A stretch of 39,576 nt of DNA from Armatimonadetes bacterium 55-13 (GTDB taxonomy: Bacteria > Armatimonadota > Fimbriimonadia > Fimbriimonadales > Fimbriimonadaceae): assembly GCA_001898035.1 (NCBI GenBank), contig MKRX01000005.1, positions 134,130 through 173,705 on the forward strand, written 5' to 3'. The position numbers and the translations under genes are program-made. The notes below the pieces were generated by a model that was not told the DNA's origin, searched no databases, and saw nothing but the letters and a program-made list of their open reading frames with translations. Each line of letters opens with the position of its first letter. The first letter of the stretch is position 1. Shown here piece after piece: positions 1 to 39,576 of the stretch.

Positions 1-900
1 CGCGGTCTGGGATTCTGGTCCGATATCAAGACCCAGCATGTCGGCGGGAATCTCATTGGCCTTCACCGTTCTTGTCTGGGCGTCTTCAGAGAAGGCAGAG
101 GCGACGACGACGTCGGTCGGAAGGACGATTTTATCGCCTTGTTCCTTGAGAAGGCGTGCCGCGTATTCCAGGTTTTCCGCATCCAGAAGTGACTTGCCGA
201 TTTCCAGCCCCTGAGCTTTATAAAAAGTGAAGACCATTCCGCCACCAATCAAAAGCTTGTCAACCTTGGGAAGTAGGTTTTCAATCACGGCGATCTTGTC
301 TTTTACTTTGGACCCCCCCATGATGGCGATGAAGGGGCGTTTCGGATTATCGAGCGCTTTGCCAAGGAACTCAATTTCCTTTTCGATCAAAAATCCAGCG
401 GCACTGGGGAGATCGTGAGCAACTCCTTCGGTTGAGGCGTGAGCGCGGTGAGCCGTGCCAAAGGCGTCGTTAACATACGCTTGGGCCAGACTAGCCAATT
501 GCCTGGCGAACTCGGGATCGTTTTTCTCCTCTTCCGGATGAAATCGAACGTTTTCCAGAAGGACGACATCTCCAGGCTTCAGCGCTGCGCAGATGACCTC
601 GACCTCCGGGCCAACGCAGTCGGGGAGGAGTGGCACTTCTTTGCCTAGAAGCTCGGAAAGACGTGTAGCGACGGGCTTGAGGCTAAATTCTGGAGTAACG
701 CCCTTCGGTCGCCCCAGATGGCTGGCGAGAATGACCGATGCGCCATGGTCCAACAGGTACTTGATCGTCGGGAGAGCTTCGGTAATTCGTCGATCATCGG
801 TGATCCGACCGTTTTCAAGAGGAACATTGAAGTCGCAACGCACTAGAACGCGCTTGCCATCAACGTCGAGATCACGAACCGTCTTGGTCTGAAGTGCCAT
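1..900 (-). CDS. pgk: Phosphoglycerate kinase, C-terminal end cut by the window edge
   Basis: Cytoplasmic glycolytic enzyme that transfers the acyl phosphate of 1,3-bisphosphoglycerate to ADP. The 300 codons in the window run from the ATG to the left edge without a stop. They show the family signature near the N-terminus (VRCDFNVPL, about residues 20-28), then [40 protein letters not shown], and the [11 protein letters not shown] segment of the hinge and start of the nucleotide-binding domain. Family members are about 390-400 residues, so roughly a quarter is missing, including the C-terminal GGGDS loop. The ATG is chosen because [13 protein letters not shown] fits the usual N-terminus and because a TAAACT hexamer sits only 7 nt upstream with no ribosome binding site, which suggests a leaderless transcript. 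Its upstream neighbour on the same strand is separated by a strong terminator, so pgk probably has its own promoter. Confidence 0.96.
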
Positions 901-907
901 CCACGCG

Positions 908-913
908 AGTTTA
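908..913 (-). promoter_or_regulatory. Candidate -10 element of a leaderless pgk promoter
   Basis: The minus strand reads TAAACT, then 7 nt, then the pgk ATG. No purine-rich ribosome binding site lies between. A TTGACT lies further upstream (924-929), but its 10-nt spacer is too short for a standard -35. Transcription from this hexamer would start at or next to the ATG. Confidence 0.45.
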
Positions 914-1225
914 CCGAGTAAGAAGTCAACGAAAGAATCCGCTGTAGATACAGGTCCCCGTTTCGGCATCTATCGCTATCGAGCCCGTTCCGATCTCACC
1001 TCGCAACAGAGGCGCTGGGCTGCAGGGTGTTGAGCCTGCTCGATAGGCAGGGGATGATAAGTGAGCGCACGCTCGAAATCGACTTAGAAGGGGCTCCTCA
1101 AGTTTCTTGCGTCCGATACCCTTCGCTGTCAGAGTCGACTTTCCAAAAAAAGAGGGAGCCAGGGCTAAAGTGCACACAATAGTCAAATTGGATGACGTCT
1201 TAGGCGTCAATGAGCTCACCTCAGA
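914..1225. other. Long intergenic stretch of unknown content with a possible long-range helix
   Basis: There is no convincing gene in these 312 bases between the pseudopilin terminator and the pgk promoter. A GTG-started 97-codon frame on the minus strand has no recognisable domain. Two 9-base arms pair perfectly (CTATCGAGC at 976-984 with GCTCGATAG at 1038-1046). They enclose a small CCTC/GAGG hairpin (999-1012) and are flanked by CATC (967-970) and GATG (1053-1056), which could extend the helix. This could be a small RNA, a remnant, or chance. Confidence 0.3.
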
Positions 1226-1269
1226 TACAAAAAGACCCGAACCGCGTACGCGGTTCGGGTCTTTTTGTA
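1226..1269 (-). terminator. Strong intrinsic terminator after the pseudopilin gene (symmetrical)
   Basis: This is a perfect inverted repeat with 22-base arms meeting at 1247/1248. The GC-rich core (GACCCGAACCGCGT) is flanked by A5 on one side and T5 on the other. It begins 4 bases after the pseudopilin stop codon. On the minus strand the stem is followed by TTTTTGTA, the classic U-tract. The symmetry would let it work on either strand. Confidence 0.9.
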
Positions 1270-1273
1270 CACC

Positions 1274-2101
1274 TTAGTTCTCTACGGAGCAAGTGATGCC
1301 GTAGTTATTGAGGGCGTAGTTTCGATGATAGGCCTTCTCGTTGTCTTTGGGCGCAAAGTAGTTTGCGTGAGCGCACCGAGCACGACCCCGATCATTGTTC
1401 GTAACCGCTGAACCCTTGGTCGCCGGCGATGGGAAGAACTTATCGCCCTTGCCATATTTTGCGTGTCCGTCGGTGAAGGTGTAGTTGGCACCGTCAGTGT
1501 GTCGCCAAGGAGCATCGCGAGTGTAAGGAACCTTTGTGATGAACTTCTCCGTGTAGCCTTGGAAGAAGTAAGGCATCGCGATTCGACCGTCCGATCCGCC
1601 ATCACCGGTGAAAACGGTACCGGCAACATTGGAAATTTCGGTTTGACTGATATAGCGGTAGTAGTAGGGGCTAGCTCCGTCCGTGTCATAGATCAAAGCC
1701 TGATTGATACCCATGCTGCGGTATCGCTCATCTCGCTCGCTTTCCGGGCACTTCCAGACGCCTCCACGATTTGGATTGGTGGCGTTGCCGGGATCTCCGC
1801 TCTTTACATATGGATACAACTTGGCATCCCAGTAGCGCGTAACGCTATCGGTGCCCTTCGCGCCCGTCGGGGGTTGGTAGTAGTCATACCAGTACTCCGA
1901 CCAAGTCGGGAAGTAGTCGTCATAATCGCCGGCGTACATCATCAGCGATGTACCGATTTGCTTGTTATTGCTCAAGCACTGCGTCTTCTTGGCCGCAGCC
2001 TTTGCCTGAGCAAAAACTGGGAACAGGATAGCAGCCAAGATCGCAATAATGGCAATAACAACCAAAAGCTCAATTAGAGTAAATGCTTTAAATTTGCGCA
2101 T
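1274..2101 (-). CDS. Type II secretion-type pseudopilin, DUF1559 family
   Basis: This is a 275-residue protein with a type IV prepilin N-terminus: a short basic leader (MRKFKA), then [20 protein letters not shown] as the hydrophobic helix. The conserved Glu is at mature position 5. The residue before the cleavage site is Ala instead of the usual Gly, which occurs in these families. The rest matches the DUF1559 style: [24 protein letters not shown] after the helix and a tryptophan, tyrosine and glycine-rich globular part ending in FTDGHAKYG and a tail with a few cysteines. Such proteins are heavily expanded in Planctomycetota and Armatimonadota. They are thought to be exported and processed by prepilin peptidase, but their role is unknown. 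A GAGGT ribosome binding site precedes the ATG. No assembly ATPase or peptidase gene is nearby. Confidence 0.88.
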
Positions 2102-2134
2102 ATTAACCTCACGATAATTGCAGGAACCAACAAT

Positions 2135-2162
2135 GGGTTACGACCAACGTCAGTCGTGACCC
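2135..2162 (-). other. Imperfect hairpin between the lipoprotein gene and the pseudopilin gene
   Basis: Ten-base arms at 2135-2144 and 2153-2162 (GGGTTACGAC and GTCGTGACCC) pair with one mismatch on the minus strand and enclose an 8-base loop. It lies in the 79-bp gap after the lipoprotein stop and upstream of the pseudopilin ribosome binding site. No U-tract follows, so it is either a weak terminator or a leader hairpin. Confidence 0.3.
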
Positions 2163-2180
2163 GTCTCAGATTAAATTCGA

Positions 2181-2468
2181 TTAACTGCCTGCGGCGGGTT
2201 CTCGCCCAGGCGTAATGGGATCGCCCGGTTTGATGGGTCCGTCGATGTCTTTGTTACCTGGGGTAACAGAAGCAGGATCTGGGCCAGCGGGAGTTGTGCT
2301 CGCAGGAGTTTGAGGTGTATTTGAAGCCGACGAATCAGCATCTTTATTGCCGCAACCTGCGACAACCGATAAAATTACTAGACTTGCAATGGCTAGAGTG
2401 GCTCTTCCACTTGCACCGCTGAGTCGATTCGCGATCTTCTTGTACAGATCGGCGGAGGACCTTCGCAT
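2181..2468 (-). CDS. Small proline-rich lipoprotein of unknown function
   Basis: This is a 95-residue predicted lipoprotein. A basic N-terminal stretch (to about residue 22) is followed by a hydrophobic segment (ATLAIASLVILSVVAGC) ending in a lipobox with the acylated Cys at about residue 39. The mature part is only about 57 residues. It is low in complexity and rich in Pro, Thr, Ser and Gly (PASTTPAGPDP, PIKPGDPITPGREP), so probably disordered. The region before the lipobox is longer than in most lipoproteins, so the true start could be further in, but a GGAAGG ribosome binding site precedes this ATG. It lies upstream of the pseudopilin gene on the same strand with a 79-bp gap. I do not recognise a family. 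A surface tether or spacer is possible, but no function can be named. Confidence 0.6.
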   Translation of the reverse strand: MRRSSADLYKKIANRLSGASGRATLAIASLVILSVVAGCGNKDADSSASNTPQTPASTTPAGPDPASVTPGNKDIDGPIKPGDPITPGREPAAGS

Positions 2469-2579
2469 GATGACCTTCCAGGTTTTAAGATGACCAAGGA
2501 TCGCCTATCACTTGATTCAGCTATGGATGTTATCACAATTTATGGCAGGTGCCAACATCCTCATCAAGAAATCTAGATT

Positions 2580-2704
2580 TTGTGATGGGACTTGGACGCC
2601 TAATACTGTGTTAGCGGGCGCGTCAATTTGGTTTCTGAAATGAGGATTCCTTCAGGAATCGGTTCGATAACAACCGGTGAGAGCGCTAGCATGAGGAATT
2701 CATC
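2580..2704 (+). promoter_or_regulatory. Promoter candidate and structured leader of metY
   Basis: TTGTGA (2580-2585) and AATACT (2602-2607) are spaced by 16 bp and could form a promoter. The leader then contains GATTCC-TTCA-GGAATC (2645-2660) and CGGTT-CGATAAC-AACCG (2660-2676), followed by a TGAGGA ribosome binding site (2692-2697) 7 nt before the ATG. CTGAA (2635-2639) could pair with TTCAG (2651-2655) as an alternative to the first hairpin. None of the SAM or SAH riboswitch consensus patterns I know is recognisable. Confidence 0.35.
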
Positions 2705-4015
2705 ATGAGTGATTTAACCGAAACGAGAAATCCAAGCTTTGAAACCCTAGCGCTTCACGGCGGTCAGCAGGTCGATCCCACCACCAAATCGCGAGCCGTC
2801 CCCATTTATCAAACGACCAGCTACGTGTTCGACGACACGAGCCATGCCGCGAGGCTGTTTGGACTCCAGGAGTTCGGGAACATCTACACCCGAATCATGA
2901 ATCCGACGACGGATGTTCTGGAACAACGGATAGCGGCTCTGGAGGGGGGCACCACAGCCGTTGCAACGGGAAGTGGACAGGCAGCCGAAGTGCTGGCTCT
3001 GCTCACCATAGCGGAGGCCGGAGACGAGATTGTGGCGAGTTCATCTCTTTATGGAGGAACATATAACCTCCTTCATTACACGCTGCCTAAGCTTGGTATT
3101 CAGGTCAAGTTCGTCGATGCAAGCGATCCCGAGAATTTCCGGCGGGCTATCAGCGATAAGACCAAAGCCTTCTTTGGCGAATCGGTTGGCAATCCTAAGC
3201 TGGACACCTTCCCCTTTGAGGAGGTAGGCGCCATTGGAAAAGAGAATGGGATTCCCCTTGTTATCGATAACACGCTTCCCACGCCTTACCTTGTCCAACC
3301 TCTCAAGCACGGTGCGAACATCGTTATTCACTCGCTGACCAAATTCTTGGGTGGTCACGGCACTTCCATCGGCGGGATCGTGGTTGACGGAGGAAGCTTC
3401 GATTGGGGAAGCGGGCGGTTCAGCAATTTTACGGCTCCAGACCCCAGTTACCATGGGCTCAAATTCTGGGAGGTGTTCGGCAACTTTCCGGGCCTCGGCA
3501 ACGTGGCATTCGGCATTAAGGCTCGAGTGCAGGGCCTCCGTGATCTTGGGCCGGCGCTCTCTCCCTTCAATTCCTGGCAGTTCTTACAAGGGATTGAGAC
3601 GTTGCATCTTAGAATGGAACGACACTCCACAAATGGTCTCAAGGTCGCGGAGTTCTTGCTGAATCATCCCGAAGTATCGTGGGTCAACTACCCTGGCCTT
3701 CCAAACCACCAGGACCACGCTCGGGCAACCAAGTACCACCACCGTGGGCTTTTCGGAGCGATCGTTGGATTTGGAATTAAGGGCGGCAATGAGAGGGCGG
3801 TTAAGTTTATCGACCGTCTCAAACTATTCTCTTTGCTGGCCAATGTGGGAGATGCCAAGTCTCTGGTGATCCATCCCGCCAGCACGACGCACAGTCAGCT
3901 CACCGAGGAAGAACAGGCTTCCACGGGAGTCACGCCAGATTTCGTCCGGCTCTCTGTAGGTTTGGAGAACATTGACGATCTTCTTGGAGATTTGGACCAA
4001 GCATTGCGCGCCTAA
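2705..4015 (+). CDS. metY: O-acetylhomoserine sulfhydrylase (PLP-dependent)
   Basis: A cytoplasmic Cys/Met-metabolism PLP enzyme of 436 residues, the usual length for MetY. It makes homocysteine from O-acetylhomoserine and sulfide, or methionine when methanethiol is used. Visible family marks are FETLALHGGQ and PIYQTTSYVFDD at the N-terminus, YTRIMNPTTDVLEQR (about 61-75), SSSLYGGTYNL (112-122), the DNT of the PLP aspartate (188-190), and HSLTKFLGGHG with the PLP lysine at 213. The extra loop after the lysine (FTAPDPSYHGL) separates MetY from the shorter MetB/MetC branch. No homoserine acetyltransferase is in the window. The cystathionine enzymes downstream suggest that homocysteine made here can flow to cysteine. 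The ATG has a good ribosome binding site (TGAGGA). Confidence 0.95.
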   Translation: MSDLTETRNPSFETLALHGGQQVDPTTKSRAVPIYQTTSYVFDDTSHAARLFGLQEFGNIYTRIMNPTTDVLEQRIAALEGGTTAVATGSGQAAEVLALLTIAEAGDEIVASSSLYGGTYNLLHYTLPKLGIQVKFVDASDPENFRRAISDKTKAFFGESVGNPKLDTFPFEEVGAIGKENGIPLVIDNTLPTPYLVQPLKHGANIVIHSLTKFLGGHGTSIGGIVVDGGSFDWGSGRFSNFTAPDPSYHGLKFWEVFGNFPGLGNVAFGIKARVQGLRDLGPALSPFNSWQFLQGIETLHLRMERHSTNGLKVAEFLLNHPEVSWVNYPGLPNHQDHARATKYHHRGLFGAIVGFGIKGGNERAVKFIDRLKLFSLLANVGDAKSLVIHPASTTHSQLTEEEQASTGVTPDFVRLSVGLENIDDLLGDLDQALRA

Positions 4016-4091
4016 TTGTCGCGAGAATAGGCGAAAGTACCAGGGGCCGTTTCACTTTGCCATGGAATAGCAGGCCAGAGCGGTATCTCGG

Positions 4092-6551
4092 TTGGGATGG
4101 GAAACCGCCTGGGTTGCAGGCATGGCGAAAAATTGCGATTCAACTCGGTGCGCGAAAGGCTTTTGGGCTTGGGCCGGTATTCTGGCCGGGCTCAATTTGC
4201 TGTGTTTGGCCATCCTCAGCCTGTCACCTTCTTCCGAAGTAAAGAGCCTTACCAGCGATGTCGCTGGCATCGCGATCCCACTCCTGGCCTTTTGCGCTTC
4301 TTTTGGAGTGGGAACGCGACGCATCAGTTGGCGTCTGCTGCCAATGAAGTGGTTGCCTGCCGTATTGGGTGCCGCATCCTTAATCTATGCGCTGGGCAAT
4401 TGCTTGTACGTTTACGAAACAAGATTTCGGCACGGGATCGATAGCCCGTGGACGGCAGATCTTTGCTACCTAGGGCAGTATGTGCTTTTCGTGGCGGCTG
4501 CACTCCTCTGGCCGCTGAGACCGACGCATCGGGCCATGCGCTGGAGAACCTGGTCAGATGGACTGGTGGTTGCGGCAGGCGTGCTGGCTTTCGGCTGGGT
4601 CTACCTAATTGGACCAGCGCTCAAACATACCGGGATGGGATTGTTCGGCATCGTCGCAAATGCCGCCTTTCCCGTGCTTGACTCTCTCATTCTGGTGAGC
4701 CTCTATCAAATGGTAAGACGGGGCCTTGATCAGCGCTTTCGGGCAGCGACGGGATTGCTGATGGCTGGACTGGTTTGCACAGTCTTGGGAGATCTTTACT
4801 ACACGCAAGCCTCCATCTCTCAGACTTATCGCTCCGGCTCATTACTGGATCTTTCGTGGATGCTGACCTGCTCGCTCGTCGGATTGTCTGGCTTGCTTGT
4901 TCGCGGAAAGTTGTCGGAGCCAGGATTTCAAAAGATACAGGCGGAGGGAGAATACGTCGTCGTACCTCGAAAGTGGGCACTCGGTGCTCCGTTCATTCTT
5001 GCTCCAGCAACGGGAATTCTAGCGCTGTTTGTCTCGATGGGAGATTTCGAGCCCATCATTCGCCGAGGTCTTTACGTTTGCTGCTTCTTTCTGGTGGTAG
5101 CCATTCTGATCCGTCAAATGCTGGCCGTCAACGAGAACGGTTCGCTTTACAACAAGCTGAGAGAAGCCTATGCGCAGCTCGAAGTAAGAAACCAACAGAT
5201 TTCCGTAACCGCAGTGGAAGCGGAGCGAATGAATCTTGAACTGCGAGATATGGCAAGTATCTTGGAGTCTCAAAATAAAACGCTCCTTGAGACGAACTCC
5301 GTGCTGGAGCAACTGGCAACCAGGGACGGCATGACGGGACTGGCAAATCACCGAGCCTTTCAAGAACGGCTGCGAGTGGAAGTAGGTCAGTCACGGAGGC
5401 ACCAACATCCCCTTTGCCTCGCTTTGCTGGACGTCGATTTCTTCAAGCAATACAACGATAACTATGGGCATCCGGCTGGCGACGAGGTGTTGCGGTCAAT
5501 TGCCAAGCTGTTGGAAGAATCGACACGTGCCAGTGATTTGGCGGCCAGATACGGTGGAGAAGAGTTTGCACTGCTGATGCCTTACGCGGACAGTGGCGAG
5601 GCTCTGGCCATTCTTGAGCGCATACGAGAGATCGTTGCCACTTTCACTTTCAAGCATCGTCGGGTAACTGTAAGCATTGGGTTGAGCCAGATTTCGGCGG
5701 ATTGTGCCACGCCGGAAATGATGATCGACCACGCCGATAGGGCGCTGTACACAGCGAAGAGCCGTGGCCGGAATCAAGTTGTCTCCGCTGCAGATCTCCA
5801 ACTCTCTACTCCAGTCGTGTTAAGTGGTGGCTCGGCCAAGATGGATGGTTCGACTCCCATGGGCTTCGCCACCATCTTGGCGGCAGGACTCAATCTCAAG
5901 CCGGAAGCACTCAGCCACGAGCCCCAATGCGCGTTAGCCGCGGGCCTTCTGGCTACGTTAGAGTTAAAAGATCCCATGACGCGTGGATGCGCCCTCAGAA
6001 TCATGTGGTACGCCATGCGATTCGCTCAGGAGTGTCGTAACACCGGTGCGTTGGATATAACCCCCAACATGATGAGAGCCTTGGGTTTCGGCGCGCTTTT
6101 ACATGATGTTGGCCGCCTTGGCGTCAGGGAAGAGGTGTTGACTTATCCAGAGAAGTTCACCTCTGAAATGAGGATCGAAATCGAAAAGCACCCGATGATC
6201 GGCGCGGAACTTGTCAAGAAGTTCCCCGGACTAACCGAGGCTTTACCGGTCATTTTGCATCACCATGAGAGATGGGATGGAGGTGGGTATCCCTTTGGTT
6301 TGCAAGGATCGAATATTCCAAAAGCGGCTCGAATCGTTAGTTATGTAGACGCTTTCAACGCAATGGCATCGGATCGACCCTATGCTCCAGCTATGTCCTA
6401 TGAGGAAATTTGCGAAGAGATGAAGCGAAATGCTGGAAAGCAGTTCGACCCCAATCTGCTCGATATTTTCCTTGCAATTCCCAAATCCGATTGGGAGGAA
6501 CTGCGCCATCGAGATCCCTTTGGTCTGGGACACCAAAACCGGGCTGCATAA
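4092..6551 (+). CDS. Membrane-bound hybrid GGDEF and HD-GYP signalling protein
   Basis: An 819-residue predicted inner-membrane protein that could both make and break cyclic di-GMP. Residues about 25-340 hold eight to ten hydrophobic segments. A coiled coil (about 350-405) leads into a GGDEF domain (about 408-568) with an intact GGEEF signature (488-492) and an RxxD inhibitory-site motif (479-482) at the right distance. The C-terminal HD-GYP domain (about 610-800) has HD at 671-672, HP at 700-701, HHHERWDGGGYP from 723, and the late DAFNAM helix. One oddity is that the early GHS-type histidine expected after DPxT is replaced (DPMTRGCAL, Cys 633), which may change metal binding. The start is uncertain: an in-frame ATG at 4122 would remove ten residues. 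It lies alone between metY and a convergent gene. A PilZ protein is present elsewhere in the window as a possible reader. Confidence 0.92.
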   Translation: MGWETAWVAGMAKNCDSTRCAKGFWAWAGILAGLNLLCLAILSLSPSSEVKSLTSDVAGIAIPLLAFCASFGVGTRRISWRLLPMKWLPAVLGAASLIYALGNCLYVYETRFRHGIDSPWTADLCYLGQYVLFVAAALLWPLRPTHRAMRWRTWSDGLVVAAGVLAFGWVYLIGPALKHTGMGLFGIVANAAFPVLDSLILVSLYQMVRRGLDQRFRAATGLLMAGLVCTVLGDLYYTQASISQTYRSGSLLDLSWMLTCSLVGLSGLLVRGKLSEPGFQKIQAEGEYVVVPRKWALGAPFILAPATGILALFVSMGDFEPIIRRGLYVCCFFLVVAILIRQMLAVNENGSLYNKLREAYAQLEVRNQQISVTAVEAERMNLELRDMASILESQNKTLLETNSVLEQLATRDGMTGLANHRAFQERLRVEVGQSRRHQHPLCLALLDVDFFKQYNDNYGHPAGDEVLRSIAKLLEESTRASDLAARYGGEEFALLMPYADSGEALAILERIREIVATFTFKHRRVTVSIGLSQISADCATPEMMIDHADRALYTAKSRGRNQVVSAADLQLSTPVVLSGGSAKMDGSTPMGFATILAAGLNLKPEALSHEPQCALAAGLLATLELKDPMTRGCALRIMWYAMRFAQECRNTGALDITPNMMRALGFGALLHDVGRLGVREEVLTYPEKFTSEMRIEIEKHPMIGAELVKKFPGLTEALPVILHHHERWDGGGYPFGLQGSNIPKAARIVSYVDAFNAMASDRPYAPAMSYEEICEEMKRNAGKQFDPNLLDIFLAIPKSDWEELRHRDPFGLGHQNRAA

Positions 6552-6557
6552 GAGGGA

Positions 6558-6872
6558 CTACTTTTTGCCTCGGACAAGTCGGTAGCTCTCCTGGATGAGG
6601 TCGAGCGCAATTTCCAATGAGTCTCGATCTGCTAAGTCAACTGTCACCCAGCCGTATCTCCCCACATACTTGGCGACACGAATGTGTGGAAGCTGGACGA
6701 GGACCATCTGTTGTTCCAGGGTTGCCTTGACCGTGACGGCTTCCGCGCTTTCTCCGGTGACGGCGAACATCTTGCCTTTCGTTTTCCAGGCGATGTCGCC
6801 CCAAGGGTTCTCTTCAGTTACCTCGGGCAAGGACATGCATCGTTCTCGAAGCGTGGACAGCCTTTCACTCAT
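6558..6872 (-). CDS. MmcQ/YjbR family protein
   Basis: A 104-residue protein matching the small MmcQ/YjbR fold (a CyaY-like architecture often described as DNA-binding, real function unclear). Visible marks are LPEVTEENPWGD near residue 15-26, WKTKGKMFAV, and the closing GRYGWVTVDLADRDSLEIAL followed by a basic helix ending SYRLVRGKK. The length is typical of the family. It overlaps the stop of the cystathionine gamma-lyase gene by 4 bases (ATGA), so the two are co-transcribed and probably translationally coupled. Its 3' end meets the convergent GGDEF/HD-GYP gene 6 bp away. A role in sulfur metabolism is suggested only by position. Confidence 0.85.
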   Translation of the reverse strand: MSERLSTLRERCMSLPEVTEENPWGDIAWKTKGKMFAVTGESAEAVTVKATLEQQMVLVQLPHIRVAKYVGRYGWVTVDLADRDSLEIALDLIQESYRLVRGKK

Positions 6873-8080
6873 ATCTTTGCCAAAGCCTGATCTAGGTCAG
6901 CAATCAAATCGTCGGCGTTTTCAATTCCGGCGCTGACACGGATTAGATTGTCGTGAATGCCTATTTCTCGCCTGAGCTCAGCCGGAATCGAGGCATGGGT
7001 CATGATTGCCGGGTGCTCAATCAGGCTCTCCACGCCGCCCAGTGACTCCGCCAAGGTAAATAGCTTGAGGTTTTCGAGAAACGTTCGCGCTTGATCTAGG
7101 CCGCCCTTCGTGAAAAAAGTCATCATCCCGCCGAATCCGCGCATTTGGCGTGAGGCGAGATCATGACCTGGATGCGACGGCAACCCAGGGTAGATCACAC
7201 GTTCGACTGTCGGATGGTCCTGGAGAAAGTGGGCAACTCTCAGCGCGTTCTGAGCATGTCGCTCCATCCGCACGGCAAGTGTCTTGATCCCACGAAGGAC
7301 AAGCCAGCAATCAAAAGGTCCGGGGGTTGCTCCAACCGCATTCTGAAGAAACTTCAGGCGGGAATATAGAGTCCTCGGCGCGGCGAAATTGGGATCGCGC
7401 CACGTGGTACGTGGAGCTTTAATTTCACGATCTTTCAGAATCAGGCAGCCCATCACGACGTCGCTGTGCCCGTTGATGTACTTGGTCATGGAATGCATGA
7501 CGATGTCCGCGCCCAAAGTGAGTGGGTTTTGAAAAAAGGGCGACATGAAAGTGTTGTCAACGACCGACAGAAGACCATGTTCTTTGGCGATGGAAGCGAT
7601 CTTGGCGATGTCGAAAATATTGAGCATCGGATTGGTAGGTGTTTCAAACCAAATGAGCTTGGTGTTTGACTTAATCTTTTCACGGAGAAGACCTTCGTTG
7701 TTGAGGTCGATGAAATCGAATTCAAGTCCCCGGTAGGTGGCGACCTTCTCAAAGAGCCGGTAAGTGCCACCGTAGAGATCGTCACCGGCAATGATGTGAT
7801 CGCCCGATTGGAAGAGATTGAGCACCGCGTCGGTCGCAGCCAATCCTGAACTGAATACCAGAGCATGTGTCCCTTGCTCTAGTTCGGCCAGTTGGGTTTG
7901 TAATACTGTGCGGGTTGGATTGTCGGTGCGGCTGTACTCGTAGCCCTTGTGCTCACCTGGGCTAGATTGAGCGTAAGTGCTGGTCTGATAGATAGGAGTC
8001 ATCACGGCGCCCGAGAGAGGATCGGGCTCAATCCCGGCATGAATCACCTTTGTTTCAAATGATTGAGCGTCAGCAGACAT
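6869..8080 (-). CDS. Cystathionine gamma-lyase or gamma-synthase (PLP-dependent)
   Basis: A 403-residue cytoplasmic PLP enzyme of the trans-sulfuration family. It shows PIYQTSTYAQ (29-38), YEYSRTDNPTR (48-57), FSSGLAATDAVL (76-87), the PLP aspartate in VVDNTF (173-178), and HSMTKYINGHSDVV with the PLP lysine at 200. The C-terminal ESLGGVESLIEHPAIMTHAS is typical of both cystathionine gamma-lyase and gamma-synthase, which cannot be told apart by eye. The cystathionine beta-synthase-type gene nearby favours the lyase, which releases cysteine, ammonia and 2-oxobutyrate from cystathionine. The gene is followed by mmcQ with a 4-base overlap. It has no ribosome binding site, but TAAAAT lies 6 nt before the ATG, pointing to a leaderless transcript. 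Confidence 0.92.
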   Translation of the reverse strand: MSADAQSFETKVIHAGIEPDPLSGAVMTPIYQTSTYAQSSPGEHKGYEYSRTDNPTRTVLQTQLAELEQGTHALVFSSGLAATDAVLNLFQSGDHIIAGDDLYGGTYRLFEKVATYRGLEFDFIDLNNEGLLREKIKSNTKLIWFETPTNPMLNIFDIAKIASIAKEHGLLSVVDNTFMSPFFQNPLTLGADIVMHSMTKYINGHSDVVMGCLILKDREIKAPRTTWRDPNFAAPRTLYSRLKFLQNAVGATPGPFDCWLVLRGIKTLAVRMERHAQNALRVAHFLQDHPTVERVIYPGLPSHPGHDLASRQMRGFGGMMTFFTKGGLDQARTFLENLKLFTLAESLGGVESLIEHPAIMTHASIPAELRREIGIHDNLIRVSAGIENADDLIADLDQALAKI

Positions 8081-8086
8081 GGCGGC

Positions 8087-8092
8087 ATTTTA
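8087..8092 (-). promoter_or_regulatory. Candidate -10 element of the leaderless cystathionine gamma-lyase transcript
   Basis: The minus strand reads TAAAAT, then GCCGCC, then the ATG. Five of six bases match the TATAAT consensus. No clear -35 is seen and there is no ribosome binding site. Confidence 0.5.
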
Positions 8093-8107
8093 TCTGCTCT
8101 GCGGCTT

Positions 8108-8136
8108 TTGAAAAAATTTGGAATTCCGTCTAGAAT
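8108..8136 (+). promoter_or_regulatory. Promoter with -35 and -10 elements for a leaderless exported-protein gene
   Basis: TTGAAA (8108-8113), a 17-bp spacer, and TAGAAT (8131-8136) form a near-ideal housekeeping promoter. The in-frame GTG at 8144 lies 7 nt beyond the -10, right where transcription should begin. This argues against the upstream TTG starts (8063 and 8108) of the same reading frame, because the second of them is the -35 box itself. Confidence 0.65.
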
Positions 8137-8143
8137 TCTCATC

Positions 8144-8881
8144 GTGATTTCTCTCGCGATCTTGGTATTGGCGCCCCTCGCCACCCAAGACACTTCCATA
8201 ACCCTTGAGAAGATCCAAGAGAATCTCTTTCGGGAGGCTCGAAAGCTCAAGGACTTTGAAGACGAGTGGGATGTAAGAGTTCTAGACAACCGTCGTGTTC
8301 CGGTTAGCCGACTCACCCAAAGGCGGTATCTCGATGACTCCAAATGTTGGATCAAAATTGAAGTAAATGGCCAACCTGACCTTATTCAAGGTTCCGATGG
8401 GGAGGAGACTTTTGCGATCAATCCCGAGAAAAAGAGCTTCACCTTGCAAAAAGGAGCCCATCCAGATTTCACCGCTTCGTTCGACGGAGACAATGAATCC
8501 CGCATGCATCCGGGGCTGAACTTTGTATTTGATGGGCCTTGGGATTTTCGATTTACCACGAACCCACGGGTTGAGGTGAGACAAATTGTGCGAGAGAAGA
8601 TGGACGGCAAGAACACCCGAAAATACGTTCTGGAGGGTGAGGACCGACGCGCAGGCACGCGGGCAAAGCTAACCGTTTGGATCGACGATTCTCGATGGTT
8701 GTTGCTCAAATTTGAAGGGGAAGCTTTTTTTCCAGGAGGAGCTACCTACGTTGAAGGCAAACAGACCTTCTCGCGCCAGCCAGCCGCCTTGCGCGATGAA
8801 CTATTTGAGTTCACCACGCAGGAGCACGAGGGCTTTACGCGAGTGAGCTGGAATGATTTTTGGTCCTCCAAACGGGGTTAA
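8144..8881 (+). CDS. Exported protein of unknown function, possibly LolA/RseB-like fold
   Basis: A 245-residue protein starting with a hydrophobic segment (ISLAILVLAPLATQ) that looks like a short signal peptide or anchor. The mature part alternates charged and aromatic strands (CWIKIEVNGQPDLIQG, KYVLEGEDRR, KLTVWIDDSRWLLLKFEGE), as in the half-barrel LolA/RseB-like proteins that bind lipids or lipoproteins. This is a resemblance in pattern, not a family match. The GTG start follows from the promoter at 8108-8136. An earlier start would supply the basic N-terminus that this signal lacks, so the start stays somewhat open. The gene sits between the two halves of the cysteine genes on the opposite strand. 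Its 3' end overlaps the stop of the cysteine dioxygenase gene by 4 bases in convergent orientation. Confidence 0.6.
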   Translation: MISLAILVLAPLATQDTSITLEKIQENLFREARKLKDFEDEWDVRVLDNRRVPVSRLTQRRYLDDSKCWIKIEVNGQPDLIQGSDGEETFAINPEKKSFTLQKGAHPDFTASFDGDNESRMHPGLNFVFDGPWDFRFTTNPRVEVRQIVREKMDGKNTRKYVLEGEDRRAGTRAKLTVWIDDSRWLLLKFEGEAFFPGGATYVEGKQTFSRQPAALRDELFEFTTQEHEGFTRVSWNDFWSSKRG

Positions 8882-9441
8882 GGCGTATAAGACAGCTCTT
8901 TACGCACTCTGAGGTAACTGTCGCCATCCGGTAGGAAGCAATCTGACCAAGTCATTTCACCGCCGTAAACATGGATGGTGACGGCTTTTTCGTCGAAGGT
9001 GTTGACGATGGTGTGATGGTCGAACGGAGGGATGAGAGCTCCTGCATCGCCGATTCCTGCAATGATCTCTTTTTCCTTGGTGAACCAGTAACGATCCCCT
9101 TCCTCTTTGTCGCAAGAATAGGAAGTGACCGTTATTCGACCCCGGTAAACACATTCCACGCACCACATGCCCGCATGATCGTGGATCGCGGTTCCTTGGC
9201 CCGGCGCCCAGACCATAGCGAGCACCGAATAGCGCTTCTCTGGGTCGAGATAAAGGAGATGTCTTGCGTAGCGGTCCTCACAAGGGCGCATGAACTCCTC
9301 CTCGACAAAGTCCTTACCGGAAGCCACAACGTGCTCTAGGGCCTCTTTTACGGCGTTGCAGCAGCCCTTCATTTCCATGTTCTTGACGGCTTCGTCAAGA
9401 AGGTTGATCAACTCAGATTTTGTTGCGGTGTCGGTAGCCAT
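8878..9441 (-). CDS. Cysteine dioxygenase family thiol dioxygenase
   Basis: A 187-residue cupin-fold mononuclear iron enzyme that should oxidise a thiol, most likely cysteine to cysteine sulfinate. The iron-binding histidines are visible: HDH at 87-89 and a third in PPFDHHTIVN (His143 by alignment with animal enzymes). A Cys sits at 94, five residues after the second histidine, and a Tyr at 159 two residues after His157. These are the positions of the Cys-Tyr crosslink and the catalytic His/Tyr pair in mammalian cysteine dioxygenase. Many bacterial homologues lack that Cys, so its presence is notable. 3-mercaptopropionate dioxygenase is the main alternative. The gene follows the CBS-type gene by 66 bp with its own ribosome binding site (AGGAAG), and would drain cysteine made by its neighbours. 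Confidence 0.88.
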   Translation of the reverse strand: MATDTATKSELINLLDEAVKNMEMKGCCNAVKEALEHVVASGKDFVEEEFMRPCEDRYARHLLYLDPEKRYSVLAMVWAPGQGTAIHDHAGMWCVECVYRGRITVTSYSCDKEEGDRYWFTKEKEIIAGIGDAGALIPPFDHHTIVNTFDEKAVTIHVYGGEMTWSDCFLPDGDSYLRVRKELSYTP

Positions 9442-9507
9442 TGGTCTTCCTGGTGGAGATTCACTCCGTGTGGATCGTCGTCGAACCTGTGCCCTAGTTT
9501 ACCGGAG

Positions 9508-10467
9508 CTAGTATTCCAAGCCTTTTTCCGCTCTCCAAGCCGGAGATAGGAACTTACTCATGTAGTTGCGTACGCTGTCGGGCAGGATCACCACAATGCG
9601 TTCGCCGCCCTTGCAGGACTTGGCTATTTCCAGAACCCCTTGAATGGCAGAACCCGAGGAGCCGCCTACGAGCATTCCTTCTTCTTTGATAATGCGGAGG
9701 GCAAGGGCAAAGGATGCTTCGTCATTGGTTTTGACATAGCGATCGACCAACGATTGATTGAGTACCTCGGGAAAGAAATCGTATCCGATTCCTTCGACTA
9801 AGTAGGGCCCCCCAGGTTCGCCACCGCCCAAAATAGATCCTTCAGGATCTACGCCAATAATCTGAACGCTAGGAAGTTCTTCCTTGAGACGTTTGGCGAC
9901 TCCGCTAATTGTTCCCCCCGTGCCAACCCCACAGACGAAGTAATCCAGCTTGCCTCCGGTTTGCTCAAGTATTTCGACTGCAGTTGTCTCGTAGTGGGCC
10001 TCGGGATTTCCGGGATTAGCAAATTGATCAAGGATGTGGGCATTTGGAATCTCGTTCCTTAATCTTTCAGCCACGCCAAAATTGGATTCAGGAGAGTCGT
10101 GGGCGGCGGTGGTGGGGGTGCGGATGATTTCCGCGCCCAGAGCCTCCATTGCCAACTGCTTTTCTGCGCTCATCTTCTCCGGAAGGGTGATGATCAGCCG
10201 GTACCCCTTGATAGCAGCCGCCATTGCCAATCCGATCCCCGTATTGCCCGAGGTGGGCTCAATGAGGGTATCCCCGGGTTTGATATGGCCGGCTTTTTCG
10301 GCTTGCTCGATCATATACCAGCCGATTCGGTCTTTGACCGATCCCCCTGGATTCATGAATTCGCATTTGGCCAGGATCTCTACCGGGTATTCCTTGCCAA
10401 TTGAATTGAATCGGACCATTGGGGTATTGCCAATGGCCGCTAATATGTTGGGCAGAATCTTTGCCAT
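9508..10467 (-). CDS. Cystathionine beta-synthase-type PLP enzyme (cysteine synthase family)
   Basis: A 319-residue fold-type II PLP enzyme. The PLP lysine is K45 in [11 protein letters not shown]. The substrate loop is [10 protein letters not shown] (72-81) and the phosphate loop [10 protein letters not shown] (180-189). Several stretches are closer to animal cystathionine beta-synthase than to cysteine synthase: [63 protein letters not shown], and [14 protein letters not shown]. It therefore probably condenses serine (or O-acetylserine) with homocysteine to form cystathionine. It ends after the catalytic core, with no regulatory CBS domain pair and no haem-binding N-terminal extension. An O-acetylserine sulfhydrylase role cannot be excluded. 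It lies 41 bp downstream of an Lrp regulator and upstream of cysteine dioxygenase. A GGAG ribosome binding site precedes the ATG. Confidence 0.9.
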
Positions 10468-10508
10468 TTATCTCCGTTTCGGTACCAGCGCGCCATTGAG
10501 CCGCGAAA

Positions 10509-10979
10509 TTAGAGGGGAACTTGGGTCGTTTGTTTGGTCGTCGCTAACACGAAATTCGTGGTGATTTTTCCAATCCCTTTAATCTTTGAGAGCTTTTCTC
10601 GAAGGAAGAGTTCATATGCTCGCATGTCTCGAACCGCCACCTTGAGCAGGAAGTCAAAATCTCCACTGACGTGATAGCACTCAGAAATCTCGGGAATATC
10701 CTGAATGGCTCGCCGGAACCGTTCAATCGGCTGTTCTTGGTGAAGCGATAGACTGATCATAACCAGAGCAGTGATTCGCAGGCCCAGACGTTCGGGATCC
10801 AACAACGCGACATAGCCTTTGATCAGCCCTGTTTTCTCAAGAGCACGAACTCGTTGCAACACTGAGGGTGGCGAAAGGCCAACCCGCTTCGCGAGTTCGG
10901 CGTTCGTAATTCGTCCATCGTTCTGCAACAAGTGGAGGATTTGTACGTCCGTTTCGTCGAGGTGGGTCTTGAATGACAC
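10509..10979 (-). CDS. Lrp/AsnC family transcriptional regulator
   Basis: A 156-residue regulator of usual family length. The N-terminal winged helix-turn-helix is clear (LDETDVQILHLLQNDGRI, then ELAKRVGLSPPSVLQRVRALEKTGLIKGY, about 7-55). The C-terminal RAM domain (about 70-145) includes ECYHVSGDFDFLLKV, the ligand-binding turn of the family. Such proteins form octamers or dimers and sense amino acids. It is the first gene upstream of the CBS-type and cysteine dioxygenase genes on the same strand, so control of those genes in response to cysteine or another amino acid is a reasonable inference. It uses a GTG start with TAACAT 6 nt upstream and no ribosome binding site. Confidence 0.92.
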   Translation of the reverse strand: MSFKTHLDETDVQILHLLQNDGRITNAELAKRVGLSPPSVLQRVRALEKTGLIKGYVALLDPERLGLRITALVMISLSLHQEQPIERFRRAIQDIPEISECYHVSGDFDFLLKVAVRDMRAYELFLREKLSKIKGIGKITTNFVLATTKQTTQVPL

Positions 10980-10985
10980 AAACCC

Positions 10986-10991
10986 ATGTTA
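10986..10991 (-). promoter_or_regulatory. Candidate -10 element of the leaderless lrp-type transcript
   Basis: The minus strand reads TAACAT, then GGGTTT, then the GTG start. There is no purine-rich ribosome binding site and no clear -35. Confidence 0.4.
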
Positions 10992-11044
10992 CTGGAGAAT
11001 AAGTCCATGTTGTGACCTCTGTCGAAATTAGTGGACACTAAGGC

Positions 11045-12817
11045 ATGCCTACCGCTATCGCGCCACCTCATTGGGATTTAACACCGTTTTTCCCTGGGAT
11101 CGACTCACCTGAGTTTCTTCTTGCCTTTTCAAAGTTCCAGGAGAAGATTGCCGGTGCGGAACGCATGTGGGATGCAGAAGGGATTACCTCTTCGAAGGGA
11201 ACAGTCGAGGAAAATCAGGTTATTCAAGCACTCGATACCTTGAACGAGTTGTTTAAGGACGCAACCCTCATCTCAGCGTACTTAGAGTGTCTGGTCACCA
11301 CGAATTCAAAGGACGCCATCTCCGCCGCAAGAGCCAGCGAGAACGATGCGCTCAATGCGAGAGTTAGCAAGCTCCACACTCGCTTTGCTTTGTGGATTGG
11401 CGGAATAGATTTGTCAAAATGGATTTCAAAGCCCGGCCCTCTTGCGGATCACGCTTTCGCCCTACAGCGACTGCAAAGGCGGGCTAAACACCTCATGGAG
11501 CCAAGACTTGAGGCTCTAGTTAGCGATCTTCGGCTGAGTGGAAGTACAGCTTGGTCAAAACTTCACAGCAATGTGACGAGTCAACTCGTGGCTTCTGTGG
11601 ATGGTGAGACCCTACCTATGGCCTCGGTGCGAAACCTTGCTACTCACGCAGATCGGTCGGTGAGACGAACAGCCTACCTGGCTGAATTAAAGACATGGAA
11701 GGAGAGAGAGGTCACTCTTGCCGCTTGTCTAAATGGAATCAAGGGTGAGGTCAATACTCTCGTCCAATCTAGAAACTGGCAATCGCCCCTTGAAGAGGCC
11801 CTCTTTAACGCAAACATCGATTCCGACACCCTGAACGCAATGATGACGGCGGCTCAGGAATCCTTCCCGGTCTTCAGACGCTACTTGAAAGCCAAAGCCA
11901 AGTTGCTGGGCATGGAAAAGCTATCGTTTTACGATATATTTGCGCCGGTCGCAGGTGGAGCGAAGCATTGGGGTTATGGCGACGCCTGCGAGTTTGTTGC
12001 GGCGAATTTCTATCGATTTTCAAATCGAATGGGCGAGTTTGCCAGTCGCACATTTCAGGAAAACTGGATCGATGCTGAAGCCCGCGAAGGGAAAGTCGGA
12101 GGCGCCTACTGCACTCCCGTGAGAAACGAAGAATCGCGGATTCTGATGAACTATGAGCCATCTTATGGTTCAGTCAGCACGCTCGCTCATGAGCTGGGCC
12201 ATGCCTATCACAACCTCTGCCTATTTGGCCGAACGCCAATTCAGTCGGAAACGCCTATGACGATGGCGGAGACAGCCAGCATTTTTTGTGAAACGATCGT
12301 AAAGGAGGCGGCATTGGAGTCGGCGGAAGATGCCGATAAACTGGACATCTTGGAGGCTTCTCTCCAAGGCGCATGTCAAGTGGTGGTTGACATTAGCAGC
12401 CGCTTCTTCTTTGAGGAATCAGTATTTCACAAGCGTTCTGGTCGAGAACTGTCGGCGTCGGAGTTTTGTGAACTGATGCTGGATGCACAACGACGGACCT
12501 ATGGAGATGGCCTCAACGAATGGGAGATGCACCCGTATATGTGGGCAGCGAAGCCGCACTACTACAGCAGTTACTCGTTCTACAACTTTCCATATATGTT
12601 TGGGCTTCTCTTCGGACTAGGGTTGTATGCCATCTATCGCCGCGAGCCGGAAGCGTTTAGGGCGCGTTACGACGATTTACTTGGCTCAACGGGATTGGCT
12701 GATGTGGCAACGCTGGCGAAGGGATTTGACATCGATGTCCGAGACGTTTCCTTTTGGAGAGCCAGCTTGGCCCAGGTGGAACGGGACGTTGCGCGTCTAG
12801 AGTCCTTGGTGTACTGA
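11045..12817 (+). CDS. M3 family oligoendopeptidase (PepF-like)
   Basis: A cytoplasmic zinc metallopeptidase of 590 residues that degrades oligopeptides. The catalytic motif HELGH is seen in STLAHELGHAYHN (about 377-389), and the third zinc ligand lies in the downstream helix PMTMAETASIFCETIV. The tail has the family's aromatic substrate-contact region (WAAKPHYYSSYSFYNFPYMFGLLFG). The long all-helical N-terminal half and the total length fit the PepF/oligoendopeptidase F branch of M3. The ATG is preceded by no clear ribosome binding site. The next gene, rqcH, begins 21 bp downstream on the same strand. Joint function in clearing peptides and stalled nascent chains is possible but not shown. 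Confidence 0.93.
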   Translation: MPTAIAPPHWDLTPFFPGIDSPEFLLAFSKFQEKIAGAERMWDAEGITSSKGTVEENQVIQALDTLNELFKDATLISAYLECLVTTNSKDAISAARASENDALNARVSKLHTRFALWIGGIDLSKWISKPGPLADHAFALQRLQRRAKHLMEPRLEALVSDLRLSGSTAWSKLHSNVTSQLVASVDGETLPMASVRNLATHADRSVRRTAYLAELKTWKEREVTLAACLNGIKGEVNTLVQSRNWQSPLEEALFNANIDSDTLNAMMTAAQESFPVFRRYLKAKAKLLGMEKLSFYDIFAPVAGGAKHWGYGDACEFVAANFYRFSNRMGEFASRTFQENWIDAEAREGKVGGAYCTPVRNEESRILMNYEPSYGSVSTLAHELGHAYHNLCLFGRTPIQSETPMTMAETASIFCETIVKEAALESAEDADKLDILEASLQGACQVVVDISSRFFFEESVFHKRSGRELSASEFCELMLDAQRRTYGDGLNEWEMHPYMWAAKPHYYSSYSFYNFPYMFGLLFGLGLYAIYRREPEAFRARYDDLLGSTGLADVATLAKGFDIDVRDVSFWRASLAQVERDVARLESLVY

Positions 12818-12838
12818 TCCGGCTGGTACAACCGATCT

Positions 12839-14446
12839 GTGCGAATTCCGTTTGACAGCTTTACCTTGGCTGCGGTAGTCCGAGATCTCCAAGACTTTAT
12901 CGGGGCCAAGGTTCAAAAGATCAGCCAGCCTTCCGACCGTACTGTCGTGCTGGAGATTTATGGTGGCGCAGGGCAGGCTTACTTATTGCTGTCCAGTGAT
13001 CCTCAATTCGCGCGGGTTCATTTCACCACGAAGAAGCCCAACAACCCTGACCGGCCCCCGCAGTTTTGTACGGCGCTTCGGTCTCGTCTTTCGGTGTCTC
13101 GAATCGTTGGGGCAAGGCAGATAGGATTCGACCGAATTCTTCAGATAGATTTTGAGACACCAGAGGGCGAACACTATCTTGTTGCAGAACTGATGGGGAA
13201 ACATTCAAACCTCATCCTGCTTGATGGCGCACGCAAAATCGTCGGTGCGTCGAGGTGGGTAGGGAAACATCTGAGCGCGAGACCGATTCAAGCCGGCGCA
13301 AAGTACGTTCCCCCTCCCTTTGAACCCAAGCCTAGTCTATTGACGGCAATCGAAGGTCAAGATCTTAGGGGTTTGGAAGGAGCGTCCCCGTTTCTCTTGC
13401 GACTCATTGAGGGACTCGGGCCGGGAGGGTTGGCAAAAATCCAAGATGCCGTCCGAACAGGGCGCTACCACCCCATACTTGCGACCGGGCATGGGGCCTA
13501 TCCCGTTTCAGTGGCATGCTTGGGTCTTGAAGAACAGGCCAAACCGTCTATCGGTATTGCGCTGGAGCAGCACTATGATCGAGCGATTCCGGCTGCTGAA
13601 GCAGACGCGCTCAAAACATCTCTTCGGGGCCAGTTACAAAGGGTCATCTTAGCCCGAGAGGCAGCCCTTTCCGATCTCGATCAAGCAATTTCAGCAGGAG
13701 AGGGGGCCGGGAAGTGGCAGATTCAAGGCGAGCTTGTCTTGGCGTATGGTCCAGGCTCAGCTGAAGGTTCGCACTCCCTTGATGCTTGGGACTATGCTGG
13801 CAACCCTGTGGTCATTAAACTTGATCCGGACCTTTCCTATAAGGAAAACGCGAACCGGTTTTTCGATAAAGCAAGACGAGCCAAGGCCAGGCTTTCGACC
13901 GTTAAGGACCAGAGGGAACGGCTGGGGCAAGATCTGCTGGATCTACTTGCCTTTGTTACGGACTTAGAGAATCGAGAGCGGCTAGGTGAGGTACGCGCCA
14001 TGGTCGAGGAGGCCAGAGCGAGGCGGTGGTTACACAAGCGGCCGGCCGCCTCAACCAAGAAAGAGGACCGCCCGTTCGAGGGGCATCGGATTCGGGAATT
14101 GCTTGGACCAGGAGGGGTTACAGTTCTTTATGGAGAAAATGCGGAGAGCAACGACTACCTGACTCTTCGGGTGGCCAAGCCGAACGATATATGGCTTCAC
14201 GTGAGAGGCTCAATCTCCGCTCACGTCGTTATTCAAACGGGCAACCAACCCGACAAAGTCCAAAAGGAATCGCTCCTTTTTGCCGCGAAAATCGCCGTTC
14301 AGAATTCTCCAAGCAAACACTCGGGATACGTACCCGTGGATTACACGCTCAAGAAGTATGTCCGTAAACCCAAGGGAGCGCCCAAGGGGACGGCGCTCTA
14401 TACGCACGAAAAGACGCTCAACGTGGACCTTGATCGTCAAAGTTGA
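12839..14446 (+). CDS. rqcH: NFACT family ribosome quality-control protein RqcH
   Basis: A 535-residue NFACT protein, the bacterial counterpart of Rqc2, formerly annotated as fibronectin-binding protein. The family binds stalled 50S subunits and recruits alanine tRNA to tag incomplete chains. The NFACT-N domain starts at the N-terminus (FDSFTLAAVVRDLQDFIGAK, and AELMGKHSNLILLD near residue 118-131). A coiled-coil middle part (about 340-400) follows. The NFACT-R domain at the end carries NDIWLHVRGSISAHVVI (about 442-458) and GTALYTHEKTLNVDLD. The start is a GTG with a weak TACAAC hexamer 6 nt upstream and no ribosome binding site. It ends in a 10-base convergent overlap with glnD. The window also holds smpB for the trans-translation rescue route. 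Confidence 0.9.
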   Translation: MRIPFDSFTLAAVVRDLQDFIGAKVQKISQPSDRTVVLEIYGGAGQAYLLLSSDPQFARVHFTTKKPNNPDRPPQFCTALRSRLSVSRIVGARQIGFDRILQIDFETPEGEHYLVAELMGKHSNLILLDGARKIVGASRWVGKHLSARPIQAGAKYVPPPFEPKPSLLTAIEGQDLRGLEGASPFLLRLIEGLGPGGLAKIQDAVRTGRYHPILATGHGAYPVSVACLGLEEQAKPSIGIALEQHYDRAIPAAEADALKTSLRGQLQRVILAREAALSDLDQAISAGEGAGKWQIQGELVLAYGPGSAEGSHSLDAWDYAGNPVVIKLDPDLSYKENANRFFDKARRAKARLSTVKDQRERLGQDLLDLLAFVTDLENRERLGEVRAMVEEARARRWLHKRPAASTKKEDRPFEGHRIRELLGPGGVTVLYGENAESNDYLTLRVAKPNDIWLHVRGSISAHVVIQTGNQPDKVQKESLLFAAKIAVQNSPSKHSGYVPVDYTLKKYVRKPKGAPKGTALYTHEKTLNVDLDRQS

Positions 14447-16809
14447 GGCCGAAGGACTCGGTCAATCTCGTCGATTGCGACAATATCTCCGTGCTCTCCG
14501 ACGATGTAGAAAGTTGCAGCACCGGAATCTGCCCACTGTCCAACTCTTGCGGCCAAGATGTTCCAGCCTTGGCGAGCAATCAAGCGGCTGAATCGATAGG
14601 GCATACCTCGCCCTCTTGGAGCGCGGATCTCAAGTACCCCCGGGGGACCAGCGCTGTATGAGTAGGTGAAGATCTCCTGATCCCGCGCGGGGTCCTTTCC
14701 GCGCTCCAGCAAAATCGTTTCCGTAGCGCGGTTTCCTCTGAGAACCTCGAGGATCGCGTTCGATACGCTCGCCCGGGTTGCCGCCGGAACGGGACGACTG
14801 CCAAAGCTGACAGTGAAAGTGTCCAGCGCGACCGGCGTTGGGCTTTCGGTTGTGCAAGCCCGGATACCGCCAACGCTAAGGTCAAAGGCATACAACACTC
14901 CAAGGAGCCTGCTTAACAATCCTGGCTCGTCGCGAGCGGATACGGTGAACTCGGTTGCCCCGAGATCCGGTTGGGAAAAAGTCTCGACTGTGGGCTCGCC
15001 ATTTTCTGCCTTCCTTACCAGCTGAAAGTGGAGTTTGACGAGGTTCGGCGGTGTGCTCGCTAAGTAATAGGGAGGGAGAGATTCGACGAATCGTTGGAGA
15101 TCATCCGGTGGAACGTCTTCACGCAGTTGTCGCATGAGTCTCTGGCGTTGTTGGGCAGCGTCGAACGGAATTGGATTGGCAGCTTCGAGCAGGTCAGCTG
15201 TGCGACGGTGTAGCTCCTGAGTAAACGTCTCAAGCGCGGCGGTCCAAGCCTCCGGGGCGACTGCGTTGACATCGGCCCATGACAGAATCGTGAGAAGATC
15301 GAGGCGATCGCGATTCTTAACGATCCCAGCGAATTCGCTGATCGAATCTGGGTTGTAAATGTCTCGTAGCCGAACGAATCGCATCATCGTGAGGTGTTCT
15401 TGAACCAACCACACCACCGTTTCCCTCAATTCGGATGAAACATTCCAACGACGGCAAATATCCAGTGACATTTCGGCGCCCAATTCGCTATGCGAGCGGT
15501 CAGGATCGATTTTGCCTATGTCGTGGAGTAACGCGGCAAGGTACAGGGGCTCAAGGTCATGGATATTTTCACGAATTTCGTTTATCCATGGAGTCTCCTT
15601 GGCTCGATCTAGCCATCGAACCAGTTGAAGCGTGTGCTCGTAGACCGTAAAGCGATGGACGTTGTCCCGTGGCATCAGCGTACGGCATGCCGTCAACTCT
15701 GGGATCAGATGTTGAAGCAGGCCAGCGCGATCTAGATTTCGTAAGGTGGCTTCTCCCGTTGAAATTGCGTACACGGCGGCAGGGCCGCTTACATGAGATC
15801 CAACCAAAACCGGGAGATCGGAAACTCGTAATCCGAGGGCTGTCGCAATGCTCACTCCAACGGCGGATTCGCCGGCATCCGCATCACCGGCAATTCGAGC
15901 CTCGCCTCGTAGGGCGATGACGTTCTTCGACAAGGGAAATCGAGCCTCAAGAAGCTTATCTTTGGCTTCCAGGTATTCGGCGTGAACTTCATTTGCCGCG
16001 ATAGCGATGTCGCTCATCATCTCATAGGAGTCTTGCCTGGAAATCTCCGCCATTTGTTCCTGGCGCGATCGTGTGAGTTGATCTTGGGGTTTGCCAGCGA
16101 GGGCGTGGAGAAGGTTGCGGGCTCGAACCAATCGCTCAAACGATTTGGTAGGCCTTGCTTCTTGTTCCCCGATGGCATTTCTGAGCCAATTGGCGCAATG
16201 GAAACAACGCATGCCTCCGGCTCCTTCTTTGAGTTGAGGCTCCACGACGAGGGGCGTATCGTGGAATTTTGCAAATGCCGCCTCTCGCTCTCTGATTTTT
16301 TCTAGAATGAATTCACCGGGAGAGAGCGTAGCACTCAGCTCATCCAGTAAGGATTGGTAGATATCGTGGGGGCCGACAACCAGGCGGGCGTCCATGAGAC
16401 CCGTTCTCGATTTGCCGTCGAGGCCGGGAGCGTCCGCGATCAACCGATAGGCGTATCCAACACCAAGCTTCAAGATGGTGCCAACCGAAGTGTGCAACTC
16501 TTGAAAAAACGCGCGAATTGCCCTGTCCATTTCGATCGACTTGTCGTCGGTTGGTACGACAGTGATATCGATATCCGAATAGGGCGACATTTCTTTCCGG
16601 CCGTAGCCCCCGGTTGCCACAACGGCAAGTGTGCTCATCACGGGGTGGTCGGCAAGTACCGCGCGATAGGTTTGAAGAATGACCTGATCAATGAGTTCCG
16701 AGTGTTCTCGGCACCAAGCGAGTCCCGTTGGCGAGGTTTTGAGACGTTCAATCAGCCCAAGGCGTGTCTCCGCTAGTTCTTCGATTCGGACCCTGATCTC
16801 CTCAGTCAT
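14437..16809 (-). CDS. glnD: Bifunctional uridylyltransferase / uridylyl-removing enzyme GlnD
   Basis: A 790-residue protein with the GlnD domain order. The nucleotidyltransferase signature GGYGRKEMSPYSDIDI (about 67-82) keeps both metal aspartates. A helical GlnD linker region follows, then an HD domain (LAALLHDIGK, HD at about 429-430, then SHSELGAEM). Two C-terminal ACT domains come last: the first clear (FTVSARDEPGLLSRLL, about 622-690), the second less canonical (VLEIRAPRGRGMPYRFSRL, about 726-790). GlnD adds and removes UMP on PII proteins in response to glutamine. No PII or glutamine synthetase gene lies in the window. It starts 5 bp after the membrane-protein gene of the ECF sigma operon, so it appears to be transcribed with it. 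That arrangement is unusual. Confidence 0.92.
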   Translation of the reverse strand: MTEEIRVRIEELAETRLGLIERLKTSPTGLAWCREHSELIDQVILQTYRAVLADHPVMSTLAVVATGGYGRKEMSPYSDIDITVVPTDDKSIEMDRAIRAFFQELHTSVGTILKLGVGYAYRLIADAPGLDGKSRTGLMDARLVVGPHDIYQSLLDELSATLSPGEFILEKIREREAAFAKFHDTPLVVEPQLKEGAGGMRCFHCANWLRNAIGEQEARPTKSFERLVRARNLLHALAGKPQDQLTRSRQEQMAEISRQDSYEMMSDIAIAANEVHAEYLEAKDKLLEARFPLSKNVIALRGEARIAGDADAGESAVGVSIATALGLRVSDLPVLVGSHVSGPAAVYAISTGEATLRNLDRAGLLQHLIPELTACRTLMPRDNVHRFTVYEHTLQLVRWLDRAKETPWINEIRENIHDLEPLYLAALLHDIGKIDPDRSHSELGAEMSLDICRRWNVSSELRETVVWLVQEHLTMMRFVRLRDIYNPDSISEFAGIVKNRDRLDLLTILSWADVNAVAPEAWTAALETFTQELHRRTADLLEAANPIPFDAAQQRQRLMRQLREDVPPDDLQRFVESLPPYYLASTPPNLVKLHFQLVRKAENGEPTVETFSQPDLGATEFTVSARDEPGLLSRLLGVLYAFDLSVGGIRACTTESPTPVALDTFTVSFGSRPVPAATRASVSNAILEVLRGNRATETILLERGKDPARDQEIFTYSYSAGPPGVLEIRAPRGRGMPYRFSRLIARQGWNILAARVGQWADSGAATFYIVGEHGDIVAIDEIDRVLRPQL

Positions 16810-16814
16810 ATCTT

Positions 16815-18395
16815 TTACAGGCCAACGTAATATGTTGGCTCGTTTTCAACCAGGCTCTTCAATATCGGCTGGGCTTGGTCCTCGAAATAGATGCAGATGG
16901 GGGTTGCCACAACGGTAAAAACCAGCCCCATAGTGAGAAGCATCGAACCAAACATTTTCAAACCTTCGGTCAACACCACGGCCGTTCGTATGTGCTGAGC
17001 GAAGGCCCAGAGCGGGGAGATCAAGTAGAGCATACACAAGACAAGCAAACTCAAACCCGCCAGAAGATCTGCGTTTGAGAATAAGTCGATTTGCATATTG
17101 AATGCCTCTATGTTAGCCACAACCGGTATCGTGCGACTCAAAAAGAACAAACTCGTTAGTAACAGGAACGAGGGCGCCAACATGAGGTTTGCAAACGTAA
17201 ACAGCGGCCCTAGCCCCTCGGGAGGTTTTCGCCGTGTGAACTTGGGCCTGACTGCGATGAATCCGCACGCGAGTCCAGAAGCGGCAAACGCCAAGATCGA
17301 ATGCGTCAAGTAAAGGATAAGGCCGGAAGAAAGAAGTCCCAGGGTGAGTGCCAAGGAAAGGAACGCTCTTTCGCTTTGCCCTGACACATATTTCATCAGA
17401 AGACTGAGCCGAGTGATGAGGAAGCCAATTCCTGCAACCATCAAGATTGCGCCAGGCAGCGCGGGTATGACGCTGCTTTGAAAAGTTAAATAGGCGGCAT
17501 TCTCCTCGGTGTCCTCGCGCTGGGAGAGCGCGCTCCAAGCATCGTTATTGTTATAAATCTCCTGGACTCGGTTCGCCTGATCGATCATCTTCTGAGACTT
17601 CAGAGCTTCTTTGAAATCTGAGTGAGCAATGAGCAACCGCTTGATGCTTGTCTCGCTGCGAAGCTCTTTTGGGTGAGAAGCAATTTCAACAATGGCGATT
17701 CCGGATCGCATGATCGCCAAACTTCGGCTCCCTTCCCGCATGAGCGCGCCGTTTAACATGGTTGCGTAGCGCAGCTCCAGCTCGGATTTAGACTCAACTT
17801 TCAGGCCGGTCGCCGTTGGCTCGGGGGGGCCGATTGCCATGATGAGGTCACGGACATACGATTCAACGAGTCGAGAAAACGCTACCGATCGAAAGCGGTA
17901 GACGTAAGCGAATTGCCAAGCGCCCGGAAAGAACTGGGAGCCGATTTCTTTCCGAATCATGTCAAGGCGATTAGATTGCTGATCGTTATAGATGAGGCAT
18001 CGGGCAGCGGAAAGCCATTCGGCGCGAGCAGCGTTCGAGTTTCCATCTGCGTTCAGGAACACGGTTCTGGCGAATCGCCAGAAGGCGTTTTGAGGGTCTT
18101 TCTTTTGCCAACTGGCAGAAAGATTGGCTAAAGCAGTCAGCTCTTTCCGCGTCAGGGGTTCTCGCGCGGCGAGTTTTTCTGCCGCCACGTGAATCCACAT
18201 GCTTGCATTAAGTGGAGTTGTGGGATCGGGTAGCGCCTTGGGGAATGGACCGGGCAAATTGGTCTTTGCACGGATGGCCGGGTTCTTCGAGAATTCAAAT
18301 GCGCCTAAGATAAACGGACGCGACCGAGGGTGGACAATCAGGGTGAGGATAGAACCAAGGAGAGCCCCATAAAGGGCCCTCATCAACGGGGTCAT
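16815..18395 (-). CDS. Polytopic membrane protein of unknown function in an ECF sigma operon
   Basis: A 526-residue protein without a recognised family. One hydrophobic segment lies at the N-terminus (about 8-22). A long soluble part of about 270 residues follows, which is helical and rich in Ala, Arg and Glu and may contain TPR-like repeats (NAFWRFARTVFLNADGN, NAARAEWLSAARCLI). The C-terminal half has about six membrane segments (SSVIPALPGAILMVAGIGFL to LTMGLVFTVVATPICIYF). The topology predicts a large extracytoplasmic sensor-like domain anchored at both ends. Its ATG overlaps the anti-sigma stop by 4 bases and glnD starts 5 bp after its stop, so all four genes are coupled. A role in sensing for the sigma/anti-sigma pair is an inference from position only. 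Confidence 0.8.
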   Translation of the reverse strand: MTPLMRALYGALLGSILTLIVHPRSRPFILGAFEFSKNPAIRAKTNLPGPFPKALPDPTTPLNASMWIHVAAEKLAAREPLTRKELTALANLSASWQKKDPQNAFWRFARTVFLNADGNSNAARAEWLSAARCLIYNDQQSNRLDMIRKEIGSQFFPGAWQFAYVYRFRSVAFSRLVESYVRDLIMAIGPPEPTATGLKVESKSELELRYATMLNGALMREGSRSLAIMRSGIAIVEIASHPKELRSETSIKRLLIAHSDFKEALKSQKMIDQANRVQEIYNNNDAWSALSQREDTEENAAYLTFQSSVIPALPGAILMVAGIGFLITRLSLLMKYVSGQSERAFLSLALTLGLLSSGLILYLTHSILAFAASGLACGFIAVRPKFTRRKPPEGLGPLFTFANLMLAPSFLLLTSLFFLSRTIPVVANIEAFNMQIDLFSNADLLAGLSLLVLCMLYLISPLWAFAQHIRTAVVLTEGLKMFGSMLLTMGLVFTVVATPICIYFEDQAQPILKSLVENEPTYYVGL

Positions 18396-18841
18396 CGAAT
18401 TCTATCGAGCTTGTTAATATCTAGCGTCGGCAATCGCTCGCCGCGAGTACGGTAAGCCGTGCCTTCAGGCCGATTTGAAGAGGGTAGAGAAGGTCGGTTG
18501 GGAACCAACTGAAGTGTGGCTAGAACGGCAAGGCCAGCAATCATGGCTCCCACAAATGCCGGACTCCAATAACGAACCGACTCTCGGGTCGACTGAACTC
18601 GCAGTTTGCGAAGAATTCTTTCTTCGAACTGAGGCTCAAACGAATCCTGAACTTCATCGTCGAATGCTGCCATTCTGAGCATGTTCAGCGCATTCGAACT
18701 CTGACTCTCTCGCATCCGGCACTCAGAACAGACCGACCGATGCTTGGCGAGGAATTCTCTCTCCGCTAGGCTCAACGTGCGATCAAACTTCTCGTTTGAA
18801 AGTCGCTGGTATTTCGAGCATCCAAAAAGTCTTACGCTCAC
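18392..18841 (-). CDS. Zinc-binding anti-sigma factor with one membrane segment
   Basis: About 149 residues. The HxxxCxxC signature of zinc anti-sigma (ZAS) domains is present as KHRSVCSECRM, preceded by a helix (TLSLAEREFLA). A single hydrophobic segment follows (WSPAFVGAMIAGLAVLATLQLV), then a short tail outside. The upstream Cys in FGCSKYQ could be the fourth zinc ligand. The protein should hold the ECF sigma factor encoded just upstream at the membrane. I chose the GTG at 18841 because it overlaps the sigma stop codon as GTGA, the coupling expected for sigma/anti-sigma pairs. A start at 18862 would add seven residues. The stop overlaps the next gene as ATGA. Confidence 0.82.
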   Translation of the reverse strand: MSVRLFGCSKYQRLSNEKFDRTLSLAEREFLAKHRSVCSECRMRESQSSNALNMLRMAAFDDEVQDSFEPQFEERILRKLRVQSTRESVRYWSPAFVGAMIAGLAVLATLQLVPNRPSLPSSNRPEGTAYRTRGERLPTLDINKLDRIR

Positions 18842-19413
18842 TCGCCCACCGCCTCGATCCACAGCTTCCTGAATCGCTCGCGAGCAGTATGAAGTCGTGA
18901 CCGGACGGTACCAATGGGGACGTGCATGACTTCAGCAACTTCGTCGTAGCTAAGCTGCTCCATCTCGCGAAGCACGAGAGTGGCGCGCAATTCGTAGGGA
19001 AGTTGAGCAAGTAGCTTCTCGATGACGACCCGATTTTCAACGGTTCCACCCTCGTGAGGCTGAACAGAATCGAACTCTGTGAGCTCGGCCCGTTTCAGTC
19101 GCAATCGGTCCATACACAGACGGACGCATATCTTATAAAGGTAGCCGGAGAAGGCGCGGTCTTCGCGAAGTTTGTGGATTTCCCTAAAGCCCTTTAGGAA
19201 GGCCTCTTGAGCGACGTCTTCAGCCTCGTGGCGGTCCCGCAAAAGATTCGTGGCGGTTCTCACCAGTCGATTGCGATGACGGGCTATCAGTGAACTCAGC
19301 GCCGTTTCGTCGCCTTCGCGACATCGGGCGACCCACTGCCGCTCCTGTGCCGCCTGATCAACGGCCGCTCCGGAAAAAACTCGCGTATCGAACATAGCTT
19401 GTACTTGTGACAC
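18838..19413 (-). CDS. ECF-type RNA polymerase sigma factor
   Basis: A group IV sigma factor of about 191 residues with only regions 2 and 4. Region 2 includes NLLRDRHEAEDVAQEAFLKG and the FSGYLYKICVRLCMDRLR segment. Region 4 ends with LSYDEVAEVMHVPIGTVRSR, the helix-turn-helix that reads the -35 box. The frame is open to a GTG at 19425, but a group IV-type promoter (GAACTT/CGTC) lies at 19426-19451 and would start transcription inside that extension. The GTG at 19413 or the ATG at 19395 is therefore more likely. The next three genes (anti-sigma, membrane protein, glnD) follow with overlaps or a 5-bp gap and form one operon. Confidence 0.92.
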   Translation of the reverse strand: MSQVQAMFDTRVFSGAAVDQAAQERQWVARCREGDETALSSLIARHRNRLVRTATNLLRDRHEAEDVAQEAFLKGFREIHKLREDRAFSGYLYKICVRLCMDRLRLKRAELTEFDSVQPHEGGTVENRVVIEKLLAQLPYELRATLVLREMEQLSYDEVAEVMHVPIGTVRSRLHTARERFRKLWIEAVGE

Positions 19414-19425
19414 GTCATTGTACAC

Positions 19426-19451
19426 GACGGGTCCGCAATCGGGATAAGTTC
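19426..19451 (-). promoter_or_regulatory. Candidate autoregulatory ECF promoter of the sigma/anti-sigma/glnD operon
   Basis: The minus strand reads GAACTT (19451-19446), then 16 nt, then CGTC (19429-19426). GAAC at -35 and CGTC at -10 are typical elements of many ECF promoters. The element sits directly upstream of the sigma gene, and a related GAAC/CGTC pair precedes the second ECF gene in this window. I infer autoregulation. Confidence 0.5.
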
Positions 19452-19481
19452 ATTTCCCAAGCCCAGCATAAATGTGAACGG

Positions 19482-19487
19482 TAAAAT
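19482..19487 (+). promoter_or_regulatory. Candidate -10 element of the leaderless lptD transcript
   Basis: TAAAAT is followed by 8 nt and then the lptD ATG. There is no ribosome binding site and no clear -35. Confidence 0.45.
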
Positions 19488-19495
19488 ACCGGCAA

Positions 19496-21082
19496 ATGCC
19501 GTTCTTCTGGCTCCCTGCGCCTCCTTCGATTCCCCTTTCGGATGTGGCGCAAGCGAGCAAACCCCAGCTTTCCGCTTACGGAGAAGAACTTAAAGTCGAT
19601 GGAAAGGTCCGAGAAATCGATCTTGAACGGAAAGTCGAGGTCTATCGTGACGGAGTAGTTGCCACCTTTGGGCCGACGGTCATCAAGGCGGATCGACTAG
19701 AACTCCACTATGCGGAGAATGAACAGTTTGGGATAGCCACGGGGAATGTCCATCTGGACGATCCCGAAGGTCAGCTCGATGCTCATTCCATCACTTTCTG
19801 GTGGGGAAAGACAAAGGGACCGGATGGCCAAATAGCCGTAGCTGACAATGTTTTACTCAAAGTTGGAAATATTACGGGCCGGGCGGAATATGCCTCGATA
19901 AAACCGGATCGCTGGGAGTTTACGAATGTCGATGGCACGAGTTGTCGTAGACCTCTGCCTCTTTACAGCATCCATTCCAAGAAGGTCGTGTTTGAACCGG
20001 GGCGACAAGGCACGATCGTACAGCCGAGAATTACGATCCTTGGCAAGGATCTGGTGACGATTCCGACCCGGCGCTTCTCGCTAGACAAGCGAAGCGAGGG
20101 AATTCAATATCCGGCCGTTTCTTACCGATCGGGACTTGGACTAAGCTGGTCCAGTTCCCTTCTGTTCCGTGATCGCGACCTCTACCGTGCCGACGTGAGC
20201 AGCTTCCCGCACGAATTGCCGACCTACGGACTTGCTTATGCTCACTCTTTTCTGCCGGTTGACGCCTCAACCGCTAAGATTCTTCCGAGGTCCGAACTTG
20301 CCGAACGATTCGCCTGGTCCTACTTCGATGATGTCAGGGTTGAGAACATCGAAACATCTACATCTTTTGCCACCAAGCGTCGCAGCACTTTGAGCGCCCA
20401 AACGCAGTGGAATTCCGGCAGTTCTGCGCGGCTGGACGGCGAGCGGCTTTCCAAGGCATTGGAAGTCATCTACGAAGAGAGCGGACCGGCAATGGCAGGC
20501 GGCCTCTTCTGGCAGGCGCGTGCACAGTCGATCCGAAAGGACGACGATCCATTTATCACTCGAGCGGTTTTGAACGCCACTTACCAACTCCCTTCCTTCA
20601 AATTTGGTCGCCGGATCATGACTGATGTAAGACTGGATGGTTCAGGAACCTTGAGCGAGCATGGAACGTTTGGATGGGCAAGAGCGCAGTTAGGGCTCCT
20701 GTATCGTCCTACTTCCTTTCTCAATTTGGGAGGTGCATTCGTCTTTGCGGGAGAAGCTGGCAATCGCGATTTTATCTCGGATTCGCTCTACTCAAAGAAC
20801 GCTTTACACTTGAGAGGCGATATTAATCTTGGTCCTACTAAAATAAGTTATTTGGCTAAGTATGATTACGGGAGAAATCTTTGGTATGACAAAGAGTTTT
20901 CACTGAGTCAGGTAGTGGGATGCTTGGAACCCTACTTGACGCGTCGAGAGTTTCCAAAGACTTATGTGATAGGCATCCGGCTACGTCTAGGCGAATTCTT
21001 AGATCCTCTGCAAAGAAGAAAACAGGTAAGGACCAAGGAACCGACAAAGCAGATCATTAGCGAAGCGAAGAAAACACCATGA
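19496..21082 (+). CDS. LptD/OstA-like outer-membrane LPS transport protein, short form
   Basis: A 528-residue protein that looks like a reduced LptD. Residues about 30-150 form an OstA (LptA-like) jellyroll with repeating strands such as VVATFGPTVIKADRLELHY and EGQLDAHSITFW. Here each strand pair fits the pattern of lipopolysaccharide-bridge proteins. The rest (about 200-500) alternates polar and aromatic strands ending in TYVIGIRLRLG, as in an outer-membrane barrel. Proteobacterial LptD is about 780 residues, so the barrel is shorter here. The N-terminus (MPFFWLPAPPSIPLSDVAQA) is a poor but possible signal. The gene's end overlaps the debranching-enzyme start by 4 bases. Presence of LptD-like protein argues for an outer membrane. 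Other Lpt genes are not in the window. Confidence 0.75.
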   Translation: MPFFWLPAPPSIPLSDVAQASKPQLSAYGEELKVDGKVREIDLERKVEVYRDGVVATFGPTVIKADRLELHYAENEQFGIATGNVHLDDPEGQLDAHSITFWWGKTKGPDGQIAVADNVLLKVGNITGRAEYASIKPDRWEFTNVDGTSCRRPLPLYSIHSKKVVFEPGRQGTIVQPRITILGKDLVTIPTRRFSLDKRSEGIQYPAVSYRSGLGLSWSSSLLFRDRDLYRADVSSFPHELPTYGLAYAHSFLPVDASTAKILPRSELAERFAWSYFDDVRVENIETSTSFATKRRSTLSAQTQWNSGSSARLDGERLSKALEVIYEESGPAMAGGLFWQARAQSIRKDDDPFITRAVLNATYQLPSFKFGRRIMTDVRLDGSGTLSEHGTFGWARAQLGLLYRPTSFLNLGGAFVFAGEAGNRDFISDSLYSKNALHLRGDINLGPTKISYLAKYDYGRNLWYDKEFSLSQVVGCLEPYLTRREFPKTYVIGIRLRLGEFLDPLQRRKQVRTKEPTKQIISEAKKTP

Positions 21083-22974
21083 CATATCGGCTCGGCGAGC
21101 AACAATGCGGCAACCTCGAGGGATCCACGAAGCGAGAATGGCTCCTTACGAACGGAATCGGGGGATACGCCATGGGGACACCGAGTGGAATAAATACTCG
21201 TCGCTACCACGGGCACTTGATTGCAGCAATTCACCCGCCCGCTGACAGAATGGTTCTGCTTGCCGCAATGGATGCCTTCATCCAGGGAGATGCTCATCCA
21301 GTGGGTGTCTCAGCCAATCAATACCCAGGGGCAATCTTTCCAGAAGGGCAGCACTATCTCAAGGAATTCTCGGTTGGTAAGTCTGCAAAATGGCATTACG
21401 TGGCCAGCCATCTTGAACTGGAGAAGTGCCTCTACCTGCATCGAGGGGTTAACGCTTGCACATTACGATATCGAAACGTTGGGAAGGCTCCGTTCCTGTT
21501 AACTCTCCGCCCGTTCGTTTGCCATAAGCCGCATCATGAAAATTTTATCGAGCAAGCCGGATATCCAGAACAGACGCAGTTCCTCAAAGGACGAACCGTT
21601 ATCGAACATCATGGCGTGGCTCTTCACTGCTTGCATCCCGAAGCGCAGCGGGTTCCCGTCGAGGGTTGGTATTACCGCTTCGAACATCAAAGGGAAGCAG
21701 AACGAGGTTTGGACCCGCGGGATGATTTGTATTGTCCGTTCGAGTTGAAATACGAACTCTTGCCGGGAGAAGAAGCATCGTTGGCCTTTGGTGATCATGA
21801 GTCCATCGAACTCCAATCCATTCCAGAAGATGCCACTGCCAGTTCACCCGGGCTTTTGCCGCTTCTCGTATCGGCAGCCGATCCTCTCATCGTAGAAACG
21901 CAGAACCGTTCTTCAATCATCGCTGGCTATCCCTGGTTTACGGATTGGGGACGCGATACGATGATTTCGCTCCCGGGATTGTTGATTTTGACGGGAAGAA
22001 GCAACCAAGCCAAGAAGGTCTTGCTAGACTACGCCGCCCAATGCCGGGACGGGCTAATCCCCAATCGATTTGTGGAGTCTGGCGAAACGCCCGATTACAA
22101 CACCGTAGATGCGACCCTTTGGTTTGTTAATGCCGTGTTCAAGGTCCTCTCCTACGAGTGGGATGCGGATTTCGCTCGGGCTGTAGGCGGAACGTTAAGC
22201 GAGATTTTCGTTCGACACACCGAAGGAACTTTGTTTGGCATTCATGTCGATCCGGCGGATGGCCTCATTACGCAGGGGGAGCCAGGAGTTCAACTAACCT
22301 GGATGGATGCGAAGATCGGTGACTGGGTCGTCACACCCAGACACGGCAAGCCAGTTGAAATCAATGGGCTTTGGATCAGTGCGCTGCGTGCAATGGAATG
22401 GATTTTTGGAATGCTTGGTCAATCAACGGAACTCTTTGTGGCGGCAGCCGAGAAGGCAGAGAAGAGCTTCCATGAAAAGTTTTGGCACGAAGTCCGCGGT
22501 CATTACCTCGATACAGTTGATCCTGCCGACGCGTCGCTGCGTCCCAATCAATTGATCGCAATGGCGCTACCTTTTGGCCCCGCCACCGGAGAACAGGCCG
22601 AACGTGCCCTCGATGTGATATCGCGAAAGCTCTACACTCCGAGGGGAATGAGAACGTTAGCGCCCGACGAACCTGGATACATCGGGAGATACGAAGGCTC
22701 GATGAGGGACAGGGATGCAGCCTATCATCAAGGAACAGCGTGGCCGTGGTTGCTAGGCTCGTACGCTACGGCGTTGGTGCGAGTTAAAGGGGATCGTTTG
22801 GAAGCAAAGCGCGTGCTTCGTGAGATCAAGCAGATGGTGCAGGAATACGGCATGAACGGAATTGCCGAAGTTTACGATGGGGATGGACCTCAAAGACCTG
22901 GAGGATGTCCCTGGCAGGCCTGGAGCGTGGGGGAGATTCTGCGAGCTTGGGTTGAAGACGTTGGTGGAGACTAG
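21079..22974 (+). CDS. Glycogen debranching enzyme, amylo-alpha-1,6-glucosidase (GH133-like)
   Basis: A 631-residue enzyme that hydrolyses alpha-1,6 branch points of glycogen or maltodextrins. The N-terminal beta-rich domain begins with WLLTNGIGGYAMGTPSGINTRRYHG in two pieces (WLLTNGIGGYAMGT, about 22-35; NTRRYHGHLIAA, about 39-50), typical of the archaeal/bacterial debranching type. The (alpha/alpha)6 catalytic domain has YPWFTDWGRDTMISLPGLL (about 290-308), PDYNTVDATLWFVNAV, and GTAWPWLLGSY followed by GGCPWQAWSVGEILRA at the end. Length fits the family. Its start overlaps the lptD stop as ATGA, so it is co-translated with an envelope gene, an odd partner for a glycogen enzyme. Confidence 0.92.
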   Translation: MTYRLGEQQCGNLEGSTKREWLLTNGIGGYAMGTPSGINTRRYHGHLIAAIHPPADRMVLLAAMDAFIQGDAHPVGVSANQYPGAIFPEGQHYLKEFSVGKSAKWHYVASHLELEKCLYLHRGVNACTLRYRNVGKAPFLLTLRPFVCHKPHHENFIEQAGYPEQTQFLKGRTVIEHHGVALHCLHPEAQRVPVEGWYYRFEHQREAERGLDPRDDLYCPFELKYELLPGEEASLAFGDHESIELQSIPEDATASSPGLLPLLVSAADPLIVETQNRSSIIAGYPWFTDWGRDTMISLPGLLILTGRSNQAKKVLLDYAAQCRDGLIPNRFVESGETPDYNTVDATLWFVNAVFKVLSYEWDADFARAVGGTLSEIFVRHTEGTLFGIHVDPADGLITQGEPGVQLTWMDAKIGDWVVTPRHGKPVEINGLWISALRAMEWIFGMLGQSTELFVAAAEKAEKSFHEKFWHEVRGHYLDTVDPADASLRPNQLIAMALPFGPATGEQAERALDVISRKLYTPRGMRTLAPDEPGYIGRYEGSMRDRDAAYHQGTAWPWLLGSYATALVRVKGDRLEAKRVLREIKQMVQEYGMNGIAEVYDGDGPQRPGGCPWQAWSVGEILRAWVEDVGGD

Positions 22975-23033
22975 TCCAGGCCTTATTCGCTCTTTAGGTA
23001 CATTGGGTTTCAAGTTTTACGAAGCGACGACCT

Positions 23034-23870
23034 ATGGCCCAAGAACAAACGAAACAATTCATTGAGCAGGCGACCCAGAACATTCAAAGCGGTCAATTTG
23101 AACAAGCCCTCCAACTTCTGGATCAGGCTTTAGCAGGAGAACCCGAATCCTCTGATGCCCATTTGCTAAGGGCCATTTGTCTATCACAGCTGAATAAGCC
23201 ATCCGACGCAACCGCCGCCTTTAATCAGGTTATTGTCATTTCCCCTCAGAATTCAAAGGCTCGTTACAATTTTGCGGTCCATCTGTACGGCCAAGGTCAG
23301 AAAGCGGAGGCGCTGGAGCAAGCTAACGCTGCCGTCGCTTTGGAACCGGGACATGCCGCCGCCCAGAATCTTGTAGATAGGATTAGTGCAGAGATTCACG
23401 GCACACCGGTCTCGTCATCAGACGAAGCGGCCCCCGTTCAACCACCCCGAGTCGCTCCCCCCGTTGAATACCCTCGTCCGGTATTCAGCGATAGCGCCAT
23501 TCCGCCTTCTCACAGCCTCCCATTCGTTGAGAACATGGGCTCAGGATGGGTTGTTTTAGGTTGGATTTTGGTCTTGATCGACCTCGCGGCGTTCATATTT
23601 GCTATCGTCCTCGTTATTCCAGTCTTGAGTTCAATGACAGGCGGCGGCGACCCCACAGCAATGCAAGAAAAACTGGCGCATGTGCCGGGCATGAGCCTTG
23701 TCCAGATCATGGGCTGGGTGTCAAAGATTTTGATTGTATTTTGGACGGCCCTCGACTTGGTTGACCGCAGAGGCAACTATTTGTGGCTGATTCCGAACGT
23801 CGTTTGCGTTTGCTGTGGGTTCGGGTGGCTTACCCTGCCTATCTACATGCTGGCTGGCCGTAACAAATAG
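23034..23870 (+). CDS. TPR protein with C-terminal membrane segments
   Basis: A 278-residue protein. Residues about 2-115 contain three tetratricopeptide-like repeats (IQSGQFEQALQLLDQALAGE, then LRAICLSQLNKPSDATAAF, then FAVHLYGQGQKAEALEQA). A proline-rich linker follows (about 125-160, VQPPRVAPPVEYPRP). Two or three membrane segments come next (GWVVLGWILVLIDLAAFIFA, IMGWVSKILIVFWTALDLV, and a Cys-rich final segment VVCVCCGFGWLTLPIYMLA). The TPR part should face the cytoplasm and bind a partner that I cannot name. The last part resembles small integral membrane domains fused to many adaptor modules. It sits 59 bp after the debranching enzyme and just upstream of the aspartic protease. Confidence 0.8.
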   Translation: MAQEQTKQFIEQATQNIQSGQFEQALQLLDQALAGEPESSDAHLLRAICLSQLNKPSDATAAFNQVIVISPQNSKARYNFAVHLYGQGQKAEALEQANAAVALEPGHAAAQNLVDRISAEIHGTPVSSSDEAAPVQPPRVAPPVEYPRPVFSDSAIPPSHSLPFVENMGSGWVVLGWILVLIDLAAFIFAIVLVIPVLSSMTGGGDPTAMQEKLAHVPGMSLVQIMGWVSKILIVFWTALDLVDRRGNYLWLIPNVVCVCCGFGWLTLPIYMLAGRNK

Positions 23871-23901
23871 GGCGCCTCAAGCGTTTGAGTTAAAGAAAGA
23901 G

Positions 23902-25077
23902 ATGGCACTAATTACGAATTTATTTGCAGTGATGTCCATGGTTGGCCAGTCTGGGGGTGTTGAAGTACCCTTTCGATTGGCGGAAAACGCAATCATCGTC
24001 GATGCTTCCGTAAACAACGCTAATGTTTCGCTAATGTTCGACACCGGCTTTTCAGGATCGGTCGTCATTAACGAAGGAATCGATATCGGCAAGCCGACAG
24101 GCACGATGACCCTTAGAGACTTCGTGGGGCAGTTTCAGGCAAACACGACGAAGATCAAGTCCCTGAAGCTCGGGAGTAAGGTGATCGATTCCAAGGAAAT
24201 GGAAGCGGTTCAGCAGCCGATGGGAAGAATATCCTTCGGCTACAACACCCATACGGACGGGATCATGGGGTTTGAGGTGATCCACCGGAATATCACCCAA
24301 ATCAACTTTGAGAAGAGCAGGTTCGTTTTCTTGCCCTCGACGTTTGATATCAATAAGCTTGTTCCCGACAACAAGCGGACTTTCATGTGTAAGTTGCTTC
24401 CCATTGGTCACAACTCGATGGAAATGGAGGTCAAAACAAAGTCAGGCAAGATTCTAACCCTCGCTTTGGACACGGGCAACAGTTTTTATGCCACCACGCA
24501 CAAAGACGTTCTGGAGCGGGTTGGCTTGTGGCAAGTCGACCAAAAGCCAAAGTATATGAAGCAATCTGGCGTGGCTTCGGGAAGCGTCGATAGCTGGAAT
24601 GCCAAGATGCACGATATGACGATCTTCGGAGTTCCCGTCCCGGAGAGCGTCTGGGACATTATCGATGCTCCGTCGAGTTCTGCAGAAGGAGACGGTACCG
24701 TTGGGTTTGGATTCCTGAAGAATTTCAATATCACGATCGACTACGAAAAGCGTCGCGTTTTCTTAGAAAATTTCACGGGCAAAGTGGTCGACGAATTCAC
24801 GGGCACTGTGGGCATCGGAGCTACTTACCTCAAAGAAGCCGGCGGAGTTTATATCTACGACGTGTCGCCCGAGAGTCCGGCGGACAAGGCGGGAATCAAG
24901 GAAGGAGATCTCCTCTTGAGCGTGGATGGAGAAGATCTTGATCGCGAGGATACTCGTCGAGTCGAAAGGATGCTCGAAGGCAAGGTCGGTTCGAAGGTCA
25001 AGATGGCGGTGTCCCAAAAGGGCGCAGTCCGAAGGTTTGAGTTAGAGCGCACGCTACTGGTTAACGATATCAAATAG
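23902..25077 (+). CDS. Two-lobed retropepsin-like aspartic protease with PDZ domain
   Basis: A 391-residue protein, probably exported or membrane-tethered. The N-terminus (MALITNLFAVMSMVGQ) is weakly hydrophobic. Two aspartic-protease half-domains are visible. Lobe one has DTG at 47-49 (LMFDTGFSGS) and a closing DGIMGFEVI (119-127). Lobe two has DTG at 190-192 (LALDTGNSFY) and GDGTVGFGFLKNFNITIDY (264-281). Each lobe thus has its own catalytic Asp and the hydrophobic-hydrophobic-Gly turn, as in a single-chain pepsin-like active site. A PDZ domain ends the protein (about 313-385: GGVYIYDVSPESPADKAGIK, GDLLLSVDGEDL). The reading frame is open further upstream, but the ATG at 23902 is preferred because the extension runs inside the TPR gene. 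It overlaps the convergent uracil-DNA glycosylase by 8 bases. Confidence 0.85.
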   Translation: MALITNLFAVMSMVGQSGGVEVPFRLAENAIIVDASVNNANVSLMFDTGFSGSVVINEGIDIGKPTGTMTLRDFVGQFQANTTKIKSLKLGSKVIDSKEMEAVQQPMGRISFGYNTHTDGIMGFEVIHRNITQINFEKSRFVFLPSTFDINKLVPDNKRTFMCKLLPIGHNSMEMEVKTKSGKILTLALDTGNSFYATTHKDVLERVGLWQVDQKPKYMKQSGVASGSVDSWNAKMHDMTIFGVPVPESVWDIIDAPSSSAEGDGTVGFGFLKNFNITIDYEKRRVFLENFTGKVVDEFTGTVGIGATYLKEAGGVYIYDVSPESPADKAGIKEGDLLLSVDGEDLDREDTRRVERMLEGKVGSKVKMAVSQKGAVRRFELERTLLVNDIK

Positions 25078-25717
25078 CCAGCCATTGGTTGATGACGGAG
25101 TCTAGCATCGGCTCCGTCAACCTTCCCGTAAATGTGTTTTGTTGACTCGGATGGTAGGAAGCTACCAGTCGACAACCGTCCGATGAATGGAAAACGCCAT
25201 GGCCAAATTTAGGTGGGCGAATTGCAAGCAGGCGGTGTACCTGTTGCCAGGCGATATTTCCCAGGCATAGAATCGAATGCCACTGTCGGGAAGCAATCAA
25301 CTCACTCAGGTACTGAGAGCAGTTCTGGATCTCTTCTGGTGTCGGCTTGTTCTCAGGTGGAGCGCAGTGGGCTGTTGCGGCGATCATGACGTCCTTAAGG
25401 AGCATTCCATCGAAGCGGTTCTGAGTCTCACTATGGTTGGCAACCCCTGCCTTGTAGAGGGCGCGGAAAAGCCAGTCGCCACTTCGGTCGCCCGTAAACA
25501 TTTGGCCCGTCCTGTTGGCTCCGTGCGCCGCAGGAGCCAAGCCAACGATGAGATGTTTAGCCGAGGGATCGCCGAAGAGGGGAACTGGCTTTCCCCAATA
25601 CACCTCATTTTCATAAGCGCGTTTTTTAGTTATTGCCACGAGTTCACGCCAGGTAACGAGGCGAGGGCACTTTTCGCAAGCTATGATTCGTGAGTTGAGG
25701 AGATCAAATTGATTCAT
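25070..25717 (-). CDS. Family 5 uracil-DNA glycosylase (UdgB-like)
   Basis: A 215-residue DNA-repair enzyme of the uracil-DNA glycosylase superfamily. Motif A is GLAPAAHGANRTGQMFTGD (about 59-77) and motif B is SYHPSQQNTFTGRLT (about 187-201), both as in family 5. In that family the usual catalytic Asp or Asn of motif A is absent, as here. CEKCPRL near the N-terminus gives a CxxC that, with Cys117 (AHCAPP) and Cys133 (QNCSQ), can hold an iron-sulfur cluster. Family 5 removes uracil and hypoxanthine, and is best known from thermophiles and actinobacteria. It is divergent from fmdB with only 31 bp between starts. Confidence 0.92.
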   Translation of the reverse strand: MNQFDLLNSRIIACEKCPRLVTWRELVAITKKRAYENEVYWGKPVPLFGDPSAKHLIVGLAPAAHGANRTGQMFTGDRSGDWLFRALYKAGVANHSETQNRFDGMLLKDVMIAATAHCAPPENKPTPEEIQNCSQYLSELIASRQWHSILCLGNIAWQQVHRLLAIRPPKFGHGVFHSSDGCRLVASYHPSQQNTFTGRLTEPMLDSVINQWLAI

Positions 25718-25735
25718 GATAGGAATCGGGAAGAA

Positions 25736-25741
25736 TATTAT
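25736..25741 (+). promoter_or_regulatory. Candidate -10 element of the leaderless fmdB-like transcript
   Basis: TATTAT is followed by CTAGACT and then the ATG at 25749. The whole divergent gap is 31 bp, too short for a separate leader. The same AT-rich stretch may serve the divergent uracil-DNA glycosylase gene. Confidence 0.45.
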
Positions 25742-25748
25742 CTAGACT

Positions 25749-26087
25749 ATGCCGATCTACGAGTATGAACCTGACGGCCATGATTGCCTCATTTGTAACG
25801 GTCGGACCGAGGTGCTCCAACCGATCGATGCCGGGGCGCTTCAATACTGTCCAACATGTGGACTCGAGGTTCGGCGGGTAATCAGTCGAGCTACGTTCCA
25901 ACTGAACAAAACTTCAAGCGCTGACAAAGCTTCCGCAAAGGGATTCACGACCTTTAAACGGGTAGAAAAAGGAAAATGGGAGAAAGTGGGCGGAGAAGGT
26001 CCAGATATGATCGTTGGCACTCCTGAGGATGTTGCTGCTGTGGAAGCGGAGAAGACCCCCAAAAAGAAGCCAATTGATTTAGGTTAA
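25749..26087 (+). CDS. FmdB family zinc-ribbon protein
   Basis: A 112-residue protein beginning with MPIYEYEPDGHDC, the standard opening of FmdB-type putative regulators. Two CxxC pairs (CLIC at about 13-16 and CPTC at about 34-37) form a zinc ribbon. A basic, probably disordered tail follows (FTTFKRVEKGKWEKV and a C-terminus rich in Glu and Lys). The family is named after a regulator of formamidase expression. Members are very widespread and their exact role is unclear. The last 4 bases overlap the stop of the convergent ArgC-like gene. Confidence 0.85.
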   Translation: MPIYEYEPDGHDCLICNGRTEVLQPIDAGALQYCPTCGLEVRRVISRATFQLNKTSSADKASAKGFTTFKRVEKGKWEKVGGEGPDMIVGTPEDVAAVEAEKTPKKKPIDLG

Positions 26088-26797
26088 TCGATCCCCAAAG
26101 ACTCTTCATAGCCCACCATCACATTCAGTGCATGGATGATTTGAGCCTCGCCGCATTTGCCATGAATGTCTGCCATTACTCTAATGGTCAACAAACTTGT
26201 CGCATCCCCAGGGGTGTATCCCAATCGATAGACAGCAAATGGACGCCCTTCCACAAGGCTTGAGTCCCAAGGGGACTCTTCATCTCGGCGCACAAAGAAC
26301 GAACGGCTGAACCTTTCTTCGTAGAGGTCATCAATCTCGTTCCAATCTTGGGGCGTATCAATGGAGGCGATCACGGTGGCGGCGGCCACGGAAACTCCTG
26401 ATTGAGACTCCGCGTGGATCGTGATTCCCTCTGTCCAACCGATTGTTTTGAGATAACTGGTCAGACATGCCTCATCTGCATCAATATTGACGACGAAGGT
26501 TGGAGGTTCGGTAATCAGGCCAGCGAGAGCGATCGGACCCAAGGCGATAAGAGCTAAGGTGGAGGCGCTGTCTGGAACTGATATTGAATCGGCGCAAACT
26601 AGGGGGTTATTGTCCATCAACTCGACAAGACCTCTCAGTTCCAGTTGCGAATTGCCAGCTACCACCGAACGGACCCATGATCCTTGATGAAAGACAACAC
26701 CGTTCGTTTTGGCATCCATCTCAACTTCTTGGATTCGGGGATGTCGTTCGAGCATCGCCACCAACTTTGAATTTGCCGCCTTCGCCAGGTCTATCAT
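26084..26797 (-). CDS. Protein resembling a degenerate N-acetyl-gamma-glutamyl-phosphate reductase (ArgC)
   Basis: A 237-residue protein of uncertain family. Three places resemble ArgC in order. The N-terminus KAANSKLVAMLERHPRI recalls GASGYTGAELLRLLxRHP. The stretch PDSASTLALIALGPIALAGL recalls PGCYPTAALLALxPLLxAGL. The C-terminus GEAQIIHALNVMVGYEESLG recalls the closing GAAGQAVQNMN-FG-E helix. It is about 100 residues shorter than ArgC. The catalytic Cys of PGCYPT is Ser here and no glycine-rich nucleotide loop remains, so it would not be an active reductase. This match is by eye and could be wrong. The gene is the last of the alanine-dehydrogenase operon and overlaps its upstream neighbour as ATGA. 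Confidence 0.6.
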   Translation of the reverse strand: MIDLAKAANSKLVAMLERHPRIQEVEMDAKTNGVVFHQGSWVRSVVAGNSQLELRGLVELMDNNPLVCADSISVPDSASTLALIALGPIALAGLITEPPTFVVNIDADEACLTSYLKTIGWTEGITIHAESQSGVSVAAATVIASIDTPQDWNEIDDLYEERFSRSFFVRRDEESPWDSSLVEGRPFAVYRLGYTPGDATSLLTIRVMADIHGKCGEAQIIHALNVMVGYEESLGID

Positions 26798-27474
26798 CCC
26801 TTTACGCGCTTGACCTTTGCCGTGATCTTGTAAGTTGAGGTCGTTCCGGCCTGGGGCGAAACCGTGACGTCCATATTGAGGGTGCTTTGATAAAGTGAAC
26901 CATCGCTGACCAACAGGTAGATGACTCCTGAACCCTTGCTTTCTCCGGTGGTGCTGACGTTGATAACGGCAACCTGTTTGCCCTCAACTGACTTTATTCC
27001 GGTGAACTTGTAGGTGGCGTTTATCGTCTTCTTCATCCCTCCCGCCGGGCTTGTCATGGGAAGAGAAGCCGTCCAAGTTGCGCCTGGCTTGATGGGAGCT
27101 GCGGGCAGCACCGGGGTTAACTGCTGAGCACCTGTAGATGGGGCTACGGGCTTACCTTGGCTATTGAGTTGGACCTTGGTGACCGATGCCTTCATGACTT
27201 GTTGTTCCCCTAGAAGAACTGGCCCAATGGTCGCCTCGACGGTTGCGATCCCGCTCTTTACATCGAGGACCTTCCAAACGATGGGCAAGCCAAATTTGAT
27301 CCCTTGCCCGTTGGCCCCAAGCCCACCGGCTACGGAATCGGCTTGATAATGCACAATCGCTCCCTTCGTGAATTTCATTCGGAAGAGATATCCATTACTC
27401 TTCTTGATAATTTGCGCGTGGGCGTTGCCCATGATGCCAGTGAAAAGAACGAGAGCGACTGTAGTGTGTTTCAT
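26794..27474 (-). CDS. Exported beta-rich protein of unknown function
   Basis: A 226-residue secreted or periplasmic protein. The signal peptide is clear (MKHTTVALVLFTGIMGNAHA, cleavage after AHA near residue 20). The mature part is rich in Val, Thr, Lys and Gly, and has alternating strands (FRMKFTKGAIVHYQ, VLDVKSGIATVEATIGP, INATYKFTGIKSVEGKQVAV, STYKITAKVKRVKG). It ends in a basic strand. The proline-rich middle (LTPVLPAAPIKPGATW) matches the layout of proteins measuring the product of two conditions, but no family can be named. Overlaps of 4 bases at both ends tie it to alanine dehydrogenase upstream and the ArgC-like gene downstream. Confidence 0.75.
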   Translation of the reverse strand: MKHTTVALVLFTGIMGNAHAQIIKKSNGYLFRMKFTKGAIVHYQADSVAGGLGANGQGIKFGLPIVWKVLDVKSGIATVEATIGPVLLGEQQVMKASVTKVQLNSQGKPVAPSTGAQQLTPVLPAAPIKPGATWTASLPMTSPAGGMKKTINATYKFTGIKSVEGKQVAVINVSTTGESKGSGVIYLLVSDGSLYQSTLNMDVTVSPQAGTTSTYKITAKVKRVKG

Positions 27475-28601
27475 GCGATTACGGTTTCAGGCTGATGGAG
27501 AAACGATTCTGCCGGAACATACTCATAGTCGAATTGTTCGGCTATCGCTTCCAAGGTTACTTGGCCCTTTGCGATATTGAGACCCTTTCTAAGGGCCGGA
27601 TCGCTTTGAAGCGCCGCGAGTCCCTGGGAGGCCAATTTGTTGATGTAGGGAAGCGTCGCGTTTGTTAATGCATACGTACTGGTGTGAGCAACTGCTCCCG
27701 GCATATTCGCCACCGCGTAGTGTACGACCCCTTCCACCTCGTAGGTTGGGTTGGCATGGGTGGTCGGCTTGGTTGTCTCGAAGCAGCCTCCTTGATCGAC
27801 ACAAACATCAACAACCACCGAACCTGATTTCATCAGTTTAAGGTCTTCTCGCGTGACCAAGACAGGCGTACGAGTTCCTGTGACATAGACTGCGCCGATG
27901 AGGAGATCGACCTCGGGCAGAATTTGTCGGATGGTGCCAGGATTGGAGTGAAGGGTAATAACGTTATGCGGGAAGATGTCGTCGAGATATCGCAATCGTT
28001 CTAAGTTGATATCCAGCACGTAAACCGTCGCGCCAAAACCCGCTGCGACCTTGACGGCGTTGATGCCTACGACTCCGGCGCCAATTACCGCGACCACGGC
28101 CGGCTTAACGCCTGGTACACCACTGAGAAGCACTCCTCTTCCACCCATTGGCCTTTCAAGGTACTTAGCCCCTTGTTGGATGCTTAACCTACCGGCTACT
28201 TCGCTCATAGGGGTGAGTAGGGGAAGGTGCCCATTGCTCAACTCCACAGTTTCGTAAGCAATGCAAATGGCATCGCTTTCTACCATTGCGTGCATGAGTG
28301 GCTCATTCGCGGCAAAGTGGAAGTAGGTGAATACGATCTGATTGGGGCGGATGCGTGAGTACTCAATCGCTTGAGGCTCTTTGACCTTCACGATCAAATC
28401 GGACTGCGCCCAAACTTCCTCAACATCGAGTATCTCAGCTCCCGCCGCAGAATACTCTTCGTCTGGAATATGGGTGCCCTCGCCTGCTCCCGTTTCGACG
28501 AGAACGCGATGTCCTCGTTGACGAAGGGACATGACCCCAGACGGGGTTAAGGCAACTCGGTATTCGTTGTTTTTTACTTCGCGGGGAACTCCGACAATCA
28601 T
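27471..28601 (-). CDS. ald: Alanine dehydrogenase
   Basis: A 376-residue NAD-dependent enzyme that interconverts alanine with pyruvate and ammonia. The N-terminus MIVGVPREVKNNEYRVALTP is the family signature (Arg15 and the nearby Lys bind pyruvate). The second signature, VKVKEPQ with the catalytic region YFHFAANEPL, follows at 71-102. The Rossmann fold loop is VIGAGVVGINAVKVAAGFGA (about 173-192), and the C-terminal NMPGAVAHTSTYALTNATLPY (in two halves, NMPGAVAHTSTYAL and TNATLPYI) is diagnostic of alanine dehydrogenase over transhydrogenase. It has a perfect AAAGGAG ribosome binding site 6 nt before the ATG, in contrast to its many leaderless neighbours. It heads a three-gene operon. Confidence 0.97.
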   Translation of the reverse strand: MIVGVPREVKNNEYRVALTPSGVMSLRQRGHRVLVETGAGEGTHIPDEEYSAAGAEILDVEEVWAQSDLIVKVKEPQAIEYSRIRPNQIVFTYFHFAANEPLMHAMVESDAICIAYETVELSNGHLPLLTPMSEVAGRLSIQQGAKYLERPMGGRGVLLSGVPGVKPAVVAVIGAGVVGINAVKVAAGFGATVYVLDINLERLRYLDDIFPHNVITLHSNPGTIRQILPEVDLLIGAVYVTGTRTPVLVTREDLKLMKSGSVVVDVCVDQGGCFETTKPTTHANPTYEVEGVVHYAVANMPGAVAHTSTYALTNATLPYINKLASQGLAALQSDPALRKGLNIAKGQVTLEAIAEQFDYEYVPAESFLHQPETVIA

Positions 28602-28607
28602 ACAAAT

Positions 28608-28614
28608 CTCCTTT
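28608..28614 (-). promoter_or_regulatory. Canonical ribosome binding site of ald
   Basis: AAAGGAG lies 6 nt before the ATG. It shows that Shine-Dalgarno-led translation is used in this genome next to the leaderless set. Confidence 0.8.
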
Positions 28615-28652
28615 GATCGTATCTTGTCGCAAGTTTACCGGTTAGGGGCAGG

Positions 28653-28675
28653 GGGCGAAGTGCCGCACTTCGCCC
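28653..28675 (-). terminator. GC-rich hairpin between ald and the FKBP gene
   Basis: Ten-base arms GGGCGAAGTG (28653-28662) and CACTTCGCCC (28666-28675) enclose a 3-base loop. The hairpin begins about 10 bases after the FKBP stop codon on the minus strand. No U-tract follows, so it may stop or pause transcription, or stabilise the mRNA end, without being a classic intrinsic terminator. Confidence 0.45.
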
Positions 28676-28684
28676 ACCAATATC

Positions 28685-29512
28685 TCACTTACCGTTTACT
28701 TTGAGAAGCTCAATTTCGAACTGGAGAACGCTGTTCGGTGGAATGGAGCCCGTTGGACGTGCGCCATACGCCGCATCCGGTGGGATGACTACCGTTCGTA
28801 TGCCACCTTTCTTCATGCCGAGAACTCCCTTATCGAAGCCAGGGACGACGTCGCCATTTCCAACCTTGAACTCAAATGGCTGATTCCGATCTCGCGACGA
28901 ATCAAATTTCTTGCCGTTGAGCAGAGTGCCAACGTAGTGAATCGTCACCTTATCGCCGTTCTTGACCGCAGCCCCGGTTCCTTGCTTCGTGTCCTTCGTG
29001 TCGATGACCATCTCTTCGCCCTTTTTAACGATGTTCAGGCACTTGACCGTGAAGAAGAGGTCCGAATTAGCGGGAATCTTGTCCTGCGATTGCTCGCCAT
29101 AGCCAAGCTTTGAGGGAATCGAGAGTTTGCGGACGCCACCAACCTTTATTCCTTTGAGACCTTGATCCCAACCCGGAATAACACGGCCAGCGCCAAGTGG
29201 AACAGCGAAAGGATCGCGGTCTGCCTTTGGCTTCAAGCTGGCATCCATGTTGCCATCAAACTCAGTACCGTCTGCTAGAGTGCCACGATAAAGGACCGTG
29301 ACAAGGTCTCCATCGTTTGCACCGTAGCCCTTGCCTGGTTCAATGTCTTCAATTTTGAGTTCCGCAAGAGAGCCTCCGGTTTTGGGCGCATCTTTGGACT
29401 CGGTCGGCTTGTCGGTCGGGCTTGTTGCTTCTGTCTTAGCTGAGTCGCTGGAGCAACCGGCCAGAAGCAGCGAAGCGAGAATCGGTAAGAAGAGATAGGA
29501 CGTCCCTTTCAT
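28685..29512 (-). CDS. Lipoprotein with two FKBP-type peptidyl-prolyl isomerase domains
   Basis: A 275-residue protein outside the cytoplasm. The signal ends in a lipobox (LASLLLAGC, Cys near 20), followed by a Thr/Ser/Lys-rich linker to about residue 48. FKBP domain one (about 60-160) has VTVLYRGTLADGTEFD, VIPGWDQGLKGIKVGG and the YGEQ turn. Domain two (about 172-273) has VTIHYVGTLLNGKKFDSS, VVPGFDKGVLGMKKGG and YGARPTGSIPPNSVLQFEI, closest to active FKBPs. Such tandem lipoproteins help fold exported proteins. The start is the ATG at 29512. A TTG three codons upstream is possible, but TACATT lies 7 nt before the ATG, as for the other leaderless genes. Confidence 0.93.
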   Translation of the reverse strand: MKGTSYLFLPILASLLLAGCSSDSAKTEATSPTDKPTESKDAPKTGGSLAELKIEDIEPGKGYGANDGDLVTVLYRGTLADGTEFDGNMDASLKPKADRDPFAVPLGAGRVIPGWDQGLKGIKVGGVRKLSIPSKLGYGEQSQDKIPANSDLFFTVKCLNIVKKGEEMVIDTKDTKQGTGAAVKNGDKVTIHYVGTLLNGKKFDSSRDRNQPFEFKVGNGDVVPGFDKGVLGMKKGGIRTVVIPPDAAYGARPTGSIPPNSVLQFEIELLKVNGK

Positions 29513-29519
29513 GGCTAGC

Positions 29520-29525
29520 AATGTA
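29520..29525 (-). promoter_or_regulatory. Candidate -10 element of the leaderless FKBP gene
   Basis: The minus strand reads TACATT, then GCTAGCC, then the ATG at 29512. This is a weaker match to TATAAT than the other cases, but the spacing is the same. Confidence 0.35.
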
Positions 29526-29563
29526 CCTTTAACAGAGCCTCATGACCAAAGGTTCCCTTGCAG

Positions 29564-29569
29564 TAGAAT
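29564..29569 (+). promoter_or_regulatory. Candidate -10 element of the smpB transcript
   Basis: TAGAAT is followed by 9 nt and the smpB ATG. No ribosome binding site is seen. With its divergent FKBP partner (67-bp gap) the region holds two opposing start sites. Confidence 0.4.
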
Positions 29570-29578
29570 CGTTAGCCC

Positions 29579-30061
29579 ATGGCTAAGAAAGGCGCGGATA
29601 AGAAAAACGAAGGCCCAAGGTCGATCCTAAATAGGAGAGCCAGATTCGATTACCACATCGAGGACTCCTATGAGGCAGGCATCGAACTGGTTGGATCAGA
29701 GGTCAAAAGCATCTTTCTCGGGCGAGCAAATCTCACCGACGCATATTGTCGTGTTATCAAGGGGCAACTCTTTCTACTGAACCTAGATGTAGATCCCTAC
29801 GAAAAAGCGGCTGCTTTCTTACCCGAGAGGCGACGTGATCGCCGTCTTTTGATGCATCGCAAAGAAATCAATCTTCTCGAAAGGAAAGCTATGGAGAAGG
29901 GATTTAGCCTAATCCCGCTCAAGATGTACTTTAACAGCCGAGGAAAAGTGAAGGTCGAAGTCGGTTTAGGAAGAGGTAAGGCTCAGTACGATAAACGCGA
30001 AAAAATCGCAAAAGATGACACTCGCCGAGAGCTTGAAAGAGTCCGCTCCCTGAAATTTTAG
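29579..30061 (+). CDS. smpB: SsrA-binding protein SmpB
   Basis: A 160-residue RNA-binding protein that works with tmRNA to rescue stalled ribosomes. Family marks are clear: an OB-fold core starting NRRARFDYHIEDSYEAGIEL (about 18-37), GSEVKSIFLGRANLTDAY (about 39-56), the HRKEINLL element (about 93-100), SLIPLKMYFNSRGKVKVEVG, and the C-terminal helix with GRGKAQYDKREKIAKDD and a basic tail. Length is normal. No tmRNA gene was found near it. It is followed after 40 bp by the PilZ gene on the same strand. Confidence 0.97.
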   Translation: MAKKGADKKNEGPRSILNRRARFDYHIEDSYEAGIELVGSEVKSIFLGRANLTDAYCRVIKGQLFLLNLDVDPYEKAAAFLPERRRDRRLLMHRKEINLLERKAMEKGFSLIPLKMYFNSRGKVKVEVGLGRGKAQYDKREKIAKDDTRRELERVRSLKF

Positions 30062-30101
30062 CGGGCGATTGCCTGTGGTTTGGCATTCAGATGCCAAATA
30101 C

Positions 30102-30728
30102 ATGAATATGAGCTCAGCGCATAATCCTGCTCGCGAACCTTCCGTAGGGGAAGAGGTCACGTTGCTGGTTCATACCGACGACCGACCCATATGGACCATG
30201 GGAAGGATTTCAAACGCATCGCCGTTTCAAATCGAGATCGAACCCGCGCACTTGCAACCGATTCGGAACCAAAAGAACCTTCTGGTGCTTCACGACAGTG
30301 GCCGTAAGTATTCGAAAGGCGAAGGGAAGGTCGGCAAGATCGATGAGAAAAACGGCAAAGCCTGGCTCACTTTCTCTGAGTTCCGTTGGGAACCTGTTGA
30401 TAATCGTGACAATCCACGATTCGAGGTCGAACTTCAATCTATCGTGCGCTCGATCAATGAGCATGATGGCGCCATTGTCGCCGATGAACAGGTGGGTCTC
30501 ACGAAAAACCTGAGCATCGGGGGAGTCTTACTTGAGGTGAGTTCGCCGCTTGCAAAAGGGCAACTTGTAGAATTTCGCGTCACTCTTGACGGCGGGACGA
30601 CGATCCGAACCATGGGAGTTGTTGCCCACTCAAAGCCTGATGAAGATTTGGTGGGCATTTCATTCCTGGACTTCGTCGGTGCGGCACGTTACAACCTGCA
30701 CCAGTTCCTAAGAACGCTCGCCGCCTAG
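30102..30728 (+). CDS. PilZ domain protein, predicted cyclic di-GMP receptor
   Basis: A protein of about 208 residues from the ATG at 30102; the frame is open further upstream only to a TTG. The N-terminal 90 residues look like the YcgR-N type of beta domain (EVTLLVHTDDRPIWTMGRI). The C-terminal PilZ domain has both halves of the ligand motif: RDNPR (RxxxR) and NLSIGG (the (D/N)xSxxG element), with spacing of about 40 residues. Cyclic di-GMP binding is therefore likely. The hybrid GGDEF/HD-GYP protein of this window is a potential source of the signal. It overlaps the dapF stop by 4 bases in convergent orientation. Confidence 0.85.
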   Translation: MNMSSAHNPAREPSVGEEVTLLVHTDDRPIWTMGRISNASPFQIEIEPAHLQPIRNQKNLLVLHDSGRKYSKGEGKVGKIDEKNGKAWLTFSEFRWEPVDNRDNPRFEVELQSIVRSINEHDGAIVADEQVGLTKNLSIGGVLLEVSSPLAKGQLVEFRVTLDGGTTIRTMGVVAHSKPDEDLVGISFLDFVGAARYNLHQFLRTLAA

Positions 30729-31558
30729 AAGTGAAACTCGCCTTCGAATACCGTTTTGGCGGGACCGGTCATGATGACGGTTCCGTCCTCTTGGTAGTCG
30801 ATCCAGAGTGAGCCGCCTGGCAATTGCATTTCAACGTAGCGGTCCGACCGTCCGGTCAGTGCAGCGGCCACAGCGCTTGCGCATGCGCCAGTTCCGCACG
30901 CCAGCGTAATGCCGGCGCCACGCTCCCAAGTTTTTTGAATCAAGGTCTTGCGATCAAGAACCTGGATGAAGTGGACGTTTGTTCGTTTGGGGAAGAGTGG
31001 GTGATGTTCCAACTCCGGACCCACGGCAGCGAGAGGAATCGACTCGGCATCAGGGACAAACAACACCAAATGGGGATTTCCCATGGAGACAGCGGTGCCT
31101 GGAAATACGCCAACCATCGTTTCAATCGGCTGTTCTTCGAATCGCTGGCTCTCTGAACCAAGCATTCCGATCTCTCCGCGGGTCAGCCGAGCTTTGCCCA
31201 TATCCACGCGAACCAGACCGGAATCAGTGAATTCGAGATGAAGCGTTCCGGCACCAGTCTCGACGTCGACCGATTCATCTTGTAAGTGTCCGTGATCCTT
31301 TAGCAATTGGGCAAAACAGCGAATGCCGTTGCCACACATTTCACTTTCAGAACCGTCGGGATTAAACATCCGCATTCGGAAGGGCGCCGTTTCTCCCGAT
31401 TCGAGGAGGATCAGACCATCGGCGCCAATTCCAAATTTTCGATCGTTGGTTCTTCGAGCAAGATCGGCCAAATCGAGATCCGGCAACGGATTCGTGAGAG
31501 TGTCCACCATCACGAAGTCGTTGCCGATTCCTTGCATTTTGGTAAATCGAATCATCAA
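30725..31558 (-). CDS. dapF: Diaminopimelate epimerase
   Basis: A 277-residue cofactor-free epimerase that converts LL- to meso-diaminopimelate for lysine and peptidoglycan synthesis. Both catalytic cysteines are present in their motifs: MCGNGIRCF (Cys at about 74) and [12 protein letters not shown] (Cys at about 220). The opening [15 protein letters not shown] and [13 protein letters not shown] are diagnostic. The start overlaps the hfq stop as ATGA (the annotated MM allows a start one codon later), so it is the last gene of the apt/miaA/hfq operon. Its 3' end overlaps the convergent PilZ gene by 4 bases. Confidence 0.97.
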
Positions 31559-31815
31559 TCTTGGCCTTCGCTGCCCTCCATTTCGCTCGCTGGCTTGTAA
31601 CTGCCAACGGCCTTAGCGGGCACGATGCTTGCGATCGCGTGCTTGTAAACAAGCTGTGTTGGCTTACCAGGTGCGTCAAGTAAAACAGTGAACGCATCGA
31701 ATCCGCGCACCTGACCTCTTAACTGAACGCTGTTCGTGAGGTAGATCGTGACTCCGATCCCTTCCTTTCGAACCTGGTTGAGAAACATATCCTGAAGGTT
31801 AATCGCCTTACCCAT
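31555..31815 (-). CDS. hfq: RNA chaperone Hfq
   Basis: An 86-residue Sm-like protein that forms a hexameric ring and pairs small RNAs with mRNAs. The Sm1 motif runs through [20 protein letters not shown] and [10 protein letters not shown], and the Sm2 motif is [13 protein letters not shown], matching the YKHAIS-type signature. A short acidic C-terminal tail follows. It sits directly after miaA, 11 bp away, the classic miaA-hfq arrangement. Its stop overlaps dapF. Confidence 0.95.
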
Positions 31816-31826
31816 TCCAATAACTC

Positions 31827-32723
31827 CTAATTTAAATCAATGGCCAATAGATTAGAGACCTGTGCCATTAGGTCAAACTCTGGACCGTCGAAAAGCCAAC
31901 GAAGGTTCGGCTCAGAGCGAAGCCACGTTCTTTGTCGTTTAGCGTACCGACGAGTTTCCAAGACGGTCATCGCTATGGCTTCCTCTGAATTAATCTCTCC
32001 CTCAGCGGCCCGCCACATGGCGCGGTAACCAATCGCCCTTAGGCCAGGATCAGACGGAAGAAATCCCATTTTTCGTAACTGTTCTATTTCCCGAGCCCAA
32101 CCATTTTGCACCATTTGACCCACTCGTTGATCAATACGTTCGTCAAGAAGGGCCGTCTGGATACTAATTGCAATTTTACTGCTATTGAATGGCGGTATTT
32201 CAACGGTCATCTGAATTTTAGGGGACTTGGCCCGCTCAAGAGCCCGAATGACTCGGACTGGATTCTTGAGGTCGACTCGCGCGAATGCGATGGGGTCTAG
32301 TTCACCTAACTCTTCTACGAGACAATGGAGCCCTTCCCGTTCCAGCTTTTGATTTAATGCGTCTCTTAATTCAGGAGAAGGAGGACCGCTCATCTCGCCA
32401 TACCGCTCCATCAACGCTCGAATATTGAGGCCTGTCCCCCCCACGATTACGACAGACTGACGTCGTTCCCAGGCCAACTCTAGTTCTTGCTGGGCTAGAT
32501 GAACCCATTCTCCCACGCCAAACGACTCGTTGGGATCTTTTAGATCGAGTAACCGATATTGCTCTTTAACGGTCGGCTTTGCGGTACCAATATCGAGATA
32601 TCGATAAACCTGAAATGAATCGGCATTGAGAAGGATGGCATCAAGAGCATCGGCGATTTTCTCGGCTAAAGAAGATTTGCCCGAGGCCGTTGGGCCCATG
32701 ACGGCAATCAGCCTCGGGGTCAT
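31827..32723 (-). CDS. miaA: tRNA dimethylallyltransferase MiaA
   Basis: A 298-residue enzyme that adds the isopentenyl group to A37 of tRNAs reading U-starting codons. The P-loop [13 protein letters not shown] (about 10-22), [19 protein letters not shown] (about 34-52) and the [11 protein letters not shown] segment (about 94-104) are diagnostic. The later [13 protein letters not shown] matches the conserved RNA-contact region. The length is normal. It begins 5 bp after an exported OB-fold gene and leads into hfq. Confidence 0.97.
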
Positions 32724-32728
32724 AGGAA

Positions 32729-33118
32729 TTATTTCTTGGCCGGCTTTACTTGTTCGGCCTTCGTCTGCAACTCGTTCTTATAAGTCTTGTCGCCCGACTT
32801 GGTCTCGATGAAGTACTTGCCGGTGACTTCGACAAGGTCGTCTTTCTTCGGTTCCTTTTCTAGCTTCCCTTGTCCATAGACATTTACCACCTTATTCTTG
32901 TCGACTTTGTCGATCAATTTAAACAGAAAGTAGGGATTCCCAGCCTTGCTTGTACGCTGAACGAATTTGTCCACCTTACCGACAAGGGTGAGGACTTTTC
33001 CGTCATATTTCTTGGTCGACTTTGCCAGCTCGGCAACCGATACTTTGTCGGCGGCCGAGGCGACGACAGCAAACGCAGCAATCGCAATAAGAATGAGGGG
33101 CTTTTGAGAACGGAACAT
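32729..33118 (-). CDS. Small exported OB-fold protein
   Basis: A 129-residue protein with a signal peptide (SQKPLILIAIAAFAVVASAA, cleavage after about residue 23). The mature part is basic (about a quarter Lys) and looks like a short OB-fold of the tRNA_anti-like/DUF type: VLTLVGKVDKFVQRTSKAGN, then PYFLFKLIDKVDKNKVVNVYG, then DDLVEVTGKYF. Exported OB-fold proteins of this sort bind ligands that I cannot name. It sits between apt (3-bp gap) and miaA (5-bp gap), a conserved-looking operon slot usually without such a gene. Confidence 0.75.
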   Translation of the reverse strand: MFRSQKPLILIAIAAFAVVASAADKVSVAELAKSTKKYDGKVLTLVGKVDKFVQRTSKAGNPYFLFKLIDKVDKNKVVNVYGQGKLEKEPKKDDLVEVTGKYFIETKSGDKTYKNELQTKAEQVKPAKK

Positions 33119-33121
33119 GCT

Positions 33122-33643
33122 TTAGAACTCCATGAGGGCGGTGATGGGATATTCCAACAAATTCTGTCTGCCGTTTAAGAAGGAAAGCTCGATTAAGCAA
33201 CCGAATCCGCAAACTTTTCCTTCGAGTCTTTCGACGAGTCGTGCCGCCGCTGCCGCGGTGCCTCCTGTTGCCAAAAGATCATCGACGATATAAGCCTTCT
33301 GGCCAGGCTTGATTGCGTCAACGTGCATCTCGACCACGTTGGTACCGTATTCCAAAGCGTACTCCTCTGAAATTCGGTCGTACGGCAATTTGCCAAGTTT
33401 GCGAGCCATTGCGAAGGGAAGACCCAGGTTGAGAGCAACGGGAACGCCGAAGATAAATCCACGACTCTCGATCCCAACAATGGTTTCGGCGCCCTTGGTC
33501 CGCGCGTCTTCCGTTAAGAGGTCAACCACTTCTTTGAACGCCTTTGCATCTTCCAGGACGGGCGTAATGTCCTTGAAAATAATCCCCGGCTTCGGAAAAT
33601 CAGGAACGTCTCGAATAAGCGGGGCTGCTAGTAGTTCGGGCAT
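33122..33643 (-). CDS. apt: Adenine phosphoribosyltransferase
   Basis: A 173-residue purine-salvage enzyme that joins adenine to PRPP. The N-terminus IRDVPDFPKPGIIFKDITPV (about 9-28) is the Apt signature. The PRPP-binding loop is AYIVDDLLATGGTAAAAARL (about 117-136), and EYALEYGTNVVEMH supports Apt over other phosphoribosyltransferases. It heads the minus-strand operon apt, exported OB-fold gene, miaA, hfq and dapF. The ATG is preceded by a possible TATCCT hexamer 10 nt upstream and no clear ribosome binding site. Confidence 0.97.
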   Translation of the reverse strand: MPELLAAPLIRDVPDFPKPGIIFKDITPVLEDAKAFKEVVDLLTEDARTKGAETIVGIESRGFIFGVPVALNLGLPFAMARKLGKLPYDRISEEYALEYGTNVVEMHVDAIKPGQKAYIVDDLLATGGTAAAAARLVERLEGKVCGFGCLIELSFLNGRQNLLEYPITALMEF

Positions 33644-33699
33644 AACGTAGCCAAGGATACCTATTTGGCCCCGACGAGAGGGCTCGTGACTAAAAGGGT

Positions 33700-33705
33700 T
33701 AAAAT
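33700..33705 (+). promoter_or_regulatory. Candidate -10 element of the leaderless peptidase T-like gene
   Basis: TAAAAT is followed by CGGGCG and then the GTG start at 33712. There is no ribosome binding site and no clear -35. Confidence 0.5.
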
Positions 33706-33711
33706 CGGGCG

Positions 33712-34830
33712 GTGATCAATGAAGATAGGCTCGTAAAGCTCTTCAAGGAGCTATGCCTCATCAATTCTCCAGCGCTGAATGAGGGCGATTGTGTCGCTTA
33801 TGTAAAGGAATATCTCGAAGGGCTTGGACTTGAGGTCAAGGAAGATTCGACTGGCTCAAAGATCGGTGGTAAGGCAAACAATCTGATTGCTTGGAAGCCG
33901 GGTTCCGTTTCGACGGCGCCGAGAATATTTCTGTCGGCCCATTTCGATACTGTGGAACCAACCGAGGGGTTGATCATTGGCGAGCGGGACGGTGTGTTCT
34001 TCAGTGAATCGGACACGATTTTGGGCGCTGACGACAAGGGTGGTATGGCTCCCGCAATCGAGGCCATCCATGCCCTCATTGAATCGGGAGAACCGCACGG
34101 CGACATATGTTTGTTGCTGTCGGTTGCGGAAGAGATAGGCTTGAAAGGCGCAGAAGCGCTGGACCTTGAAGAACTCAACTTGGATTTTGGTTATGTGCTT
34201 GACACCGGCCCTCCAGTGGGCTCGTTTGTCACCAAGACGGCAACCCACGACAAACTAGACATAACCATTGTGGGAAAACCTGCTCATTCCGGAAAGGATC
34301 CAGAAAAGGGAATCAATGCGATTCAAGTGGCCGCCACGGCAATCCAGGGAATGAGTCTAGGGCGTATCAGCCCAGAAACCACGGCAAATTTCGGCATCAT
34401 TCAGGGGGGGACGGCAACAAATGTGGTTTGCCCAAGTGTTTCGATCAAAGCAGAAGCGAGAAGCACCAGCCTGGCGGAATTGGACAAACAGGTCGATCAC
34501 ATGATCTCTCGGTTTGAGAATGCGGCGAGAGAATGGGGCGCGGAAGTTAGGATCGATCATCATCGTCATTACGTCGCCTATAGCATTGATGAGGCGTCTC
34601 CCGTGGTGCAGATCGCTCAGAAGGCAAGCGCTTCGTTAGGGTTAGAGCCGACTTTGCGGACGACGCTCGGGGGCAGCGACGCAAACATCTACAACGCAAA
34701 AGGAGTTCCGTGCATCGTCGTGGCGACAGGCATGGACAAGATCCACACGCACGATGAGTGCATTTCAAGGAAGGATTTGGTCGATACGGCAAGGTTGACT
34801 TATCAGATTCTTCTGGAAGCGGCAAGATAG
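33712..34830 (+). CDS. M20 family metallopeptidase, PepT-like tripeptidase
   Basis: A 372-residue zinc aminopeptidase, cytoplasmic. The metal ligands are visible in order: AHFDTVEP (His and Asp, about 76-83), ILGADDKGGMAP (bridging Asp, about 102-113), VAEEIGLKGA (catalytic and ligand Glu, about 141-150), DTGPPVGSF (Asp, about 163-171) and KIHTHDECI (His, about 343-351). The dimerisation domain between has KPAHSGKDPEKGINAI, typical of PepT-type members. It starts with GTG, supported by the TAAAAT hexamer 6 nt upstream. Confidence 0.93.
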   Translation: MINEDRLVKLFKELCLINSPALNEGDCVAYVKEYLEGLGLEVKEDSTGSKIGGKANNLIAWKPGSVSTAPRIFLSAHFDTVEPTEGLIIGERDGVFFSESDTILGADDKGGMAPAIEAIHALIESGEPHGDICLLLSVAEEIGLKGAEALDLEELNLDFGYVLDTGPPVGSFVTKTATHDKLDITIVGKPAHSGKDPEKGINAIQVAATAIQGMSLGRISPETTANFGIIQGGTATNVVCPSVSIKAEARSTSLAELDKQVDHMISRFENAAREWGAEVRIDHHRHYVAYSIDEASPVVQIAQKASASLGLEPTLRTTLGGSDANIYNAKGVPCIVVATGMDKIHTHDECISRKDLVDTARLTYQILLEAAR

Positions 34831-34915
34831 TCGGTGCTACCGGGACCCTTGGCACGTCTTTCCAAAAACAAAGCTGTAAGCTTGTCCACGATTTCGAACT
34901 ATTGAGGAGCAAAGA

Positions 34916-35437
34916 ATGAAGAAGATGATGGCAGTCGCATTTGGTGCGACCATGGTTTTGGCTGGGGCTTCCAGCGTGTTGGCTCAGGAGTCGAAGCCTC
35001 TCGGTCTTTCGATTCGCGCGGGTCTTTTCTTCCCGAGCAACGGCGACGCTCGCGACGCCGAAGGTTCTAGCTGGTTTGCTGGCGGACTGGAGTACAAGAT
35101 CAAGGACTTCACGGTCGGCGGTCTTGGTGAAGGCTATCTCGGTAGCATCAGCCTATCGCTCGACACCATTGGAAAAGGCGATGTGAAGAATGTTCCTCTT
35201 CTGCTCAACTACGTTGGCCGAAAGAACGAGTTTTTCTATAGCGCTGGCTTGGGCGCCTCGTTTTCGTCTTTTGACACCGGCAACGGCAGCGAGTCTCGAA
35301 CCCGACTTGGATATCAGTTGGGAGTTGGTTATGACTTCCAGCAAGGGCGAACTCCTTTCTTCGTGGAAGCGAAGTATTGGGGCAATAGCAAGTCCGAGTT
35401 CAACGGATTTGGCATCTACGCAGGCATCCGGCTCTAA
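34916..35437 (+). CDS. Small outer-membrane beta-barrel-like protein
   Basis: A 173-residue exported protein. The signal peptide is clear (MKKMMAVAFGATMVLAGASS, then VLAQ, cleavage near residue 24). The mature part has about eight amphipathic strands rich in Gly, Ser, Tyr and Phe (GLSIRAGLFFPS, SSWFAGGLEYKI, FFYSAGLGASFSSF, RLGYQLGVGYDF, FFVEAKYWG) and ends in GIYAGIRL with the aromatic/hydrophobic end of a barrel. This is a small OmpA/OmpW-like barrel. A GAGGAG ribosome binding site lies 6 nt before the ATG, and a strong terminator follows. It appears to be a single-gene unit. Confidence 0.82.
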   Translation: MKKMMAVAFGATMVLAGASSVLAQESKPLGLSIRAGLFFPSNGDARDAEGSSWFAGGLEYKIKDFTVGGLGEGYLGSISLSLDTIGKGDVKNVPLLLNYVGRKNEFFYSAGLGASFSSFDTGNGSESRTRLGYQLGVGYDFQQGRTPFFVEAKYWGNSKSEFNGFGIYAGIRL

Positions 35438-35450
35438 TCTCGAAATTCCG

Positions 35451-35486
35451 ACCCGATCGAAACACGGAGTTTCGATCGGGTTTTTT
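35451..35486 (+). terminator. Intrinsic terminator after the beta-barrel gene
   Basis: Twelve-base arms CCCGATCGAAAC (35452-35463) and GTTTCGATCGGG (35469-35480) pair perfectly around a 5-base loop and are followed by six T. Confidence 0.95.
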
Positions 35487-35517
35487 CATGTGTCCCGGGA
35501 CCGTGGAAACCTATACT

Positions 35518-35541
35518 GAACCAATTATTGTTTGATGCGTC
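35518..35541 (+). promoter_or_regulatory. Candidate autoregulatory ECF promoter of the second sigma operon
   Basis: GAAC (35518-35521), 16 nt, CGTC (35538-35541), then 15 nt to the ATG at 35557. It uses the same core elements as the promoter before the first ECF gene, but its spacer is 2 nt shorter when counted from GAAC. A housekeeping-like TATACT (35512-35517) lies just upstream, so dual control is possible. Confidence 0.4.
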
Positions 35542-35556
35542 ATTCCCTTCACGAAG

Positions 35557-36186
35557 ATGGAACTGTGCATCGGGGCTACAAGATTGAGTGCAGGCAAGCA
35601 GACTGATCACGCATCTGAACTTGCGATCGTCGAGCGTTGTCGAAAGCAGGACTACGAGGCGTTTGGAAAACTAGTCGATGCCTATCAGAACCGAGTGTTT
35701 GGTTTTGTAAGGCGAATGGTTTCCAATGCCGAAGAGGCAGCGGACATAACCCAAGATGTCTTTATCCGCGCATTCCAGAGCTTTGGACGATTCGACGGTC
35801 GTTGTTCCGTACGGACTTGGCTCTTCAGAATTGCGTATAACCTTTGCATTGATCGCGCACGAAAAATCGACCGCTCACCGGGAGAAGTCAGCCTCCAAGG
35901 CACCGCAGAGATCGATGAAACGTTCGATCTTCCCGATGGACGATGGCAACCTGACCAGATCGCGATTGACTCGGAACTTTGCGCTGTGATTGACGTCGCA
36001 ATAGCATCGATGAGCGAGAAACTCCGAAGCGTGCTCCTCCTTCACGATAAGGAAGATCTACCGTATGAGGAAATCGCACAAATGGTTGGGGTTCCTGTTG
36101 GCACCGTAAAAAGTCGTTTGTTTTTGGCGAGGGCTCATCTACAACAACATCTTCGGAACTACCTCAATACGGAGGTGGCCCAATAA
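35557..36186 (+). CDS. ECF-type RNA polymerase sigma factor, RpoE-like
   Basis: A 209-residue group IV sigma factor. Region 2 runs from VDAYQNRVFGFVRRMVSNAE through ADITQDVFIRAFQSFGRFDG and the WLFRIAYNLCIDRARK core. Region 4 has LPYEEIAQMVGVPVGTVKSR, the -35 reading helix-turn-helix. The layout is that of RpoE-type factors. Its stop overlaps the next ATG by one base, and that gene overlaps the RseB-like gene by 4, so the three form a coupled sigma/anti-sigma/RseB-type set. The first 20 residues are not conserved in the family and the start is not backed by a strong ribosome binding site. Confidence 0.95.
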   Translation: MELCIGATRLSAGKQTDHASELAIVERCRKQDYEAFGKLVDAYQNRVFGFVRRMVSNAEEAADITQDVFIRAFQSFGRFDGRCSVRTWLFRIAYNLCIDRARKIDRSPGEVSLQGTAEIDETFDLPDGRWQPDQIAIDSELCAVIDVAIASMSEKLRSVLLLHDKEDLPYEEIAQMVGVPVGTVKSRLFLARAHLQQHLRNYLNTEVAQ

Positions 36187-36659
36187 TGAAACGATTCGAA
36201 CAAGACAAAATCAATGGATTGGAAATGCGGCTGACGGAACAAGAACTTGATAAGAGACTGGATTCTGCTGGACAGCAACAGGTTCGAACGATGCTTCAGG
36301 CGATGCCGGAAGAGCCCTTGAGCCTGTCTTGGCGAAGCGAGCTAAATCAAGTTTTGGCGGCGAAGCGTGATTCAAAGATCCGTCGACGTCGCATCGCCTG
36401 GTTCTTAAGCCCTGCCCTCGGTTTGGGTGTGGCAGGCGCTTTGGCCGTTGTAACGATGTTCAAGACGCCTGAAGTTCGTACATCTCAAATCTCTGGAGAC
36501 ACCATTGAGGCCCAATTGGTCGCGTCTCATCGAAATAGTATTCGAATTGCGGATGTGACGGGTGTGGGTTTGAATTCCTATGAGGTCATCGAAGGGAAGA
36601 ACACTTCTACTGTGACTCCCGGCTCTGATTTAGACGGGGTGGATTTCGGTTCGTTATGA
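36186..36659 (+). CDS. Putative anti-sigma factor without zinc motif, RseA-like topology
   Basis: A 157-residue protein with the topology of a membrane anti-sigma factor: a charged cytoplasmic domain of about 68 residues, a basic stop (KIRRRR), one membrane segment (IAWFLSPALGLGVAGALAVV) and an outer domain of about 65 residues. There is no HxxxCxxC zinc motif and no sequence family that I can name, so the call rests on topology and on its place between an ECF sigma factor and an RseB-like gene, overlapping both (1 and 4 bases). It contains no Cys at all. Confidence 0.65.
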   Translation: MKRFEQDKINGLEMRLTEQELDKRLDSAGQQQVRTMLQAMPEEPLSLSWRSELNQVLAAKRDSKIRRRRIAWFLSPALGLGVAGALAVVTMFKTPEVRTSQISGDTIEAQLVASHRNSIRIADVTGVGLNSYEVIEGKNTSTVTPGSDLDGVDFGSL

Positions 36660-37624
36660 TGTCTTCGCGTTTTGTTAGTGCCGCCGTCCTGGCTGGCCTG
36701 ACGGCTTCCGTGATGGCGCAGCCTCATGGAGGTCGAGGCGGAGAGATTCCGGAGATCATCCGAAAGGTCATTAATGCCTCCCAAAAGCTGCGCTATAGCG
36801 GTAAGCGAAACGTAGAGTTTCAGAAAGGACCTGACTGGGATCGACACTTGGAGTACGTTCAAAAGGACGGCCCAAAAACGCGGATTGAATATCCCGAGAA
36901 TGGCGTCTTCCGAGGACTAGTTATTGTCGAAACTGAGCGGGAGCGTAGGCATTACTATCCCGATCTGAATCAAATTGAAGTACTTCCCCCTCGGCGAGAG
37001 GCCATGTTGTCGCGCCTTGAAAAGATGTTCAACCGGCGGCGAGGTCGGCCTATCGATATCGATGTTGCCGACGGCGGAACTGTGGCGGGAAGGGACACGA
37101 AACTCATTTCAATCCTGGGACCAGACGGAAAGCCTTTCCAGAAAATCTGGGTCGATGAATCGACCTACCTTGTGCTTAAGCGCGTTGTTTATGATCGAGG
37201 AGGCCAGGCCGTTGGGACCTCTGAGTATGTAAGTGTCGACTACCGACCGAAGTTCGGGCGCAATACTTTTAGCCTTCAAGTAACGGGCGCAAAGATCGTC
37301 ACTCCTCGAAATGAACTGGATCGACTTGTGGCGAAAATGGGTTTCCAAGGCATGACCTTGCCGCCAAAAGACCCATACAAACTGGAATCCTGCCGAATTC
37401 AGCGGATCGCTGGCCAGTCCGCACTCGTCCAAAACTACGTAAATGCGGATGGACAAATATCTCTTTACCAAGTTCGGGGAGCGCTTGATCCGAAGAAACT
37501 GCGCGAATTCAGTCGAGGAGACTTTGGGGTCTACTGCTGGCAAGAGGGCGGCGCTTCATTTGTGCTCATTGGCGATCTACCGACAGACGCGCTACGCAAA
37601 ATTGCGGACCGCGTCACTTCCTAG
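36656..37624 (+). CDS. Exported RseB/MucB-like or LolA-like protein of the second sigma operon
   Basis: A 322-residue exported protein. The signal peptide ends near VMAQ (residue 22). The N-terminal domain (about 30-215) follows the order of RseB/LolA half-barrels: IRKVINASQKLRYSGKRNVE, HLEYVQKDGPKTRIEYP, then VAGRDTKLISILGPDGKPFQ and IWVDESTYLVLKRVVYD, the last close to the RseB pattern of a covered lipid site. A C-terminal domain (about 235-320) is smaller and ends in a strand/helix pair. RseB binds the outer part of the anti-sigma RseA and shields it from proteolysis until envelope stress. Its place right after the anti-sigma gene fits that role. Confidence 0.75.
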   Translation: MMSSRFVSAAVLAGLTASVMAQPHGGRGGEIPEIIRKVINASQKLRYSGKRNVEFQKGPDWDRHLEYVQKDGPKTRIEYPENGVFRGLVIVETERERRHYYPDLNQIEVLPPRREAMLSRLEKMFNRRRGRPIDIDVADGGTVAGRDTKLISILGPDGKPFQKIWVDESTYLVLKRVVYDRGGQAVGTSEYVSVDYRPKFGRNTFSLQVTGAKIVTPRNELDRLVAKMGFQGMTLPPKDPYKLESCRIQRIAGQSALVQNYVNADGQISLYQVRGALDPKKLREFSRGDFGVYCWQEGGASFVLIGDLPTDALRKIADRVTS

Positions 37625-37644
37625 GGCCGTAGCGAGCCATACGC

Positions 37645-37650
37645 TATACT
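37645..37650 (+). promoter_or_regulatory. Candidate -10 element of the leaderless penicillin-binding protein transcript
   Basis: TATACT is followed by GTTGAAC and then the GTG start at 37658. It is a 5-of-6 match to TATAAT. No ribosome binding site is seen. A TTG two codons upstream would lie inside the spacer. Confidence 0.5.
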
Positions 37651-37657
37651 GTTGAAC

Positions 37658-39576
37658 GTGGCGGCACGCACTTTAGCCCGCCGGGCCCGCAAACAGAGTC
37701 CCGCTTGGTGGAAATGGACCAAGCGAACGATTGTCACTCTGTTCATCGTTGGGTGCGCCGGCGCACTCGTCTTTGGCTACATCTTTTATGGTGAGCTGCA
37801 GAAGGCCGAGAGCAAGATCACGAACCTTCCCAGCTTGATGGATCAGGTGGCGAAACAGCCTTCCTATATCTATAGCGCGGACAACAAGATCCTCTATCAG
37901 ATCAGCGCCGAGTTTCGTAAGCCGGTCAAGTACGACGACATACCGGTTAATGTTCGAAACGCCGTCCTTGCCGCGGAAGATAAGCGATTCTTCGATCACG
38001 GTGGGGTAGATCCCATCGCCATTGGCCGAACGCTCTTTACAACCGTAAAGTCTCGGGCGATCACGCAAGGTGGCTCAACACTCACCATGCAACTGGCCAA
38101 GTTGCTCTACACCAATAGCGAAAAGACTTTCAAACGAAAGATGGGGGACGTGGCCATGGCGGTGGCCATGGAGCGCAAGTTGACCAAAGAACAGATCCTT
38201 GAGCTTTACATGAACAAGGTCTACTTTGGCGCGGGAGCCCATGGTATTCAGGCTGCTGCCGATGTGTACTTTGGCAAAACGGTCGATAAACTGACCATTG
38301 GGGAAGCTGCGCTATTGGCAAGACTTGTTCGGCGACCCAGCGACGAAAATCCTTTCCATAACCCCGAGCGAGCCATCGAAAATCGAAACGTCGTGCTTAG
38401 GATCATGCGCGACGAGAACATGATTACTAGCGAGGAATATGATAAGGCTCTGGCCGAGAAGCCGACTTTTACTCGTCGCATTAAGGGTTCCTCTGAACGG
38501 TTCTACAGAGCCAGATACTTCGTGTGGCATGTCCTTGAAACGCTTCACAAAGATCCTCGCTTTGAAGACATTAATCTCGCTGACGGCGGATACAAGATTT
38601 ACACAACCCTCGATACACGGATGCAAAAGGTTGCGGAAGATGCCGTTCGGGAAACAGTGAGGGATCACAAACGCGACAAGGTGACGACGGCCGCGTTTGT
38701 GGCGATTAATTCTGAAGGAAAGATTTTGTGCGAAGTTGGCGGAGTCGACTTCGATAAGAATCAATATAACGTAGTGACGAGCGGCCTCCGCCAGCCGGGG
38801 TCAAGCTTCAAGCCCTTCGTTTATGCCACTGCCTTTTCCACGGGAGCGCTTGCTATCAACGGGACGGTTTCCAACGAAAGATTTACCTGGGAAATACCCG
38901 GAAGCAAAGGTTGGACTCCTCGCAACTCCAATAGCAAGAGTGGGGGAATCGTAAGCGTACAATCCGCCTTTAAGTTCTCGATGAATATCCCGGCAGCCCA
39001 TGTCATGCAAATGACGGGACCGCAGAACGTATTGTCATACGTCAAGTCGAATTTTGGATTTACATCTCCACGGCTGGTGGGTCGCCCGTCAATGTGTCTG
39101 GGTGCGGAAGAGGTCTCACCATTGGAGATGGCTCGTGCATATAGCGTGTTTATGCTCCGTGGCGACCGCGCCGAACCTTACTGTATTGATCGGATCGTGA
39201 AGCCAAATGGCGAACCCATCCTGAACCGGCCGGTCATCACGAAGGGTGTGCTGGATGCGAATGTGAGCGATCAGATCGATGCTTTGATGCGCGCGGTGGT
39301 AACAAGTGGCACCGGTACCAGAGCCTCTATCGTTCCCAACGCTCGAGGCAAAACGGGAACGACGTCGGATAACCGGGATGCCTGGTTCTGCGGATATGCG
39401 GATGGAATTGTGGGTATCGGATGGGTTGCCAACGAAGTCCGACGACCAGGGCGCCCGGCGGGCTATCTACCGATGGGTAGTAGCGTTTTTGGCGGAAAGG
39501 TCACGGTCGAGTTCTGGGCTCAAATCATGAAATATGCCCAGAAAGAGTTCGGGCATGAGACGGACCGACCTTCGCT
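37658..39576 (+). CDS. Class A penicillin-binding protein (PBP1A-like), C-terminus beyond the window
   Basis: About 640 residues are in the window with no stop. A basic cytoplasmic tail (KQSPAWWKWTKR) precedes one membrane segment (TIVTLFIVGCAGALVFGYIF). The glycosyltransferase domain (GT51) has the catalytic Glu in AAEDKRFFDHGG, then QGGSTLTMQLAKLLY and RKLTKEQILELYMNKVYFG. The transpeptidase domain has all three penicillin-binding motifs: SSFK (in RQPGSSFKPF), SMN (in FSMNIPAAH) and KTG (in GKTGTTSDN). It polymerises and crosslinks peptidoglycan outside the membrane. Only the last part of the C-terminus should be missing. The gene starts 33 bp after the RseB-like gene but appears to have its own promoter, and the start codon is GTG. 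Confidence 0.95.
   Translation, partial: MAARTLARRARKQSPAWWKWTKRTIVTLFIVGCAGALVFGYIFYGELQKAESKITNLPSLMDQVAKQPSYIYSADNKILYQISAEFRKPVKYDDIPVNVRNAVLAAEDKRFFDHGGVDPIAIGRTLFTTVKSRAITQGGSTLTMQLAKLLYTNSEKTFKRKMGDVAMAVAMERKLTKEQILELYMNKVYFGAGAHGIQAAADVYFGKTVDKLTIGEAALLARLVRRPSDENPFHNPERAIENRNVVLRIMRDENMITSEEYDKALAEKPTFTRRIKGSSERFYRARYFVWHVLETLHKDPRFEDINLADGGYKIYTTLDTRMQKVAEDAVRETVRDHKRDKVTTAAFVAINSEGKILCEVGGVDFDKNQYNVVTSGLRQPGSSFKPFVYATAFSTGALAINGTVSNERFTWEIPGSKGWTPRNSNSKSGGIVSVQSAFKFSMNIPAAHVMQMTGPQNVLSYVKSNFGFTSPRLVGRPSMCLGAEEVSPLEMARAYSVFMLRGDRAEPYCIDRIVKPNGEPILNRPVITKGVLDANVSDQIDALMRAVVTSGTGTRASIVPNARGKTGTTSDNRDAWFCGYADGIVGIGWVANEVRRPGRPAGYLPMGSSVFGGKVTVEFWAQIMKYAQKEFGHETDRPS

Follow-up and report, generated by a model that had tools for sequence, protein, structure and literature searches.

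The window analysed here is a 39,576-nucleotide stretch of contig MKRX01000005.1 from Armatimonadetes bacterium 55-13, a member of the Fimbriimonadales, an order of little-studied soil bacteria. On its minus strand, between positions 14437 and 19425, lie genes in the order sigma factor, anti-sigma factor, membrane protein and glnD. The genes are tightly packed, as the first-pass annotation had described. The stop of the sigma gene and the start of the anti-sigma gene have GTGA in common, with the latter beginning at GTG 18841 (a start at 18862 marks only the longest open reading frame and was not used). ATGA at 18395–18392 is common to the anti-sigma stop and the membrane-protein start, and glnD begins at ATG 16809, 5 bp past the membrane-protein stop (TAA 16817–16815). 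A weak terminator-like hairpin at 18381–18360 of the minus strand, where the membrane-protein gene begins, could be due to chance. An NFACT gene is convergent to glnD, and an LptA/LptD-N-like gene (19496–21082, plus strand), divergent to sigma, lies outside the operon. Throughout the class Fimbriimonadia, the LptD-like gene and a glycogen-debranching-type gene (window 19496–22974) retain this divergent orientation to sigma.

Properties of the encoded proteins

The sigma gene (18838–19395, minus strand) encodes an ECF (group IV) sigma factor. Matches to Sigma70_r2 (1.4e-15) and Sigma70_r4_2 (8e-15) are both above cut-off and nothing lies between them, i.e. only regions 2 and 4 are present. The start had been placed at GTG 19425. 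ATG 19395, which gives a product of 185 aa, is probably the true start, because the GTG sits directly after the −10 element of the predicted promoter (CGTC, 19429–19426) and its frame has a TAG stop in the nearest relative (G009).

The product of the second gene (18392–18841, minus strand; 149 aa) shows the motif and topology of a membrane-anchored zinc-type (ZAS) anti-sigma factor, with HRSVCSEC (Hx3Cx2C) at residues 34–41 ahead of a single transmembrane segment (TM) at residues 95–113. It matches NF052368 at 2e-6 with 27.5 bits, below the cut-off of 50. Among relatives the Hx3Cx2C motif is found in 47 of 78 anti-sigma factors (81 less three mis-picked open reading frames), and from these sequences the zinc motif is judged dispensable; a YW.PA segment and the TM are retained in most. 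Five genomes have kept sigma and lost the membrane protein (G018, G022, G026, G031 and G032), and in these the anti-sigma factor is a 79–95 aa form without a TM (loci L058, L061, L064, L069 and L070). That the TM is gone where the membrane protein is gone points to a partnership of the two in the membrane. All five losses are in genus g5 and may represent one event. The short anti-sigma factor of G082, a genome 73% complete, was left out of this set.

The third gene (16815–18395, minus strand) encodes a polytopic membrane protein of a new family. It matched no Pfam or NCBIfam family, and Pfam scans of 22 membrane proteins from the class and 11 from outgroups also gave none. One sequence search of the PDB was empty; the other produced only weak matches, the best to a coiled-coil protein (E 0.028), with several TPR proteins at 0.3 or higher. 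In an alignment of 55 proteins, hydropathy and charge reveal TM1, a domain of 280 residues and then five hydrophobic stretches, one of which probably contains two helices, to give about six TMs after the domain. Positive loops, by the positive-inside rule, place the 280-residue domain on the extracytoplasmic side. Structure prediction from two sequences has it all-helical, although the model is unreliable (mean pLDDT 41.6). The suggestion that a membrane protein with a large soluble domain acts as the sensor is therefore plausible.

The glnD product (14437–16809, minus strand; 790 aa) matches PF08335 and has nucleotidyltransferase, HD and two ACT regions, and the catalytic motifs GG-GR...SD-D are intact. 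Its match to TIGR01693 (3.5e-98, 329.9 bits) is under the curated cut-off of 519.4. The protein is thus best described as a predicted, divergent GlnD, based on its domains and on co-occurrence with PII, and not as a certified TIGR01693 equivalog. The second ACT region of GlnD usually has a DRPGLL-type ligand motif. In the aligned GlnDs of the class this region (residues 722–771, window 14497–14646) is without it. A tie between this alteration and the operon was considered but dropped, since family f3, which is without the operon, has an altered region too. PF08335 matches on contig 27 were likewise considered as a second GlnD; they proved to be GlnE.

Promoter motifs and expression of glnD

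A predicted autoregulatory ECF promoter is found at 19426–19451 of the minus strand, with the −35 element GAACTT at 19451–19446 and the −10 element CGTC at 19429–19426. Between 14400 and 19500 the minus strand has no other match, strict or loose. In the class, 80 of 82 loci could be analysed, the other two being too short. The strict motif, GAAC-N17/18-CGTC, is upstream of sigma in 50 of the 80 loci (shuffle mean 0.62), and the loose motif, GAAC-N18/19-GTC, in 66 (shuffle mean 1.84). The strict motif was absent from the 200 bp upstream of glnD (0/81), the membrane gene (0/69), the anti-sigma gene (0/57) and the LptD-like gene (0/63); loose matches in the same regions numbered two, two, one and none, respectively. 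A scan of 14000–20000 for sigma-70-type promoters found none on the minus strand and one match on the plus strand, which is below the shuffle yield.

A separate strong promoter just before glnD had been named beforehand as a finding that would speak against co-regulation, and scans of the sequence detect no consensus promoter there. As the ECF motif precedes sigma and none precedes glnD, glnD is most likely transcribed from the sigma-autoregulated promoter. It should be pointed out that a vegetative −10-like TACAAT (19422–19417) directly follows the ECF −10 element, and therefore a housekeeping promoter may also act here, in which case glnD expression would be constitutive.

In the genome of strain 55-13, GAACTTN15-16CGTC is not enriched (30 matches versus 24 for a reversed control), and thus no wider regulon can be defined from the motif alone. 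Few of these 30 places lie between genes and shortly before a gene start; of those few, the sigma promoter is the clearest.

Distribution of the operon and of its parts

A survey of 113 genomes of the class Fimbriimonadia detected strong sigma orthologues in 82, the membrane protein in 73 and GlnD in 88, two of the latter not being real GlnD. Weaker sigma paralogues and GlnD matches that were HD-only or fragments (G012 and G072 included) were omitted before linkage was counted. Sixty-three genomes have both the sigma orthologue and GlnD. In 59 of these the genes are contiguous, in four (G003, G055, G058 and G092) they are on different contigs, and in none are they separated. Conservation of the four-gene order in relatives, a check named beforehand, is thus borne out in this class. 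By comparison, NFACT adjoins glnD in only 14 of 56 class loci, and for this reason the sigma–glnD linkage is considered to be beyond chance; the LptD-like gene adjoins sigma in 59 of 75. Overlaps of 4 bp are common at the junctions, i.e. 40 of 54 for membrane protein/glnD, 26 of 35 for anti-sigma/membrane protein and 24 of 44 for sigma/anti-sigma, where starts were picked nearest the previous stop, a procedure biased towards short gaps, though not towards −4 in particular.

That GlnD is normally not linked to ECF sigma factors, as had been remarked, is true outside the class. For 31 outgroup genomes, places were listed both for a sigma-like match and for GlnD; read by eye, the two are on different contigs in 28 and on one contig, but more than 300 kb apart, in three. 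Comparison of genomes indicates a linkage within the class that is real and old. That the order arose locally by chance or from faulty assembly is scarcely credible, as the same order is present in 59 genomes of two families, including the single-contig genomes G014, G069, G085 and G088. To call GlnD ‘locked’ into the operon is nevertheless too strong. The two genes are never shown separated in the 63 genomes that have both, but each survives alone: sigma without GlnD in 12 class genomes, and GlnD without sigma in G074, G076, G021 and family f3.

In many relatives the operon is longer. A TrkA_N gene and a TrkA_N/TrkA_C gene lie directly downstream, at distances of −3 to about +60 bp with one exception (485 in G002). 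Among loci with room for it, the TrkA pair is found in 32 of 54 that have sigma, membrane protein and glnD, and in 8 of 11 without glnD; it is also present at three of four loci without a recognised membrane match, at one cut-contig locus and at three loci without sigma. The count is too low for G111, where the membrane gene went unrecognised and the pair is visible. An example is at L120:9376–10496, and there are 46 further loci. The pair has been relocated in G071, G080 and G081, and nearby in G041, and no ECF motif precedes the first gene of the moved pairs (0/4). A search of the genome of strain 55-13 found no TrkA gene of the operon type, and from this comparison the pair is considered lost from the window's genus.

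The first three genes have a wider distribution. At 20 loci in other families of the phylum, chosen for the best sigma matches from the 40 outgroup genomes that had such a match, and several of them cut by contig ends, an anti-sigma-like open reading frame and a long membrane protein follow sigma in most cases. The outgroup membrane proteins match those of the class by tblastn in 15 of the 20 loci, and profile alignment supports homology of the two sets (hhalign 99.6%, E 1e-24 over 426 columns). The strict promoter is present in 14 of 20, and GlnD or TrkA in none of the 20. Within the class, sigma and the membrane protein are found without GlnD in 12 genomes, 11 of which are also without PII, the twelfth (G040) having a weak PII. 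These comparisons indicate that the trio is an ancient module of Armatimonadota, older and wider than the glnD linkage and independent of GlnD. In a tree of sigma and the membrane protein (55 rows), absence of GlnD amounts to five changes, and as only two of these are forced by well-supported branches, the number of GlnD losses is uncertain.

ECF operons of the RpoE/RseA and SigW/RsiW types have a single-TM zinc-type anti-sigma factor and an autoregulatory GAAC...CGTC promoter. The operon described here has an ECF sigma factor, an anti-sigma factor and a predicted promoter of the same types, but it also includes a seven-TM protein from a new family and, in the Fimbriimonadales, glnD and TrkA genes. 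With respect to the RseA/RseB/RseP pathway, the third gene here encodes a polytopic protein without a Pfam match.

GlnD, PII and the role of the operon

In Proteobacteria, GlnD, with nucleotidyltransferase, HD and two ACT regions, is part of a GlnD/PII/GlnE cascade. The genome of strain 55-13 likewise encodes a GlnD with these domains, a GlnE and a PII with the T-loop YRGSTY, whose tyrosine we take to be the modifiable site. It differs in that glnD is in an ECF operon and in that the second ACT region has no DRPGLL-type motif. A second PII gene (L039:7783–8121) is without the T-loop tyrosine and overlaps a small open reading frame of another family.

Within families f1 and f2, GlnD is associated with PII (70/0 versus 8/15, p = 6e-12, a value that ignores kinship), and none of 70 GlnD genomes is without PII. 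The association of GlnD with sigma is weak (p = 0.16, or 0.04 among the 75 genomes at least 90% complete, kinship again ignored). Six genomes have one PII but no GlnD (G018, G019, G024, G026, G031 and G032). The ECF motif is found at 1 of 36 PII genes of relatives in its strict form and at 2 of 36 in its loose form, about background, and therefore only through the position of glnD in the operon does the evidence extend to GlnD.

Collectively, the locus is a real, conserved and probably self-activating ECF operon that includes glnD. The reading we favour, and with good though not full confidence, is an autoregulated operon with a sensor membrane protein that co-induces glnD. The sigma factor would be held by the membrane-anchored anti-sigma factor. 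The polytopic protein would sense the envelope or turgor state via its large extracytoplasmic helical domain and control the anti-sigma factor through the membrane. Once freed, sigma would act at the GAAC-N18-CGTC promoter to transcribe the operon that encodes it. As the last cistron here (with two TrkA genes next in many relatives), glnD would be co-transcribed and so co-induced, and PII state may be affected. It appears that glnD joined the trio in the Fimbriimonadales and stays while the cell keeps PII.

The main rival is that GlnD is a mere passenger, under steady housekeeping transcription and controlled by glutamine alone, with gene order kept as the overlaps are costly to break. We rate this somewhat short of an even chance. 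Persistence of the trio where GlnD or PII is gone, retention of GlnD without sigma, the moved TrkA pairs devoid of the motif, its near absence from PII genes and the TATAAT-like element beside the ECF −10 all fit a passenger. Less easily accommodated is that glnD and sigma are never shown apart when both are present, yet NFACT is seldom the neighbour of glnD, and that the TrkA pair did move in three genomes while glnD was at no time seen to do so. The opposite extreme, a dedicated signalling link in which an envelope sensor exists to set PII modification, had been suggested by the first-pass annotation and is distinctly unlikely. The tight, conserved linkage, the intact GlnD catalytic motifs and the presence of GlnE and of one PII with the T-loop tyrosine agree with it. 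However, the trio occurs phylum-wide without GlnD, sensor, anti-sigma and sigma are retained in class genomes where GlnD is gone, nearly all of them without PII as well, and the PII genes are without the promoter. For the same reasons, GlnD is seen as either a conserved passenger in, or an output of, an envelope-signalling module that predates the linkage. Control of PII state by envelope signals is possible.

A more speculative proposal, to which we give a rather low probability, is that the operon ancestral to the Fimbriimonadales comprised sigma–anti-sigma–sensor–glnD–trkA–trkA, of which the window's genus kept only the nitrogen half. A sensor of envelope or turgor state, from a new protein family, would then, via an ECF sigma factor, raise both the PII-modifying enzyme and TrkA regulators, and so potassium uptake and the synthesis of glutamine and glutamate (the potassium–glutamate pool) would be set jointly at the cell surface. 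In Azospirillum brasilense, PII forms complexes with the potassium regulator TrkA (PMC7646526). The relatives' operon similarly joins glnD and two TrkA genes, but the tie is operon linkage here and protein interaction there, and the search of the strain 55-13 genome found no TrkA of this type. A study in E. coli discusses potassium next to sigma-E via EIIA-Ntr; the suppressor there turned out not to be trkA (PMC2215328). These published ties make the potassium–glutamate reading worth a test, and no more.

We found no description in the open-licence literature of the linkage of glnD to an ECF sigma operon. If true, the favoured reading, an ECF operon that co-induces glnD, would mean that a signal of the envelope type is wired directly, at the level of transcription, to the enzyme responsible for PII state. 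The analysis also brings to light an ECF module, as yet uncharacterised, that spans the phylum and has a membrane-protein family of its own. Because glnD and TrkA genes are paired in a conserved manner, the long-suspected connection of nitrogen status with potassium becomes amenable to testing in Fimbriimonas cultures.
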